A DNA stretch of 64,000 bases from Vulcanisaeta souniana JCM 11219 (GTDB lineage Archaea; Thermoproteota; Thermoprotei; Thermoproteales; Thermocladiaceae), in NCBI RefSeq assembly GCF_026000775.1, contig NZ_AP026830.1:124001-188000 (forward strand), written 5' to 3'. The position numbers were made by a program, and so were the translations under genes. The notes beneath the pieces were generated by a model. The model saw only the letters and a list, made by a program, of their open reading frames with translations, had not been told where the DNA came from and did no database searches. Positions within the stretch are counted from its first letter, which is position 1, and each line of letters starts with the position of its first letter. Positions 1 to 64,000 of the stretch are shown here, one piece after another.

Positions 1-793
1 CAGAGGCCGAGTACTCAGCTAAGTCCTGTAGGAAGAACATGTATGGTTGTAATAACTTAAATTCCACCGTGTATGGGTTCAGGACAACTATTGCTTGGTC
101 AGGGTAACTCATTACCTTCTGTATTGTTTCATTATGTACATTGTAATTACTCAAAATATTAGCTAGGCCATAGGCGCATAGGGTCTTATTAATTATGAAG
201 TTATTATTGCCTGTGGCAAATGCCAATGCGTGACAGGCGCCCCAGGGAATTGCGTAACCAGTTATTGATGCCTCAGTACCGTTGTATAGTATGTTTGTGT
301 AGAAGCTTGAGTCAACCTGGTTCATCAATATTACCCTGTAAATGCTGAACCAGAATGTTGTCGCGTTAACCGGGTCACCATTTGCGAAGTACGCTCCATG
401 CCTTATGTAGAATATGTACATGGTATAATTAGGCGCCACCCACCAGGAACTAGCTAACATAGGCATGAATTGCGTAACACTGGTGTTAGTGACATCGAAG
501 GCAATAAGTCCCTGGTAAACATTGGTCATTATTTCATCCTCACCTGCGTAAAAGCCGGTGGCTGGATCCACTGAGTTAGGTGGTTCGTTTTCTATCGAGA
601 CTATGACACTTGTATTAGATGGTAGTGGGCACGTAACTGTAGTCGTAGGTGGCGGTGTCGTAACATTCGTTGTCGTTTTTATAGTGGTGGGTTTATGGCT
701 TGCCGTCATTATATAGTAATAAGCACCTATGACTATTGCTACTATTATTATAAACACGACTGCTATGTATACTGTTTTGCTTATACCATGCAT
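1..793 (-). CDS. ABC transporter solute-binding protein, family 5 (partial, C-terminus outside window)
   Basis: Reads on the minus strand from an ATG at 793 and is still open at base 1, so 264 residues of the N-terminal part are visible. Residues about 6-26 form one hydrophobic segment (signal or membrane anchor), followed by a Thr/Pro-rich linker of the kind that tethers archaeal binding proteins to the membrane. The next stretch matches the start of the extracellular SBP_bac_5 fold (peptide/oligosaccharide binders): PNSVDPATGFYAGEDEIM followed by NVYQGLIAFD. The protein would sit outside the cell and deliver a peptide or sugar to an ABC importer whose genes should lie to the left. A TATA-like box at about 822-829 is about 32 bases before the ATG, fitting a leaderless transcript. 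The substrate cannot be told. Confidence 0.85.
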   Translation of the reverse strand, partial: MHGISKTVYIAVVFIIIVAIVIGAYYYIMTASHKPTTIKTTTNVTTPPPTTTVTCPLPSNTSVIVSIENEPPNSVDPATGFYAGEDEIMTNVYQGLIAFDVTNTSVTQFMPMLASSWWVAPNYTMYIFYIRHGAYFANGDPVNATTFWFSIYRVILMNQVDSSFYTNILYNGTEASITGYAIPWGACHALAFATGNNNFIINKTLCAYGLANILSNYNVHNETIQKVMSYPDQAIVVLNPYTVEFKLLQPYMFFLQDLAEYSAS

Positions 794-911
794 ACGTAGT
801 AACATATAAATCCGTCTCATTTTTAAGCATTAACTTTTCTTAAAATAATGCATCGAAATATCAATAGGTATGGATAAGGCTTAAAATGACTTCGTCAGGC
901 TATTAATAGGT

Positions 912-2024
912 ATGTATATATTAAATAATGAGGAAAACGTAAGAGACCTGGTAATAGGCGCGACGATTCTGGGCACTGGCGGTGGTGGAGACCCCAATGA
1001 GGGATTAAAACTGCTTATGAATGTACTTAATTCAGGTAAGTTAATTAGGATAATGGAATTAAATGAGACTCAGTATTCTACAGTTCTGGCCGTGCCGTAT
1101 TACGTGGGTACTGTTGCTCCCATGGCATCCTTGAGAAAACCAAACAGGATCAAGGACCCGGTATACACAGCTTATATCGAGTACACGAAGGTCCTCAATG
1201 GTGATATAACAGGCTTTGTGGCGACAGAGATGGGTGGTGGAAATACGCCGGTCGCCATGTACATAGCATCCATGCTTGATAAGCCCGTGATTGATGGAGA
1301 CATGATCGGCCGCGCAGCGCCGGAGCTGCTTCAAAGTACCGCTAACATTGTTGGTACATCTCTATCTCCAGCCGTAGTGGTGAGCGAGACTGGTAACATT
1401 GTAATCATTAAGGAGTATAGTGACCTGGATGATTATGAGGCAATAGCACGATACATATCGGTATTGGCCGGTAAGCATGCAGTCGTTATGGACACTCCAA
1501 TGACTAAGCAACAAGCTGAAAAGGCCGTGGTTAGGGGCACCCTATCATTGGCGATGAAGCTGGGTAGGGCAGTACGTGAGACTATAGAGGGGGGATACGA
1601 TACTGCATTAACAGTAGCTAAGGTATTGAATGGTTGGATCATTTTTCGAGGAATTATTGATAAGTATGACTGGAAGAATGAGGGCGGGTTCTTAATAGGT
1701 GATTTATTAATAAGGGGTGTTGGTAAATGGAGAGGTATGGCGTTTAGGTCCTGGATTAAGAACGAGCACATAATAGCGTTTGTTAATGATAAACCTGTGG
1801 TCATGCCACCGGACTTAATAATGGTTCTGGGGCATGAAGGCCCCATAACTAATGATAAAGTAAGGGTAGGTGATGAAGTGTCCGTTGTCACTACTGCTGC
1901 ACCAGTAATATGGCGAAGTAGTAGGGGGCTTGATTTATTTGGACCACGTCACTTCGGATTTAACTATGACTATGTGCCGGTTGAGGAGTTGGTGAGGTCT
2001 TATGGGGTGATTGAACATGGATAA
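912..2024 (+). CDS. DUF917 (S-methyl-thiohydantoin desulfurase-like) family protein
   Basis: 370 residues, full length for the DUF917 family. The family hallmark GTGGGGDP is at residues 21-28, with ATEMGGGNTP at 104-113 and VIDGDMIGRAAPE at 126-138. Members that have been studied act on hydantoin-type rings, and the family is also found beside hydantoinases; the substrate here is unknown. A TATA-like box (877-886) lies about 31 bases before the ATG, so the transcript is probably leaderless. The stop overlaps the start of the following M29-like gene, so the two are very likely co-translated. Confidence 0.85.
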   Translation: MYILNNEENVRDLVIGATILGTGGGGDPNEGLKLLMNVLNSGKLIRIMELNETQYSTVLAVPYYVGTVAPMASLRKPNRIKDPVYTAYIEYTKVLNGDITGFVATEMGGGNTPVAMYIASMLDKPVIDGDMIGRAAPELLQSTANIVGTSLSPAVVVSETGNIVIIKEYSDLDDYEAIARYISVLAGKHAVVMDTPMTKQQAEKAVVRGTLSLAMKLGRAVRETIEGGYDTALTVAKVLNGWIIFRGIIDKYDWKNEGGFLIGDLLIRGVGKWRGMAFRSWIKNEHIIAFVNDKPVVMPPDLIMVLGHEGPITNDKVRVGDEVSVVTTAAPVIWRSSRGLDLFGPRHFGFNYDYVPVEELVRSYGVIEHG

Positions 2025-3048
2025 TTTCGAATTATTCACAGCATCCTATAAGTTAGTTAAGGATGTCATGAAGGTGAGCAGCAACGAGGAGGTGGCGATA
2101 ACTACCGATACGGGTAGCGATTTTCAAGTTGCATTATCAATAGCCCAGGCAGCCACCGCGTTAGGTGCAAAACCACTGGTGGTACTGCGTAATGAGGCGC
2201 CGACCGTGGGTAAGGCAATGGATAAGTACTTACCAATTAATACATTATCGGCGGTCTTATCGAACACGGATGTCTGGATTTCCCTAGATAAGTCATACCT
2301 AATATACTCAACACCCTATGAGAAGGCTATGAGCGTAGGTAAGGTTAGGTATATTGAACTCTCCGGTTTTAATATTGATATGATAGTTAGGTTAATAGGG
2401 AGGATCAACATACAACTCATCTACGAACTCCAGAGAAGACTAGCTAGGATAACAAGCGGGGTCAGGAGAATGAGAATAGTTACGGAATTAGGTACTGACA
2501 TAGAGTTTGAGAATGACCCCAACAGGCCAGTTTTAGTGGAAGGTGAGGTCAATGGTCCTGGTGAGTACATGCTCTTTGGGCAGGTTGATTGGGCACCAAT
2601 TGAGGAAAGTATTAACGGGGTTATAGTGGTTGACGGCACAGTATGGCCACCAATAGGGCTCCTGCACTCGCCAATTAAGCTAAAGATAAGGGATGGAAAG
2701 ATAAGCGAGATAAGCGGTGGATCTGAGGCCAAGATCCTTGAGAAATGGTTGAGGAGTTTTAATGATGAGAAGATGTTTATGACAGCCCACGTAACATACG
2801 GATGCCACCCCAATGCTAAACTAAGCGGCAACATAGTCGAGGACGAAAGGGTCTGGGGCGCAGTTGTATGGGGCTTCGGCAGCCAATCAGAGACATTTAA
2901 GGGAAAACTTGGACTAGCGAGTTCCCACGTTGATGCTGTCGTGCTTAATAATACGATATATGGTGATGGGGAATTAATTGTAAAGGATGGGGATTTTGTT
3001 CATGAGGAGGTAAAGGAATTAGTAAGGAAGTTAAGGGGCGCCGCGTAA
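2017..3048 (+). CDS. M29 (aminopeptidase T-like) family protein
   Basis: Resembles the M29 thermophilic aminopeptidase family over its length (about 343 residues), with the N-terminal Rossmann-like part (TDTGSDFQVALSIAQAA) and C-terminal AHVTYGCHPNAKLSGNIVED. The usual metal-binding signature (E-L-G...N-P then G-T-x-H) is altered: the first Glu is His-Val-Thr-Tyr and the GTxH position reads GAVVWG. It may therefore bind metal differently and act on something other than peptides. A TTG at 2011 is possible, but ATG 2017 is preferred because a GGTGA motif at 2006-2010 is then correctly spaced. It overlaps the DUF917 gene by 8 bases; the same pair recurs in catabolic clusters of archaea and bacteria, so a joint role is inferred. 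Confidence 0.75.
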   Translation: MDNFELFTASYKLVKDVMKVSSNEEVAITTDTGSDFQVALSIAQAATALGAKPLVVLRNEAPTVGKAMDKYLPINTLSAVLSNTDVWISLDKSYLIYSTPYEKAMSVGKVRYIELSGFNIDMIVRLIGRINIQLIYELQRRLARITSGVRRMRIVTELGTDIEFENDPNRPVLVEGEVNGPGEYMLFGQVDWAPIEESINGVIVVDGTVWPPIGLLHSPIKLKIRDGKISEISGGSEAKILEKWLRSFNDEKMFMTAHVTYGCHPNAKLSGNIVEDERVWGAVVWGFGSQSETFKGKLGLASSHVDAVVLNNTIYGDGELIVKDGDFVHEEVKELVRKLRGAA

Positions 3049-3050
3049 TT

Positions 3051-3938
3051 TCATTTGTTTTTATTATAAAGCTCAAATATAAAGTCTCTAACCACAGCCA
3101 GGTATTTGTCTTTCTCCTCCCACATGGGCATGTGGGAGCTTTTCTCAAATAATACCAGTCTTGAATCTCTGATCTTGCTGCTCATCAACTCGGCAATTCT
3201 TGGCGTAACCTCATCGTACTTACCTGTTATTATTAATGTGGGTACCCTTATTTTATGGAGTTGATCTGTTATGTCGAAATCCTTTATTGTTCCTGTTATT
3301 GTGAATTCATTGGGGCCATTCATGATCGCATAGGTCCTCCTTTTCTGGGCATATTCAAAAGATACTTTAACGGGTTCTGGAAGTTCGTCGAGCCTTGTAA
3401 CATGTTGTTTATAGAAGTATTGAACGGCCTCTAAATACTCTGGGTTCTGATAGTCCTGGATCTGCTCATACTTCTTAATTGCATTCCTGTACCTCTCAGG
3501 TAGCTCCTCAATGAGTCTACGCATTTCCTGCACAGTGAGCGGGATACTTGATAATCCGTTTGATATTATTAAACCAACCAGGTTATCTTGATACTTCAAC
3601 GCATACGCCAGCGCAAGCATACCGCCATATGAATGACCAAGCATAACCACCTTATCATTAAATACTTGCTTACGAATTTCCTCAGCTTCCTCAATGCCAT
3701 AATCCACGGTGTACCTCGAAAAGTCGCTTGGCTCGTCAGAACGACCACTACCAAACTGGTCGTAAAACAAGACATTAATGCCATAGTTACTAAGTTCAGC
3801 CAACGGTATTAAATAATCATGAGACGCACCAGGCCCTCCATGCAAAACCACAAGGTCAATCCTTGAACCCACATTATATAACTTAAAATATATTCTCAAT
3901 CCATGGATATTTAAGAATCCCTCCTCAATACGGACCAT
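3051..3938 (-). CDS. Proline iminopeptidase-like alpha/beta hydrolase (S33)
   Basis: 295 residues, the length of archaeal tricorn-interacting factor F1 and bacterial proline iminopeptidases. The oxyanion motif HGGPG is at 33-37, the nucleophile elbow GHSYGG at 101-106 (Ser103), and the rest of the triad is likely Asp242 (GKYDE) and His269 (SSHMPMW). It should release N-terminal Pro or other residues from small peptides in the cytoplasm, or act as an esterase of the same fold. Convergent with the M29-like gene, whose stop is 2 bases away. Confidence 0.85.
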   Translation of the reverse strand: MVRIEEGFLNIHGLRIYFKLYNVGSRIDLVVLHGGPGASHDYLIPLAELSNYGINVLFYDQFGSGRSDEPSDFSRYTVDYGIEEAEEIRKQVFNDKVVMLGHSYGGMLALAYALKYQDNLVGLIISNGLSSIPLTVQEMRRLIEELPERYRNAIKKYEQIQDYQNPEYLEAVQYFYKQHVTRLDELPEPVKVSFEYAQKRRTYAIMNGPNEFTITGTIKDFDITDQLHKIRVPTLIITGKYDEVTPRIAELMSSKIRDSRLVLFEKSSHMPMWEEKDKYLAVVRDFIFELYNKNK

Positions 3939-3991
3939 ACTGCATCAACAAAAATTTAACTATTTTTGTATTAAATTTTTCCATTACCCTA

Positions 3992-4132
3992 ATGAATAAA
4001 GTCCTCTACACCATTAAGGCGTTGCTTGGGAGAAGTGATAAAGCCTATCAAGAGAGAATTCGGCAGTGTTACCTGCATGTACACGTTATTAGTCAGCATA
4101 TTAGTAAGAAGGTACGGGATTTCTCGAAATGA
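3992..4132 (+). CDS. Possible small basic protein, 46 residues
   Basis: ATG at 3992 to TGA at 4130-4132. The product is basic and helical, starting MNKVLYTIKALLGRSDK and ending KKVRDFSK. An A/T-rich stretch with a TATA-like sequence lies about 25-30 bases upstream (3960-3980), in the divergent gap after the hydrolase gene. No family is recognised and it is too short for coding statistics to decide. Confidence 0.3.
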   Translation: MNKVLYTIKALLGRSDKAYQERIRQCYLHVHVISQHISKKVRDFSK

Positions 4133-4292
4133 TAAGCGAGGTATTAAGACAAGTGGTGAGAATTAAGATTTGCCTCTCACCTTTTGCATGCTCAATATGT
4201 ATCCTCAACCAGTGCGGTGACCTTCACGAAAAATAAAATGGTCAGAATATGGCCCAAACTTTCTTATTAGGGAACCTATCATGGTCTAGGGT

Positions 4293-4859
4293 ATGCCAGT
4301 GGTTTACTTTGATGGTGCTTGTGAACCAAGGAACCCAGGCGGTGTTGGGACTTATGGTTTCGTGGTCTACGGCGGCAATGGCAACGTGGTTCATGAGGAT
4401 TACGGCATTGCCTGCGAACCAAGTCCAAACTGCACGAATAATGTTGCCGAGTACACGGGCTTAATAAGGGCGCTGGAGTGGTTGGTGGGTCACGGCTTTA
4501 GCAACTCAAGGCTCATTGTACATGGCGATTCGCAACTCGTGATTAGGCAATTAATGGGTGTGTATAGTGTACGTGCTGAGCACCTAAAGCCACTTCACAA
4601 TAAGGCCCTTGAATTACTAAGGAACTTCGACGCCAAGCTTGAGTGGGTTCCTAGGGAGGAGAATGCCAGGGCTGATGAGCTGAGTAAGAAGGCGTATATC
4701 GAGTACCTCGATAACCACCCCGAGTTAGTTGAGGCCCTCAGTCAGTACTTCGCCACCGAGAAGCAGTTGGCGTCATTGAAAGAACTCGGCATCGAGCCTT
4801 ACAAGTACATGAGCAAGATGGAAGCTAACAGGCTCATCAGGAAATTACTCAAGTCGTAA
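4293..4859 (+). CDS. rnhA: Ribonuclease HI
   Basis: Cuts the RNA strand of RNA/DNA hybrids (R-loops, primers). The four acidic catalytic residues are visible: Asp7 in YFDGACEPRNPGG, Glu53 in NNVAEYTGL, Asp79 in VHGDSQLV and Asp128 in ENARADELSKKA. At 188 residues it is about 40 longer than the archaeal type studied in Sulfolobus; the extra part is a C-terminal helical tail after about residue 145 of unknown use. A TATA-like box near 4262-4268 is about 28 bases before the ATG. Confidence 0.93.
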   Translation: MPVVYFDGACEPRNPGGVGTYGFVVYGGNGNVVHEDYGIACEPSPNCTNNVAEYTGLIRALEWLVGHGFSNSRLIVHGDSQLVIRQLMGVYSVRAEHLKPLHNKALELLRNFDAKLEWVPREENARADELSKKAYIEYLDNHPELVEALSQYFATEKQLASLKELGIEPYKYMSKMEANRLIRKLLKS

Positions 4860-4986
4860 AGCTATGAGCCAAGCTTTGTAAGCTATAGCGAAAGTTTTTC
4901 TGCACTGTGTACTTTGATTTGATGTAATGATTAGACTTATTAGAGTCTAGCCATTCATTATTTTCATGCCATCTGATGATGCAGAC

Positions 4987-5215
4987 ATGGCTAAGGTGGA
5001 TGAGAAAAGAAGAAGGTGGGTTGAGGATACTGTTAAGGAGAACCCAGTACTTGTTAGGTTAGATGGAGGATTTTGCAATAGGTGCGTACACAGCCGTTAG
5101 GGTTATTTCAAAGGAGTTGAAAGAGGCCATTGAGAAGAGGGATTTAGATAGGATTAAGAGGTACGTTGAAGTCATTGACTCATGGAACAAGAGCCTTAAT
5201 CAGCAGGAAAAATAG
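4987..5215 (+). pseudogene. Small helical protein gene split by a frameshift
   Basis: Two overlapping frames read like one protein. From ATG 4987 the first gives MAKVDEKRRRWVEDTVKENP then VLVRLD and stops at 5098-5100; the second, from ATG 5063, gives MEDFAIGAYTAVRVISKELK and a charged helix to the TAG at 5213-5215. Removing one base near 5060-5065 joins them as ...VLVRL-MEDFAIG.... The joined product of about 75 residues would be a charged helical protein, similar in style to the 98-residue protein at 23328. Function unknown. A truly independent 50-residue gene from 5063 is the alternative. Confidence 0.45.
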
Positions 5216-5424
5216 CCTTACGATACATAAAGCTTTGATTTTATTCTTCAATTCCTCCTTAAAATCATGATCACCCTGAGTAATTTGCGCTCAGTGGTCG
5301 GTTTTCTCGTCACTTGATCTGTCCTGGAAGGATTCATCACTAAGGGTTATTAGGTGGTATCCCTTTAAGTGTTTGGTGATGATTGGTGACACGACTGAGC
5401 CGTGAGGATTGAGGGCGTGACTGA

Positions 5425-5910
5425 TCATGCGCCCTTGACTAACTCGAAGACCTGCCCGCCCATTAGCTTCCAATGGTCAAAATTGAACCTGGCGTAGATC
5501 CTCCTGCCACTTAGGACCTTCGGTAACCACATGACGTCGTCACTCCACATATTACTGTACGGAACCTCGTTTATCCCGAACCAGATGGGCTCCGCCTCGT
5601 CTGACTCCCTGGGCACCCCGTCGAATTCCCTGGCGAGGAATACGTGGACGAAGTGCACGGACTCCACCCTACCATCCTCGTAATTCCAAAACTCGAGCAG
5701 CCCCATCCACTCCAGGTTCTTCGGCGTAATCCCAACCTCCTCCCTACACTCCCTAACCGCAGCCGAAACCACGTCCTCACCCTCCTCAACCTTACCACCA
5801 ACCCCATTGTAATAACCAGCACCGAGCCCGCGCTTCTTCCTTATCAGGAGGACCCTGCCATCCCTAACCACGTAGACCAGGGTCTCGATGAATATCATTA
5901 CCCAATTCAT
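5425..5910 (-). CDS. MTH1-like Nudix hydrolase
   Basis: Hydrolyses a nucleoside diphosphate-linked compound, most likely oxidised purine dNTPs. The Nudix box (G-x5-E-x7-REUxEExGU) is complete at residues 38-61, with metal-binding Glu57 and Glu58. The C-terminal half, with WFGINEVPYSNMW, DDVMWLPKVLSG and ARFNFDHW, follows the pattern of MTH1/8-oxo-dGTPases rather than ADP-ribose pyrophosphatases. 161 residues. It lies 43 bases after the MFS gene on the same strand. Confidence 0.87.
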   Translation of the reverse strand: MNWVMIFIETLVYVVRDGRVLLIRKKRGLGAGYYNGVGGKVEEGEDVVSAAVRECREEVGITPKNLEWMGLLEFWNYEDGRVESVHFVHVFLAREFDGVPRESDEAEPIWFGINEVPYSNMWSDDVMWLPKVLSGRRIYARFNFDHWKLMGGQVFELVKGA

Positions 5911-5953
5911 GATACGCCTAGGGAATTAAGGATTATCCCTGAGGTGAGGCTGT

Positions 5954-7195
5954 TCATGAATTGCCTTTTGTTAGTCTTTCTATTTCCTCAAGATCCTTCC
6001 TCGCAGTTTCCATACCGGTGAATAACGCGGTTATGGCCATTATTAATACAAAGACCCCAACCCAGCCGAGGTACCGCGTTGTTAGGCCTACATAGAGGTA
6101 CATTGGCGTTAATGCACCAAACACAAAGTTCGCGATCCTATTTAGGGAGAAGGCTATGCCGTCAGCTAAGGACTTAACCTCCACTGGGAACACCTCGGTC
6201 TGAACAGTGTATGCACCGCTAACGACTAGGAACGTCATGAACATGGCCAGAGACAGCGAGTACTCAAGCCCAGGAGTCCTATACGTGATCGCCACGTACC
6301 AGAAGGCAATCCCCAAACCAATTAATGACGCCATTAGCAGGATCCTCCTACCAACCCTGTCAAGCATTAGTGAGCCGAGCAAGGCGCCCAGCGTCGCGAA
6401 GACCCAAAGCAGTAATACCGTGCCTAGCATACTGCCATAACCACCACCCCTGAGGGCGACGAGCATTGGCGTGAATATTGTGAAGATGGATGTCGTGCCG
6501 GCGCCAACCCAGGCAGCTGATGAATAAATAAGCATTCTCCAGTAACCCCTCCACACCTCATTGAATGGCATCCTCCTACGCCCCGGGGCACCCCTGAGCA
6601 ACCACCTTGTTGATTCAGGCAACCTACTCCTCAGCAGTATGACTATTGCCGCGGGAATGGCGCCGGCACCGAGGATAATCCTCCATAGGATGCCTGGGGG
6701 TAATCCCATTGTGAGGAATACGTGGGCCAATAGGGCACTGACCAAGCCACCAAGTGGCATCATTATTAATGAAACACCAAGTAGGAGGCCCCTCCTCGGC
6801 GTTGGTGACTCCTCAGAGAGTAAGGCTGGTCCGGACACTATGTCAGCACCAATTCCGAAACCAACCAGGAACCTAAGCGCCAGGAGCTGCCCTGGGGATG
6901 TTACGAATGCCGAGAGGAACGAACTAACTAGGAAGAAGGATATGTCGCTCAGTAGCGCCACTCTCCTGCCCCTAAGGTCGCTGAACACGCCGAAGACCAG
7001 GGCACCGAACACACCGCCTATGTAAGTGGTTGTGCCAAGCAATCCCTGCATCTCTGGAGTCAAGCGCATGAAGTGAACCAGGAAGGGCAGGACAATACTG
7101 ATGTTTAGTAGGTCATAACCATCGAGGAAAGTACCTAGGCCAATGAGCACCGATAACAAGACATGACTACCCCTATACCCAGTGCTTAACCCCAT
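5954..7195 (-). CDS. MFS transporter (sugar/metabolite porter-like)
   Basis: 413 residues with about 12 hydrophobic segments. The MFS loop motif between segments 2 and 3 is clear (GVFSDLRGRRVALL, about residues 70-83) and a second copy follows the middle (DRVGRRILL), as in sugar-porter and metabolite:proton symporter families. The N-terminal LGTFLDGYDLLNISIVLPFL contains the Asp typical of proton-coupled members. Substrate unknown. Same strand as the cyclase gene, 47 bases after it. Confidence 0.88.
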   Translation of the reverse strand: MGLSTGYRGSHVLLSVLIGLGTFLDGYDLLNISIVLPFLVHFMRLTPEMQGLLGTTTYIGGVFGALVFGVFSDLRGRRVALLSDISFFLVSSFLSAFVTSPGQLLALRFLVGFGIGADIVSGPALLSEESPTPRRGLLLGVSLIMMPLGGLVSALLAHVFLTMGLPPGILWRIILGAGAIPAAIVILLRSRLPESTRWLLRGAPGRRRMPFNEVWRGYWRMLIYSSAAWVGAGTTSIFTIFTPMLVALRGGGYGSMLGTVLLLWVFATLGALLGSLMLDRVGRRILLMASLIGLGIAFWYVAITYRTPGLEYSLSLAMFMTFLVVSGAYTVQTEVFPVEVKSLADGIAFSLNRIANFVFGALTPMYLYVGLTTRYLGWVGVFVLIMAITALFTGMETARKDLEEIERLTKGNS

Positions 7196-7242
7196 TAATC
7201 AGCCTCATTGTGATGCGCCTAGTAAAAAATAACCCAGCACGA

Positions 7243-8289
7243 TTAAGCGTGGAAAACCCTAATGAGGCCAGGCTTGCCCTCCTTACCACTGACCTCAAAC
7301 TTAACACCGAGTATTTTCTCAACAATGTATATGTTAGTTAAGGCATGAAGAGTTATCCTAGAAATGCCAACGACACTGTTGCCGGCCAGGGCCATGTACG
7401 GTATCACCATATCACCCATGTACTCATCAAGCGCCATGCCGCTCCTTAAATTCCCAAGTAGTCCCTTGGCGGCCTCCTCACCCACGGCCTCCGCAGGCTT
7501 ACCCCTCTCGCCAAGCGCATCCGCACCCTTAATCAAGCCCTTACTCGACACGGCCCAGAGCACAATACCACTGCCCGGCCCCAGGTGCGGGTCCTTACCC
7601 TGCTCGTAGGTCTCCACGGCAATGTCAATTGGGACCTTAACACCGGCCTTGACCAGGTACTCCCTTGCCGAGTTTGCCTGTCTATGGGCCACGTGGGCGG
7701 GCAACCTAACCGCGTGTGAAATACCCCTAACCTCCCTCAACTCCCCGAACTCAATAACCTCGACCGGCCTTAGCCCGCCTGGCTCTACAGTGAGTATTAC
7801 CTCACCGCCACCCCTTGGGTAGTGGCCACGCCTAACGAGCTTTAACTCGGCCTTAACGCCGAATAGGCTTAGCATTGGTAGCATTACGAACCTAACATAG
7901 TCAATGGGTGGTGACCAGGGAACATCGGTCCCTCCGGTTATTGTCACCGTGCTCCTGCATGGAGCGTAGATCAGTATTGGGAGTATTGTCTGTATGACGA
8001 GGGTAATAGCACCGGCGGTTCCAATGTCAAACCTAAAATCACCACAACTAATCCTCCCCGGCCTGAACACGAGCTCCGTGGAGCCCTTCACGGCGCCCGT
8101 TACCTGGGCATTGGATATCCTGGCGGCAGCAATAACGCCGGTCAAGTGCTGCTGCTGAAGTCCCGGGTTACTCCTCCTAGCCCTAATGTTGTATATCCTA
8201 ACTGGCCTGCCCGTAATTGCCGAGAGTGCCAGGGCTGTCCTGAGTATCTGCCCACCGCCCTCAAGCACTGATCCATCGATCTCAATCAT
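7243..8289 (-). CDS. rtcA: RNA 3'-terminal phosphate cyclase
   Basis: Converts RNA 3'-phosphate to a 2',3'-cyclic phosphate through an enzyme-AMP intermediate. The N-terminal signature is clear ([19 protein letters not shown], residues 5-23; [12 protein letters not shown], about 41-52) and the conserved T-x-H-x-x-T-N near the end (His about 315) is the likely adenylylated residue. 348 residues, a normal length. It sits between two transporter genes without an rtcB neighbour, so the operon gives no hint of a dedicated repair unit. Confidence 0.95.
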
Positions 8290-8343
8290 TTAACCAACAT
8301 AGTCCTCAGTGAATTAATAAAGTTAATACACCATAGTTGCTAA

Positions 8344-9570
8344 TCAGTATAGTGGCGTGTCCCTGGTCTCGGGACCAAGCAGTAGGCCGATTATCATGAG
8401 CACGGCGCCTATGGTGAACGTAATTAACGCAGCCATGTATGGACCAAATACAACAGATAGTACAGCAATGAGCACCGACGTCCACCCAGCGATTATGAAC
8501 GGCCCGTTGTACCCAACCCCAACGCCCGTTGCCCTACCATGGGTCCTAAACCTCTCCGCCAAGTAGGCAGGTATTATGGCAGAGGGCAGGTTAAGGAAGA
8601 AGCCGAAGATTAACAGCTGTGTTGTTAGGTGGTGGGCATTGACTGTGGCGTAGAACCAAGCGGCTCCGGCGATGGCCATTACGGAGGCCACCACACCGGT
8701 GGTTCTCCTGCCAATTAGGTCCGATGCATAGCCACTGATCATCATGGCCGGTATGCCCACTGCATTGAATATTATGAGTAGCGGCGCGTAGATCCTGGGC
8801 GGTAGCCCAAGAATGGTGGCTAGGAAGGTCGGCATGAAGGTGGAGCTTGCGTAGACCATGATCCAGTTACCTAGGGTCACCAGAAATACCTGCGGCAGTG
8901 GGAATAGGGCCTTCATGGGGTTTAAATGGGTCCTCCTGAGCCATACCGCCGGCTCTCTCATGCTTAGCCTAATGATTATTGCCAGAGCCGCCGGTATCAT
9001 GCCTAACCAAAATACTATCCTCCAGCCATAGTTAGTGAAGGATGATCCAAGCAGTGCGACAAGGCTAGACTGCACTAAACTGACCAGCGTGAAGCCAAGT
9101 AGTACGCCGGACTGTAGAACGCCCGAGAACAATCCCCTGAGCTTCGGCGTGCTCTCCATGGATATCGTGAAGCTACCCGCAACATCACCGCCAATGAAGA
9201 TTCCCTGCAACGATCTCAGCAGTATTAATGAGGCCGTCGCTGATACGCCGATTTCTTCGTAGGTTGGTAAAAACCCAGTCAGGCCTATTGAGAGGGAGTA
9301 ACCAAGCACGGTTACCAGTAGCGAGAATCTCCTGCCGAGTTTGTCACCGACATAGCCAAACACAAGCCCGCCAATGGGCCTAAAGATGACCGTGAACACT
9401 ATGGGCAGTAGGTCGAACAACATGGTCAGTGAACCGCCGGCCCTCGGGAAGAACAATTGACCAAGCACAGGCGCAGTGACAAGCACAGCGCCTAAGTCAT
9501 AGGAGTCCATAACCCACGAGAGGTAACCACCAACGATATTGGCCCTACTCTCAACTACACGCCCAATCAT
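8344..9570 (-). CDS. MFS transporter (metabolite:H+ symporter-like)
   Basis: About 408 residues from the chosen start, 12 predicted membrane segments. The loop motif GYVGDKLGRRFSLLV follows segment 2, and SDLIGRRTTGV is the second-half copy. The reading frame is open upstream to 9654, but that extension has no membrane segment and lies inside the UbiA gene. ATG 9570 is preceded by GGTGAGC and starts MIGRVVESRANIVGGYLSWV, typical for the family. Only 2 bases separate it from the UbiA stop, so the two are co-transcribed. Substrate unknown; aromatic or organic acid transport is possible. Confidence 0.87.
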   Translation of the reverse strand: MIGRVVESRANIVGGYLSWVMDSYDLGAVLVTAPVLGQLFFPRAGGSLTMLFDLLPIVFTVIFRPIGGLVFGYVGDKLGRRFSLLVTVLGYSLSIGLTGFLPTYEEIGVSATASLILLRSLQGIFIGGDVAGSFTISMESTPKLRGLFSGVLQSGVLLGFTLVSLVQSSLVALLGSSFTNYGWRIVFWLGMIPAALAIIIRLSMREPAVWLRRTHLNPMKALFPLPQVFLVTLGNWIMVYASSTFMPTFLATILGLPPRIYAPLLIIFNAVGIPAMMISGYASDLIGRRTTGVVASVMAIAGAAWFYATVNAHHLTTQLLIFGFFLNLPSAIIPAYLAERFRTHGRATGVGVGYNGPFIIAGWTSVLIAVLSVVFGPYMAALITFTIGAVLMIIGLLLGPETRDTPLY

Positions 9571-9572
9571 GC

Positions 9573-10502
9573 TCACCACACGAGCCTTGCAACCACCATG
9601 GAGGCTATCACCAGGACCATGTAAAGCACCCTGACAGAGAAGGTTCCTCCCCACAACGCCCTGAGCCTCCTATACCCATTATTATCAAGGACTCCGCTCA
9701 TCATTGGCCTTATATAATAGAGGGCAATTGGCAGGGTCACCACGGCCACCAGGGATAAGGGCGGTAAGTACCCAAGGAGCACCGACAAAGCCAGTGACGC
9801 GTATAGTACTGCCGTGATTAAAATCGACAACCACCCACTGCCACGCACACCAAGTATCACCGCAAGCGTCCTCTTGCCCACGGTCACATCCGTCTCCCTA
9901 TGAAGCATGCCGGCGGCCAGTAGGGCTAGCATGGTGAAGCAGGCATTGGGTAGCGTATTAATGAACGGCTGAATTGCCGGGTAACCCGTCTGCACCACGA
10001 AGGCGCCTAGTCCTGTTAAGGGGCCGAGGGCCAGGGCAGCGAAGACCTCACCGATGCCCCTATACCTTAACTTCAGCGGTGGTGCCGAGTAGCTAATGCC
10101 AAGGACGGCCCCCGTTATTATTAAAACGGCAACTACGTAAACGTTCACCACGAGCCCAAGGTAGAGGCCGATCAATGCGGCAATGCCTATGAGGGAGTAA
10201 CCACCAATCATCATGGTCCTACTGCTGAGCCCCAGGTCAATTATTGGTAACACCCTATGCCTAATGCCGGATCTGGCGTAGGCTAGGTCTGCCCCTGACC
10301 CATAATCATAGTAATCACTGACCATGTTAACCCCAGCCTGGGCGAGCATTACCCCGATCACCGTAAGCACGTACCTCACAACATTAAACGCGCCAAGGAG
10401 GTAGTACGCCGTGAGGGCACCGACAGTGGCAGAGGTCGCTGTGGCAGTCAACGTCTTCGGATTCATAGCCGTAAACCACTTCCTAAGGGGGCTGATTAAC
10501 AT
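9573..10502 (-). CDS. UbiA-family prenyltransferase (MenA-like)
   Basis: Membrane enzyme that joins a polyprenyl diphosphate to an acceptor ring or lipid. The first Asp-rich motif is at residues 59-72 (NMVSDYYDYGSGAD) and the second is HRETDVTVGKRT at 201-212, with eight or nine hydrophobic segments. The motif style resembles 1,4-dihydroxy-2-naphthoate prenyltransferase of menaquinone synthesis rather than the archaeal DGGGP synthase, but this is inference. 309 residues; Met13 is an alternative start. First gene of a minus-strand pair with the MFS gene. Confidence 0.87.
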   Translation of the reverse strand: MLISPLRKWFTAMNPKTLTATATSATVGALTAYYLLGAFNVVRYVLTVIGVMLAQAGVNMVSDYYDYGSGADLAYARSGIRHRVLPIIDLGLSSRTMMIGGYSLIGIAALIGLYLGLVVNVYVVAVLIITGAVLGISYSAPPLKLRYRGIGEVFAALALGPLTGLGAFVVQTGYPAIQPFINTLPNACFTMLALLAAGMLHRETDVTVGKRTLAVILGVRGSGWLSILITAVLYASLALSVLLGYLPPLSLVAVVTLPIALYYIRPMMSGVLDNNGYRRLRALWGGTFSVRVLYMVLVIASMVVARLVW

Positions 10503-10625
10503 ACAAAATCACTCAATCACATCCAAAAGCATACAATGGAATTTAAAGGTTTATAGAAAATTATCTGAAAATAACAGAGCATCAATTCAATGACTATACC
10601 AAGGGATTTTATGGATATAGAATAA

Positions 10626-11171
10626 TCAGGAAAGCCCCAGACCCAACTCATTACACTCAACGGTGAGCCCCCTAAGTCTGTCAACCACGTCGTCACCAAC
10701 AACCCTAACATCAATGTAATCAGTAAAAACCGAGAAAACACAGCAAAGAAACCCAACAACCATGACAACACCATCCCTACCCTTCACGGCCCCTCCACGA
10801 GTCCCAACACCATCCCTAACCAAATGAACAACATACTTGTTAACCTCCCTAAGGATCCTCTGGGTATACTCATAACCAGAACACGCCCTGACCCTACGCC
10901 TAAACTCCCTAGCACCACCACGCCTCAGGTACATTAGGTAATAAACAACGTCCTTATACCTCCTGTCTCTGGCAATCCCGAAGAACCGAGTTAAGTTACG
11001 GGAACGCTTGAGTATGGACTCAACCAACGCCGCCCCAATAACACCCACATACTCACCTGAATCACATGCACTGCCTATGTTCACCAACGCCCTGTACATG
11101 CTTAGTACCATCTCATACTCACGGGTAACCCCCAGTAGGTAGCTCCTAAGTGAACTCATGAAACCAAACAC
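10626..11171 (-). CDS. Uncharacterised protein, 181 residues
   Basis: No family recognised. The product is Arg/Val/Tyr-rich and mostly helical with two weakly hydrophobic helices (about residues 40-52 and 133-150), and six Cys residues. It starts MFGFMSSLRSYLLGVTREYE; Met5 is an alternative start. It stands alone, divergent from the peroxiredoxin gene 66 bases away and downstream of nothing obvious. Codon use agrees with its neighbours, so it is probably real, but the function is unknown. Confidence 0.6.
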   Translation of the reverse strand: MFGFMSSLRSYLLGVTREYEMVLSMYRALVNIGSACDSGEYVGVIGAALVESILKRSRNLTRFFGIARDRRYKDVVYYLMYLRRGGAREFRRRVRACSGYEYTQRILREVNKYVVHLVRDGVGTRGGAVKGRDGVVMVVGFLCCVFSVFTDYIDVRVVGDDVVDRLRGLTVECNELGLGLS

Positions 11172-11237
11172 CCGGGACCAGTTATATTAATTTAATTCAA
11201 ACCAAACATAGAAAAGCCCAACCGCAAGGGTGAATCG

Positions 11238-11681
11238 ATGGTCAACGAGGGTGAGGAGGCTCCCGACTTCGAATTAAAGAGCCACGATGGAGAAACAATA
11301 AGGCTATCAAACTACAGAGGTAGGTGGATCGTGCTCTACTTCTTCCCAAAGGCCTTCACCAGCGGCTGCACGAGGGAGACCCAGGAATTCACCAGGCTAT
11401 GGGATGAATTCGAGAAACTAGGCGTGGTGGTCCTGGGCATAAGCACAGACCCAGCGAGCACCCAGAGGAAGTTCGCTGAGAAGTACGGCGTTAAATTCAA
11501 ACTACTAAGCGACAGCGAGAAACGTGCATCGCAGGTATACGGCGTGCTGAGACCCACGGGAACCGCGGAGAGGACCACATTCATAATAAACCCAGAGGGC
11601 AAGGTGGCCAAGGTAATCAGGAGGGTCAAGCCAGAGGAGCACCCTGCCAAAGCCCTGGAATTCCTGAGACAAAGTATGTAA
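11238..11681 (+). CDS. Peroxiredoxin, Bcp/PrxQ type (1-Cys)
   Basis: Reduces hydrogen peroxide and organic peroxides. The peroxidatic site is residues 41-46, TSGCTR, with Cys44 and Thr41; the usual Pro of TPxxCT is Ser here. No second Cys exists in the 147 residues, so the resolving Cys found in many PrxQ proteins is missing and reduction must come from a partner thiol or thioredoxin. The thioredoxin fold parts are in order (APDFEL at the N-terminus, LGISTDP, LLSDSEK, TTFIINPEG). Confidence 0.93.
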   Translation: MVNEGEEAPDFELKSHDGETIRLSNYRGRWIVLYFFPKAFTSGCTRETQEFTRLWDEFEKLGVVVLGISTDPASTQRKFAEKYGVKFKLLSDSEKRASQVYGVLRPTGTAERTTFIINPEGKVAKVIRRVKPEEHPAKALEFLRQSM

Positions 11682-11770
11682 AATGATACGAATAACAATA
11701 ATACATATTCAATGAATTAAAAATGAACATGGGTAATACTTTAAAGGGATAATCAATGACTACTTAATTA

Positions 11771-12565
11771 ATGACTGGGAACAAGCTAATACCCATACTC
11801 GTAACACTCACGTTAATAGCCGTAGCAGCAGCCATAACCCACGCAACAGCAACACCCACCATGCACCCAATGATTAAGCACGGCGTTGGCTACGCATCAA
11901 CAGTCTACAGCCTAAACTGGGCTGGCTACGCAGTGCCCACGCGGGAGGGTACTGTAACGAGCGTCGCAGGCTCATTCATTGTTCCATCCGTGACCTGCAC
12001 CAGGCAGACAACCTACGTGGCCCTGTGGGCCGGGCTTGACGGGTACAACGACAGTACGGTTGAGCAGGCGGGAATAGCCATAGAGTGCAGTGGTGGTAAG
12101 CCCATTACGTGGGCTTGGTACGAATTCTACCCATCACCATCCGTGGAAATAAGCGGATTCACAGTCAAACCTGGCGATGTGATCTACGTGAATGTGACGT
12201 ACATAGGCAATGGCGAATTCAACATAGTGATCAAGGACATCACAAGGGGCGAGACATACGCAGTAACGGGTAGCGTAAGCGGAGCACTACTCTCATCAGC
12301 CGAATGCATACTGGAGAGACCTACCGTTAATGGGCAGTTAACGGCACTGGCAAACTTCGGAACAGCATACTTCGGGCAGGACTACACGGACGTGATCGGC
12401 ACATGCTACGCAACCGTGGGCGGTAGCACCACTGCCTTCGGAAACTACCCATCAACCGTGGAAATAATAATGACCGCATACAACGGCAAGATCCTGGCAC
12501 AACCAAGCTCATTAACCACTGACGGATCAAGCTTCACAGTAACATACGTAAGTAGCGGAAAGTAA
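11771..12565 (+). CDS. Secreted glutamic peptidase-like protein (family G1, eqolisin)
   Basis: 264 residues with an N-terminal signal segment (about residues 6-24), then a beta-rich domain matching peptidase family G1: LNWAGYAV (49-55), VAGSFIVPSVTC (65-76), YVALWAGLDGY (82-92), TVEQAGIAI (96-104) and SAECILERP (176-184). In fungal members the catalytic pair is Gln and Glu; the best candidates here are Gln99 and Glu178. Such enzymes work at very low pH, which fits an acid hot-spring archaeon digesting protein outside the cell. Single gene with its own A/T-rich upstream region. Catalytic assignment rests on motif reading. Confidence 0.82.
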   Translation: MTGNKLIPILVTLTLIAVAAAITHATATPTMHPMIKHGVGYASTVYSLNWAGYAVPTREGTVTSVAGSFIVPSVTCTRQTTYVALWAGLDGYNDSTVEQAGIAIECSGGKPITWAWYEFYPSPSVEISGFTVKPGDVIYVNVTYIGNGEFNIVIKDITRGETYAVTGSVSGALLSSAECILERPTVNGQLTALANFGTAYFGQDYTDVIGTCYATVGGSTTAFGNYPSTVEIIMTAYNGKILAQPSSLTTDGSSFTVTYVSSGK

Positions 12566-12623
12566 TTTAATTCATCATAATATTCATTTAGTTTCAGTAT
12601 TAAAATGCGTCATGAGATTGATT

Positions 12624-13249
12624 TTAAGTTATAAGAATTAATGTAAATTGTAGAATCTTATCATTTATCTTAATTAGTATTTTACAATATTTTGTATTTA
12701 ATTCCTTAAACTTTGATATTGAGCAACTAGCAAAATTAAGCATCCCTAATAAATTAACCAAATTAGAATCCTTAGTTAACAAGATGCATCATTTTTATAG
12801 GCATGAATCATATTAATAACATCTCTACCAAGCTTTCTTAATTCCCTCCTACGTGAATCTTTACTATGGGATCTTGTACTTATTTTTTCATTTACTATAC
12901 GAGACACTTCGTATGCTTCGTTTAACACCTCACCATTAGTATTGACTACTGATATGCCTAAATTATTGACCAACTTCTTCACAAGTTCGTCAGTGAATCC
13001 TATCAAGTCCCTATTACCTAGTTCTTTAGGCGGTGGCGTTAACGACTCCACAAACTTGTCAATAAGCTTAAGCATGAACTCCCTCATACTTAAGTCACTC
13101 ATTAGCAATCTTTCAGTGCTAACCAATAGATCTCTCAATGATTTACAATACTTGGCTTGCTTTACATTATCTTCAATGCTCTTACGATAACTAATCATAT
13201 AAAAGCATAGATAATAATCAATGAGGATATTAGTATCCACCAAATACAT
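12624..13249 (-). pseudogene. PIN-domain (VapC-like) nuclease gene with one frameshift
   Basis: The N-terminal part (MYLVDTNILIDYY, Asp5) and the middle (MSDLSMREFMLKL; GRDVINMIHAYKNDASC) follow the PIN nuclease fold, but the frame stops at 12776-12778, before the last conserved part. The missing part is present immediately downstream in another frame: TKDSNLVNLLGMLNFASC then SISKFKEL, open to a TAA at 12624-12626. Supplying one base at about 12778 gives ...DASC-x-TKDSNL..., the usual C-terminal PIN strand with its acidic residue. The intact protein would be about 208 residues. It follows the 234-residue gene by 9 bases, so it belongs to a two-gene unit that resembles a toxin/partner pair. 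Confidence 0.7.
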
Positions 13250-13258
13250 CGTACATCC

Positions 13259-13963
13259 CTATAGGTAGTCACTTTCCGTAAACCTGACGCCAAGCTCACT
13301 CAATGTGGCGAATGAGGTGCAGGAATTTAGAAACTTGTCTAATTGCTCATGACTATAACCAGCCCTAGACAACACATTCCCCGCCTCATTCTCCTTACCA
13401 TAAAACACTAGGAATGAGGAAGCCAATAAACACGTGGCCCTCTCGCCATCGCCAAGTAATGCCTCGTCCATAGCCATACCAAGTAATAGCAATGCCTTAT
13501 CAAGTATGTAATTACCAACTCTAGACACGCCCCTGTAACGGGCCATGCAGGCCGCATGCGTTAGTACTCTACCTGCGTTAACAAGCAACACCTGGACTTT
13601 ATTCAAATCCGTGAGAAACTCGCCACCACCATCAATCGCAACCTTCCTAAGGAACTCCTTATATTCAGTATTAAGCAGGCCAAACCTAGCTAGGTACTGA
13701 AAGACCTCATACATCGCCCTTGCAAAATCAACAACAAACGTTAATTGACCCCTCCTAACCTCACTCATCAAACATTGAACATCAGCCCTTAAATCATTAA
13801 TCTCCGCATTCACCGAATCAACACACTCAACGCCTTGGCAATCCCTAATTACATCAATCAAATTTGTGGCGTGCCGAAATAACATGCCAATAGCCTTACG
13901 AAACATGTTATCCAATTCCACAACATCCGCCCTATTCATCCCCAATGACTGAGTAGGCTGCAT
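13259..13963 (-). CDS. Uncharacterised helical protein upstream of the PIN gene
   Basis: 234 residues, nearly all helical, with several Cys residues (for example in RDCQGVECVD). No family recognised. Likely starts at ATG 13963 (MQPTQSLGMNRADVVELDN); Met9 is possible. It ends 9 bases before the PIN-type gene and on the same strand, so the two are probably one transcript. It could be a regulator or partner of the PIN protein, or simply a neighbour. It lacks the DNA-binding features of AbrB, CopG or Phd antitoxins. Confidence 0.65.
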   Translation of the reverse strand: MQPTQSLGMNRADVVELDNMFRKAIGMLFRHATNLIDVIRDCQGVECVDSVNAEINDLRADVQCLMSEVRRGQLTFVVDFARAMYEVFQYLARFGLLNTEYKEFLRKVAIDGGGEFLTDLNKVQVLLVNAGRVLTHAACMARYRGVSRVGNYILDKALLLLGMAMDEALLGDGERATCLLASSFLVFYGKENEAGNVLSRAGYSHEQLDKFLNSCTSFATLSELGVRFTESDYL

Positions 13964-14097
13964 GAGATCTAACTACTTAATACCATGGTTAAAATAAATA
14001 TTTAAACATTGTCTTTCAATTAAAATAAACATCATCATTGATGATATAATGAAACATAGATTATTTTTAATGGAAGCATCAATGCACCGACCAAGTA

Positions 14098-14775
14098 TTA
14101 TGAACTTGACGTTACTGTGAATGGATATGTTTGCCCGCTAACGGTCGTTATATAGCCACTGTATTGAACGCCAACCTGTGCATGCTGCTGTCCTGTACAT
14201 ATTGCTTGTATTGTTTGGCCGTTGAATGATACGAAAACATTAGATGTGCTGAAGTAACCGTTGGATATAGGTAGCATTATCTTTATCATGGCTCCCTGCA
14301 TGTCAGCAGGTACCTGTATTGGGCTCTGGAATACGCAACTTAAACTACCTAGCGTGAAGCCGTTGATGCCAATGCCGCTGCTTGATGGGTTACTAATGAG
14401 CAGCGTCAACGTGGCAGAAGTGCCGGAACTAACACCAGTCAAACCAACCGCCTGCACTTGAAGCGTGGTGGTTATTGGTGTGCATTGCTGTAGTTGGGCT
14501 TGGCATGATTGGTACTGCCCCTGTAAATTGTTGTACTGGGTTTGTAAATTCACTAACTGGCTTTGGCATGCCGAATACTGACTCTGTAAATTACTGTACT
14601 GGCTCTGTAGGCCCGAGTACTGACTCTTCAAGTCATCATACTGAGCCTTCAGGGCATCGTACGCGGCCATCAACGTTGAGTAATTTTGATTACTCACAAA
14701 CCAAAGGGTACCAAAGACCGCAGCCAAGGCTAGAAACACCATTGAGAGGGCTATCCATAGGCTGCCCTGGGTCAT
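14098..14775 (-). CDS. Membrane-anchored coiled-coil surface protein
   Basis: 225 residues in three parts: one membrane segment (about 5-27), a long Gln/Tyr/Ser-rich coil (about 33-98) built from seven-residue repeats of the form QYSxLQS, and a C-terminal beta-rich domain (about 100-225) rich in Ser, Thr and Gly. The DNA shows the heptads as near-repeats of 21 bases. The design is that of a stalk holding a small Ig-like domain away from the membrane. Partner unknown. It stands alone on the minus strand. Confidence 0.75.
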   Translation of the reverse strand: MTQGSLWIALSMVFLALAAVFGTLWFVSNQNYSTLMAAYDALKAQYDDLKSQYSGLQSQYSNLQSQYSACQSQLVNLQTQYNNLQGQYQSCQAQLQQCTPITTTLQVQAVGLTGVSSGTSATLTLLISNPSSSGIGINGFTLGSLSCVFQSPIQVPADMQGAMIKIMLPISNGYFSTSNVFVSFNGQTIQAICTGQQHAQVGVQYSGYITTVSGQTYPFTVTSSS

Positions 14776-14853
14776 TAATTACTTTCAATCCTAAATAATT
14801 ATAAATCCTTCTGTATTGTTGTGATATGTAATAATTGACGCAAAGAATAATCA

Positions 14854-16311
14854 TTAATGAATAAAGAGCCTTAAAGCCAGCGTAACTACTATCATCATTA
14901 TCAAGATTATAAATGAGACCACCAAGTGCCTCCTTATGTAGATTTCCTCAAGTAATGGCTTATCACTCGTATAAAGCAATACAGACACCGCACCAGTAAC
15001 CCAAACAACGGTACTCACAGGAATGAAACCAATAACATCAATTAATGCCTTAGCATATAACGCATACACAATTAATGTAATGACCGCAATACCCAACGTC
15101 ACATAATTAAAGACCCACACAGCATCAACAGGCCCCTTAAAGTAACGCATATTTATACGAATTCTAGGCTCCAACGCTTTATTCACAATAAGACCAGACA
15201 ATACTTCCCTAGTTATTACCATTAATGCCTTCGCATTAATGTAACAATACGCCTGTGTACTATCTTTGTCACCAGCTGAGGTATCAAGCATCAATACCGC
15301 ATCTTCCAGCATAAGCCACATGGGACTTTTATCGTTTAACGGCTTAATTGGACTTAGCTTACTTAAGTTATGTCTATTATAAATCCATAATGCCAATTCC
15401 GACCTCTTTGTATGAGTCTCCTTGGGTAACTTAATTACCACATGTACTGAGTTTATCATAGAATTATCACGCATCAGCAATTCAGGAAAGACATTAAAGC
15501 CAATACTAAAGTCTGCGCTAAAGAGGGTCCTCCACCCAACGAGCTCTTCATAGGGTTGAGACCTGATCCTCTGTATGATGATAAAGAATCTCTTATTTAT
15601 CAATTTAACTAGTGCCAACGGATGATAAGTCGCAATCTCATCACGGAGAAATAATGTAAGCGAAATTAAATCGTTAATTAATGGCTCGGCTGCAGATGGA
15701 GCATAGCTAGGTACGCCAACAAGTATACTTGGAATAAAGATTTTACTAATATATTTAAGCAACAATTCAGGCAAAATAAACGATAACATCGCCGTTCTCA
15801 TACTTATTTCAGTAATTAACTCCATTAGATTACGAAACTCCATAACTAAATCATTGAACGCATCACTACGTTCAAGCTCATTAGGTGTTCTAAACTTTAA
15901 AACCTTATTTATTATACGCAAAAATTCACTTTCCTCATTTACGTTAATTACCATTCTCTTCTTCAATTCCTTAACTAAATTCTCAGCATACTTCCTAATC
16001 GCCCGTTCCCTATAGCTACTTGGCAGTACTATAATCCTTTCGTCATGCTGCCCCCTTGTCCTGTACGTAAAGGTTGCCCTGCGTGGTCTCGGCGGTAATG
16101 GCACCACGAAGTAACACTCACGCTTACCTTTACACCAACGGGGCTCCTCTAGAACCTCACCAACAATAACCTCATCGTACTCAATAATATCAGGCAAAAC
16201 ATCAATAACCCTAAGAAAATACCTCAAAACACGAACCTTACCACCGAAATAATAATCAAGAGAACCCTTCACGATCTCCTCAAAATCAACATCCACCGCC
16301 ATAAAGATCAA
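14854..16311 (-). CDS. Uncharacterised protein with C-terminal membrane domain
   Basis: 485 residues. About the first 400 are soluble, with TYRTRGQHDERIIVLPSSYR near the front and a hydrophobic, possibly amphipathic region at about 175-205; three membrane helices fill the last 90. The second half aligns by eye with the protein at 22283: in both, a V-x-h-x-L-x-x-P strand is followed by SLxP/SPxKP, a DA-x-x-ML helix and the same number of helices. Its start overlaps the end of the 187-residue gene by 4 bases, so the two are co-translated. No known family or function. Confidence 0.65.
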   Translation of the reverse strand: MIFMAVDVDFEEIVKGSLDYYFGGKVRVLRYFLRVIDVLPDIIEYDEVIVGEVLEEPRWCKGKRECYFVVPLPPRPRRATFTYRTRGQHDERIIVLPSSYRERAIRKYAENLVKELKKRMVINVNEESEFLRIINKVLKFRTPNELERSDAFNDLVMEFRNLMELITEISMRTAMLSFILPELLLKYISKIFIPSILVGVPSYAPSAAEPLINDLISLTLFLRDEIATYHPLALVKLINKRFFIIIQRIRSQPYEELVGWRTLFSADFSIGFNVFPELLMRDNSMINSVHVVIKLPKETHTKRSELALWIYNRHNLSKLSPIKPLNDKSPMWLMLEDAVLMLDTSAGDKDSTQAYCYINAKALMVITREVLSGLIVNKALEPRIRINMRYFKGPVDAVWVFNYVTLGIAVITLIVYALYAKALIDVIGFIPVSTVVWVTGAVSVLLYTSDKPLLEEIYIRRHLVVSFIILIMMIVVTLALRLFIH

Positions 16312-16871
16312 TCACTAACCTTCACGCCTGCACCCTTACGTTTACGTTCATTATATGCATCATCAAGGGCTTTACGCAGCATATCCCTTACGCGCCTTGC
16401 CGCCTCGGTGTCAATATCCTTGAACGCCAGGGAGATTGAGTCAGTCCTGGTGTTCAGTTCGTTCATGTATTCCTCATACACCTTATCAATACCATCTGCA
16501 AGTCTCCTATATTCTTCATCAACCTTGTCATCAGGCAATTTACTAATGTACTCCTTGATTAATTTAACCATGGCATCAATGACGCCCAACATACCGTACT
16601 CAAGAATAATCAAACCAATGGTCCTATCCACGCCCGTGCTATCCACATTCCTAAGGATCAAACCCCAGTCAATACCCTCACCCAGCCTCCCCTCATTACT
16701 CCTGGCCTTTTGTTTCTCTGTCACGGTATTTACTGCAAATAAATTATTTAGGATCCCACGATTAGCAAAAATAGGAATTACCTTACTAATACTTAAGTTT
16801 AATCGATTAAAAAATTCAATTAACTTAAATAATAAATCCCTACCGTACCCAATTAGCCACAAAAACTTCAC
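16308..16871 (-). CDS. Uncharacterised helical protein, 187 residues
   Basis: Begins MKFLWLIGYGRDLLFKLIEF, which may be a weak membrane-association helix, and continues as a charged helical protein (DKVDEEYRRLADGIDKVYEE; EAARRVRDMLRKALDD). First gene of a two-gene unit with the 485-residue membrane protein (ATGA-type overlap). A TATA-like box at about 16895-16904 is 28 bases before the ATG, so the transcript is probably leaderless. No family recognised. Confidence 0.65.
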   Translation of the reverse strand: MKFLWLIGYGRDLLFKLIEFFNRLNLSISKVIPIFANRGILNNLFAVNTVTEKQKARSNEGRLGEGIDWGLILRNVDSTGVDRTIGLIILEYGMLGVIDAMVKLIKEYISKLPDDKVDEEYRRLADGIDKVYEEYMNELNTRTDSISLAFKDIDTEAARRVRDMLRKALDDAYNERKRKGAGVKVSD

Positions 16872-17509
16872 ATAAGTATTTTATCAATTAGCCTTTTAAG
16901 TCTCTCCAATCCTGACCTCCTCCCGGCCTTGGTTTGTGTGGGTTTTCTTCGGGGTTGGTTCATTGGTTTGTGATTTACTGCCTTCATCCTTGTTGCCAGT
17001 GGCCTTTAGCCGTTTCACTCGTCCAGTGGTGGATCACGGACCGGGCCTCCGGTCAGTTGCCCCTATCCATCACCAGGAGTGGCCCCTAACACTGGGGTCC
17101 CGGGGGCTCTGTCACCTAGGACTTACCTAGTTTCTTCACCATACCCCTAAAGCACTTGACTGGAAATCTTGTTAGAGAGATCCCCCTGCCAATGCCGTAG
17201 GCATTGGTAAGAATGGGATCCTGAGCTTCGATTACTTAATTGCTAACGTCATAGAGGAGGAGCAATTATCGCCGAAATATCCGCGTTAATTAATAATTGA
17301 ACGTAATAATAAGAACAGTGATTAGTCGCTGAAGGAAACCATAAGAACAATAACACACCGTAAGCGATCGCCCTAGGCCATGATTAAAAATTTGCCTAGG
17401 AACGCTATTGATGAGCCTTATTAGGGAGTTAATGCGGGAGCCAGCCATAAACAAACAGCGAGCTTTTAATGGCGTAATAAACACGGTGCATACTAGCATG
17501 TGCATTGCC
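16872..17509. other. Long gap without a clear gene; GC-rich, probably degenerate
   Basis: Beyond the promoter of the 16871 gene no complete gene is visible. The part 16910-17150 is richer in G/C than its surroundings and has stops in all frames. On the plus strand 17176-17287 reads as a coding-like tail (NAVGIGKNGILSFDYLIANV) without a start. A hairpin made of CCAATGCC and GGCATTGG lies at 17189-17206. The short opposite-strand frames between 17290 and 17510 have no recognisable product. Decayed mobile or accessory DNA is the likeliest reading. Confidence 0.4.
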
Positions 17510-18289
17510 TTATATTCTTTCTATTATGGCTATCTCATCTTCGGAGATCCCTGTAACTTTAGGTACTGTTATAGAACTATTAACGTCGCTTGCTATCTCT
17601 ATATCATGATCATGCCCTGTGCTTAAGACTATTTTGCCGGATTTACTTTGTGAGAATACTTCCTTCAATGAATTACTCACGGACTTATATAAATAATACG
17701 CCGCCAATCCCTCTTCATTAAGTGTTATGTCGTTACATAACTTCATTATTTCGTGAATTATTGCGCCTGCGCCTATGAGGTCCTCAATCGCGAATTCCTT
17801 GGCTTTGTACCCTGCACAGGCAATGTTTATTGTGCCGTAACCCTTCTCCATCAGTTTTCTGGCCAATGCTGAGGCGTTTATTGTTGAGCCTATGTAGGTA
17901 TTTACGTTAATTTTGGCAAGGGTTATCGTTAATAGAGCGCCAGCTGTTGATCTTATAACGAGCTCTTTCCTGCCACTTCCTACGTATGTTCCTCCAATAC
18001 TTAGTATTTCGAAGGGCGAATTATCCAGGTTAGCCATGGGGGGCTTAATACCCTCAACCTCGGCGGCCAATGGAATATCCCTAGCCCTGGAAAGGGCTAG
18101 TGCCTTGTCGAGGCTAGGCGTTGCGTACACCCTCTTAAATCCAATGCCTAAGGCCGTTATCACCGTGGTGGAGAACCTAAGCACATCAACAACCACATAC
18201 GCATCAGCGTTGGGATTTACCCCATCCTTAAACCAGGAAAGAAAAACATGCATTTTATTCATGCATGTGCCCATACTTACCCTATTCAC
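17510..18289 (-). CDS. ComB-like 2-phosphosulfolactate phosphatase family protein
   Basis: Matches the ComB family, whose founding member makes sulfolactate in coenzyme M synthesis: an N-terminal strand with VVVDVLRFSTTVITAL, then VRSTAGA-like VIRSTAGALLT, IACAGY and a C-terminal His/Asp-rich part. Thermoproteales are not methanogens, so the substrate may differ. The frame opens with a GTG at 18289 whose last bases overlap the stop of the DUF1097 gene (GTGA); ATG at 18274, 18262 or 18253 are alternatives and the last (MHVFLSWFKDG) fits the family start well. Last gene of a four-gene operon. Confidence 0.8.
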   Translation of the reverse strand: MNRVSMGTCMNKMHVFLSWFKDGVNPNADAYVVVDVLRFSTTVITALGIGFKRVYATPSLDKALALSRARDIPLAAEVEGIKPPMANLDNSPFEILSIGGTYVGSGRKELVIRSTAGALLTITLAKINVNTYIGSTINASALARKLMEKGYGTINIACAGYKAKEFAIEDLIGAGAIIHEIMKLCNDITLNEEGLAAYYLYKSVSNSLKEVFSQSKSGKIVLSTGHDHDIEIASDVNSSITVPKVTGISEDEIAIIERI

Positions 18290-18861
18290 GGTATTCTTAC
18301 CTTCTTAGGGAGCGTTAATTGTACGTTTAACCACCCCAGGAAGCCCCCTAGGATCGCTGATAGGTAGCACCAGACCCATAGTATCCATGGGTCAATCAGT
18401 GGATTACCAGTCAGTGGTCCTCCTCCCACGCCAGGGCCTATGTGTGCGAAGTAGAAGGCTAGGTACATGCTTAGGCCGTTGAAATACGCCAATGAATATT
18501 TTGTGAAGTTCTGGTGGTACTTCATTATGTAGACCATTATGGCGACCCATATGAATAGCCATATCACGACGTTCAAAATGAGGTTTGAGTGTAGGTAAGT
18601 CACGAAGTAATTTACGAATGTTGCGGAAATCGCGCCCCATAGAGCGCCTAGTGGGAACAACGTGTATATGTACTTAAGGGCTTTATATACTGCGCCGAAT
18701 GCGAAGTACTCGGCCCAGGCTATGAATGAGGACCAAAGCGCTATATTGAAGGGGCCTAGGAATACTCCGAATGGAATTGAAATAACTACCGTTAACGCCA
18801 CGGCAAGCCAAAACGGCACCCTTTGCACGACCTTATACTCTTCCTTCTTGGGTTCTGCCAT
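18286..18861 (-). CDS. DUF1097 membrane protein
   Basis: 191 residues with about five or six hydrophobic segments and the Gly/Trp-rich end typical of DUF1097 (YcdZ-like) proteins: LSMYLAFYFAHIG followed by LSAILGGFLGWLNV. A transport role is inferred, not shown. It starts 6 bases after the Tm-1-like gene and overlaps the ComB-like gene, so its expression is tied to that operon and it may move the substrate or product of these enzymes. Confidence 0.75.
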   Translation of the reverse strand: MAEPKKEEYKVVQRVPFWLAVALTVVISIPFGVFLGPFNIALWSSFIAWAEYFAFGAVYKALKYIYTLFPLGALWGAISATFVNYFVTYLHSNLILNVVIWLFIWVAIMVYIMKYHQNFTKYSLAYFNGLSMYLAFYFAHIGPGVGGGPLTGNPLIDPWILWVWCYLSAILGGFLGWLNVQLTLPKKVRIP

Positions 18862-18867
18862 TAGCCA

Positions 18868-20289
18868 TCACCTGGAGAGCAGAGTTTTTGGGTCCTTAAT
18901 GACCCTATTCGGATCCATTGCCTCAGCTAGGTATGGGTAATGACCCTTTTTCCACCTGCCCTTGATCATTTCATCAAGTGCCCTCGCAGCGAACGCCGCA
19001 ATCTCCGGATCATTAACGTTGTAGTCAACCACCAGTAGATCTATGTTCGGCTTCGAGAGGTCTAGACGCTCAAGTAACGCCTTTAGTAATTGCAGATCGG
19101 CTTGTTTGTCGAACCAGGGCTTATTCGTGCCTTCAAAAACGAATTCTCCGTCCCTGCGCACCATCCTCTGGCAGTATGCCCCAGGCCTTGGCTTTGCATT
19201 AATTTCATTATCAATTATACTAAAACCCCTCAGTGGGAATATTACTAGGGTGGAGCCTCTTGCCTTGTTCAGTCTCTCAGCCATGATTTTACCAACCATG
19301 TACAACTCCTCGGCGGTAGCCCTAATTAGCGTGACAACTCCCTTACTATGCTCATAGGCGCACCTCTCCCTGAATTTCTCCGGCACTGTTTCGGGCCCCC
19401 AGAAATTAATCATGTCCACGGCGCCTGGAAGAACGACCTGGGGAATACCCAGTAACCCTGCAGTTGCTAGCCTGAGCTTCTCCCCAAAGCTGGCGCTTAG
19501 TACTCCGCCGGCCACCTCATCAACTAACTCATGCGTTGTAACATCAAGCACCCCAACAGCCATCCCAGCCTCCAGCAGTCTCTCCATGGTGTAACCGCCA
19601 GTCTTTCCCAACGTGTGGAAGGCAACCACGTCATACCCCTGCTTAGAAAGGTAATCCTTGGCAACTATTATGTGGGGCGTCGTATTGCCGAACTGCGTGG
19701 CAAATATTATCGGCCTCTTCTCTATTGAGTATGGCAATGGGTTAGCCGCGGCCACGATTGCGGCGGCAACCCTATTAAGTACCTCGGCCTCTATGGTGTT
19801 TACCTTCTCGCCACCGGCTATGTCGGTTATTGACCAAAAGAGCGTAATGTCGGAGCCGGAAACAAGCCTAGAACCCTCCTCTGGCGCCGTGGTCACTATG
19901 AACTTAGGCATGTAGAGGGGTAACTCGCTCATAATCATTGCATTCAAGGACAAACCTGTTGTGCCACCGAGCCCAACTACGCCGTGAAGTTCACCCTTAC
20001 TTAACCTGTCCTTGAGTATTTTAATGGCACCCTTAGCCATGGCCTCCTGGCCCTTGGCCCTATCCATGTTATTGACCTGGTCGATTGAGAAACCAGCGAC
20101 CCTAGCAACCTCCTCATTGCCTATATCAGGCCTGCCAAGCTTAGGTGTGTACTTCCTCATTGATAAGTCTACGAGTAGTGGAACGCCGCCATAGGTGTTT
20201 ATTCGTTCCTTAAGGAAGTAGCCCTCGGCCTCCTTAGTGTCTAGGGTAACTAAAATGGCGATTATGGGTTTTTTAATGCTCATAATCAT
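18868..20289 (-). CDS. UPF0261 / Tm-1-like ATP-binding domain protein
   Basis: 473 residues, full length for UPF0261. The front half has the family motif LVTLDTKEAEGYFLKERI (about 14-31), HGVVGLGGTTGLSLNAMIM and VTTAPEEGSRLVSGSDI; the back half has HTLGKTGGYTMERLLEAG and LSASFGEKLRLATAG. This is the N-terminal half of plant Tm-1, where the fold binds ATP. ATG 20283 is preferred over ATG 20289 because a GGTGA motif is then 7 bases upstream. It follows the gene for the other half of Tm-1 by 16 bases. Confidence 0.87.
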   Translation of the reverse strand: MIMSIKKPIIAILVTLDTKEAEGYFLKERINTYGGVPLLVDLSMRKYTPKLGRPDIGNEEVARVAGFSIDQVNNMDRAKGQEAMAKGAIKILKDRLSKGELHGVVGLGGTTGLSLNAMIMSELPLYMPKFIVTTAPEEGSRLVSGSDITLFWSITDIAGGEKVNTIEAEVLNRVAAAIVAAANPLPYSIEKRPIIFATQFGNTTPHIIVAKDYLSKQGYDVVAFHTLGKTGGYTMERLLEAGMAVGVLDVTTHELVDEVAGGVLSASFGEKLRLATAGLLGIPQVVLPGAVDMINFWGPETVPEKFRERCAYEHSKGVVTLIRATAEELYMVGKIMAERLNKARGSTLVIFPLRGFSIIDNEINAKPRPGAYCQRMVRRDGEFVFEGTNKPWFDKQADLQLLKALLERLDLSKPNIDLLVVDYNVNDPEIAAFAARALDEMIKGRWKKGHYPYLAEAMDPNRVIKDPKTLLSR

Positions 20290-20305
20290 TTCACCACTTA
20301 GATTA

Positions 20306-21166
20306 TTATGGGTACGGATTCATTCTTATTGACTTAAAGGCCCTTATTTGCTCAGGAACAGCCTTCTCGACGGGAAGTCTCTCGAAGGTTGTTGCCCCAA
20401 AGAATCCATGAAGTCCCTTCACCCTCTCGGCCACGTACTTAAAGTCATCCACATCGGCCACAGGTCCTCCGTGAACTATTGTTATTATGTCCGACTTCTG
20501 GCTACGTGCCACATCAACCAAGTGCTGCGTTATCCTTACGCCATCCTGCAACGACAGGGTAGTCCTGGCGCCTATCGTACCCTTGGCGGTTAACCCAAGG
20601 TGGATAACCACGACATCGGCGCCGGCCTTTATCATTTCTATGGTGTCCTCCTCGTCAAAGACGTAGGGTGTTGTCACCATGTCGAGTTCGTGAGCCATCC
20701 TTGTGGCCACGACCTCCTTATCATAACCCATGCCTGACTCCTCCAGGTTCCTCCTAAACAATGAATTCTTATCTATCAAGCCCACCGTCGGGAAGTTCTG
20801 AACGCCGGAGAAGCCCATGTCCTTAAGTACCTCTAGGAATTTCTTCATTCTGTAACCCTGGTAAAACGGGTGGGTTCCGGTGACGCCTGCGAGAACCGGC
20901 GTGTGATCAACCACGCTCAAAACCTCCTGGGCCAAGTCAAGGAGTATTTGGTGCGCATCGCCATACGGCATCAAGCCTGCCAATGAACCGAAACCGGCCA
21001 TCCTAAACCTACCGGAGTTATAAATAACAATGAAGTCAATGCCGGCAAGCTCAGCCATCTTGGCTATAATCCCAATGCCAGCACCGGCACCGAGGATTGG
21101 TTCCCTAGCCGCAACCTTCTCATAGAGTTTATCAAGTACCTGTTTACGAGGTATGTACTGAACCAT
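20306..21166 (-). CDS. PEP-hydrolase-like TIM-barrel protein (Tm-1 C-terminal domain family)
   Basis: About 286 residues of the phosphoenolpyruvate hydrolase-like family: GAGAGIGIIAKMAELAGID near the N-terminus, IYNSGRFRMAGFGSLAGLMP, VLAGVTGTHPF and VQNFPTVGLIDKN. In plants and some bacteria this barrel is fused behind the UPF0261 domain. A TTG at 21175 is in frame, but ATG 21166 lies about 32 bases after the TATA-like box at 21194-21205, so a leaderless start is likely. First gene of the operon; the reaction is unknown. Confidence 0.87.
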   Translation of the reverse strand: MVQYIPRKQVLDKLYEKVAAREPILGAGAGIGIIAKMAELAGIDFIVIYNSGRFRMAGFGSLAGLMPYGDAHQILLDLAQEVLSVVDHTPVLAGVTGTHPFYQGYRMKKFLEVLKDMGFSGVQNFPTVGLIDKNSLFRRNLEESGMGYDKEVVATRMAHELDMVTTPYVFDEEDTIEMIKAGADVVVIHLGLTAKGTIGARTTLSLQDGVRITQHLVDVARSQKSDIITIVHGGPVADVDDFKYVAERVKGLHGFFGATTFERLPVEKAVPEQIRAFKSIRMNPYP

Positions 21167-21193
21167 ACAGGTCAAAAATATGGCACTAGGAAT

Positions 21194-21205
21194 TATTTAA
21201 ATATT
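21194..21205 (-). promoter_or_regulatory. TATA-like box of the Tm-1/DUF1097/ComB operon
   Basis: On the minus strand the sequence ATATTTAAATAATT lies here, about 32 bases before ATG 21166. That is the spacing expected for a leaderless archaeal transcript. It supports the ATG over the upstream TTG. Confidence 0.5.
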
Positions 21206-21659
21206 GTGCTAGTATTTCTACAAAGAAAATACTAACTCTAAAAACTTATTTTATATAATGAAATACAACATTAAGCAAAATGAAAACAGTATTCATTCTT
21301 AATAACGATTTTCATAATCCTAATGCTAGAATAGCATCGATTCATGAGTAAATTCATGTTATGGGCGAAACGAGACCCACGGATAACCCCATAGACCATT
21401 CAATCACTAGGTCAGCATGGACTGATGCAGTGGATCATTAGGACCATGGACATTAACTACCCATACTCATTAAGTCGGTAGCAAGATCATCAATTAAGAA
21501 CAGGTGATGCTAAGGAACGAGCGTTACCAGGCATTAACGCCTAGGGGTTACAGGGAGGGAACTTTCGGGCAAATGCATGTACCCGACACCCTAGTATGGG
21601 AGACCCTGTGGGTAGGAGACTATATTAAGCATGTCTTCCGGTGACTAAGTGGCGCCTGC
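21206..21659. other. Gap without a recognised gene
   Basis: About 450 bases between the minus-strand operon and a small plus-strand gene. Only short frames occur, for example ATG 21360 to a TAG about 80 bases later. The stretch 21500-21640 is G/C-richer and reads partly like decayed coding sequence. No tRNA-like fold or terminal repeats were seen. Confidence 0.4.
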
Positions 21660-21920
21660 ATGAGGATTGTGTATAGCAAGGACAATGGGGACGTCATCTT
21701 CGACTTAGTTGATGAGACAAGCGGAAGCGTCATTAGGCGGTTTAGGATTGTGAAGAAACGCCTGCTTAACGGTAGGTGGTTGATACGGGTGTATGAAGTT
21801 AATGGTGACCGTGAGGATTTGTTTGATGAGTATGAGGTACCGGAACTAAGGACCGAGGATGTCGTAAGAAGAGAGTTAATTAGAATACTCAACGGTGAGT
21901 TTGGGCTTAACCCCTATTGA
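21660..21920 (+). CDS. Uncharacterised small beta-rich protein, 86 residues
   Basis: ATG 21660 to TGA 21918. The product has alternating strand-like pattern (MRIVYSKDNGDVIFDLVDE; RRFRIVKKRLLNGRWLIRVY) and a charged helix at the end (RTEDVVRRELIRILNGEF). The Arg use of AGG/CGG and the amphipathic pattern favour this strand over the antisense frame. No family recognised; it lies between two gaps of degenerate sequence. Confidence 0.5.
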   Translation: MRIVYSKDNGDVIFDLVDETSGSVIRRFRIVKKRLLNGRWLIRVYEVNGDREDLFDEYEVPELRTEDVVRRELIRILNGEFGLNPY

Positions 21921-22282
21921 CCAATATGAAACCTTATTGGACTAGGGCAATTGGCATACCGCAAAGTATTGATGATGGCATTGCCGTTAAGCCCTTCCAC
22001 CCGACCTAGACCTCACACGCTGATATAATGGCGTGCTTGAGGGCCCCAAGGGCCTCTTCAATGCATACCTATGGGGGTTCGAAGGTGGACACGGAGACAA
22101 TAACCAGTGGCTTGGGCAGGGCCTGGGGAGACCCTGAGCATTGCTATTAAGCCGTACCCATCATGCCACGTTCTGGTGGTATTAGTCATTCACCATTTTC
22201 TATTGGTTTTAACCCGTCCTTAGCGTCTCATTATTTATTGCCCTCAGTGCTAAGAAGAGTATTGATGAAATACCACGCCGGT
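21921..22282 (+). pseudogene. Degenerate coding-like region
   Basis: No intact frame, but pieces read like protein on the plus strand: around 21945-22010 a piece with IGIPQSIDDGIAVKPFHPT, and at 22024-22137 a piece with VLEGPKGLFNAYLWGFEGG, ending at TGA 22135. They are in different frames. This looks like the remains of one gene of unknown family. The rest holds nothing recognisable. Confidence 0.3.
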
Positions 22283-23280
22283 TTATAATGGAGAGTATAG
22301 TATCTTAGTTATGACGAGTAACGCTAACGCAATTATTAGTAGCGTGTCAGTTAGGACCAGGAATGTAATGAGCCTAGTGTTGAAGGGTATATCCTTGGGC
22401 AGGATTAGGTAACTGCTGAGTATTAGCAATATGAGTGTTGTTAATATTGGTGCGGTTGCGATTAGGTAATTCATGTAGGCCTCCACTGGCTTTAGAAGAC
22501 CCATGATCACTAGGAATAGCGCCAATGCAGCGACGCCAATACCGGTGATGTAGTAGGCCCAGGAAAATGGCCTATGAAATGAACTAAGTATAACGTGGTA
22601 CTTATAGCTTATGGGTTCAACATTAGGGTTTATTTCAAATGAGAACGCAAGACTCTTTGATGTTGAGTCCAAGATTTCTGGTTTACTTATCGCGGGATTA
22701 CTGAATATTTTATTCAACTCACTCTTCATGTCCTCCTCCTTAAAATCCATGCGCTCCTCATCAAACAAAACCCACACATACTGCTTCTGCGCATTTGACG
22801 GCACGTTGAGCATGGTTATTGCATCATCAATCATGTGAGCAAGATGCGGCCGTAATGAAGCTACCTTTTTTCCTCCTATTCTCCTTAATGCCTGGGTAAG
22901 TGCATATGTGGGTACGGGTTCAATGGGTCTACGTAAATGAAACCTAACCGTATAATACTCATTTGCATCAACATACATGGCTATGCATATATAATTACTG
23001 CCCGGGCTGAACCCTAGTACATTCTGGACAAAATCACTGGGTAGTACGCTCAGGACCTCATTGCCTGGGCCTATAACCTCTCAAACAATACGTGGCCACC
23101 GTCCAACTTAGCAAGATAAGTGCCTGCATTATTACGTACTCTCTCAAAGCACACGTAATCAGAGACTTCACCACATGTGAATGTTAGAATGAGCTCCTCA
23201 AGGAACTCACGGGATCTAACTCTAATAGAGCGCTGAATGCGTTCAACAATGGGTACGCAACTTCTAAGCCTAGAGACCAT
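22283..23280 (-). pseudogene. Membrane protein of the 14854 family, split by a frameshift
   Basis: Two frames form one gene. From ATG 23280 a 69-residue piece runs to a TAG at 23071-23073; the frame that continues below opens right after 23081 (EVIGPGNEVLSVLPSDF and GFSPGSNYICIAMYV) and runs without a stop through ATG 22978 to 22283. The 22978 Met is internal: the strand EYYTVRFHL after it continues the domain. A two-base duplication in GAGAGG near 23078 would explain the break. The joined protein of about 330 residues has about five C-terminal membrane helices and matches the back half of the 485-residue protein at 14854. A shorter product from 22978 (231 residues) could still be made. Confidence 0.6.
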
Positions 23281-23327
23281 AACACTACCCCATGTATGCG
23301 TAACTATTTATCAAACCTTAACTCATC

Positions 23328-23621
23328 TTATACATTTATTCCAACATGCGAATATTCCTTTAGGTATTCCTTAGCCTCATTATAGAGCTTCTTATATGGA
23401 CCCCACATGAATAACTTATAGGCCTTCCTCTCCTCTGGATTGTCACTATTCCTCCAAGACTCAATAACCCTAACGCACTCCTCAACCTCCTCCCTCCTAT
23501 TATTCAATAAGGCGTATTTTAAGAACTCATACATCCTAGCCACCGCAGAGTCATAGGAATAGGCAATAACCCCATGCGGAAGCCTAATGGGCTTCACCTC
23601 AGGTCGAGAATTAACGCTCAT
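23328..23621 (-). CDS. Uncharacterised helical protein, 98 residues
   Basis: ATG 23621 starts MSVNSRPEVKPIRLPHGVIA; a GTG at 23627 is also in frame. The body is charged helix (RMYEFLKYALLNNRREEVEE, CVRVIESWRNSDNPEERKAY). The TATA-like box at 23651-23660 lies about 33 bases before the ATG, so a leaderless start fits. No family recognised; in style it resembles the broken gene at 4987. Confidence 0.6.
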   Translation of the reverse strand: MSVNSRPEVKPIRLPHGVIAYSYDSAVARMYEFLKYALLNNRREEVEECVRVIESWRNSDNPEERKAYKLFMWGPYKKLYNEAKEYLKEYSHVGINV

Positions 23622-23650
23622 ACACACCCTTTAAGTGCAAGACGAAACGG

Positions 23651-23682
23651 ATATATTTAAAGATATCTTTGATATCGATATC
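23651..23682 (-). promoter_or_regulatory. Promoter with two adjacent perfect palindromes
   Basis: ATATATTTAA at 23651-23660 is the likely TATA box for the 23621 gene. Directly upstream (minus-strand sense) are two touching 12-base perfect palindromes, AAAGATATCTTT at 23659-23670 and GATATCGATATC at 23671-23682. They cover the position of the B-recognition element, so a dimeric regulator bound there could control transcription. Confidence 0.5.
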
Positions 23683-23737
23683 CCCCATTTAACCCATCAT
23701 TCCACTTTTATTCACCGCCAACTAGGATACCAAGATA

Positions 23738-23899
23738 ATGACATTACTAGCTCTAGCAACACCAATGACCAACCACACAATTACAATACCCACGCAACAC
23801 ATTAATGCCGATAAAAACAACTACTCAATCACTGCATACGACAGAACAAACAGCAGAACCATGGCAAAGATGAACCTCTCCACAATTAATCCACAATAA
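23738..23899 (+). CDS. Possible small Thr/Asn-rich protein, 53 residues
   Basis: ATG 23738 to TAA 23897-23899. The product begins MTLLALATPMTNHTITIPTQ, perhaps a short hydrophobic lead followed by a polar tail. No ribosome-binding site or clear TATA box at the right distance was found. May be chance. Confidence 0.2.
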   Translation: MTLLALATPMTNHTITIPTQHINADKNNYSITAYDRTNSRTMAKMNLSTINPQ

Positions 23900-23929
23900 G
23901 ATGAAAACACACATTAACTCATAACCCAG

Positions 23930-24418
23930 TCATGGATTTAATACCGGCCTTAACTCCCTTTTAAGACAATCCTCAAGCCTAATCCTAAGCCTATTCTTAG
24001 CCCTCCTATTGCCTTGCTTCTCATCGCCTAGCTCCTTGCACGTGACCACGTATATCCCCAACCTACTAATCCTCTCGCTCAGGATTTTCTTAATGAATTC
24101 CTCCCTACCCACGGCGTCAAGTCCAGCCCATTTACTGCTATTGGCGCAGATCTCATTGAGGTAATGCATTAGGAACCTAACAACACCCTCAGAACCACCT
24201 ATATTGGCTGGGCAATGCTCGTTTAACAACCTACGGGCAACATCACCAGCCTCACCCACGTAATAAACAATGGAGCCATCGAAGAAGACATAAACACCAG
24301 CCCCATGAACATCAATGCTCCTGCAATCATAAACACCAAGTAAACAATCACCAGACAAAACACCAATCATATCCAGACAACTCCTAATAGCCCGCTCAAT
24401 ATCACTAACCTGAACCAT
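23930..24418 (-). CDS. Stand-alone GIY-YIG-like nuclease
   Basis: About 162 residues. GVYVFF (41-46) and VYYVGEAGDVARRLLNEHC (51-69) form the GIY...YIG strands and the following helix with the catalytic Arg; the C-terminal Glu and the final LRPVLNP fit the last family motifs. A DNA nuclease role is expected from the fold. ATG 24418 is chosen over GTG 24430 because a TATA-like box (about 24446-24452) lies 31 bases upstream. It is in an accessory region just before EVE and PD-(D/E)XK-like genes on the other strand. Confidence 0.75.
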   Translation of the reverse strand: MVQVSDIERAIRSCLDMIGVLSGDCLLGVYDCRSIDVHGAGVYVFFDGSIVYYVGEAGDVARRLLNEHCPANIGGSEGVVRFLMHYLNEICANSSKWAGLDAVGREEFIKKILSERISRLGIYVVTCKELGDEKQGNRRAKNRLRIRLEDCLKRELRPVLNP

Positions 24419-24501
24419 CCATTTAACCACTAATTGCCCTCCATTAAAAGTAATGCATTAGTACCCTGACATAGGAAGTTAATACTAAGTGCACCAAACA
24501 T

Positions 24502-24871
24502 ATGGCTAGGTATTGGCTGTTAATGATGAATGAGGAGAATTACCGGCATACAATTGAAAAGGGTATTTACGGCCTACCTGAAAAATCAAGCAAGCTCAAA
24601 GAGCTGATCGAGCCTGGCGATAGGCTAGTGGTCTACATAACAAAGAAGGAATGCCGAGAACTCTGTGGGTCATTCACGGCAATCCTAGAGGTCATTGGCG
24701 AGTGGAGGAAGTCGAGCAAGCCATTGTGGCCGGATGAGGTTAGGGAGGGTAGGATACTCTATCCCTGGTGCTAGGATTAGGGTTATTGTGAGTGGAAAGG
24801 TTGAGTTCAATGATGTTAAGAATGATCTATCAAGATTGTTAGGTAGGAAGATAGAGAACCCAGGGAAATAA
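24502..24871 (+). pseudogene. EVE-domain protein gene with a frameshift
   Basis: The frame from ATG 24502 reads MARYWLLMMNEENYRHTIEK, then LKELIEPGDRLVVYITKK, which is the N-terminal part of the EVE (PUA-like) fold, but stops at 24772-24774 after ILYPWC. The missing end lies directly after in another frame (ARIRVIVSGKVEFNDVKND, then LLGRKIENPGK) to a TAA at 24869-24871. Deleting four bases (TGCT, 24768-24771) or one base joins YPW to RIRVIV as in intact EVE proteins. EVE domains bind modified bases and often sit beside restriction nucleases. The nuclease-like gene begins 11 bases later. Confidence 0.7.
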
Positions 24872-24882
24872 GACTTAATTCC

Positions 24883-25374
24883 ATGTATTATTCAATAAAG
24901 CCATTACCAAGCGGCGTAGGTGAATTAATCGAGGAAAAGCTAAGGAAAGGGATTGAGACAACGGAATTGATGAAACAAGGCAAGTTCAGCCATAAGGAGT
25001 TAACCAAGATGGCTAAAGATATCAGTGAATGGCTTGGTTTTAGAGTTGAGATAGAACGCAGTATCGATAACTTCAGGGTGGACCTAGCCCTATTCAAGGA
25101 GCCCAGATCCGTGCCTTTCGCCGTTGTTGAGATTCACGTCAGTGGTGACGCGTATAAGGACCTAGCCTCCCTAAAGCATGCCTATGATAGGTACGGCTCA
25201 AGGTTAATTTACGTAATAGTCAAGGACGAGGAGGTCGTGATGAAATTAATAAACGGCGCATTCCACGAAATTAAAGACCAAATAATCATAGTAAAAGCCC
25301 AGGAACTAAGGCAATTACATAAAGCATTAAGTAAGGAAGACATAAGAAAATTCATCAGCGAACTAATACGATAA
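24883..25374 (+). CDS. PD-(D/E)XK-like nuclease-fold protein
   Basis: 163 residues. A helix-rich front (residues 10-50) is followed by the alternating pattern of a restriction-endonuclease-like core: NFRVDLALF with Asp67, then AVVEIHVSG with Glu83-Ile-His85, then a helix and LIYVIV. His stands where the usual ExK Lys would be, so activity is uncertain. It directly follows the EVE gene, and the EVE plus nuclease order recalls modification-dependent restriction. No exact family recognised. Confidence 0.55.
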   Translation: MYYSIKPLPSGVGELIEEKLRKGIETTELMKQGKFSHKELTKMAKDISEWLGFRVEIERSIDNFRVDLALFKEPRSVPFAVVEIHVSGDAYKDLASLKHAYDRYGSRLIYVIVKDEEVVMKLINGAFHEIKDQIIIVKAQELRQLHKALSKEDIRKFISELIR

Positions 25375-25380
25375 GACCTA

Positions 25381-25563
25381 CTAATGCTTAACCGCCCTCC
25401 TACCCGACCTAAGTATGAATTCCTTACCCGTGCTCGCATCACTGTAGTGGTTGAATGTGCCACCGCACGCCCTACACTTGTAGTGGGTTACGGTGTAGTT
25501 ACGCATCTTCCAGGTCTTAACAACCTCAACATCATCAGAACCACAGTACGGGCACTTAATCAC
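25381..25563 (-). CDS. Small zinc-ribbon protein
   Basis: 60 residues from a GTG at 25563. CPYCGSDDVEVV (4-15) and CRACGGTFNHY give one CxxC...CxxC zinc ribbon with an Arg/Lys-rich tail. Such small ribbons occur in many crenarchaea as presumed nucleic-acid binders. Convergent with the nuclease-like gene, 6 bases apart. Function unknown. Confidence 0.7.
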   Translation of the reverse strand: MIKCPYCGSDDVEVVKTWKMRNYTVTHYKCRACGGTFNHYSDASTGKEFILRSGRRAVKH

Positions 25564-25682
25564 AATGTGAGTTAGTAACTTGCCACTTAATTAATTTTAC
25601 ACTTAATTAATCAGCATGTTATGAAAACGTGAAACATAAGTTAATAATAAGCCCTAACTCTTTCACTTTAAATCCTAGCTTA

Positions 25683-25694
25683 CCTTTATAAATT
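25683..25694 (+). promoter_or_regulatory. TATA-like box of the defence-like operon
   Basis: CTTTATAAATTA, about 35 bases before ATG 25723. It is the strongest TATA-like sequence in the 160-base gap and the only visible promoter for the four genes that follow. Confidence 0.5.
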
Positions 25695-25722
25695 AAATGT
25701 CACGTTACTTAAAATACTAAGT

Positions 25723-28707
25723 ATGAAACAACCTAGCGATCCATTAATTAAGTACTTCCCGATGCGCGAGGTTAATGAATATTCAGCTGTCGAGAAGGGG
25801 CCTGGGAGGCCGCCTTATTGGGAAATGGTCTTTTGGTGGACGAGGAAGCCGCTTGCCAGCGCAAGGGCGGTGATAGCCAGTGCCCTTCTATCGAGGGAAG
25901 CCTACGGTAACGTGCAGCAGTTCCTAAACGACCTATTCCCATGCCGTAACGAGCAAAAGACCGTCCACAACTGTAACCCATCGCCGAGGCTTATCGAGAA
26001 GCTTAGGGGTAGGAAGCTCCTGGATCCATTCGCTGGCTTCGGCTCAATACCGCTCGAGGGGCTTAGGCTTGGCCTAGACGTAACCGCCGTCGAGTTACTA
26101 CCCACAGCCTACGTATTCCTAAAGGCGATCCTCGAATACCCAGTCAAGTTCTGGAAAACTACCATTGAGGTATCGGGCAAGGAGGTTAAGGAATTAGGCC
26201 TCGAGGATGTTGCCAAGAAATTCAACAATGCGAGGCAGATTAACGACTCAAGCAGGTATAAGGTGCCTAGGCTCATCTACGATGTAGCCAAGTGGGGTAA
26301 TTGGATAGTAAACCAACTAAGGAGCGACCCAGACATCAAGGAGCTCTATGAAGAGGACGTGGCAGTCTACATAGGTACCTGGGAAGTAAAATGCCCAATA
26401 TGTGGAAGATACACACCACTAGTGGGCAACTGGTGGCTAGCAAGGGTCAAGAAGGGCAGTAGTACTTATTACAGGCTTGCCTGGATGGAGTGGGACAACG
26501 GCATTAAGGTAATTGACCTAAATAAAAAATGCAGGGAAGAAGGCGGTGGATCATGCAGGGAATTAATGGCCAAGGTCACCACGAGAGATGAGGAAGGCGG
26601 TACCGTTGAATGGCGTGGCAACAAGTATAAAATACCCATTAAAAACATTGAGCCCAAGAGAGAGACAGCCCAATGCCTATACTGCAAAGCCGAGATCAAC
26701 CATAGGGTCATAAATGGACAGATAAGGAAGCTCACTAAGAAGGACGGCGAGTGGTACGTCAAATGGGCCCTAAGGCAGTGGAATGAATTATACGAAAAGT
26801 ACCTAAAGGGCGAAATAACACTTGACGAACTACTGAGGAGCCCAGCCAAACCCAGGCTCCTAGTAAAGGTCAGGCTCATTAACGGAGACTTGGAATTCGA
26901 ACCAACCACAGAGCAGGACACTGAGAAGCTTTGGAGAGCCCTGGAGAAACTTAGGGCGATGTGGGGAGACCCGGACATACCGACAGAGGAGCTATGGAAA
27001 TATACTGCAAGTGGAGGAGGAGCGCTTAGCATTTGGATATGGGGCTTCGATAGATTCTTCAAACTCTTTAACCCACGCCAACTCTTCACCCTGGTAAAGC
27101 TCGTTAAACTAATACGTGAAGTGGGCAAAAAAGTCGAGGAGGAGAGACTTAGGGAGGGCTTAAGCCAGGAGGAAGCCAGAAAATACGCAGAAGCAATAAC
27201 AACATACCTAGCAATAGCACTACTTAAACATGTCAATTACAACAGCATTGTAACGTCTACTGAACCTACTCAGAAATTTATTCGAGAGACTCTTGCCTTT
27301 AGAGGTATTGCTATGACATGGAATTGGGTAGAAGAGTACCCTGTCTCGGACGTATTAGGCTCGTTCACTAGGTCGTTAAGCTCCGTTATTGAAGGACTTG
27401 AGTACCTTGTTTCTGCTGTTTCTGGTAGTCCTAGTAGGGTTAGGGTTTTGCTTGATGATGCCTCTAGCCTGAGTAAGTTGGGTGGCGAGAAGTTTGATGT
27501 TGTTGTTACTGATCCTCCTTATGCATATGATGTGGCTTATTCTGAGCTTAGTGATTTTTACTATGTTTGGTTGAAGAGGGCTCTTAGTGATAGTGATGGT
27601 GTTTCGCTTAGGCCTAGGTTCTTAAGTGAGGCCTTCTTTGATGAGTTTGGTGTTGAGATTCCAATCCAGTGGCAGGTTTTTGCTCCTAAGGAGGTTTCTG
27701 AGAATAAGGGACGTTTTGAGCATTTTAAAATGAATGTTTCGTTTAGGGATTTGTTGGCTAGGGCCTTTGCAAACATACTGCGTCTCTTGAAGGATGATGG
27801 TTTACTCGTTGTTTATTACGTGGCTAAGAAACCCGAGTCCTGGGAGAATCTTGTTGATGCCTTGTGGCGTGTTAATGGCCTTGAGTTGGTCACGGCGTTT
27901 CCTGTCGCCACTGAGAGTGAGGAGAGTGTTGTGGCTAGGGGTAAGGCCTCGGTCCTTGGTGGTTATGTCTCGGTTTGGAGGAAGAGGGTTAGTGCCAAGC
28001 CTCTTGATTTGGATGCTGTTAGGGAGTCGGCCTTGGCTGAAATCGTTGATAGGGTTGGTGGTAGGCTTAAGGTTGCTGGTAATTTTGAGGGTCATACTCT
28101 TTGGGTTTATTCTTACATGGCTGCCCTTGAGTACTTGACTTCTCATTATCCGGTGAGAGCTGGTGGTATTGAGCTTGATTCCAAGGGCCTATTGGATTAT
28201 GCTGTTACGCTTGCATTTAAGGCTCTCTTGAGGAGGACTGGCGTTGAGCTTCATGATAGGGTTGCCCAAGCTTACCTTGCCCTTAGGATTATTGAGAGTG
28301 AGAGGGGTTATGTGGATAGTGATGTTTTGTCTCATGTTGAGAGGGCTGTTGGCTTCGGCCATGTTGAAATGGTTAAATATGGGCTTTTAGGTGAAGTTGA
28401 AATAGGTGGTCCCAGGGTGGCTAAGCGTAAGGCCTTTGAGGTTTTGGCTCCACGTAGGGAGACTGTTGATGAGGTTAGGCGTGTTTATCATTATCAACGT
28501 GGTAAGTCTCCCGTGCTTGATTGCTTCAGGCAATTGCAGCTGAATGCCTTGGCTAAGGCATCCGTGAACTGTGGCGTTGATGTTAGGCGTGAGACGGTGG
28601 ATTTTGCCAGGGCCCTTGTGGAGCTGGGTAAGGTTGGTATTCTTGATGAGGATGATGTTGATGTTAAGACCGCCAGGGTAATAATCGGCGCTGAGTGGTG
28701 GCAGTGA
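25723..28707 (+). CDS. DUF1156 DNA methyltransferase with zinc-ribbon insert
   Basis: 994 residues. The N-terminal DUF1156 signature is present (PYWEMVFWWTRKPLASARAV). The S-adenosylmethionine motif DPFAGFGS is at 101-108 and the amino-methyltransferase catalytic motif DPPY at 597-600, so it should methylate adenine or cytosine N4 in DNA. Between them lies a long insert with CPIC (224-227) and CLYC (318-321), likely one zinc site, and probably the DNA-recognition part. After 600 a large C-terminal part follows. Codon choice changes abruptly near 27250: A/C-ending codons before, T-ending codons after. First gene of the operon; its stop overlaps the next start (TGATG). Confidence 0.88.
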   Translation: MKQPSDPLIKYFPMREVNEYSAVEKGPGRPPYWEMVFWWTRKPLASARAVIASALLSREAYGNVQQFLNDLFPCRNEQKTVHNCNPSPRLIEKLRGRKLLDPFAGFGSIPLEGLRLGLDVTAVELLPTAYVFLKAILEYPVKFWKTTIEVSGKEVKELGLEDVAKKFNNARQINDSSRYKVPRLIYDVAKWGNWIVNQLRSDPDIKELYEEDVAVYIGTWEVKCPICGRYTPLVGNWWLARVKKGSSTYYRLAWMEWDNGIKVIDLNKKCREEGGGSCRELMAKVTTRDEEGGTVEWRGNKYKIPIKNIEPKRETAQCLYCKAEINHRVINGQIRKLTKKDGEWYVKWALRQWNELYEKYLKGEITLDELLRSPAKPRLLVKVRLINGDLEFEPTTEQDTEKLWRALEKLRAMWGDPDIPTEELWKYTASGGGALSIWIWGFDRFFKLFNPRQLFTLVKLVKLIREVGKKVEEERLREGLSQEEARKYAEAITTYLAIALLKHVNYNSIVTSTEPTQKFIRETLAFRGIAMTWNWVEEYPVSDVLGSFTRSLSSVIEGLEYLVSAVSGSPSRVRVLLDDASSLSKLGGEKFDVVVTDPPYAYDVAYSELSDFYYVWLKRALSDSDGVSLRPRFLSEAFFDEFGVEIPIQWQVFAPKEVSENKGRFEHFKMNVSFRDLLARAFANILRLLKDDGLLVVYYVAKKPESWENLVDALWRVNGLELVTAFPVATESEESVVARGKASVLGGYVSVWRKRVSAKPLDLDAVRESALAEIVDRVGGRLKVAGNFEGHTLWVYSYMAALEYLTSHYPVRAGGIELDSKGLLDYAVTLAFKALLRRTGVELHDRVAQAYLALRIIESERGYVDSDVLSHVERAVGFGHVEMVKYGLLGEVEIGGPRVAKRKAFEVLAPRRETVDEVRRVYHYQRGKSPVLDCFRQLQLNALAKASVNCGVDVRRETVDFARALVELGKVGILDEDDVDVKTARVIIGAEWWQ

Positions 28708-31700
28708 TGGTGACTAATAACCTAAGGCTCCTGGCTGAGGGCAGGATTAGCCCTGCCGTCGATGTTTACGTCGTCTATAGAGCCCTATTCCATAATGAGC
28801 AACCGCCGGAGTTGCACAGGACGTACTGCGTGCCTGACCAGTTCCTCAGCGTGACCTATGTAACACACGCCTTTAGGCATTATCTTGAGGATTTCCTTGG
28901 GAAGTTGACGAGGAATGAACCTGAGGTTTATGCGCTACCCGCCCTATTGGGTTCAGGTAAGTCCCATTTCCTTGCGTTGCTTCTTCATGTTATTGCCCTT
29001 TATAGGCGGTGTAATGGTATTGGTGAGTGCGTCGGTAAGGAACTTGGGAAGTATGGCTTAATAATTAACACGCCTACCCTTAGTAGGGTACCTGAGGTTG
29101 TAGTTTTCCATGGCCAGTATTCCCTCAGTGACCTTGCGGCTGCGATTAGGAGGATAGGTGATAAGAATGAGTTGAGGGCTTTCCTGGGTGGTAGGGCGCC
29201 CATAGTGCTTGTTTTTGATGAGACCCAGTACTTTGAGAGTAAGGATCCTGGTTTTGTGCCCTGGATTCAGATGCTTTCTGAGGTGGTTAAGGAGTTGCCT
29301 GGTACTTACTTATTCGTGTCCTTCTCACTATTTCCCGGCGAAAAACCTGAGCTGCAGTCCTCAAGGGCCTTGGATGTTGTTAGGCGTGTTGGCCCGATTG
29401 TCGTTGAGCTGGATACCGTGAGGAACATCGTGGAGGTCTTTAGGAGGTGGAGCGGGTTAACGCCGAGGAGTGTTGATTTGTCCTTGCTTAAGGGGGCTGT
29501 TAATGATAATGAACTTAGGGACTTTGAGAGGAGACTTAGGGATACTTACCCGTTTAATCCTGTTTTTCTCGATGTGGTGCTCAGGCTTGGTGAGGAGTCC
29601 ATTGCTGAGCGTACTCATGTTCAATTGACCAGGGAGTTACTGAGGACCCTTGCCATGGCCTACGTGAATGCGAAGGGCGGTGAGTTGGTTACGTTTGCTC
29701 ACTTGCCTGAGCCACGTAATTTGATCGTGATTGGTGGTGATTTTGCCGCCTATTGGGATGCGTTGGTGAGGTTTTATGAAGAGGATAAGAGGAGGGTTGA
29801 GGAGAGGAAGTTGGGTGGTGTTGTCTTATCCGTGCTTAGGCATATTTTCCTGACCACGTTCCTCGCCAGGTTAATGCCGTCCGCTATCCTATACCCATCT
29901 GAGGATGATTTGGTTCTCGGTAGTTTTAATGGGTTGGATGTTAGGCCCCTTGATGTTAGGGCTGCGATACAGGGTATAACCGAGGCTGGTCTGCACGTGG
30001 CTAGGCTCGGTAATAAGTACCTCTATTGGTATATTCGTGATGAGACCGATGCCATTAGGGATGCAATGCTTAAGTTCTCTGTGGAGGATAGCATGCAGGT
30101 CGCTACTGATGAGGTTGCCTCATTGGTTAGGGAGAGGTCTGGTGTTTTCTCTGCCGTATATATCTCGGGTGTTGGTGGTCCTAGGTCATCGAATAAGGTT
30201 CATGTTATTTCCAGTAAGGATGAGTGGCAGAAGGCCCTTGATGACGGTGATGATTCTATACTAGCCATTGACCTGCTTGACTTCGGTGTTGGTAAGAGGA
30301 GGAATAATCTCATTGTGGTGAGGAGGGATGATGGTGTTGAGGCGCCGCTTGAGGTTAGGGAGGTTCTTGGTAGATTTGCTGGTGTTAAGTACGTGAAGGA
30401 TGCCGTTGATTACCTGGGCAGGATTGTTAAGGCTATTGATGAGGTTAATGGGAACTTGTACAATTACTTCCCTGATCTGCTTACCATTGAGGGTGATGAG
30501 AGGCTGAGGAGGGAGATGGAGGAGTTGTTGAGGGGTCGTCTTGCTCAATGGAAGGAACGCACTACAGTTCTGTTGAGGCAGGTTGTTAATTTATGGCTTA
30601 GGAACGTAATTGTTGGCTTTAAGGATAGGGAGGTGAAGAGATTGGATGATTTCTTGACGGAGATAGCCAGGTCAAAGGGTGATGTGATTGAGGGCGTGGT
30701 TAAGCAGGTATTTGAGGGTGACTTGGTTGATTGGAATGGGTTTAAGAAAATTGGTGATTTATGGAGCCTATACCTTTACAATGAGGGCTTTCCATCGGCG
30801 CCGATCTCCTTTGATGAGTTTAGGGATAGAATAAGGGATTACTGCTCTGGTTGTCGCTGTGTCTTTGAGACCTCGGGAGAAGTAGTATGGCTTTCCAGGG
30901 ATAAGTGTAGGGTTCCTCAACTCGATAAGGATGTTGGTGTTGCCCCATTCATATGGCGTGGAAGCCCCGTCGAATGGGCTGTGGAATCCTTCCTTAAGCA
31001 ATTGGCGAGCCAGTCGAGCGGTTCGAGGAGGTACTACATTGTCTATAGGAGGCCGAGTGGTGAGGAGGTTAGGAGGTTCGTGGTTGATTTGCTCTCGTCG
31101 AGGAATGATTGGGTGTATTTGATAGAGGGGCGTGTTGAGGAGGAGGTTGTTAATAAGTCCATTGATGTTAAGATTGATGGTGTATCCACGTTTACGGTTG
31201 AGAGAAATCCTGGGTCTAAGGTGCCTATTGAGGTTTCCGCAAGTGATAATTTGAGGTCTGTGATTTACCGCATTGGTGATGCGGAGAACGAGGTTATGGT
31301 GAATGGAACCAGTTATCGTTTTGAGATCGATGTACCTAAGGAGCCTGGTGATTACAGGCTTGAGTTGGAGGCTGTGTTTGATGATGGGAGTAGGGATAAG
31401 AGGAGCATTATTGTGAAGGTTAAGGGTAAGTGCATTAGGTCCATCACCACTTACTCAGTATCCACTAATGATATGCTTAGGGGTATTGAGGTTACGAGTA
31501 TTGACGCTGCCGATAGGTTACTACAGTACCTGCAGAGGTTGGTTCCCCGTGGTTATGGCTTCAAGTTTAGGTTGAGTGCGAATCAGGGTGTTGGTGACGT
31601 CGTCATTAACCTATCCGCTGAATTCGAAATTTCCAGTACAGATAAGGTTAATAGCGCCCTACGCCTTTTGAAGGCATTAAGGGATATTTCTCCATCCATA

Positions 31701-31808
31701 GATGCTGTCGTGGAGTTCCATAAAGCGATTCCTGTTGATAATGATATGGTGGGGTATTTTAAGGGATACAGTTTTCAGTATATTATTGATAGGGAGACTG
31801 AATGTTAA
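28707..31808 (+). CDS. DUF499 P-loop ATPase (PglY/BrxC-like)
   Basis: 1033 residues from ATG 28707; a GTG at 28695 is also in frame but lies inside the methyltransferase gene. The family P-loop LLGSGKSH is at about 80-87 (first Gly of the classic motif replaced by Ala) and Walker B LVFDETQYF at about 168-176. DUF499 ATPases are the PglY/BrxC components of Pgl and BREX phage-exclusion systems and recur with DUF1156 methyltransferases in archaea. The C-terminal 250 residues include an Ig-like segment (SKVPIEVSASDNLRSVIYRI) and an alpha/beta tail. ATP-driven sensing or assembly on phage DNA is inferred. Confidence 0.87.
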   Translation: MVTNNLRLLAEGRISPAVDVYVVYRALFHNEQPPELHRTYCVPDQFLSVTYVTHAFRHYLEDFLGKLTRNEPEVYALPALLGSGKSHFLALLLHVIALYRRCNGIGECVGKELGKYGLIINTPTLSRVPEVVVFHGQYSLSDLAAAIRRIGDKNELRAFLGGRAPIVLVFDETQYFESKDPGFVPWIQMLSEVVKELPGTYLFVSFSLFPGEKPELQSSRALDVVRRVGPIVVELDTVRNIVEVFRRWSGLTPRSVDLSLLKGAVNDNELRDFERRLRDTYPFNPVFLDVVLRLGEESIAERTHVQLTRELLRTLAMAYVNAKGGELVTFAHLPEPRNLIVIGGDFAAYWDALVRFYEEDKRRVEERKLGGVVLSVLRHIFLTTFLARLMPSAILYPSEDDLVLGSFNGLDVRPLDVRAAIQGITEAGLHVARLGNKYLYWYIRDETDAIRDAMLKFSVEDSMQVATDEVASLVRERSGVFSAVYISGVGGPRSSNKVHVISSKDEWQKALDDGDDSILAIDLLDFGVGKRRNNLIVVRRDDGVEAPLEVREVLGRFAGVKYVKDAVDYLGRIVKAIDEVNGNLYNYFPDLLTIEGDERLRREMEELLRGRLAQWKERTTVLLRQVVNLWLRNVIVGFKDREVKRLDDFLTEIARSKGDVIEGVVKQVFEGDLVDWNGFKKIGDLWSLYLYNEGFPSAPISFDEFRDRIRDYCSGCRCVFETSGEVVWLSRDKCRVPQLDKDVGVAPFIWRGSPVEWAVESFLKQLASQSSGSRRYYIVYRRPSGEEVRRFVVDLLSSRNDWVYLIEGRVEEEVVNKSIDVKIDGVSTFTVERNPGSKVPIEVSASDNLRSVIYRIGDAENEVMVNGTSYRFEIDVPKEPGDYRLELEAVFDDGSRDKRSIIVKVKGKCIRSITTYSVSTNDMLRGIEVTSIDAADRLLQYLQRLVPRGYGFKFRLSANQGVGDVVINLSAEFEISSTDKVNSALRLLKALRDISPSIDAVVEFHKAIPVDNDMVGYFKGYSFQYIIDRETEC

Positions 31809-32194
31809 TAAGGAAGGGGCGTAGAGGCGTGGTTGTGGTACTGAATGAAGGCAAGTTCGAGGTTGGTATACCGTTCAGCGAGGTAGTGAGGTTGATGGAA
31901 CGGTTATGGCCGTGGGAATTAGGGGAACACGTTGTTCTTAATGGTGATGAAGCCCACTTCAAGGATATGATCCCCTTCGAGAGGGTGCTTATTTACTTAT
32001 TGGCTAGGCGCGGCGGCTTACTGCCGAGGGACGCAGAGGCATTGGCGTCTTACCTAAGGCTTCATGAGGTTGTGGCCCTCTCAGAGACGTTTTTGTATAG
32101 GTTTTGGCTTTGTAAGGTGAGTGATAATGACTGTAGGAGACTTACTGATGTATTCTCGAGAATAATCGCAAATTACCGTAGGGTGTTACCATAA
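31802..32194 (+). CDS. Unknown small component of the defence-like operon
   Basis: 130 residues. Starts MLIRKGRRGVVVVLNEGKFE with a short beta part, then helices (VVRLMERLWPWELGE; EALASYLRLHEVVALSE) and two Cys near the end. It overlaps the DUF499 stop by 7 bases and the helicase start by 1, so it is translated as part of the set. No domain recognised. It may link the ATPase and the helicase, or be a regulator. Confidence 0.75.
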   Translation: MLIRKGRRGVVVVLNEGKFEVGIPFSEVVRLMERLWPWELGEHVVLNGDEAHFKDMIPFERVLIYLLARRGGLLPRDAEALASYLRLHEVVALSETFLYRFWLCKVSDNDCRRLTDVFSRIIANYRRVLP

Positions 32195-34614
32195 TGGTTT
32201 CATTAATTGAGATTCTGAGATCCGCAGGCAAGGACTTGTATAAGCACCAATTGGACTTCGTCTCTGACGTCATTTGGATGGAGAGACCAAGGCTACTCCT
32301 GGCTGATGATGTTGGTTTAGGTAAGACGATACAGGCATTGCTCCTGATGAGGGTTTTGATGGAGTTTGGCCGTGTAAATCACGTATTAGTCATAGTGCCG
32401 CGAGCTGTCCTGGAACAATGGTCCACAGAGATGGAGAACTTCGAGATCCCGCATTACCTAATTGAATCTCCAGACTTTCCCATTGGCCATAGGGCCTATT
32501 TAATAACCCTCGATAGGGCTAAGATGCCGAATTACATGGATGCCCTGGACAAAGTGCAGTGGGATCTCATTGTTATTGATGAGGCCCACAAGATAAGGCT
32601 TGGTACCCAGAGGGAGAGACTTTCCCACCTATGTAGGAGGGCGGGTAGCTGCCTTTTACTTACTGCGACTCCGCACACAGGTGATGATGAGGATTACCGA
32701 TTCCTTACCAGCCTAGTTGGCGGTGTCGTGGTTAGGCGTGAGAAGAGGGATGTCGAGGAGTATGAGGGCAGAAGGATATTTCCTGGTTTGAGGTATTGGG
32801 TTGTCCAGGTAAGGGCATCGATAGATGAATCAATGGCGCTTAATTCAATGCTTAACATTCTCAAGAACCGTAATATTGAGCAGATCGTGAGGATTGTCGT
32901 AGAGAAGAGGGCCATGTCTAGTCCAGCCTCCCTGCTGAAGACCCTTAGGGTTGTGGTTGGTGGTAAATGTGACGAGGAGGCTCTTGAGGAGGGAGAACTC
33001 GATGCTTGCCTAGGGAATATCGCGGGCTGGAGGGATATAGAGGAATTGGCTGGTAAGTACGTTGGTGCCACTGACAGGAAGCTTGAAGCCCTAAGGAGCC
33101 TTATAGGGGATAGGCTACGGGGTAAGAAGGTCCTTGTCTTCACTGAGTATGCCACGACGGCGGAGTACTTGTTTCAATCTCTCACTAAGGGTTGCAGGAT
33201 AATCGAGTCTGGGGATGGATATGCCAGGGCGGATTGCGGGGAGGTTGGCGTTATGTATGCAACGTCTAGGGCTAGGGACAGGATTGACGTAAGTACTGCC
33301 GCGTTTCTACTCGCGCAGAAATACCCTACGGCCATTTTCATATCAACTGACATAATGTCGGAAGGCGTGAATCTACAGATGTTCAATGTTGTGGTGAATT
33401 ACGAGGTTGTATGGAGTCCCACAAAGCACATTCAGAGGATCGGTAGGATTTGGCGATTTGGGCAGAAGGCCAGTGACGTGCTTATCGTAGATATGGTACT
33501 CAAAACAAATTTAGAACGTGATGAATACACTATGTACCTTGATTTACTTGAAAAACTCTATGCGATATCCCTTAGGGCGCTGCCGCCGCAGAGCTATGGT
33601 GAGTTCGAGGTATACGAGGTTGGGGAGGAGGGTATTAGGAGGATTATTAATATTGGTTCGTCGATATTCCTACGCGAATCCGATGTTTACGAAACCGCCC
33701 TTTCCAATCGCCTTGAGGAATTACGGTCAAAGATTGAGGCGATATTGAGGGAAAGAGAGAAAATCAGGTGGAAGCCTAGGTCTCTCGTTGAGGAGGGGTT
33801 GAGAGTTAAGCTTGGTTATCCATATAACACCACCGTCGAGGCTGGGAGTGGTTATTACGTAGTTGACATAGCCTACATGGTGGGTAAGCAGGAATTCACT
33901 GCCTTTAAGGAAAGGATTCTAGTGCGATTACCTACGCCATTAAGTAGGAGTAGGGCTGTGCAGGAGGTCCTGGTTAGGGAGGGTGGTGTTGATTGGGATT
34001 TTGTTGAGGAGGAGGTTGGTGATGTTAAGGAGGATGAAAAGGACCAAATATTTCAGAAGGTACAATTGGCGCTATGGATCGACTTCAAGAAATACCTTGA
34101 TACGCTCACCAAGTACATCCCAATAGAGAACCCAAGGTATAAGATAGTCCTAATTAGGAGGGCGCGGGTAGTACGTAGTGAAGCCATTCCCGCCGGAGAC
34201 TTTGAATCATTGGTACAAAGTGAAGTACGTAGGAGCATGTACAGGGAGAAGACGGAACTCGCTGCAGCCAAGTGCATTGAGAATTGGTTGCGGAAAAATG
34301 GGTATGCCATTAAGGAGAGCTATAGAAGCACGCCAAGGCCTTTCGACATGGTTGTTGAGAAGAATGGCACGCTATACACCGTGGAGGTTAAGGGTAAGTG
34401 GGTCATGAGGAGGGATGAACCTATATCATTCACAGCGAATGAGGTTGACTGGGCATCAAGATTCGCGGACCGCCACCTCATATGCATCGCCTATGTTAAT
34501 AACGATAAGTGCGAGGACCTTGAATGCATGACCTTTGTAGAATTTCAGAAAAAGTGGATATTGGAAACCGTAAGAGGAATAGAATATAAATATAATGCCA
34601 GAAAAGCACTATGA
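32194..34614 (+). CDS. SNF2-family helicase fused to a PD-(D/E)XK-like domain
   Basis: 806 residues. The motor has DDVGLGKT (38-45), LVIVPRAVLEQW, DEAH (129-132), TATPHTGD, LVFTEYATTAEYL, ISTDIMSEGVNLQ and QRIGRIWRFGQ, so all SNF2 motifs are intact. After a middle part (about 480-690) the C-terminus has a nuclease-like core with Asp718 (RPFDMVVE) and Glu731-Val-Lys733 (TVEVKGKW), as in DUF3883-type domains. It resembles helicases of DISARM and related antivirus systems. Whether it cuts DNA is not known. Last gene of the operon. Confidence 0.88.
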   Translation: MVSLIEILRSAGKDLYKHQLDFVSDVIWMERPRLLLADDVGLGKTIQALLLMRVLMEFGRVNHVLVIVPRAVLEQWSTEMENFEIPHYLIESPDFPIGHRAYLITLDRAKMPNYMDALDKVQWDLIVIDEAHKIRLGTQRERLSHLCRRAGSCLLLTATPHTGDDEDYRFLTSLVGGVVVRREKRDVEEYEGRRIFPGLRYWVVQVRASIDESMALNSMLNILKNRNIEQIVRIVVEKRAMSSPASLLKTLRVVVGGKCDEEALEEGELDACLGNIAGWRDIEELAGKYVGATDRKLEALRSLIGDRLRGKKVLVFTEYATTAEYLFQSLTKGCRIIESGDGYARADCGEVGVMYATSRARDRIDVSTAAFLLAQKYPTAIFISTDIMSEGVNLQMFNVVVNYEVVWSPTKHIQRIGRIWRFGQKASDVLIVDMVLKTNLERDEYTMYLDLLEKLYAISLRALPPQSYGEFEVYEVGEEGIRRIINIGSSIFLRESDVYETALSNRLEELRSKIEAILREREKIRWKPRSLVEEGLRVKLGYPYNTTVEAGSGYYVVDIAYMVGKQEFTAFKERILVRLPTPLSRSRAVQEVLVREGGVDWDFVEEEVGDVKEDEKDQIFQKVQLALWIDFKKYLDTLTKYIPIENPRYKIVLIRRARVVRSEAIPAGDFESLVQSEVRRSMYREKTELAAAKCIENWLRKNGYAIKESYRSTPRPFDMVVEKNGTLYTVEVKGKWVMRRDEPISFTANEVDWASRFADRHLICIAYVNNDKCEDLECMTFVEFQKKWILETVRGIEYKYNARKAL

Positions 34615-35220
34615 AGTCTAATTAGCAACAAAATAATTTAATTAGGCATATCTAAAAGCAAGGTAGGTTAATTATGATCTAAAATATAAGTTCGAAAAAT
34701 TCGTTCACGTGAACAACTAGTCACTCTTATCGATGTTATAGAGGCCGGTTTTCTAGAAAACCATTACCGTAGGGCCTTGGAGGAGGGTAGGTGACATACG
34801 TACCTAACTTAATACTTAATTATGGCTAGTAACTGAGTCTAGGTGATTGGGTAGTTAACAGTTGGGATGCTGCGTATGTTCTTCACGTGTGGGGTTTCCG
34901 CGAGGGCAAGCTCACGGTAGATTACGTAAGGATTAGTGTGGATAAGGTTAAGGCGATGTTTAATGAGACTAAGAATTTGTTCCAATGAGGTTGATACGGT
35001 ATTAGGTGAGTTATTGGTGAGGGTCTTTTTCCGGTTAATTCATTTGCTCTCATCCCTCTGGGGATGCTTTATGAAAGCCTGTTGGAAGGCTGATAATGTG
35101 ATTGAGTAATTAATACTGGAAGAGACACGTATTGCTTGTACGTGGATGATTATTAATAACTTGTAGTTATTAAATTAAGTACTAACTGTATTAATTCCTG
35201 GAAATATTTTATTTTATCCC
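34615..35220 (+). pseudogene. Gene-free gap with HEPN/PaREP1-like remnants
   Basis: Two in-frame pieces lack starts. At 34690-34794 the frame reads LVTLIDVIEAGFLENHYRRA and stops at TGA. At 34833-34988 it reads LSLGDWVVNSWDAAYVLHVW then FREGKLTVDYVRISVDKVKA, which resembles the C-terminal half of PaREP1/HEPN proteins of Thermoproteales. Further on (about 35010-35095) is another piece with NSFALIPLGMLYESLLEG. A perfect 12-base palindrome GTTCACGTGAAC is at 34703-34714. All of this fits a decayed HEPN-type gene behind the defence-like operon. Confidence 0.45.
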
Positions 35221-35725
35221 ATGGGTGTATATTATGTAGATACATCAGTACTCATAGATGGGGATGGGGTGCGTGGGGTATGTTATGGTGACGGATATAC
35301 TTACGTAATTACTGGCCCCGTTCTCAGTGAGTCGTTTTCGCAAATCCTTATGTACCTTAGATCTTCATCTGATCTTTTCGATATTTATCCTGGTGTTAAT
35401 GTTAAGTTACGTGATGATTGTCGATTTGATGGCGTATCTCGTATTAAGGAGGTCATCAATTGCCTTATTGGTAATCCTTGTTAAGTTAAGGCTTGAGTTC
35501 GATAGAGACTTTGTTAGTGAGTATTTAAATCATTTACAGAATATTCTTAATAGTGATTATCGAATTGAGACCTCTGGCGATATGATATTATCGATGGCAC
35601 CGGCGGATGTGAGCGCTGACGGATTTATAACCGTTGGGAGGAAGGTCATGAATTCCGAAGGAATAAGGCAGCACCTGGATAAGTTAAGGAGGTATGGCCG
35701 TAAATTTAGGATTGAGAGTATTTAA
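35221..35725 (+). pseudogene. PIN-like gene with a frameshift
   Basis: ATG 35221 opens with MGVYYVDTSVLID, the N-terminal strand of a PIN nuclease, and the frame stops at TAA 35482-35484 after VINCLIGNPC. A second frame takes over at the same place (VKLRLEFDRDFVSEYLNHLQ) and runs to 35725 with ADVSADGFITVGRKVM, which fits the final acidic strand. One base difference near 35475 would join them into about 168 residues. It lies about 600 bases after the helicase and may be a broken VapC-type toxin. Confidence 0.5.
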
Positions 35726-35738
35726 ACCGTGTCAGAGT

Positions 35739-35883
35739 TTAATTCTTAAGTAGGACCGGCGTTCTTAGTAATTTGAGCGCCTCATTTATGTAATCTCCAT
35801 GTATGCGCTGATCATTACTAAGACTAAGGCCATTATTTAACCAGCGGTGCCCTATGTCGGTGTCTGTGGGTGGGTATACCGTA
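35739..35883 (-). pseudogene. Orphan coding-like fragment
   Basis: On the minus strand a frame without a start reads TDIGHRWLNNGLSLSNDQRI then HGDYINEALKLLRTP to a TAA at 35739-35741. It continues upstream only by running out of frame through the end of the surface-protein gene. The amino-acid pattern is convincing for protein, but no family is named. Probably the C-terminal rest of a deleted gene. Confidence 0.3.
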
Positions 35884-38130
35884 CTACATTCTCTCCCTTC
35901 TTCTCAGGATCAGTATTACGATGATTGCGATCACTATCACTACGGCAATTATTACAGGGGTTACCCAGCTTATCATGGTTTGGCTCGTTGATGTAGTCGT
36001 CACTGTCCTGTTGGTTGTTGCCGTGGTTGGTGTGAAGGTGATTGGTACCGTCTCATTACCGCCCACTGTTATTGAGCCCGAGCCCGGCGAGGCAGTGTAA
36101 CCATTGACTAAGCCCACTTGGTATGTGTATGGGCCTGGCGTTACCGTGAAGTTTATGCTACCTGTCGTGGATGTCTTTGTTGTCCCATTTAGTGTCGCTG
36201 ACCATGGTGTGCCGTTGGGTAGCCCGGACTCAGTAAATGTTACGTTATATGTAATTAGCTTGAAGGTCACGGTTTGAATGGTGTTGGAGTCATTAACTGT
36301 TATGAATCCTGTAGATGGTGATACTGTGAATCCCTCAATGGGGCCTATGTTGTAGTAATACAATCCGTCTAGTTCGTAAAATGTTACCGTGCTTGAATTG
36401 GACTCAACTTTGATGCCGTTCAATGTCACAGACCACGATGTACCTGCAGGGAGCCCGGATTCAACGAAGGTGACATTATACCTTTGTAGAAGTACGATTT
36501 CCTGAGGGTTTCCATACGAATTTTCGGCGCTTGATAATGGGACTATGAGTATTGCAGTGCCGCTACTCCTAAATGGATTGTTTATCAGCCCGGGGCTGCT
36601 TAAAACGAGGTTCTGGATACCCTCAATGAATACTTGGTTGTTTGTTCCAAGTACTAATTGATTTTCCGGGAATGAAACTATGGAGACAAGGATAGTTCCA
36701 TTGCGTGGTTTAACATATATACTGCCATTGTTCTCTACGGTCAAGTCTGCGTACTTAATGGTGGTGTTTTTGGGTGAGAAGTAGAAGGTGCCATAGAATG
36801 GCTCGATGGAGAGACCTGGGAGTTGAAATGGCTTTGAGAGGTTGTCTGCGAAGATTAGTTCTCCCTGGCATATTGACGAGTTTTGAAGGTTTCCCTCCAG
36901 GCCCCAGACACTTATTCCTGGCGCGGACGTAGCCTTCCCATTCCACCAATTCTCACCAACGCTTAAGAGTGTTAGGTTCGTTGTCTCAACCCATGCACTT
37001 CCTATCCTAAAACTCATGGCAACAGGAACATCTATGACGTTGGTTATGTTTATGCTTCCTCCCCATGCCGTGAGGGTTTCAAAACCAAGGTCAGCTCCCA
37101 TGTTGGCTATAGGGCTCCCCAAGTTGTAAATGCCTGTTAGGTTTTCCTCCGCTATTAGGGTACCGTTCACCAGGAATTCCCACGTGGTACCTGAAACCAA
37201 GGCCATAGTGAAATTATAGGTATGTCCAGGTAGGAGTGAGTAGTTGTAATCGGTTCCGCCAACATTCGGGTAAAAACTTGAAAATACTCCCCACCCAGCG
37301 TAAGAAACGTTCATGTAGCCGTTCCAGTCATTAAACCCGATCTGAGCCCACCAATAACCACTTTGATTACTGAAACCCTCGCCAACCCAAATGGCTAATG
37401 GAGTTGGGCCCGTGTAATTTGGGGCTCTAAGTATGAACGAGATCCCAGTATTCACGGGAGTTGAGGTGGGCCCTAGGTTCAATGTAAATTGAGGAGGTAG
37501 GGTTATCATTGATGCCGTGTAGTTTGAGATATAACCCCTATATACATTAAACGCCAGAAGTGGCGTACCATTAACCCTTGCTACTACTACCTGAAGTTGC
37601 TGATCCGTTGATTCGAAGTTTAGGAATGCGTAGCTTGGGGCGGGCGTGGTCACAACGTAGTTAAATGGCGGACCCGTAATAATCTTTGTCATTAATACAT
37701 TCTTGCCCTGTACAACCTCAATTGCCGCTGTACCGTTATAAACACCAATACTTATTGAGTAATTCCCAGTACCAATAGTCACGGAGAAGGTCATGGTTCC
37801 ATTTACCTGAATATAGGGTTGATATTGCACGGATTGCGGAAAATCAGGATCACTCCATGATGCAGGATCTTGACCCCAATCACTGACTCCACCCACTACA
37901 ATTGACCTATGAACAACAATGGAACTTACCGTAGTAATATCACCATTACTCACTCTAAATAATTCACACTGACCTGGATTGGGATCCAATGACACTGTGA
38001 TAGCACCACATTGTTTAACCAAGAAATACCCACCTGGTTGGGCATAAGTGATTACCTGTGTTGTCAGTAATGCCATGATCGTTAGTAGTATAAGCAATCT
38101 ATGGTTCATTTGTAAAACACCCCGGATCAT
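35884..38130 (-). CDS. Large cell-surface glycoprotein with two NVTFTESGLP repeats
   Basis: 748 residues: signal segment (about 9-30), a long beta-rich extracellular part with many Asn-x-Ser/Thr sites, two repeats of about 75 residues starting YNVTFVESGLPAGTSWSVTL and YNVTFTESGLPNGTPWSATL, a Thr-rich linker and one C-terminal membrane helix followed by RRRER. The repeat is common in secreted proteins of thermoacidophilic archaea, including thermopsin-like ones, but the acid-protease active site was not seen. A TATA-like box at about 38155-38166 supports ATG 38130. Likely an envelope or substrate-binding protein. Confidence 0.8.
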   Translation of the reverse strand: MIRGVLQMNHRLLILLTIMALLTTQVITYAQPGGYFLVKQCGAITVSLDPNPGQCELFRVSNGDITTVSSIVVHRSIVVGGVSDWGQDPASWSDPDFPQSVQYQPYIQVNGTMTFSVTIGTGNYSISIGVYNGTAAIEVVQGKNVLMTKIITGPPFNYVVTTPAPSYAFLNFESTDQQLQVVVARVNGTPLLAFNVYRGYISNYTASMITLPPQFTLNLGPTSTPVNTGISFILRAPNYTGPTPLAIWVGEGFSNQSGYWWAQIGFNDWNGYMNVSYAGWGVFSSFYPNVGGTDYNYSLLPGHTYNFTMALVSGTTWEFLVNGTLIAEENLTGIYNLGSPIANMGADLGFETLTAWGGSINITNVIDVPVAMSFRIGSAWVETTNLTLLSVGENWWNGKATSAPGISVWGLEGNLQNSSICQGELIFADNLSKPFQLPGLSIEPFYGTFYFSPKNTTIKYADLTVENNGSIYVKPRNGTILVSIVSFPENQLVLGTNNQVFIEGIQNLVLSSPGLINNPFRSSGTAILIVPLSSAENSYGNPQEIVLLQRYNVTFVESGLPAGTSWSVTLNGIKVESNSSTVTFYELDGLYYYNIGPIEGFTVSPSTGFITVNDSNTIQTVTFKLITYNVTFTESGLPNGTPWSATLNGTTKTSTTGSINFTVTPGPYTYQVGLVNGYTASPGSGSITVGGNETVPITFTPTTATTNRTVTTTSTSQTMISWVTPVIIAVVIVIAIIVILILRRRERM

Positions 38131-38492
38131 TTACCTGGAAATTCTGAAACAAGTACATTAAATATCAATCAAAGTTCTGGTTTTAAATATTATCTTAATT
38201 CATAATCCAAACATATAAAAATATGTGGGCCAGGGAACCCACCGAGCCCTTGGGACTGATTGCCCTTATTCCCACTGGAATTCATTGAGGGGGCTCGCGG
38301 GAGCACAGTCTCCTGCGTATGTACATCCTTGTTCCATAAAGCCTGGATTCTGTTGAAAATCTGTTCATTGGTCTTCCTTAATTATGGGCCTTGCATTCAC
38401 GGTACTGCGGTAATTTCCATTTCACCTTGATCCTTCCACCTGGCTAGTGCAGTGAGACTAATTTTTATACTTGGTTGTTATTTGATTAATTG
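38131..38492. other. Gap with a TATA box at its end, no gene
   Basis: Holds the promoter of the surface-protein gene on the left and TTTTTATAC (38462-38470), about 27 bases before ATG 38493, on the right. The middle (38225-38400) has stops in all frames; short pieces read like protein but cannot be assigned. Confidence 0.4.
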
Positions 38493-38993
38493 ATGGTTGG
38501 GTCTAGGCATGTTGTTGCCCTTGATGATTTCATAATCATTGCACCGATTAGTAGGGGCCAGGCCAGGACATTGCTTAGCCTATTGAGGGTTTTATATTAT
38601 GATTACCTGGATTCCTACCGTGACTACAGGGGCGTAATTATCAACCTCAGTAAGCTACTCCGTGGGCTGGCCCTGAGGATCGTCAAGGAGTTCAACATAA
38701 AGTGCACCGAGGGTGGTGCATTTCATGAGCCCTGTCTCATAATCTATGACATACCGCTGGACATACCGCCAATGGTTTTTAGGATAAACGATAATTACTC
38801 CTTCGAGGACATACTGCATGAGGTGCTTAGGAGGGGCTTCATTGATGTGACTGGTGATCTCCATGTCGACGTCACCTACGTCTACAGGAAGGGCGGTAGG
38901 TTGAGGATTGGTGGTGATTACTTCAAGGCTGTGGTTGAGGGCAGCAACATCTACATTGAGCATAAGGACCCTGATGAGGAGGAGTACGAGTAA
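38493..38993 (+). CDS. Uncharacterised protein, 166 residues
   Basis: ATG 38493 is about 27 bases after a TATA-like box, so a leaderless start is likely (a TTG just upstream is also in frame). The protein starts MVGSRHVVALDDFIIIAPIS, has a helical middle and an acidic end (KDPDEEEYE). Strand and helix alternate, suggesting a small alpha/beta fold. No family recognised. Confidence 0.6.
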   Translation: MVGSRHVVALDDFIIIAPISRGQARTLLSLLRVLYYDYLDSYRDYRGVIINLSKLLRGLALRIVKEFNIKCTEGGAFHEPCLIIYDIPLDIPPMVFRINDNYSFEDILHEVLRRGFIDVTGDLHVDVTYVYRKGGRLRIGGDYFKAVVEGSNIYIEHKDPDEEEYE

Positions 38994-39329
38994 CGGGGAC
39001 CTCCACCCATTAGAGACGGGTTGTTCCATTGGTCAATGGTTAGTCCATGTCAGTCACCATGAATGCGCCTTAATTAATTACGAGGCAACCAGCATGAGGC
39101 ACCTAGGGAGAGGCATACCCAGCGGTACTGCCTATTATGGCCCATAATAGGTTAGGTAATGAACAAGCGCGTCAATGGGCTTTCTTGGATTATGGTCTGT
39201 GGTGATCCACAGCCTTCACGATGGAGATCCCTGGAATTATTGTTTTATTCGTGCCGTGAATTCGTGAATATAATGGGGGATTTACGGTGGGTAAGCAACC
39301 TTTAAATAACCAGTCTATACCCATTGTTA
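38994..39329. other. Gap with a 21-base perfect inverted repeat and a TATA box
   Basis: No gene seen. CCTATTATGG and CCATAATAGG flank a single base at 39131-39151, a perfect inverted repeat that could form a hairpin in RNA or bind a dimeric protein. TTTAAATAAC at 39301-39310 is the likely TATA box of the gene at 39330. Confidence 0.45.
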
Positions 39330-39704
39330 ATGAGCGCCAAAAGTGGATTGCAGGGTAGCGCAAAATCAATCAGTAGGGAGCCGTTTTATTTTAAATCGTT
39401 TGATAGGGTCATTGGCGTCGCCCATGACCTTGAGGAGTTAAGGAGCGAGTTCAATAGGCTTCTGGGTATTGACCCGAGGGCCCTTGAGTACCACCTGAGA
39501 GAAGGACACATTGTGCAGTGGTTGACTTACATTGGCGAGAACGAACTCGCCGCCAGGTTAACCGGGGTGAACGATCCAAGGACAGCATACGAAGCAATAA
39601 ATAGTTACCTCACTAAGAATAGGAGTGTCATGAATGATAAAGAGCCCTCCGTAAAACAGGACAGGAGGTACAGTAAAAGAAGCAGGAATGCAAGAATGAC
39701 CTAA
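39330..39704 (+). CDS. Small DUF5752-like protein
   Basis: 124 residues from ATG 39330; a TTG at 39324 is also in frame, but the TATA-like box lies 27 bases before the ATG. The middle, with IDPRALEYHLREGHIVQWL and TYIGENELAARL, resembles the DUF5752 helical domain, in which a His-x3-Gly-x4-W-L pattern is typical. The C-terminal 30 residues are basic and probably disordered (RRYSKRSRNARMT). Function unknown. Confidence 0.55.
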   Translation: MSAKSGLQGSAKSISREPFYFKSFDRVIGVAHDLEELRSEFNRLLGIDPRALEYHLREGHIVQWLTYIGENELAARLTGVNDPRTAYEAINSYLTKNRSVMNDKEPSVKQDRRYSKRSRNARMT

Positions 39705-40151
39705 TTATCAATTAATCCCCTTGCCTCAGACTCCGGCACTGCCAGGGATTCTACCCACGAGTTTACTGCCCCAGCCCATTTAGATGTTCCTGTAGTCCCC
39801 ATGGCTACTAGTACTAATCCCACCGCGGTTATTACGCCTTCTGCCGTTTGACCAAGTGAGCATTAAGGGCGCACCTGCGGTTATCCCCCATATTTAGCAT
39901 GGCAATTGCTGTGATCAATAGGGCCGGCCTTACGTAGTTCTTGCCCCCTCATGGCCTTGATCATTAATATACCTTGTATTGTATAGATCATGCCAATAAA
40001 TAACCAAGGTCAATACTGGCATAGGAAGAAAACAACATTGCATGCCTAGTTACTGAGTATAAGCCGACTGAGCCCAGGCCATGAAAACCACGCCAATCAC
40101 GATAAATGCCTTTCCCATTCTTACCATTATTCCTTGATTGCTACGACTCAT
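39701..40151 (-). pseudogene. Decayed four-helix membrane protein gene
   Basis: From ATG 40151 (MSRSNQGIMVRMGKAFIVIG, then VVFMAWAQSAYTQ and a TAA), the sequence continues as hydrophobic pieces in changing frames: FSSYASIDLGYLLA, MIYTIQGILMIKAMRGQELR, LLITAIAMLNMG, ITAGAPLMLTW, and VITAVGLVLVAMGTTGTSKW to a TAG at 39701-39703. Put together they give a protein of about 150 residues with four membrane helices, broken by at least three frameshifts or stops. A TATA-like box about 25 bases before the ATG is kept. Original family unknown. Confidence 0.65.
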
Positions 40152-40240
40152 ACGTGGATTATTGCCGTAATTAATTTAAAACATTACCAATACTCCACGT
40201 GTGTAAGGTTTATTAGTATTACCGTGATTACGAAAAGTAC

Positions 40241-40951
40241 ATGTGCATTACTGCAAATGGACTTGTTAAGCGGTTTAACGACATTACTGCATTGAGCGGT
40301 ATTAGTTTCGGGATCGAGTGTGGCGAGGCAGCGGCCTTACTGGGCCCCAACGGTGCTGGTAAGACAACGACCCTCAGGATACTCGCCGGCTTACTGAGGC
40401 CCGACTCGGGGAGTGCCTACGTCTGTGGCTTCGATGTCCAGAGACAGCCGAGGGATGCTAAGGCATGCCTTGGTTACTTACCCGAGGACGCGGTGCCCTT
40501 CCTGAACCTCACTGTTAGGGAGAACCTGGAGTACGTGGCCGTGCTTAGGGGGTTGAGTGATTCCGTGGTTGATGAGACCATTAAGTTGCTTGGCCTTGAG
40601 GACTTGGCCGATAGAACCGCTGGGACCCTATCGAGGGGTAATAGGCAGAGGCTTGCGATTGCCCTTGCCATCATGCATAGGCCCAGGGTGTTGCTTCTCG
40701 ATGAGCCGCTTAATTACCTGGACATACCGACCCAGGAGGTAGTGATTAGGCTCTTCAGGGAGTTAAATGCCTCGGGTTCCACATTGCTTGTGTCGACGCA
40801 TGTGATGTCCATTGCCGAGAGATTGACCAATAAGGTCATTGTGGTAAATAGGGGTGTTGTTGTTTGGCAGGGTACCATGGACGAGCTTAAGGATATTGCG
40901 GCCAGTGCCGGTGAGCGTATTGAGGAGGTTGTGGCGAGGCTGATGAGATGA
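40241..40951 (+). CDS. ABC transporter ATP-binding protein
   Basis: 236 residues. Walker A GPNGAGKT (35-42), a signature written LSRGN (130-134) instead of LSGGQ, Walker B LLLDEP (151-156) and STHVMS with the switch His. The style is that of the CcmA/NatA-like exporters. It drives the membrane protein encoded next, with which it overlaps by 4 bases. Confidence 0.93.
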   Translation: MCITANGLVKRFNDITALSGISFGIECGEAAALLGPNGAGKTTTLRILAGLLRPDSGSAYVCGFDVQRQPRDAKACLGYLPEDAVPFLNLTVRENLEYVAVLRGLSDSVVDETIKLLGLEDLADRTAGTLSRGNRQRLAIALAIMHRPRVLLLDEPLNYLDIPTQEVVIRLFRELNASGSTLLVSTHVMSIAERLTNKVIVVNRGVVVWQGTMDELKDIAASAGERIEEVVARLMR

Positions 40952-42405
40952 GGATCCTAAGGATCATCTACTTCGAGATCAAGCAATTATACAGTAAGTG
41001 GTTCCTGGCCATACTCATAACCGTACTGGCCATCTACACACTCACTAGTTTTGGTATTGGAAGTAGTAATCCGAGACTAATCCTGTACAACCTGAATTAC
41101 CTCATAATAATCCTCCTGATCCTATACCTATCCACCTCATTTGCTGTTGTGAGGCCCATGATCGACGTGGTCTTCACAACCCAGGTCAACCCAGTGGAGT
41201 ACTACATTGCCAGGGCGATTGCCACGGGCTTTATGTACCCAATAGCCATGATAATGATCACAATACCCACAGTGAGGCCAGGCCTCGACCTCGCCTACTA
41301 CGTGGCAACACTACTTCTCCTCCTGGGGTTCCTCATACTATTCACGGCCAATATCCAATTAATCCCGTGGAGAAACAAAATATTGCTGGCCATTCCAATA
41401 CTCGCGGTTATAATCCTGGGATACCTCAGGCCCGAGTTCTCGCCGTTATACGGCCTCGTGAGGCCTGGACCAATCTACGTAATTTACGCCCTAGCCCTCC
41501 TCATCCTCTCCATAGCCACAATACCCAGGCGGCGTATTAGGGAATTAGCCACCAACGCCTATGGAGTACTGGGTGAACAACCATCAATAACGCTACGGAG
41601 ACTCGGTGCTAGGCCAATTGGTCTTCCAAGGACCCCGTGGAGGATTATCTGGGCGACCTCAACCACCAACCTAACGTTTATGATGAATTCGCCCCAGGGT
41701 AGCCGTGCCGTATCAATGAGGATCAACATCTTCATAATACTGTTACCACTAACCACCTCCTTCGCAATCGCCTACTGCATAGCCGCACTGCTTATTCACG
41801 GCACAGGCGCCCAGGTCTTCCTCTCAGTATTCTCCTTCTACATAATATACCTATTACTCTATGTGTTTTCGGCGTCCACGATTAGTTATGAAAGGCTGTG
41901 GCTAAGCCTATCCATCGACCCAACCCGGTACTTCAGGTATAGGATGGGCGCGCGTACGTTGATAACGGCCATAGCCCTACTGCCCTGGATCACCGCCTAC
42001 GCACTACAGGGCATGCACTTCAGGCCAGCCATTTACTTGGCAATGGCTTTAGTCTCCACGGTAATGATGGCGCCAGCGCTTAGTTGGTTAGTCGCTGCCT
42101 ACGCCGGTCAACCCCAGGTTAGGGAACTCCAAATAATGCAAAGACCCATGACGTACTCCCTAAGGGCTCTCCTAATATTGCTGTTTATCCTCATTACCAT
42201 GTCAATATACATGACGCCCTACGCCCTAGCCCTACTAACCGTTTACTACCCGGGACTAGCGACACTGTGGACAATAAGCACGGCGCTCACCGCAGTAATA
42301 CTCATAGCCTCAGCGGCCTTCCTCTACTACGCAGTGGTTTCGGAGAGGAGCCGAGGAATATGGGCCTGGCTTGTGAATAGGTTATCTGAGGTTGGTTATG
42401 TTTAG
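40948..42405 (+). CDS. ABC transporter membrane protein
   Basis: 485 residues with about 12 hydrophobic segments in two groups, separated by a polar loop at about 200-250 that contains RPIGLPRTPWRIIWA. Partner of the ATPase before it (ATGA overlap). Such two-gene units usually export a small molecule, peptide or lipid; nothing shows which. It ends one base before the convergent SDR gene. Confidence 0.85.
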   Translation: MRILRIIYFEIKQLYSKWFLAILITVLAIYTLTSFGIGSSNPRLILYNLNYLIIILLILYLSTSFAVVRPMIDVVFTTQVNPVEYYIARAIATGFMYPIAMIMITIPTVRPGLDLAYYVATLLLLLGFLILFTANIQLIPWRNKILLAIPILAVIILGYLRPEFSPLYGLVRPGPIYVIYALALLILSIATIPRRRIRELATNAYGVLGEQPSITLRRLGARPIGLPRTPWRIIWATSTTNLTFMMNSPQGSRAVSMRINIFIILLPLTTSFAIAYCIAALLIHGTGAQVFLSVFSFYIIYLLLYVFSASTISYERLWLSLSIDPTRYFRYRMGARTLITAIALLPWITAYALQGMHFRPAIYLAMALVSTVMMAPALSWLVAAYAGQPQVRELQIMQRPMTYSLRALLILLFILITMSIYMTPYALALLTVYYPGLATLWTISTALTAVILIASAAFLYYAVVSERSRGIWAWLVNRLSEVGYV

Positions 42406-43203
42406 TTACGCGGAGAGGAAGCCTCCGTCCACCGGTATGGCTGCCCCATGCACGTAACTCGCCATGTCCGAGGCCAGGAATAGCGCCACCCTGGCAACCT
42501 CGTCTGGGTCACCAAGCCTTCTCAGCGGCATCCTCATGAAGTACTCAACGCCGGTCCTTATTACGTCAATCCTCAACTTAAGTATGGCCTCTTGCCTCAG
42601 CCTCTGGACGCCGGGCGTGTTTATTCCGCCGGCGATTATCACATTAATTCTGAAACCCTTCGGTCCATACTCCTTGGCGAGCGCTCTCGTGAGCGCTATT
42701 ACACCCATCTTACTCATGTCGTAATGCACCAGGTTCCTTGCGAAGGGTAGTATCGACTCTATGGACCCGACGTTTATTATCACGCCACCCCTATCACCCC
42801 TACCCCTAATCATGCCCTGGCACATGTGGAAGACGGACTTCAGGTTCACCGCCAGGGTCCTCTCCAGGGCCTCCTCATCAACCTCGAGGAAGTCCATGAA
42901 CTCGTAAATACCGGCGTTATTAACGAGGATGTCGGGTTCCCTACCCCTGATGGCGCTCCATAGGTCGTCTATCTCCCTCTTCCTGGATAGGTCGACGCGG
43001 TAAGTACTAACGTCCACACCAAACCTACCCCTAACCTCATTGGCCACCTCATTAAGTCCAGCCTCATTGACATCGACCAGGTACAGGGAGGCCCCCGCCT
43101 CGGCGAACCTGAGGGCCATGGCCCTACCAATCCCAGAGGCTGCTCCAGTGATGAGCGCCCTCCTTCCCCTGAGGGATATTAAGTCGTTAATTGGCCGGCT
43201 CAT
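42406..43203 (-). CDS. Short-chain dehydrogenase/reductase
   Basis: 265 residues, classical SDR. TGAASGIG (19-26) binds the dinucleotide; Asp44 after the second strand favours NAD(H). NNAG is at 95-98, the catalytic Ser at 147, Tyr161 and Lys165 in YDMSK. The C-terminal PLRRLGDPDEVA and VDGGFLSA are typical of sugar or alcohol dehydrogenases and FabG-like enzymes. Substrate unknown. Confidence 0.92.
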   Translation of the reverse strand: MSRPINDLISLRGRRALITGAASGIGRAMALRFAEAGASLYLVDVNEAGLNEVANEVRGRFGVDVSTYRVDLSRKREIDDLWSAIRGREPDILVNNAGIYEFMDFLEVDEEALERTLAVNLKSVFHMCQGMIRGRGDRGGVIINVGSIESILPFARNLVHYDMSKMGVIALTRALAKEYGPKGFRINVIIAGGINTPGVQRLRQEAILKLRIDVIRTGVEYFMRMPLRRLGDPDEVARVALFLASDMASYVHGAAIPVDGGFLSA

Positions 43204-43339
43204 ACTGCCGGCAGCGCCACCATGGTTCCTATTAAACCTTAGCCACAGAGGATTGACAATCCTACTTACTACACACGTATATTTTGAATTATATGGCTAA
43301 ACTTATTAATAAAACTCCAGAATCAATGTTCGTGACACC

Positions 43340-44319
43340 ATGTGGATTGCAATACTTTCATCAAGTGAAGTGAGGGGGATAGGCCCCTTGGTATTAGGAG
43401 ACTGAACACAAACCTGGTATTCTGGCGAGACAAATCGGGGAAGGTGAATGCACTGCTTGATGACTGCCCACACAGACATGCAAGGCTTTCACTGGGTAAG
43501 GTAGTTAACGGCAATGTTCAATGCCCGTACCACGGCTTCGAATTCGATGGTTCTGGGAGGACCGTTAAGGTACCTGCCCTGGGCAGGTCATCCGAAATAC
43601 CGAAGTACCTAAGGGCACTTTCTATCCCAGTATATGAGACCCACGGCATTATCTGGCTTTGGTACGGCAATGGAGACCCGAGTAAACCGCCGAGGTTCTT
43701 CGACGACTTAGACGGGCTAAGTGCGTACTCTGAGTATAGTGAGGTGTGGAGTGTGTCCCTGCCGAGAGCCGTTGAGAACCAGCTTGACGTATTTCACTTA
43801 CCCTTTGTTCATTATAATACCATCGGTAGGGGTGGTAAGACCCTGGTTCATGGCCCACTGGTCAAGGTCCTTGACGATTACTCCTTCATTATCTATCCAT
43901 TCAATGAGGTCGACAGGGGACAGAGACCTCTAAGGGGAAATGAAATAGATGCCAGCAGGTTGAGGAATTATCTTTGGTTCATATACCCGAATGTCTGGGA
44001 GAATTACATATCCAGAAACATGAGGATTATAGCCTTCTTCGCACCCATAGACTCAAGTAGCACTAAGATCTACATAAGGCTTTACATGAGGGTGACCAGC
44101 GTCAAGGTGATTGATAGGGCAATAACCAAGTTACTAATGCCCTTTAACACGTACGTACTCCATCAAGACCGCAGGGTAGTACTTACGCAATCCAATGATA
44201 TTATGTATGACAAGTTAATTCATGCAGACTATCCAATAGCGTTATACAGGAGGATGTACCTTAAGGACAAGGAACTAAACAAACTACTAGGCAATGCACC
44301 GCAGAAACTTCATGAATAG
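43340..44319 (+). pseudogene. Rieske non-heme iron oxygenase, N-terminal frameshift
   Basis: The long frame from 43444 begins inside the Rieske domain: CPHRHARLSLG and CPYHGF give the Cys/His ligands (residues 8, 10, 27, 30). The missing front is upstream in another frame, from ATG 43340: MWIAILSSSEVRG, then after the shift RPLGIRRLNTNLVFWRDKSG. The break is at a run of five G (43374-43378); one more G restores an uninterrupted 326-residue protein. The catalytic domain keeps the iron-site motif (LDVFHLPFVH). Such proteins oxygenate rings or sterol-like compounds with an outside electron donor. It could be a sequencing error, in which case the gene is intact. Confidence 0.8.
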
Positions 44320-44352
44320 GTACGGCGACGTAATTCCGAGATGACTTTATTA

Positions 44353-44389
44353 ACTTCCGGGGGCAGAAGTTACTTCCGGGGGTGGAAGT
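44353..44389 (+). repeat. Two tandem 18-base hairpin repeats before the ATPase gene
   Basis: ACTTCCGGGGGCAGAAGT (44353-44370) and ACTTCCGGGGGTGGAAGT (44372-44389) are one base apart and differ at two positions. Each has a 5-base inverted end, ACTTC...GAAGT. They overlap the likely transcription start and the first GTG codon of the ATPase gene, so they could serve as operator or mRNA hairpins. Confidence 0.7.
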
Positions 44390-45476
44390 GCTCTTTGATC
44401 TACGGCCGAAGAACACCAGGTCTGATCTCTTCGATAGGGAGGTTGAGCTTGGCAGGTTCGTTGAGTATGTCGGTGGGTTGGGTTTACCCATTACCCTGGT
44501 TCTTGGCTTCCGTAGGGTCGGTAAGTCCTCCTTAATACTCGTGGCCATCAGGGAGATGGGTCTCCCATCGATATACATCGACCTAAGGAAGTTTGAGGAG
44601 AGGCAATACCTGTCATATAGGGACTTCATCCTTGAGCTCCAACACGAGGTTAACAACCTCACCAGTAGGTTTCCTGGACTACTCGACTTCCTTAGGAACA
44701 TAAGTGGCGTTAGCATCATGGGCAATCAAGTACTCTTCTCCTGGAAGAGCAGTAACAGGGCTTCCCTCTCCTCATTACTCGACGCCCTAAATGATTGGGC
44801 TAGTAACGGCGTTGTCATCGTCCTTGATGAGGCCCCGGAGCTCGTTAAGGCGAGAGGCTTCAACGTACTGCCAGTCTTCGCCTACGCATATGACAACCTG
44901 AGGAAGGTTAGGTTCATAATAAGCGGCTCAAAAATGGGGCTCCTTTACAGGTTCCTTAGGATTAGGGACCCCGAATCACCACTCTTCGGCAGGGCAATGG
45001 ACATTGTGGAGTTATCGCCCTTCACCAGGGACCAAGTGGCTGAATTCCTTAGGCGGGGTTTCGAGGAGTTGGGTATTGAATTTAGGGATTTTGACGCCGT
45101 GTATGAGGAGCTCGGTGGCATCCCGGGCTGGCTCACGTACTTTGGCCTTAGGTACTACGAATATAGGGATCTGGACAAGGCGATTAATGAGACCATGAGC
45201 TACGCAACAGCGTTGATAATGCAGGAATTCCATAACTTCCTAACCGATAAGGCGGCCGCGAAGGATAGGTACCTGGCAATAATGAGGATTGTGGCCAGGG
45301 AATGCGCGGGTTGGGGCGAGATAAAGAACGGGCTTGAGGTGGCGCTCGGCATGGAGGTAAGCGACTCAAGGATAAGCGAGTACCTAAGGCAATTGCTCGA
45401 CTCGGCCTGGATAATCAAGGTGGGCAATAAGTACTGCCCAGCCGAGCCATTGATAGGCGCGGCATTCAGGACCTGA
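44382..45476 (+). CDS. Archaeal-type ATPase (PF01637-like)
   Basis: 364 residues from GTG 44382; GTG 44388 would give the family-typical start VLFDLRPKNTRSDLFDREVE. Walker A GFRRVGKS (42-49), Walker B VVIVLDE (144-150) and sensor-like IISGSKMGLL are present, followed by a C-terminal winged-helix region (about 300-364, LRQLLDSAWIIKVGNKYCPA). Members are STAND-like ATPases of unknown function, frequent in crenarchaea and often near mobile or accessory DNA. The start is overlapped by the tandem repeats. Confidence 0.87.
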   Translation: MEVLFDLRPKNTRSDLFDREVELGRFVEYVGGLGLPITLVLGFRRVGKSSLILVAIREMGLPSIYIDLRKFEERQYLSYRDFILELQHEVNNLTSRFPGLLDFLRNISGVSIMGNQVLFSWKSSNRASLSSLLDALNDWASNGVVIVLDEAPELVKARGFNVLPVFAYAYDNLRKVRFIISGSKMGLLYRFLRIRDPESPLFGRAMDIVELSPFTRDQVAEFLRRGFEELGIEFRDFDAVYEELGGIPGWLTYFGLRYYEYRDLDKAINETMSYATALIMQEFHNFLTDKAAAKDRYLAIMRIVARECAGWGEIKNGLEVALGMEVSDSRISEYLRQLLDSAWIIKVGNKYCPAEPLIGAAFRT

Positions 45477-45534
45477 GGATCATAAGCAATTAAATTATTT
45501 TTTAAGGATGAGATAGCAAGTGATTAAACCAGCC

Positions 45535-45924
45535 ATGGGCATATTCAGCGTTAAGGCACGCATTTAAAACGTCAGGGAGCCCGCTAGGTCAACCACGGTT
45601 GACCTAATCGTGAATACAGGCTCAACATACACCGTGATACCCAGCAGGGTACTCGAAGAATTAGGCATCAAGCCCATTAGAACCGTTAGACTTAGACTAA
45701 CTGACGGTAGAGTTATTGAGAGACCGTTGGGTGAGGCGGGCATTGAGGCTGAGGGATTCACGGTATCCGCAACGCCGGTCATCTTCGGCGATGAGGGCAT
45801 CTACCTACTTGGCTCAGTAACCATGGAACAACCCCGGCCTCGCCCAGACCCCATCGAGAAGAGGCTAAGACCCACCAAGGCGTTACTAATGGCTACGTGG
45901 GCCAATGTCCTGTTTAGTCATTAA
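45535..45924 (+). pseudogene. Retropepsin-like aspartic protease gene, in-frame stop, copy 1
   Basis: ATG 45535 opens MGIFSVKARI, then a TAA at 45565-45567, then the same frame goes on NVREPARSTTVDLIVNTGST and YTVIPSRVLEELGI. The second stretch is the retropepsin-like fold of small archaeal proteins, where the active site is D-T-G-S; here Asp is replaced by Asn. The rest (IEAEGFTVSATPVIFGDEGI) fits the family. The stop replaces a codon that is normally a charged residue. With two lesions it is probably dead, although restart downstream of the stop is possible. Confidence 0.72.
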
Positions 45925-45959
45925 AGTCCTTATTAACTTACCAACGACACAATCCATCA

Positions 45960-46286
45960 ATGGACCACACAACAGCTAAAGTCAGGCTCTGCAGTCCACG
46001 GGACACGGGCAGCGCCTACACGTGGATCAAGGCCTCAAGACTCAGGGAACTAGGCATTGAACCAATGACCAGGTGAAGGTTCAGGACGATTGAGGGTAGG
46101 ATAATTGAGAGAAACATTGGCGAAGCAGTAATCGAATGCATGGGTGAAAGGGCAACAACAATCGTAATCTTCGCCGAAGAAAACGACACAGAAGTCCTCG
46201 GAATATACTCACCGGAAGGCCTCAGGCTGGAGGTAGACCCAGTAACGAAGCAATTAAAGAAGATCGAAGCATTACTCACGGTATAA
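45960..46286 (+). pseudogene. Retropepsin-like aspartic protease gene, in-frame stop, copy 2
   Basis: ATG 45960 reads MDHTTAKVRLCSPRDTGSAY with the active-site DTGS kept, then RLRELGIEPMTR and a TGA at 46074-46076. The same frame goes on RFRTIEGRIIERNIGEAVIE to a TAA at 46284-46286. A TATA-like box about 28 bases before the ATG is kept. The two tandem copies are related by pattern (LRELGIEP / LEELGIKP; IIERNIGEA / VIERPLGEA), so a duplication is likely. Each is broken at a different place. Confidence 0.7.
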
Positions 46287-46295
46287 ATGAGCTTG

Positions 46296-46436
46296 TGGTG
46301 GGGCCGCCGGGATTTGAACCCGGGATCACTCGGGCTCCCAAGCCCACAGGCCTTTTTGCTGTAGCCTGCGGTGGCTACCCAAGCCGAGCTTTAGGTGCAG
46401 TGCTTGCATATCCTAGCCAGGCTAGACTACGGCCCC
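46296..46436 (-). tRNA. tRNA-Pro (UGG) with two introns, CCA encoded
   Basis: On the minus strand the acceptor stem GGGGCCG (5' end at 46436) pairs with CGGCCCC, followed by A and a genome-coded CCA (46296-46298). The T arm CCGGG-TTCAAAT-CCCGG is perfect. The anticodon stem CTCGG/CCGAG forms only if about 20 bases between the D arm and the stem (about 46390-46409) are removed, and about 43 more (about 46335-46377) at position 37/38. The anticodon is then UGG at 46379-46381. The first intron site is unusual but known in Thermoproteales. Exact splice sites are inferred. Confidence 0.85.
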
Positions 46437-46669
46437 ATCCTTCATTGATTTAATGTAGTTTTTAAGCTTTTACTGATGGGCTTGCTCTACGTGAATGCTG
46501 GTTTATTCCTCATGACTGGACTGTTTAGTCATGGCGATAAAGGTTGCTCATTAATTGTTGATGGCATATTAATGTTCAATGCGGGTATATGTTGCGGAAG
46601 CCAATTATTGAGGGGGTTAGTTGTAAGGATGGTGTGCATGGACATGAGTGAGGCATTAATAGTAGGGTT

Positions 46670-46813
46670 TTATTGCTTGTGGGTGGTATTTCCGTCCCTG
46701 TCCTTACGTGTTTCCTTCCTCTCCGCTTGCTCCAGTATTTCTACCCATGTTAGGAAGCAGTCGGTCACCGTGCTTCCCGTCCATTTCTGCTTCTCCTCAC
46801 TGCCCATGTTCAT
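46670..46813 (-). CDS. Small protein coupled to dienelactone hydrolase gene, 47 residues
   Basis: ATG 46813 shares a base with the hydrolase stop (TGATG), which suggests coupled translation. The product is MNMGSEEKQKWTGSTVTDCF, then LTWVEILEQAERKETRKDRD and a polar tail ending at TAA 46670-46672. It is charged and helical with one Cys. No family recognised. A longer plus-strand frame overlaps it but is less coding-like. Confidence 0.5.
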   Translation of the reverse strand: MNMGSEEKQKWTGSTVTDCFLTWVEILEQAERKETRKDRDGNTTHKQ

Positions 46814-47601
46814 CAACCCAGGTGCTTCCTGAAGAAGTTAACCGTCCTTTCCCAAGCATCCTTCGCGGCCACCTCGTTGTATGCGGGCCCGCCCTCGGTG
46901 GCGAAGGCGTGGTACGTGCCTGGGTAGAAGGCCATTTCGAACCTGGGTTTGTGGGTGAGCACAGCCTTTATTAGGTCTGGTATTCCCTGGTTTATGGCTG
47001 GGTCCTCACTGGCGTAAATGGTCAGTATTGCCCCCTTGATTTTGGCGATGTCGTTTATGTTCCTGGGGTTCCTTCCGTAGTAAATAACCGATGCGTCGAA
47101 GGGCGCCCTCGTCGATGCCTCAAAGGCTAGGCCGCCGCCCATACAGAAGCCTATTATGCCCATCCTCTCCACCCTGTACGTGCTCTTTACGTAGTTGTGT
47201 GTGTCCACTATGTCCCTGACCATCCTTTCTTCGGTGGTTTCCCTGTTGATGGCTAGTTCCTGCACTATCTCCCTCTCCGTCTGTGATAGTGTGCTCATTA
47301 ACTCGTTAATTGCCTTGGGGTCAGCCCTCCTCTCTGGTGGTAGGGACCAGAATCTCCTCATTATGCCTGCGATGTTCTGTTCGGTGAATACGCTGGCGTT
47401 CCTTGAGTATAGGTTTGGTGCGATGGCTAGGTAGCCGAGGCCCGCCAATCTCTTGGTAGTGTTTTTTATGAATTCCGTGATTCCGAATATTTCGTGTATC
47501 ACGATCACGGCTGACTTATACGGCGTGTCCGGTGTTGCTTGGAATGCGGTTAATTCGCTACCGTCGCTCGTCCTGTACCTTATGTATTCTTCCCTTGGCA
47601 T
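46813..47601 (-). CDS. Dienelactone hydrolase family protein
   Basis: 262 residues, alpha/beta hydrolase. The Cys nucleophile is in GFCMGGG (Cys153), with Asp200 (ASEDP) and His231 (YHAFATEG) as partners and Glu37 in HEIFG, the arrangement of carboxymethylenebutenolidases. It is about 25 residues longer than the bacterial type. It may cleave lactones or esters from aromatic or sugar breakdown. A helical insertion at about 75-125 is a family variant. Confidence 0.9.
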   Translation of the reverse strand: MPREEYIRYRTSDGSELTAFQATPDTPYKSAVIVIHEIFGITEFIKNTTKRLAGLGYLAIAPNLYSRNASVFTEQNIAGIMRRFWSLPPERRADPKAINELMSTLSQTEREIVQELAINRETTEERMVRDIVDTHNYVKSTYRVERMGIIGFCMGGGLAFEASTRAPFDASVIYYGRNPRNINDIAKIKGAILTIYASEDPAINQGIPDLIKAVLTHKPRFEMAFYPGTYHAFATEGGPAYNEVAAKDAWERTVNFFRKHLG

Positions 47602-47741
47602 GCCTATGGGTGTTGGTTTCTGTCTTATTAGGTTTTCGTTATCGATTTTTAGAACTACTCACTTGTTATTCTCCATTATTGCTTAGAGATAATTTTTTAA
47701 GTGCCTGCGGTACTCGTCCTTTGGTTTTTGAGGTTTTTAAT

Positions 47742-49673
47742 ATGCCCTCCTTAAAGGATGAAATGGAGAAGAAGATTATGGAAATTCTTCCTTCGGAGGC
47801 TAAGTTCTCCAGGGTTGAGTTTGAGGGTCCCAACGTAATTATCTACGTAATGAACCCTAGGTACGTCATGGAACACAGTGAGTACATCAAGACCCTTGCC
47901 AAGGAATTGAAGAAGTACATAATCATTAGGGGTGATCCAAAGGTTAGGATTAGGGAGGTTGATAAATTGAAGAAGACCATTATAGACATGGTTACGAAGA
48001 GTGTTGGGTCCAACGTAATTGATGACATTGTGGTTGATGAACCAACTGGTGAGGTCTATGTTTACCTGAAGAAGCCTGTTAGGGAGAGGAGTAAGTTGGA
48101 GAAGGAGATATTGGCTGAGACTGGTTGGAAGCCCTGGATAATAGCCACAGCCCTAGAAATGGGCGCTGGGCTGCCTAGGTCGGATATTGATGCCGTTAAG
48201 CAGATACAGTTGGCCACGGCTAAGGACAGGCTCGAATTCCTTAAGAGACTGGGCATGAGGATCCATAGGGAGCCCATTTACAGAGATGCCAGGATAACGG
48301 TGACCGGGCTCGGGGCCCAAATGGAGGTTGGTAGGAGCGCCATACTCGTCAGAACCAAGGAAAGCTCGATACTGCTTGACTGCGGTGTTAAGCCCTCGAG
48401 TTCAGGCGACGAGGCTCCTTTAATTGACGACCTCGATCTGGATACCTTGGACGCAGTAGTCATCACCCACGCGCACATGGACCACATAGGTTATGTGCCG
48501 TACCTATTCAAGTATGGTTATAAGGGGCCTGTCTACATGACTGAGCCGACTAAGTACCTAATGGAGGTATTGCTGACTGACTATATTGAGCAGGCGGAGT
48601 CTGAGGGTAGGGTGCCGCCGTACAGTAGGCAGGACCTCGCCCAAGCCCTTTACCACACAATAACCCTCAACTACGCGGACCACCCGACGGATATCTCGCC
48701 GGACACGAAGCTCATGCTCTTTGATGCTGGGCATGAGGTCGGCTCGTCCGTGGTTCACCTACACATTGGTAATGGCCTATACAACATCATTTACACGGGT
48801 GATATGAAGTATGGACCAACGAGGCTATTGAACCCAGCCCACAATAAGTTCAAGAGGGCCGAGCTACTCATCATGGAAAGCACGTATGGCGGTAAGGAGG
48901 ATATTCAAACACCGAGGCAGGAAAGCGAGCAGAAGCTTGTGGAGCTTGTTGGGCATACGGTTGAGCATGATGGTAAGGTGTTAATACCGGTCTTCAGCAC
49001 GGGTAGGGCCCAGGAAATACTCCTGGTGCTTAATGAAGCCATTAATAATAAGCAGTTGCCGAAGGTGCCCATTTACGTTGATGGCATGGTCCTCGAGACA
49101 CTGAACGTGCACCTAATGTTCCCTGACTACCTGAACAGGACCCTTAGGGAATTGATATATGATGGCGTGAACCCGTTCCTCAGCGAGTACGTTAAGCCAA
49201 TCGAGAGGGCAAGGGACCCCGAGAAGCGTAAGGAGCAGGTCATGGAGATACTCCAGGGACCACCGGCCGTGATACTGGCACCACACGGCATGCTTAATGG
49301 AGGCCCAATAATGGATTACTTCGTGCATGCGGCTGAGGATGAGAGAAACCTGCTGTTATTTGTCTCGTACCAGGCGGAGAATACCATTGGTAGGAAGATC
49401 CAGCAGGGCGAGAGGAAGTTGACGGTTAGGTACTACTCGGATAAGGTCACTCTGGACGTCAAGATGAAGGTTGACTCAATACCCGGGTTCTCCGGGCATA
49501 GTGACAGAAGGCAGTTGCTTAATTACGTGAGGAACATGGAGCCTAAGCCACATAGGGTGATGCTTGTTCACGGCGAACCCTCCAAGATAATGAACCTAGC
49601 GCTTACCCTGGAGCTTCAATTGAAGATACCAACCATATTCATGAACAATGGAGAGACAGTGAGACTCATTTAG
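47742..49673 (+). CDS. aCPSF1 / FttA ribonuclease (KH-metallo-beta-lactamase-beta-CASP)
   Basis: 643 residues. Two N-terminal KH-like domains (about 1-140) are followed by a metallo-beta-lactamase domain with HAHMDH (243-248), a beta-CASP domain (HGMLNGG, FVSYQAENTIG) and the last His motif SGHSD. This family is the archaeal transcription termination factor that cuts 3' ends. The frame is open to 47532, but ATG 47742 fits family length and has GAGG 8 bases before it; the upstream 70 residues do not look like protein. It overlaps the convergent GH15 gene by 8 bases. Confidence 0.95.
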   Translation: MPSLKDEMEKKIMEILPSEAKFSRVEFEGPNVIIYVMNPRYVMEHSEYIKTLAKELKKYIIIRGDPKVRIREVDKLKKTIIDMVTKSVGSNVIDDIVVDEPTGEVYVYLKKPVRERSKLEKEILAETGWKPWIIATALEMGAGLPRSDIDAVKQIQLATAKDRLEFLKRLGMRIHREPIYRDARITVTGLGAQMEVGRSAILVRTKESSILLDCGVKPSSSGDEAPLIDDLDLDTLDAVVITHAHMDHIGYVPYLFKYGYKGPVYMTEPTKYLMEVLLTDYIEQAESEGRVPPYSRQDLAQALYHTITLNYADHPTDISPDTKLMLFDAGHEVGSSVVHLHIGNGLYNIIYTGDMKYGPTRLLNPAHNKFKRAELLIMESTYGGKEDIQTPRQESEQKLVELVGHTVEHDGKVLIPVFSTGRAQEILLVLNEAINNKQLPKVPIYVDGMVLETLNVHLMFPDYLNRTLRELIYDGVNPFLSEYVKPIERARDPEKRKEQVMEILQGPPAVILAPHGMLNGGPIMDYFVHAAEDERNLLLFVSYQAENTIGRKIQQGERKLTVRYYSDKVTLDVKMKVDSIPGFSGHSDRRQLLNYVRNMEPKPHRVMLVHGEPSKIMNLALTLELQLKIPTIFMNNGETVRLI

Positions 49674-51549
49674 GCCTCCTCGCGCCATAAACTATGTATA
49701 TCAATACTGCCAGTACCAACACCACTATTATGGTTAACGCAATGATCATAACCATAGGCCTCTGGGGAGGTCTATAGTTTAGGGCTGTTATTACGTACAT
49801 TGCGGCGGACCAGGTTAATGGGGACGTTGTCTGTAATGGGTAGCCAAGCCTTGGATCAATGGCCTCAGGCAACAAACCATGTTGTGAATGCTCAATGCAC
49901 CAAGTCATTAATTCAACCGCGCCCGTGTAGTTACCCACATCCTCGTAATACATGGTGAGGAATAAGGTGGTTATTACCCAAGGCGGGTCCGGCGCCGTAC
50001 TATCATATAGGCTTGAGTCGTAGTGGTAATCATCACCTGGAAACCTGGCTAACCCACCATTAACCATTAACACATGCATTATCTTATTAACCGTACTCAA
50101 TGCCCTGCTGTTGTGTGGGTTTATTAGTCCCATGGCTATTGGTAGTATTACTGAGGAGTCGGGTATTCCGTTGTGTATGTACGTCGTTTGTGAACCGTTG
50201 GCCGTGTAAACCACGGAGCTCATTAAGGCCTGCGAGTAGAAACCCCCAGAGAAGAAGTAGTGCTGTATTGACGAGTTTAGTTCGTTGGCCATCCCCAGGA
50301 TCCAGGTATTGTTTAGTCCGAGGACCCTGTATATTTGGGCTGAGGCGTATAGGCCGAGGTCGTCGATCGCCTGGGTCCAGAAATTATAGGCGTAGTTGCT
50401 TTCCCATATGCTTAAGTCCTGGGGTATCAAGCCATTCCCGTTAATGGCCCCTGACTCCCAAATCAGTGACTTGTTGATGCATGGTAATACCTCCATAAGG
50501 AATGTCTTGTTGCGGGTATACTCATAGAACTGCCAGATACCTATTTGGAATAGGCCGATGCTGTCGTACTCGGGAATACCGAAGCTCTCATCCGGAGCCC
50601 CTGTCCAGAAATCATACCTAGTGTACCAGGTGCCGCTGGTGTTCTGCGCACTGCACATCCACAGCCAGTACCTCATTGCAGGTTCATAATAACCAGCCGA
50701 CTGCAGCGCCATAGCCGCAAACGCGGAATCCCTAACCCAGGTATGGAGGTAGATCGGCTCTGGCGATGCGGCGAACTCACCGGTTACTGGGTTCTGACTA
50801 TCCATAATAAGTAGGAGACTTAGGTAGTACTCGGTGAGTAGGGCACCGCTTAGTCTTGGCTTGATGGCTTGCCCTAGCCAATTGCCTACCTCATAGTCAT
50901 TGATCTTCATTAGCTCATTGAGTGGTATGGCATTATCACTACCTAGGTTCAGCACTACGTACGTGTTATTACCCTGCACATTCAATACAGCCCAGCCATC
51001 CACATCCTCAACCACTATGCCGTTGTTGGAATACAGGCTGGCTCGAAGCGGGCTCGTTATTGCTATGTACGTGTTGTTAATAACCTGGTAGCCGTATGTG
51101 GCCGGAATGAATATCCTAATGGTCAACGTCGTGTTTGACCTACCCATTATTGCTATTGATGTGTAGTTTGGTGGTATGAGTATTGATACTACACCGTTGT
51201 CCCCATCTATGATTACCGTATTGTTTAACTCCAGGTAGGCAGCCCTTGCGCTACCCAGGTTGGTTATGGTTATGTTGATGCCGAGTAGGCCGTATTTGCC
51301 GTACAGTATTTGCAGGATTGATGGGGGTTTCGAGGATTCACCATTAAGTGCCGGTTTTGGTATTGGGTATCCCGTGGATATGTATATGCTCAGATTCCTC
51401 CAGTTACTGAGCAATAGGTATGATGGCGAGGTGGAATTTATTGGTATTTGCACATTTACTTGTCGATTAATCAATGATATTGCAATCATTATTATACCAA
51501 TTATTATTAATACTATTCCAATGACTAAATATATTATTTTTCTACCCAT
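49666..51549 (-). CDS. Membrane-anchored glycoside hydrolase, GH15-like
   Basis: 627 residues. An N-terminal helix (about 4-26) and a C-terminal helix (about 597-622) would anchor an extracellular enzyme. A beta-sandwich part (about 80-200) precedes an (alpha/alpha)6 barrel with HTWVRDSAFAAMAL (269-282), LIPQDLSIWES with Glu383 (likely acid) and GLLPEAIDPR with Glu562 (likely base). That is the glucoamylase/trehalase-like fold. It likely releases glucose from alpha-glucans at the cell surface; specificity is inferred. Confidence 0.87.
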   Translation of the reverse strand: MGRKIIYLVIGIVLIIIGIIMIAISLINRQVNVQIPINSTSPSYLLLSNWRNLSIYISTGYPIPKPALNGESSKPPSILQILYGKYGLLGINITITNLGSARAAYLELNNTVIIDGDNGVVSILIPPNYTSIAIMGRSNTTLTIRIFIPATYGYQVINNTYIAITSPLRASLYSNNGIVVEDVDGWAVLNVQGNNTYVVLNLGSDNAIPLNELMKINDYEVGNWLGQAIKPRLSGALLTEYYLSLLLIMDSQNPVTGEFAASPEPIYLHTWVRDSAFAAMALQSAGYYEPAMRYWLWMCSAQNTSGTWYTRYDFWTGAPDESFGIPEYDSIGLFQIGIWQFYEYTRNKTFLMEVLPCINKSLIWESGAINGNGLIPQDLSIWESNYAYNFWTQAIDDLGLYASAQIYRVLGLNNTWILGMANELNSSIQHYFFSGGFYSQALMSSVVYTANGSQTTYIHNGIPDSSVILPIAMGLINPHNSRALSTVNKIMHVLMVNGGLARFPGDDYHYDSSLYDSTAPDPPWVITTLFLTMYYEDVGNYTGAVELMTWCIEHSQHGLLPEAIDPRLGYPLQTTSPLTWSAAMYVITALNYRPPQRPMVMIIALTIIVVLVLAVLIYIVYGARRPK

Positions 51550-51653
51550 TGATCATTAATAGCGGCGCTGCTCTTTAATGCTTTATCCATTATCAACCAG
51601 AGCCGCTGGGCATATTGTTTATAACCCTAAAACTCTATGTTGAATGGAATGGT

Positions 51654-52487
51654 ATGCTGACGTACATAATTGGCATTATCTTGGCAATTGCTGCGTCCCT
51701 CGCCTGGGCAGTATCACCAATACTCTACAGGATTGGTGCCACCAGAAGCGCCCTGGATGACCTAGTCTCCAATTCCCTTGGTGCCTTCGTCCTAGCAATA
51801 CCATTCATACTACTAAACCCACCGCTGAATAATAATGCCTGGCTGTATGGCGCCCTATTCGCGATGCTTGGGCCCGTGTTCGGTACATACGTATTCCTAA
51901 TCTCACTTAGGTATGCCGATGTGGGTATCGCTAACGTGATATCGTATGCCTACGTAGTCATATTACCAATAATGCTACTCATTATTAAGCCATCGTACTT
52001 AACCTACACATGGCCCGCACTACTAATCATGCTGGGGCTTTACTTGATAATGGGTTCAGGCAAGGGCACCATCTATGGGTACTCCATGGCACTACTCTCA
52101 GCCGTACTCTACGCCTTCTCCTTCCTAGCCCTCTACCGCGCCTATGACTACACGAGTCCGTGGGGCATAATATTCATCAGGGGCGTCGCCCTAATAATCG
52201 GTGCATTACTACTTAAGATCGCCCTTGAGGGGACCAGGATCAAACTCAGCGGTAAGGTTTTCCTGGCCGGCCTGATAAGTTACGGCGTCGGCGGACCCCT
52301 TTACGTATTGTCCGTTGACTACGCAGGTATTGCAGTGCCAACATTAATAACGGCATTATCGCCGGTAATAACGGAGGTCCTCGCCATAGTTAGACTCAAG
52401 GAGAAACTGAACAGGAAATCAATACTCGGCTTTACTGCAGTGATCACAGGCGTAGTAATAGCCTCACTTATCGGTATTCAGATTTAA
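51654..52487 (+). CDS. EamA/DMT-family transporter
   Basis: 277 residues with 10 hydrophobic helices in two EamA halves (about 1-130 and 140-277); the second half ends with the typical LSPVITEVLAIVRLKEKLN. Drug/metabolite transporter superfamily, substrate unknown. A TTG at 51615 is in frame, but TTTATA at about 51618 would then be inside the gene, so ATG 51654 (MLTYIIGIILAI) is preferred. Divergent from the GH15 gene. Confidence 0.87.
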   Translation: MLTYIIGIILAIAASLAWAVSPILYRIGATRSALDDLVSNSLGAFVLAIPFILLNPPLNNNAWLYGALFAMLGPVFGTYVFLISLRYADVGIANVISYAYVVILPIMLLIIKPSYLTYTWPALLIMLGLYLIMGSGKGTIYGYSMALLSAVLYAFSFLALYRAYDYTSPWGIIFIRGVALIIGALLLKIALEGTRIKLSGKVFLAGLISYGVGGPLYVLSVDYAGIAVPTLITALSPVITEVLAIVRLKEKLNRKSILGFTAVITGVVIASLIGIQI

Positions 52488-52820
52488 ATCTCTTAACGAT
52501 CCATAACTTAGTGATGAGGGGTCGATAATATGGATGAGGAATGATTTAGGAGGGGACTGACTGATCACGGGCATGATCATCACATAACCGCCTTTCCCTT
52601 GCTAAGAACGGGAGGGAAACAACGGTGTATTTTAAGCTATTGAGGTGCATGTTGTTCGTTACGGCAGGATGATGCCCACTGCACCCGTGAAGGCCATACT
52701 GGAAACAATTACAGTAGAACTTATTTTAAATATTATCATATATTTACATATATCCATTATAGAACTTTAAAAATATTAGCAGGATAAAATTTATAAAACT
52801 ATTAATTAATATAATGCACT
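52488..52820. other. Gap with promoter at the right end, no gene
   Basis: Short frames only. The right part is very A/T-rich, and ATTTATAAAAC at about 52790-52800 lies roughly 28 bases before GTG 52821, the likely TATA box of the acyl-CoA synthetase. A G/C-richer part (52540-52670) shows no coding pattern. Confidence 0.4.
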
Positions 52821-54581
52821 GTGAAAGACATGAACAGCTCTACACTTAATGAGTTCCTGAGACAAAGAAACCTACTATTAAACGCAGGTAGTTATGAAGA
52901 GGCTAAGTCAAATTTCAGGTGGCCACCGCCTGATGAGTTTAACTGGGCTGTGGATTACTTCGATAAGTACCTAGCGGAGACCTCCACAAATCCAGCCCTT
53001 ATTTACATAAATGATGAGTTATTCAAGTCAGGTGATTCAAGGATCCTCAGCTACCATGAACTTAGGGCTCGATCCAATAAATTAGCCAACGCACTTTCGG
53101 ACCTTGGTATCAGCCGTGGGGACGTCGTCATGGTTATGCTAAATAATAGGCCTGAGCTCTTCGAATCATTCCTAGCCCTCATGAAGATAGGTGCCGTAAT
53201 TTCGCCGGCAACCACCCTATTACTACCGTCGGATATTGAGGATAGGGCATCAAGGGCTCACTTCAAGGCCATTATTGCAGATCCGGAGGTCGTTAGTAGG
53301 ATTGACCAGATTAAGGGCAATCTCGAGAAGCTCGGCGTTAAGTACTTCATAACCCTCAGTAAGCCAGGGCCTGGATGGCTTAATTACTATGAATTAACCA
53401 GCGGCAAGCCCGAGAACTTCCAGGGAGTTAAGACCAAGTCAGATGATTTACTCCTGGTTTACTTCACATCAGGTACCACCGCTAAACCCAAGATGGTCAT
53501 GCACACCCAGTCAAGCTACCCAATAGGCCACCTAACAACCATGTACTGGGTTGGTGCCAAGCCCGGCTATAGGCACATGAACATCTCGAGTCCCGGATGG
53601 GCTAAGTGGGCTTGGTCGACATTCTTCGCAGCCTTCAATGCTGGTGCCACTACCGTGGTTTATGACTATAGTGGTAGGTTTAGTGCGGCTAATCATTTGA
53701 AGATTCTTGAGAATTACGGTGTTGACACACTATGTGCGCCACCAACTGTCTGGCGTATGATAATACTTGAGGACTTAACGAAGTATAACCTTGAGAAGAT
53801 TAAGAGCTTCGTGAGCGCTGGTGAGCCGCTTAATCCGGAGGTTATTGAGCGTGTTTATAAGGCGGCTGGTAAGTATATACGTGATGGTTATGGGCAGACG
53901 GAGACCACGCTAATGGTTGGTAACTTCCCCGGCATGAAGATTAAGCCAGGCTCAATGGGTAAACCAGCCCCTGGCTATGACATAGTCCTCGTTGATGAGG
54001 ATGGAAACCCCGTGGGTACTAATAGGGATGGGCACATAACCGTTAGGACCAGCCCAAGGCCCATTGGCCTAATGGTTGGTTATGACGATGAGAATAAGAA
54101 TAGGGAGGTGTTTAGGCTCGGCCTGTACTTCACGGGTGACGTGGCCTTCATGAATGAGGAGGGTTACCTATACTTCGTTGGCCGTGCAGACGACGTGTTC
54201 AAGTCAAGCGACTATAGGATTAGCCCGTTTGAACTGGAGAGTGACTTGTTGAAGCACCCAGCTGTTGCCGAGGCTGCCGTGGTCCCAAGCCCAGACCTGA
54301 TAAGGGGCTTCATACCGAAGGCGTACATCGTCCTTAAGCCAGGTTACACGCCAAGTAAGGATTTAGCGTATGACGTGTTTAAGTTCATTAGGCTTAACAT
54401 AGCGCCGTATAAGAGGCCCAGGGCCATTGAGTTCGTGCCTGAACTACCCAAGACGATCAGTGGTAAGATTAGGCGTGTTGAGCTTAGGGGCCTTGAACGT
54501 GAGAAGAGAAACAAGGGTATTAGGGGTGAGCATGAGTACTTTGAGGATGACTTCCCGGACATAAGGCAGTTGAAGGTATAA
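52821..54581 (+). CDS. AMP-forming acyl-CoA synthetase
   Basis: 586 residues; ATG 52830 is an alternative start. Activates a carboxylic acid to acyl-CoA through acyl-AMP. The P-loop-like YFTSGTTAKPK is at 214-224, DGYGQTE at 355-361, YFTGD (LYFTGDVAF) in the hinge and the catalytic Lys549 in ISGKIRR. The extended N-terminus and WPPPDEFNWAVDYFD resemble medium-chain/benzoate-type archaeal ligases rather than acetyl-CoA synthetase. Upstream of a KaiC-like ATPase gene, not clearly linked. Confidence 0.92.
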   Translation: MKDMNSSTLNEFLRQRNLLLNAGSYEEAKSNFRWPPPDEFNWAVDYFDKYLAETSTNPALIYINDELFKSGDSRILSYHELRARSNKLANALSDLGISRGDVVMVMLNNRPELFESFLALMKIGAVISPATTLLLPSDIEDRASRAHFKAIIADPEVVSRIDQIKGNLEKLGVKYFITLSKPGPGWLNYYELTSGKPENFQGVKTKSDDLLLVYFTSGTTAKPKMVMHTQSSYPIGHLTTMYWVGAKPGYRHMNISSPGWAKWAWSTFFAAFNAGATTVVYDYSGRFSAANHLKILENYGVDTLCAPPTVWRMIILEDLTKYNLEKIKSFVSAGEPLNPEVIERVYKAAGKYIRDGYGQTETTLMVGNFPGMKIKPGSMGKPAPGYDIVLVDEDGNPVGTNRDGHITVRTSPRPIGLMVGYDDENKNREVFRLGLYFTGDVAFMNEEGYLYFVGRADDVFKSSDYRISPFELESDLLKHPAVAEAAVVPSPDLIRGFIPKAYIVLKPGYTPSKDLAYDVFKFIRLNIAPYKRPRAIEFVPELPKTISGKIRRVELRGLEREKRNKGIRGEHEYFEDDFPDIRQLKV

Positions 54582-54643
54582 TACCCATATAACCCCCAAA
54601 ATGGCTTTTTAAATTAATCCATATTTACTTTCATTGATACGAA

Positions 54644-55513
54644 ATGTCCAGCGGAATAAGGAGGATCAGCCTTGGTATTGACTGGCTTGATTACGCAATG
54701 CTTGGCGGTGTACCCAGGGGTAATTGGCTACTCATCACTGGGGAGCCTGGCGTGGGTAAGAGCATACTCACAATACAGGCCGCCGGGGCTAATGTGAATG
54801 CCATGCCCGTGGTCTACGTTTCAACAGAGACCAGGTTCTATGACGTGGTGAGACAAGCCAAGCAATTCAATATTGACTTGACCGACGCGGTGAGCCTCGC
54901 GGACGTACTGACTGGCAGGGTTAAGGACGTGAAGACTAACCTGGTCGTGATAGACCTATTCGGCTTGGCCAGGGAGTATAGGGAACTCCTGAGGGCAAGT
55001 GAGGAGGAGGGTAGGACGAAGGCTAAGTCACCACTGAGTATGGAGGTTGTTATGGCAAGTATTGAGAAGGCTTATGAGATTCTCGGCATTAGTGAGGAGG
55101 GTAGGGTCACCAAGGACGTACTAGTCATAATTGACTCCCTAGCCCCCATGTGGAGTCACGCGCCGGCCATGGCTAGGCTCATTACCTACCGCCTGAGGCA
55201 GAGGCTTTACCGCTCCAATGTCACGGTGATAATGACGAATCAGTACGCGCCAACCACCGGGATGACGTTTGGTTTTGGTGCTGAACACATTGCCGATGCC
55301 ATAATCCACATGTGGATCGAGGAGCCGGAGAAGAAGAAGGAGATCGAGCGTTGGCTAATCATAAAGAAGGCCAGGCTCACAAACCACTACAGGAAGGCCA
55401 TGAAGTTCGAGATAGAACCCGGTAAGGGATTAACACTTATAGAACCGGGGATTGATGAACTGAGGAAGTGGTTTAATGAGTATGCAGGAAAACAGGAACC
55501 AAACGAAGAATGA
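54644..55513 (+). CDS. RecA-superfamily ATPase, KaiC/RadA-paralog type
   Basis: 289 residues, one RecA domain: ISLGIDWLDYAMLGGVPRGN, Walker A GEPGVGKS (33-40), VVYVSTE, Walker B VLVIIDS and a basic end. It lacks the helix-hairpin-helix DNA-binding part of RadA, so it belongs to the RadC/KaiC-like regulators or recombination helpers of archaea. The next gene overlaps its end by up to 38 bases, which suggests a common transcript. Confidence 0.87.
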   Translation: MSSGIRRISLGIDWLDYAMLGGVPRGNWLLITGEPGVGKSILTIQAAGANVNAMPVVYVSTETRFYDVVRQAKQFNIDLTDAVSLADVLTGRVKDVKTNLVVIDLFGLAREYRELLRASEEEGRTKAKSPLSMEVVMASIEKAYEILGISEEGRVTKDVLVIIDSLAPMWSHAPAMARLITYRLRQRLYRSNVTVIMTNQYAPTTGMTFGFGAEHIADAIIHMWIEEPEKKKEIERWLIIKKARLTNHYRKAMKFEIEPGKGLTLIEPGIDELRKWFNEYAGKQEPNEE

Positions 55514-55985
55514 TGGCTGTAGTGGAAGGATAATTAGGGCCATGGAGGAGTTCTTGTGGGCCCTGATTAACAACGGCAGTAGGGATGACATAATACTGGA
55601 ATTAACGCAGTGCGGTGATGAGGCTAGGCCCTATTTAACCGTTGTTAATGGTATTGACCCGGGGAACACCCTGTCCGCTGCATTATCATACCTTCAATAC
55701 GTTAGGTACTCTAGGGGCGAAATAACTGTGAATAAGGATTACCTGGTGAATATTAATGAGGATTTATCAAACCCTAGGGACGCCTACTCGATCATAGTTG
55801 ATAACCTCGCCCATGCATTAAGGGCCCAGGACTATGTAACCGCTGCATTCCTTGCTGACCTCGCGTTCATCGCCAGGGCATACATGCTTTGTTTGAGTAA
55901 CGGTGGTGATAAATCGTGTGATTGGCTAAGGAGGTCTTTTACTGTTAGGGTTTTAATATTGAGGAGTAGAATTAACAATTATTGA
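55476..55985 (+). CDS. Uncharacterised helical protein after the KaiC-like ATPase
   Basis: 169 residues from ATG 55476 or 147 from ATG 55542 (MEEFLWALINNGSRDD); the second avoids the overlap with the ATPase gene but neither has a clear ribosome-binding site. The protein is helical (LSAALSYLQYVRYSRGEI; VDNLAHALRAQDYVTAAFLA) with a basic end. No family recognised. It may work with the ATPase. Convergent with the DUF35 gene, overlapping by 14 bases. Confidence 0.65.
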   Translation: MSMQENRNQTKNDGCSGRIIRAMEEFLWALINNGSRDDIILELTQCGDEARPYLTVVNGIDPGNTLSAALSYLQYVRYSRGEITVNKDYLVNINEDLSNPRDAYSIIVDNLAHALRAQDYVTAAFLADLAFIARAYMLCLSNGGDKSCDWLRRSFTVRVLILRSRINNY

Positions 55986-56382
55986 TCGGCCTGAATTTAT
56001 AGCCATAATTAATTAACCCATAGGTGCTGTCCATCTTCACCATCCTGAATACAACCTCAACATCAACGCCGGGGCTCAGCTTCTCAGGGTCCATACAATC
56101 CACTATTTGCCCAACGACCTTAACACCGCCAAGATCCACCATACCTATGATCAAGGGTTTCATCTTCTCAAACTCAGCAGGTACTGAGTAAAGCACCGTG
56201 AAGTTAATGAGCTTGCCAGTACTTGGTAGTGGGTATGGCTTAAACTCCCTTGAACCGCACTCACACACTGCCCTTGGTGGGAAGTATACTCGGCCGCACT
56301 TAATGCATTGAACGCCCTCGAGCCTGTAGTACTGAGGCATCCTCCTCCAGTACCTTGGTACGGATAGTCTCTGGTCCACCAT
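55972..56382 (-). CDS. DUF35 OB-fold/zinc-ribbon protein
   Basis: 136 residues. The rubredoxin-like zinc ribbon has Cys26, Cys29, Cys40 and Cys42 (QCIKCG; CECG), followed by an OB-fold (about 55-125). In archaea such proteins bridge acetoacetyl-CoA thiolase and HMG-CoA synthase and channel the intermediate of the mevalonate route. It lies 1 base after the thiolase-like gene, which supports that role. Confidence 0.9.
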   Translation of the reverse strand: MVDQRLSVPRYWRRMPQYYRLEGVQCIKCGRVYFPPRAVCECGSREFKPYPLPSTGKLINFTVLYSVPAEFEKMKPLIIGMVDLGGVKVVGQIVDCMDPEKLSPGVDVEVVFRMVKMDSTYGLINYGYKFRPINNC

Positions 56383-56383
56383 G

Positions 56384-57541
56384 TCAGCTCACCCTCCTGA
56401 GTACTACTGAAGTTGATACTAGGTCAAAGCCAGCCATGTCCTGAACAATGCCCAACTCAGCCTTACCCAGTGATTCAAAGGGCTTCACATTCATCAATTC
56501 CATAACCATCAACGCCAACTCATACATTCCCGAGGCACCCCCTGGGAACCCCATGGACTTAAGCCCACCGCCAGCATTAACGACTAACTTATTACCTACG
56601 TCCAACGCACCCGTGGATAATAACCTCGGAGTCTCGCCGGGCCTCACAAGACCCATGGACTCCAGAGCCAGCATGCCAAGTATGCTGTACGTGTCATGGA
56701 CCTCGGCTAGCCTTATGTCACCTATTGATACGTGGGCTGCCCTAAGGGCCATGTTTGTGGCATCCCTGACCGAGAGTAATTCCGTGAGTGAATCCCTCTG
56801 CCCTGTGTATGTTCCGTATGCGCCAATACCAATACCATCAATTCTTATTGCAACATCGCTCTTCACGGGCTTATTGCAGAGTATTACTGCGGCTGATCCA
56901 TCCACGGCCGGCGCAACATCGTATAGCCTTAATGGGTCTGCAACGACCTCCGACTCAAGCACGTCCTTAAGCGTTGCCTGCTTCTTCATGTATGCAAGTG
57001 GGTTCTTACTGCCCCTCTCATGCATTTTTATTGGCCATATTGCGAGATCCTCATAATCATAACCATACTTAAGCATGTACTCCCTCATTGCCATGGCTGC
57101 CTGAGCCGCCGGTGTTACACCAAAGAACCCCTCGTACTCATAGTCCGTAATTGTAGCCAGTGCCTTGTTTAACTTGACGTTTATGACGTCGTGCATCTTC
57201 TCGACGCCAACCACGGCCACGCAGTCATAAATACCCGCCCTGACTGTGTTGTATGCCTCCAGTATTGCCACTCCGCTTGAACCATCACCGCTCTCGATCC
57301 TAATGGCCGGTATCCTTCTCATGCCCACGTAGTCCGATAGGAATGCACCCAATGTGCCCTGGTCCTGTAGCACCTCAGAGAACGCATTCGCCACGTATAT
57401 TGCACCTAGATTTACATTGCCTACCTGGTCGAGGATCTTCAGGAAGGCTTCGGCGAATAGTTCCTTGAGTCCCTTCTCATAATGCCTACTACCTGGCACC
57501 AGGGAGTGGGCTACGACATATACTTCTGTCGTATTAAACAC
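56384..57541 (-). CDS. Thiolase-family protein (probable mevalonate pathway partner)
   Basis: About 385 residues from GTG 57541 (MFNTTEVYVVAHSLVPGSRH). The start is preferred over TTG 57592 because the shared TATA box then lies 29 bases upstream. The thiolase fold is clear (EVHDTYSILGMLALESMGL; NAGGGLKSMGFPGGASG), but two catalytic residues are changed: the usual nucleophilic Cys position in ESGDGSSG appears to be Gly87 and the GHP His is Phe. It could be a variant of archaeal acetoacetyl-CoA thiolase or a non-catalytic subunit. Followed by DUF35; HMG-CoA synthase is not in view. Confidence 0.85.
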   Translation of the reverse strand: MFNTTEVYVVAHSLVPGSRHYEKGLKELFAEAFLKILDQVGNVNLGAIYVANAFSEVLQDQGTLGAFLSDYVGMRRIPAIRIESGDGSSGVAILEAYNTVRAGIYDCVAVVGVEKMHDVINVKLNKALATITDYEYEGFFGVTPAAQAAMAMREYMLKYGYDYEDLAIWPIKMHERGSKNPLAYMKKQATLKDVLESEVVADPLRLYDVAPAVDGSAAVILCNKPVKSDVAIRIDGIGIGAYGTYTGQRDSLTELLSVRDATNMALRAAHVSIGDIRLAEVHDTYSILGMLALESMGLVRPGETPRLLSTGALDVGNKLVVNAGGGLKSMGFPGGASGMYELALMVMELMNVKPFESLGKAELGIVQDMAGFDLVSTSVVLRRVS

Positions 57542-57562
57542 CAGCAGTTGCCATAAATGTGA

Positions 57563-57577
57563 AGTTTTTAAATATTC
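57563..57577. promoter_or_regulatory. Shared bidirectional TATA box between thiolase and hmgA
   Basis: GTTTTTAAATATTC reads as a TATA box on both strands. It is about 29 bases before GTG 57541 to the left and about 27 before ATG 57596 to the right, so two leaderless transcripts could start from one promoter. Confidence 0.6.
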
Positions 57578-57595
57578 CCTGAATATAGTCAACTA

Positions 57596-58837
57596 ATGGT
57601 CGAGGAATTAAACCTTGAAGATATATTCACAAAAATAGATAAGGGTGAGTTGAAACTTCATGAGTTAGATAAGTTTCTTGGGGACTCCAACAGGGCCACC
57701 GAGGTTAGGAGAGTGTACCTCGAGAGGAGAACTGGCGCTCGACTTAACAATGTTGGTAAGACCGTCATTGACTTCAACACCGTAGTCGGAAAAAACATAG
57801 AGAACACAATAGGCGCAGCGCAAGTGCCAATAGGTATCGCTGGGCCCCTGCGCGTGATTGGTGATTACGCCAATGGACTTTACTACATACCATTGGCCAC
57901 CACTGAGGGCGCCCTCGTTGCCTCCGTGAATAGGGGCGCCAAGATAATCACCGAAGCTGGCGGTGCAAGGAGCAAGGTTATTAATGACGGCATGACAAGA
58001 GCACCCGTCATAGCAGTACCAAGTGTAATTGATGCCGTTGAACTGGTTAATTGGGTTAATGATCACTTTAACGAGTTAAAGAACATTGCTGAATCAACAA
58101 GTAGGCACGCAAGGTTATTGAACATTCAGCCATTCATTATTGGTAATAATGTATGGCTTAGGTTTAGGTTCGCGACTGGTGATGCCATGGGCATGAACAT
58201 GGTGACCATAGCCACAGACAAGGCCGTTAAGCACATACTCAGTAAATTCCCAAGGGCGCAATTGGTGGCGCTCAGTGGCAATATGTGTGTTGATAAGAAG
58301 GCTAACACCGTGAACTTCCTACTCGGTAGGGGTAAGACCGTGGTTAGTGAGGCCGTGATACCAAGGAACACCCTGGAGAAGTGGGGCGTCACGGCGGAAG
58401 ACGTTGCCGAGGTTAATAACAGGAAGAACCTACTCGGTTCTGCACTGGCTCATTCCTATGGCTTCAATGCGCATTTCGCCAACATAGTCACAGCAATCTT
58501 CATAGCCACAGGGCAGGATGTCGCCCAGGTCGTTGAGTCAAGCATGGGTATTACCTGGATGGAGCCCCTTGATAATGGCGATCTCTACGTATCAGTCACA
58601 CTGCCAAGTCTCGAGGTCGGCACCGTGGGTGGTGGCACCGGGTTACCGACACAGAGGGAGGTGCTTCAAATGCTCGGTGTTTATGGCTCAGGAAATCCAC
58701 CTGGCTCTAATGCCCTTAAGTTCGCCGAGGTCATGGCTGCGGCCGTACTCGCCGGTGAAGTTAACCTAGTCCTTGCGCTGGCGAGGGATGAATTGGCGAG
58801 GGCTCATGAGATGCTGGGCAGGGCTGGTAAGACGTAA
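57596..58837 (+). CDS. hmgA: HMG-CoA reductase, class I
   Basis: 413 residues, the archaeal length. Reduces HMG-CoA to mevalonate for isoprenoid lipids. The catalytic residues are visible: Glu104 (ATTEGALVAS), Lys234 (CVDKK), Asp308 (GQDVAQ) and His404 near the end, with GDAMGMN (195-201) for the cofactor. Starts 55 bases from the divergent thiolase-like gene and shares its promoter; both belong to the mevalonate route. Confidence 0.96.
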   Translation: MVEELNLEDIFTKIDKGELKLHELDKFLGDSNRATEVRRVYLERRTGARLNNVGKTVIDFNTVVGKNIENTIGAAQVPIGIAGPLRVIGDYANGLYYIPLATTEGALVASVNRGAKIITEAGGARSKVINDGMTRAPVIAVPSVIDAVELVNWVNDHFNELKNIAESTSRHARLLNIQPFIIGNNVWLRFRFATGDAMGMNMVTIATDKAVKHILSKFPRAQLVALSGNMCVDKKANTVNFLLGRGKTVVSEAVIPRNTLEKWGVTAEDVAEVNNRKNLLGSALAHSYGFNAHFANIVTAIFIATGQDVAQVVESSMGITWMEPLDNGDLYVSVTLPSLEVGTVGGGTGLPTQREVLQMLGVYGSGNPPGSNALKFAEVMAAAVLAGEVNLVLALARDELARAHEMLGRAGKT

Positions 58838-58940
58838 TGCTTCGTATCCAGAAACATAAATTTAGCTATGTATCTATACGTACTCTCTATAGTACATAAA
58901 TTGAAGTGATAAGGCTTATAAAGAGCTGCATTAGTAATTT

Positions 58941-59360
58941 TTGGGGATTAGTTTGGTAATTTATGTTTCTCCCGATAAAAAGGTTGTTGAAAAGACGCTT
59001 CAAACTGAGCTCAAGCGGATAATGCTTAGTGAGTTGATAGACGGCGAGGTAATCATCGGCGCCGCCATTATCGACTCAAACGGCATCCCACTCATTTATC
59101 ACATCCCAAATACCCTCACCGTTAAATCCCTTAAAAACCTCCTTTCCCTCATAGAGTTTGCCGATCATACCGCTAAAATCAATGATGACCTCCTTGGTTC
59201 ATATCAATACCTCATAATCCGCTACTCAAACTTCAAAATTGCCTTCTTTGAGATGGGTTCTAAGGGTTGGTTGATGGTTTTCGTGAATCCTGTCTGGCAC
59301 GTTGAGAATGTAATGTCAAAGATTAAGCAGTTCATGCTTAAGGTTCAAAGGATGATTTAA
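58941..59360 (+). CDS. Roadblock/LC7-like small protein
   Basis: About 139 residues from TTG 58941, or 135 from TTG 58953 (LVIYVSPDKKVVEKT). The middle, IGAAIIDSNGIPLIYHIPN, is typical of roadblock/LC7 domains, which bind small GTPases or regulate motility and cell polarity. TATAAAG-like at about 58913-58921 supports a start near 58945-58953. No GTPase gene is adjacent. Confidence 0.65.
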   Translation: MGISLVIYVSPDKKVVEKTLQTELKRIMLSELIDGEVIIGAAIIDSNGIPLIYHIPNTLTVKSLKNLLSLIEFADHTAKINDDLLGSYQYLIIRYSNFKIAFFEMGSKGWLMVFVNPVWHVENVMSKIKQFMLKVQRMI

Positions 59361-59429
59361 ACCCATTGGTTAAAACGGTAAGATTTGCCACCTCAAAAAT
59401 TTAAGTACTTTATACCTGGATCCTACTCA

Positions 59430-60041
59430 ATGTCGAAGATAACCGGTAGCGTGAAGATACCTGAAATGGAGGTTAAGGAGGAGGTCTCCCTGGATGCCTC
59501 GAGTACTGCCATTATCATCGTCGACATGCAAAATGACTTCGTAAGACCAAATGGAAAGTTGTACGTACCCACCGCGCAGGCCACAATACCATCAATAAGG
59601 AAAGTGCTGGCCAAGGCCCGGGAAGCCAATGTACCAGTTATATACACCCAGGACTGGCACTTCAAGAATGACCCTGAGTTTAGGATCTGGGGCGAGCATT
59701 GTGTAATGAATACCTGGGGCGCAGAGATCGTGGATGAGCTTAAGCCCATGCCGGATGACATAGTTATAAGGAAGCATAGGTACGATGCCTTCTTCGGCAC
59801 AGACTTGGATTACGTGCTTAGGCATGTTGTTCACGCAATGAATTTGGTGATTGTGGGTACCGTGGCCAACATCTGCGTACTACACACGGCGGGTAGCGCT
59901 GCGCTTAATTGGTACAACGTGATTGTGCCTATTGACGGGATCTCAGCACTAAATGAATTTGATTATTACGCTGCACTTAGGCAAATAACCTTCCTATATA
60001 ATGGCATACTTACAAGGGCTGATAGTATTAAGTTTGTATAG
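59430..60041 (+). CDS. Isochorismatase/nicotinamidase-family hydrolase
   Basis: 203 residues from ATG 59430; a TTG at 59385 is in frame, but a TATA-like box inside that extension (about 59395-59403) points to the ATG. The triad is Asp32 (IIVDMQNDF), Lys115 (VIRKHRYDAFFGT) and Cys149 (GTVANICVLHTA). GEHCVMNTWGAEI near 88-100 fits nicotinamidases, which convert nicotinamide to nicotinate. Another amide is possible. Confidence 0.88.
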   Translation: MSKITGSVKIPEMEVKEEVSLDASSTAIIIVDMQNDFVRPNGKLYVPTAQATIPSIRKVLAKAREANVPVIYTQDWHFKNDPEFRIWGEHCVMNTWGAEIVDELKPMPDDIVIRKHRYDAFFGTDLDYVLRHVVHAMNLVIVGTVANICVLHTAGSAALNWYNVIVPIDGISALNEFDYYAALRQITFLYNGILTRADSIKFV

Positions 60042-60412
60042 ATGTATGCCTAATCCTAGGTGATTTTTAATATTATTGCTCAATGTCGAGGATACCTTTG
60101 GCTTATAGCCTCAACATACGCATTATTTCTTGAAAAATTTTGATGCAAGCAAATAGAAATTGAATGGGAACTTAATGTTAAGATTGAGAGCATCATTAAA
60201 CTCCTACCTTATGGCGATTACCACTGGATTTACCTCGGGAAGAGGACAAGGATGATTTACGAAACTGTGTATGCTGTTCTCCCTGACTATGTTGACTATG
60301 TTAATAAGTCGTTGGATAGCGGTATACCTATTAATGTTCATTGGATGCCTTGATGGTTAAGAATAACATTTAAGGATTAGGTTTATTGTGTGAAAGCCCT
60401 TAAAAACGGTAA
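60042..60412 (+). pseudogene. Gap with a coding-like fragment without start (60144-60353)
   Basis: From TGA 60141 the frame is open to TGA 60351 and reads IEWELNVKIESIIKLLPYGD, YHWIYLGKRTRMIYETVYAV and DYVDYVNKSLDSGIPI, convincing protein text, but the first Met is at about residue 40. Probably the back part of a deleted gene, or a gene starting at a non-standard codon. No family recognised. Confidence 0.4.
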
Positions 60413-61444
60413 GTGATCAGCCAAGTTAAATTGAGTAGGCGTAATTATGTTGGTGGCGAAGATTGGCGTAGGGATGCCATATTCATAGCTATCTCCATAG
60501 CCGTAATAATAGCAACAATAATCATACTAATAAGGTCAGGATTAGCGGGCGCTAGGTATGAAGCACCGAAGCACCCACTATATCTAGTGCTCTCTGAGCT
60601 CATATACGTAACCCAATTGTCACTTATCGGTATTAGGCTTAGTATAATCTTTAACAGGGGCATGGGCTATAAAATAAGGTCTACGGAATTAATTAAGGTA
60701 GTTACCGCCCAAACATTTGCCTCATTGCTCATGCCTGGATTCTACATCGGCGGTGAGGCAGTATCAATAGCCTACTTAACCTTTAAGGGATTACCAACGA
60801 CTAGGGCTACCGAGGGCATTACCTTTCGTTATACAGTTGATACGATAACATTAACGTCCATAGTACTCATACTTTACCTATTCAACCTAGTGATAATTCC
60901 CTACATAGCGCTTATAATTGCATTAATACTACTCATGGCATACGCCATATTGTTTATAACGATAGTAAGCGCGAGGTTAGGTAAGTACATCGAGCACATG
61001 TTTAGGTTTATTAATTCACGTATAAAAATCATAAGGAATTTCATATTAATGAATGAGAATGAGGATTACGGGCTTAAACTCTCACTGGTAGATTACTTCG
61101 TACTTTTTCTAGTGTCAATTACCCAGTGGTTGTTATCGGGACTTAATGTGATGTTAATATTCTACTCCTTCGGTGTCCACATAGGTATAATTACCGGTAT
61201 TCTAATTTCATCCTCATACACAATACTTACATACATATCAGTATTACCTGGGTCAGCCGGTATTGGGGAACTTGCTAACCTATACGTATTAAATAGTCTT
61301 AAGTTGGGTAATTATTACTTGGCTTATGATATTTGGTTTAGGATAATAACATACATAGTGCCGTTAATAATGCTCATGCCAGCCTTCCTCAGCATATCAA
61401 GGAAATTAACAATGATTAATACTAATCATAGGAACCCCCAGTAG
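60413..61444 (+). CDS. Flippase-like membrane protein (LPG_synthase_TM/UPF0104)
   Basis: 343 residues from GTG 60413, about eight membrane helices. The two conserved Gly/Pro loops are LMPGFYIGGEAVS (about 104-116) and VLPGSAGIGELA (about 282-293). The family includes the lipid-flipping part of MprF and many archaeal proteins of unknown lipid or glycolipid role. It overlaps the convergent helicase gene by 23 bases. Confidence 0.8.
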   Translation: MISQVKLSRRNYVGGEDWRRDAIFIAISIAVIIATIIILIRSGLAGARYEAPKHPLYLVLSELIYVTQLSLIGIRLSIIFNRGMGYKIRSTELIKVVTAQTFASLLMPGFYIGGEAVSIAYLTFKGLPTTRATEGITFRYTVDTITLTSIVLILYLFNLVIIPYIALIIALILLMAYAILFITIVSARLGKYIEHMFRFINSRIKIIRNFILMNENEDYGLKLSLVDYFVLFLVSITQWLLSGLNVMLIFYSFGVHIGIITGILISSSYTILTYISVLPGSAGIGELANLYVLNSLKLGNYYLAYDIWFRIITYIVPLIMLMPAFLSISRKLTMINTNHRNPQ

Positions 61445-63707
61445 GTAACTCGGTAATTCCCGACTGCGCACCCTTAATTATTGCATCAATAACCCTTATT
61501 GCATTCCTCCTTGAAAGGTAATGATTATCATTACCACAATAAGGTGAATAGACGCACTTTGGACAGCCGTCGGCGCATGTACAATGCGTTAATACGTCAA
61601 GTGATATCCTGAGGACATCATTGATCCTCTTGAGAAGCATCTTGGCTGTACCTGAACCACCAGGGTATGAATCATAGATTATTATATGCCCCGTTGGGTA
61701 TGAAATACCGCCCAGGTCTGTGGGCCCTGCACCAATTACATTCTCGCCAACCATAATGATTACGTGCTCGGTGGCGTGATAAGCCCTACCCCTCTCAACA
61801 ACGTCCATGTTCTCAAATGGACTAAAGGTTATGCTCGGTGCATAAATCACAACACCCTTAGTCTTGAATTCATAACTAAGTGGCTCCACTAAGTCCCTCT
61901 TTTCCACGACCTCACCACTACTGAACCTCTTAACTATGTATCCGTGAACCACCTCCTTAATTGTTAACTTAACATACTGATACGGCACGGAGTTTATCAC
62001 GCCCTCCTCAAGTACCTCATCAATCCTCGGCTCAGAGTTATAGAGCGCTGTTGTGTAAAAGTCGTAGTTACTCGATAACCTCCTTACGTGAGCTGTCCTG
62101 CTGCCCATGTCAAGGCTGCGAACCTCGTAAACCCTACCACCATGGAGATAAACGGCACCATCATGAAGCTCCCTCAACGCCGTGGGCAACTCCCTATAGC
62201 CCACAACCCTCTTATCATCACTAACTATCTTAACCACGTCACCAATGCCCCTAATGCCATGTATTGCCCTTGCAACCTCGCGACCCCTGTCAGTCACCAT
62301 GTAATAATTGCCCCTGGCCTCAACAAGTCCCTCATTAACAAGCAACCTGAGGACCTCCTCGCAGTAATCATCCACTGAACCGACCTTCACGGGTCTCTCG
62401 TAAGCCATTAAAAGGCAATGCCTCCTCGCTATCTCATCATTCCTCCACTCCACATACAAGTCCTCGGGCTTTCTTGTGTAAAACTCGTGAGGGTTGGAGC
62501 TGTAGTACGTACTCATTGGATCATCACCAAGGACCTGAATCACGTAAGCCCTCTGCCCCCTCCTACCAACCCTACCACTCCTCTGTAGGTACTTTGAGTA
62601 GCTGGGTGGTATTGTGGCCATGACGGCTACGTCAATATCACCAACGTCAATACCCATCTCCAGGGTGGGTGTGGATAGTAATACCAGGTACTTGCCCTCC
62701 TTGAAGCCGTCCTCAACCTCATGCCTCTCCTCAATCGTGAGCCCAGCCCTATGAACCCTAACCCTATCACCAAACCCAGCCCTATCGGCATGTCTCTTAA
62801 CCAACTCCACAAACCTATGGCTATCCGCAAACATGAGGCACTTCATGCCCCTCCTAACGCACATCCTAGCCAACTCAGCGGCCTCCGCAAGCCTACCCCT
62901 CCTTATCGGGCTAACCAGCATGTGCCTAGTTAGTCCCCTCCTACCCTCTGGACCCCTGACCAGAACCAAGTCCTCCGCACTAAGCAAATCCCTGGCAAAA
63001 TCAAGTGGGTTACCCACGGTGGCTGTGGAAACAATGAACTGCCAGTCCCTCATGAACCTCCTCACCCTCTTGAGCACGTAGTGGACGTGGGCACCGAAGA
63101 CGCCGTTGTATACGTGAAAATCATCAAGCACCATCACCCTATATCCACGAAGGACGTCCTTAAACTTACTCACGTGGGTCAAGGCCTCACTGACCATGTC
63201 AGGGTTTGTAATGAGTATGTCCGGTGGTGACGAGTAAACCCTGGACCTAACATCACTGGGCGTATCCCCATCATACGGCATTACCGACACATTAATTGCA
63301 GAGAGGTACCTCTGCATCCTAAGTAATTGGTCCCTGGCCAAGGCCTTAGTTGGGTACATGATCATTACCTTAACACCCTCCTTGTCCATCAATGATATTA
63401 ACGGTAGTAGGAAGGCCTCAGTCTTGCCCACGCCTGTCCCAGCCATGATGACCGTGTGCCTACCCCCAGTGATTGCTTGGTAGGCGTCCCATTGAAACTC
63501 ATAAAGCCTATCAACCCCGGCACCCCTCAACTTGCCTATTAACTCCCTCGGTAGGTCAAGGGAGTCCACTGACGGCCCGTAACTCGGCTCCACGGGTTTC
63601 TCCTCATGCACATAAAGAAGAATCCTGGACCTGTCACTACCTAACTCACCTATGAATTCGTCCTCAAGCATGAACTTGGCAACCACCAACCTATCGCTCC
63701 TAATCAT
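61422..63707 (-). CDS. Hrq1/MrfA-like DNA helicase (DUF1998 domain)
   Basis: 761 residues. Walker A AGTGVGKT (89-96), a DEAH variant (VLDDFHVY), STATVGNP and RSGRVGRRGQ are intact. The C-terminal DUF1998 part has the zinc-binding cluster CTCADGCPKCVYSPYCGN. Bacterial MrfA and eukaryotic Hrq1 unwind DNA and help repair cross-links; a repair role is inferred. A zinc-ribbon gene lies 22 bases upstream on the same strand and may be part of the same unit. Confidence 0.9.
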   Translation of the reverse strand: MIRSDRLVVAKFMLEDEFIGELGSDRSRILLYVHEEKPVEPSYGPSVDSLDLPRELIGKLRGAGVDRLYEFQWDAYQAITGGRHTVIMAGTGVGKTEAFLLPLISLMDKEGVKVMIMYPTKALARDQLLRMQRYLSAINVSVMPYDGDTPSDVRSRVYSSPPDILITNPDMVSEALTHVSKFKDVLRGYRVMVLDDFHVYNGVFGAHVHYVLKRVRRFMRDWQFIVSTATVGNPLDFARDLLSAEDLVLVRGPEGRRGLTRHMLVSPIRRGRLAEAAELARMCVRRGMKCLMFADSHRFVELVKRHADRAGFGDRVRVHRAGLTIEERHEVEDGFKEGKYLVLLSTPTLEMGIDVGDIDVAVMATIPPSYSKYLQRSGRVGRRGQRAYVIQVLGDDPMSTYYSSNPHEFYTRKPEDLYVEWRNDEIARRHCLLMAYERPVKVGSVDDYCEEVLRLLVNEGLVEARGNYYMVTDRGREVARAIHGIRGIGDVVKIVSDDKRVVGYRELPTALRELHDGAVYLHGGRVYEVRSLDMGSRTAHVRRLSSNYDFYTTALYNSEPRIDEVLEEGVINSVPYQYVKLTIKEVVHGYIVKRFSSGEVVEKRDLVEPLSYEFKTKGVVIYAPSITFSPFENMDVVERGRAYHATEHVIIMVGENVIGAGPTDLGGISYPTGHIIIYDSYPGGSGTAKMLLKRINDVLRISLDVLTHCTCADGCPKCVYSPYCGNDNHYLSRRNAIRVIDAIIKGAQSGITELPTGGSYD

Positions 63708-63728
63708 CCTACCAACTCATGAACAGCA

Positions 63729-63992
63729 CTACTGGAAATTAATAACTTTGGGCGAATCTAATCTCATGTACTTAATTTCATCACTCGCCTTAAGCCTGAG
63801 CACCCTAGGCTCAATCATAACCAACCTATCCCAATGCTTAACAATAGGTCTCAACTTACCACCGCACCTGGGGCACTTCCTAATCTCGCCCTCCATCTCA
63901 AAATCAATATAGCAATTAACGCACCTAAACGCATTAAGTGCCCTATTGTTGTCGAACCCCAGCGAGGTAATGCTCGGTATCTCCATGATCAC
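63729..63992 (-). CDS. Zinc-ribbon protein upstream of the helicase (start may lie outside window)
   Basis: 87 residues from GTG 63992, or ATG 63986. CVNC (24-27) and CPRCGGKL (about 40-47) make one zinc ribbon, followed by a strand-rich tail. The frame is still open at base 64000, so the true start may be further right. It ends 22 bases before the helicase gene. It could bind DNA or the helicase. Confidence 0.65.
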   Translation of the reverse strand: MIMEIPSITSLGFDNNRALNAFRCVNCYIDFEMEGEIRKCPRCGGKLRPIVKHWDRLVMIEPRVLRLKASDEIKYMRLDSPKVINFQ

Positions 63993-64000
63993 GATGCCGT

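Follow-up and report, generated by a model that had tools for sequence, protein, structure and literature searches.

Operons that combine a DNA methyltransferase with a DUF499 ATPase and a helicase-nuclease belong to a class reported in thousands of prokaryotes, the mechanism of which is little known (PMC12839542). This DUF499 restriction-modification type was noted in a 2013 survey of HEPN domains (PMC3710099). Bell, Wolf and Koonin (2020) describe an operon, present in diverse archaea, in which a COG1743 methyltransferase is combined with DUF499 and a SWI2/SNF2 helicase-nuclease and EVE genes lie close by, and predict it to be a restriction system (PMC7641849). Payne et al. (2021) named the system Hma (PMC8565338), and Rakesh and Krishnan (2026) described DUF499-centred BREX-related (BR) systems of types 1-3 and cite a test of a bacterial HmaA helicase against phage (PMC12839542). 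We analyzed a 64,000-nucleotide stretch of the Vulcanisaeta souniana JCM 11219 genome (the window), in which a four-gene operon had been read as a minimal antivirus system. The class is not new, having been predicted, named and classified as BREX-related in the four papers above, and by its family matches the core of the operon belongs to this Hma/DUF499-centred class. The fourth gene, here called P3, lies in a slot between the ATPase and helicase genes.

The operon consists of four overlapping genes preceded by a putative promoter and contains the following features.

25685..25697, + strand: TATA-like element TTTATAAATTAAA, found in the sequence 26-38 bases 5' of the first ATG
25723..28707, + strand: DUF1156-type N6-adenine/N4-cytosine DNA methyltransferase, HmaB-like, 994 aa (Pfam, PADLOC, invariant motifs)
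26392..26685, + strand: CxxC-bounded stretch of the methyltransferase (C224/C227 and C318/C321; cysteines invariant in 9/9)
26995..27048, + strand: hypervariable, apparently exchanged target-recognition segment 1, methyltransferase residues 425-442 (its identity is uncoupled from that of the remaining protein)
27226..27447, + strand: hypervariable, apparently exchanged target-recognition segment 2, methyltransferase residues 502-575 (identity likewise uncoupled)
28695..31808, + strand: DUF499 AAA+ (ORC/Cdc6-like) ATPase, HmaC-type, strongly diverged, 1037 aa from a GTG start
31802..32194, + strand: P3, the 130-residue slot subunit, overlapping the ATPase gene by 7 bases
32194..34614, + strand: SNF2-family helicase with a C-terminal nuclease and without an N-terminal extension of TUDOR length, 806 aa
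34264..34506, + strand: NOV_C / PD-(D/E)XK nuclease domain (D718, E731, K733; Pfam NOV_C above cut-off, triad invariant in 11/11)

The four open reading frames lie where the original prediction had placed them, and the motifs it named are invariant in the aligned relatives (9/9 methyltransferases, 11/11 ATPases, 11/11 helicases). An alternative ATPase start at the ATG at 28707 would leave a 1-base overlap with the methyltransferase stop codon; the P3 and helicase genes also overlap by 1 base. The placement of TTTATAAATTAAA is as expected for a putative leaderless archaeal promoter. Scans for sigma-70 promoters and terminators, which are not applicable to archaea, yielded chance-level hits only. 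Comparison with the nearest relative (84-88% protein identity) gives dN/dS values of 0.06-0.16 across all four genes, which are real and under purifying selection. By this measure P3 (0.064) is a working gene.

All three core proteins retain intact catalytic residues. The methyltransferase matches Pfam DUF1156 (1.2e-8, above cut-off) and the PADLOC models MTase_II (1e-197) and HmaB (8e-51), and its DPFAGFGS and DPPY motifs are invariant in 9/9 aligned proteins. The ATPase matches Pfam DUF499 (3.3e-10, above cut-off) with Walker A (GxGKS) and Walker B (DE) motifs invariant in 11/11; the PADLOC HmaC model misses it and matches its wider archaeal relatives. No HEPN domain was found in it by Pfam, and inspection by eye suggests a beta-sandwich ahead of an RRM-like end; in type 2 systems, FnIII-like domains precede the C-terminal RRM of DUF499. 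The helicase carries SNF2 (1e-16), Helicase_C (4.6e-15) and PD-(D/E)XK-type NOV_C (2.7e-5) domains, all above the Pfam cut-offs, with DVGLGKT, DEAH, R..R and D718/E731/K733 invariant in 11/11. Its core starts within the first ca. 16 residues, making the N-terminus ca. 90 residues shorter than that of HmaA; it thus lacks the segment where TUDOR sits while keeping the type-1 nuclease. The helicase resembles DrmD, and the operon contains no DrmB (DUF1998) or DrmC (PLD) partner. A separate DEAD-box helicase with an MZB domain (DUF1998), of the MrfA-like DNA-repair type, is encoded outside the operon (61422-63707, - strand).

The target-recognition segments of the methyltransferase look exchanged between lineages. 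Two pairs of relatives are nearly identical outside segments 1 and 2 and strongly diverged within them (L033 and L036: 91% and 90% outside, 28% and 36% within; L043 and L044: 92/89% outside, 33/31% within). The reverse holds for the window protein and that of L039, which are 59% and 66% identical outside and 94% and 78% identical in the segments. Such exchange implies that site specificity matters and, at the level of sequence comparison, supports modification-based self-recognition. The CxxC-bounded stretch is a probable zinc finger of the target-recognition insert, and a zinc finger in this insert has been described for BR methyltransferases (PMC12839542). With long-read sequencing of Pyrobaculum and Vulcanisaeta strains in culture, the exchanged segments also offer a route to tie sequence to methylation motif. 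In a maximum-likelihood tree, the 23 archaeal methyltransferase rows form one clade (100/100), apart from the sampled bacterial type 1 (99/97) and type 2 rows; the bacterial sample is small and long branches leave the placement of type-2 and type-3 rows unsure. No relatives were found among the viral contigs searched with the methyltransferase or the phages searched with the ATPase.

The operon, a system of hot-spring archaea, recurs in other genomes and is patchily distributed. Recurrence of the four-gene order had been named as a check in the original prediction, and the order methyltransferase-DUF499-P3-helicase is present in eight more genomes, in two of them on fragments and in one with broken frames; another genome (L041) has the helicase gene inverted, and three lack P3. 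Pyrobaculum oguniense TE7 carries the four-gene form, its methyltransferase reading frame being split in the record, and Caldivirga sp. MU80 carries a three-gene form. Among 398 Thermoproteota genomes, 13 encode the ATPase and 10 have a solid P3 match; all 10 are within the 13 (Fisher p 1e-17), and P3 adjoins the ATPase gene. At the L041 locus (L041:5001-8007), the inverted helicase gene and the P3 gene are convergent and overlap by ca. 32 bp, and there is an unusual 77-aa N-terminal extension. Within the genus, the ATPase gene is confined to 3 of 12 genomes, a distribution that fits a mobile defense operon; in an empty-site comparison the flanking genes tested were not conserved. A second Vulcanisaeta genome (G265; loci L047 and L032) seems to carry two forms of the system, that of the window (C54) and that of the wider archaeal clade (C2).

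Accessory genes lie directly upstream of the operon.

24502..24774, + strand: accessory EVE-domain open reading frame, 90 aa, apparently interrupted (Pfam EVE 2.3e-9)
24883..25374, + strand: accessory protein of 163 aa, joined to EVE in one relative

Sequence resembling the EVE open reading frame appears to run on in a different frame, and EVE genes recur near the operons of relatives. The two proteins form a single 309-aa protein in one relative (L033:1661-2590), and relatives of the 163-aa protein lie beside operons of this type in L047, L049 and L044. The pair is possibly a modified-base-dependent nuclease partner. On the - strand, an open stretch at 25411-25575 encodes a CxxC zinc ribbon (CPYCGSDDVEVVKTW...CRACG); the region looks rearranged because the same ribbon is fused to a relative of the 163-aa protein in L047. 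In a Calditenuaceae MAG, the helicase-nuclease gene is followed, after ca. 1.7 kb, by a CRISPR-like array of 11 repeats of ca. 25 bases with 64-70 bp spacing (L049:15055-15764).

The slot between the ATPase and helicase genes is firmly established as a shared feature of archaeal loci. An unnamed open reading frame of 124-184 codons fills it in 29/33 distinct archaeal loci, and the 130-residue gene of the window is not an orphan. This occupied slot is the most informative point about the operon, and the original prediction left it out. A genome-wide scan with the methyltransferase alignment returned 29 archaeal loci. Among the wider relatives, 13 have both the ATPase and the helicase gene, and each of these carries an open reading frame of 134-183 codons between the two; the wider archaeal helicases also end in NOV_C (3/3 tested). 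A slot-gene profile matched 26 of the 398 Thermoproteota genomes, 21 of which also have the methyltransferase (odds ratio 56, p 1e-17); 18 matches lie 3.8-4.5 kb downstream of the methyltransferase match on the same strand, which, read from coordinates, is one DUF499 gene away. Ten further regions were fetched, eight of them with both genes: six slots are filled (140-184 codons), one region duplicates L050 and the slot of L107 is empty.

Profile comparisons tentatively place P3 and the wider slot proteins in one family. Hhalign comparison of P3 with the wider slot family gives suggestive single-comparison E-values of 0.002-0.016 at a probability of 3-15% and in consistent register, and, with the wider alignment in four versions, the scores beat 60/60, 59/60, 39/40 and 40/40 column shuffles. 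Against two lineage subsets alone, E is 0.04 and 0.24. For most slot proteins, alignment works only within the lineage, and those of L104, L105 and L108 form one group without any sequence link to the rest. The wider slot family appears related to DUF7680 (Pfam PF24728; E 0.0006, 0/100 shuffles as good), a stronger link than that between P3 and the wider form and the best-supported remote relationship; a merged slot and DUF7680 profile misses P3 and performs worse than the separate profiles. Small unnamed open reading frames with a DUF7680-like C-terminal part also follow DUF499 in bacterial operons of Rhodococcus (L098:2863-3345) and Pseudanabaena (L099:2770-3198). DUF7680 in turn matches DUF3780, the small gene of type 2 systems, at E 0.027 (0/60 shuffles as good). 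Direct comparison of P3 or the slot family with DUF3780 stays at background level, and a search run without a positive control found no DUF3780 in 300 Thermoproteota genomes. DUF3780 is the type-2 counterpart of the slot gene by position only, with a family link as a possibility.

P3 matches no Pfam or PADLOC family and has a confidently predicted alpha/beta fold. Its AlphaFold2 model (pLDDT 92, built on only three sequences) has the element order beta-beta-beta-alpha-beta-beta-alpha-alpha-alpha-alpha. The model of the wider archaeal slot protein of L063 (pLDDT 87), compared by element order alone, agrees save for a short four-residue helix turn. Neither model has a match in the PDB, nor does that of P3 among viral structures. 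Identification of P3 with DUF3780 finds no direct support, there being no Pfam match and a direct profile comparison at background. P3 is also not supported as a split-off helicase N-terminus carrying TUDOR: the helicases of three-gene relatives start at the same point without it, and the predicted fold is not the all-beta TUDOR fold. The deep-branching L041 encodes a form 27% identical to P3. The gene is absent from the fetched regions of L042, L043 and L044, all of which keep an apparently intact nuclease gene and which sit at two separate places within the P3-bearing methyltransferase clade. Provided that these absences are losses, at least two losses of P3 took place within the subclade of the window. 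These losses, together with the empty slot of L107, mean that P3 is not indispensable and can be dispensed with or replaced. Natural three- and four-gene versions in close Thermoproteales are a ready experiment on the role of the slot gene.

Given the gene content, intact residues, recurrence, co-occurrence, purifying selection, segment exchange and conserved slot, we think it probable that the operon is a restriction-modification-like antivirus system of the Hma/DUF499-centred BR class, representing an archaeal clade in which P3 serves the ATPase-helicase step as an accessory subunit. Each biochemical step that follows, and the role of P3, is what we infer. The methyltransferase would mark host DNA at a site set by the variable target-recognition segments, leaving the host protected. 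The ORC/Cdc6-like DUF499 ATPase would assemble on DNA and check that site, with P3 probably linking it to the TUDOR-less SNF2 helicase-nuclease. Viral or plasmid DNA that lacks the modification would be traversed by the helicase and cut by its PD-(D/E)XK domain. More speculatively, P3, the wider slot proteins, DUF7680 and DUF3780 may all be one fast-evolving family with a fold unseen in solved structures, forming an unrecognised fourth core subunit of DUF499-centred systems generally that would stand in for the missing TUDOR and connect the ORC-like ATPase, with its methylation read-out, to the helicase-nuclease; we regard this extension as possible, if short of likely.

Other readings of the operon as a whole and of P3 were weighed against the one we favor. 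It is highly improbable that the operon is part of a known BREX system completed elsewhere in the genome. The original prediction had assigned DUF499 to the PglY/BrxC type of ATPase, which holds to the extent of a weak similarity; DUF499 is set apart from BrxC/PglY as a distinct clade (PMC12839542). The genome, a single 2.43-Mb contig that is 99.7% complete, was checked by search for the missing partners, as had been proposed: PglX (BrxX) has no match, and the only PglZ match is sub-threshold and falls in an open reading frame beside an HtrA-like gene that looks like a phosphodiesterase/pyrophosphatase-type protein. BREX was accordingly rejected, the lack of PglZ likewise setting the operon apart from BR type 3, and the original reading of a modification and helicase-nuclease defense operon gains support from this absence, the family matches and the recurring gene order. 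Abortive infection or a replication block, in which the ORC-like ATPase would act against foreign replication instead of the system restricting at specific sites, finds backing in the homology of DUF499 to ORC1/CDC6, and passages of PMC7641849 propose replication interference for the archaeal system. We consider this unlikely given the exchange of target-recognition segments, the invariant nuclease triad and the lack of a detectable HEPN domain in the window's ATPase.

For P3 itself, a role as inhibitor or antitoxin that holds off the helicase-nuclease (or the ATPase) until invaders are sensed, instead of a coupling role, would suit a small, fast-evolving protein encoded just before the nuclease gene with a 1-base overlap. 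On that reading, the three relatives that lost P3 while their nuclease gene apparently stayed intact should suffer toxicity unless something compensates for it, and self-protection is already provided by the methyltransferase, so that an inhibitor seems improbable. Somewhat less improbable, yet still doubtful, is that P3 is an accessory protein peculiar to its lineage, with no relation to the small genes that fill this slot in other archaeal systems. The low profile scores and the slot proteins that cannot be aligned beyond their own lineage speak for it; the same slot filled in 29/33 loci, the agreement of the two models in element order, scores that beat nearly all column shuffles and the 27%-identical form in L041 speak against it.

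Comparison with described systems shows a mixture of type-1 and type-2 features. A haloarchaeal operon of DUF499, DUF7680, DUF1156, PLD and helicase genes (L081) likewise has a small gene after DUF499 but differs in its PLD nuclease and gene order. The operon of the window is very probably identical with the EVE-associated archaeal operon of PMC7641849, and here too an EVE gene lies just upstream; the main-text passages on that operon do not mention the slot gene. Type 2 BREX-related systems share a small alpha+beta protein encoded beside DUF499, with DUF3780 reported to consist of a beta sheet and five helices, which resembles the P3 model, and the lack of an N-terminal TUDOR. In contrast to type 2, the window has no PLD (HKD) nuclease at the helicase N-terminus, its nuclease being C-terminal, and a stand-alone DUF3780 was not detected in it by profile. 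Type 1/Hma is similar in its DUF1156 methyltransferase, DUF499 ATPase, SNF2 helicase with C-terminal PD-(D/E)XK domain and predicted restriction-modification-like logic (PMC12839542, PMC8565338). However, Hma has three genes and the window adds a fourth in the slot, its helicase lacks the N-terminal TUDOR region, no HEPN domain was found and its methyltransferase falls in an archaeal clade separate from the sampled bacterial type 1. The conserved extra gene of this clade points to a missing component of the class. The supplementary tables of the key papers may list the small gene; relative to the systems described in the literature searched, an archaeal clade with a slot gene, mixed type-1 and type-2 features and segment exchange is new.
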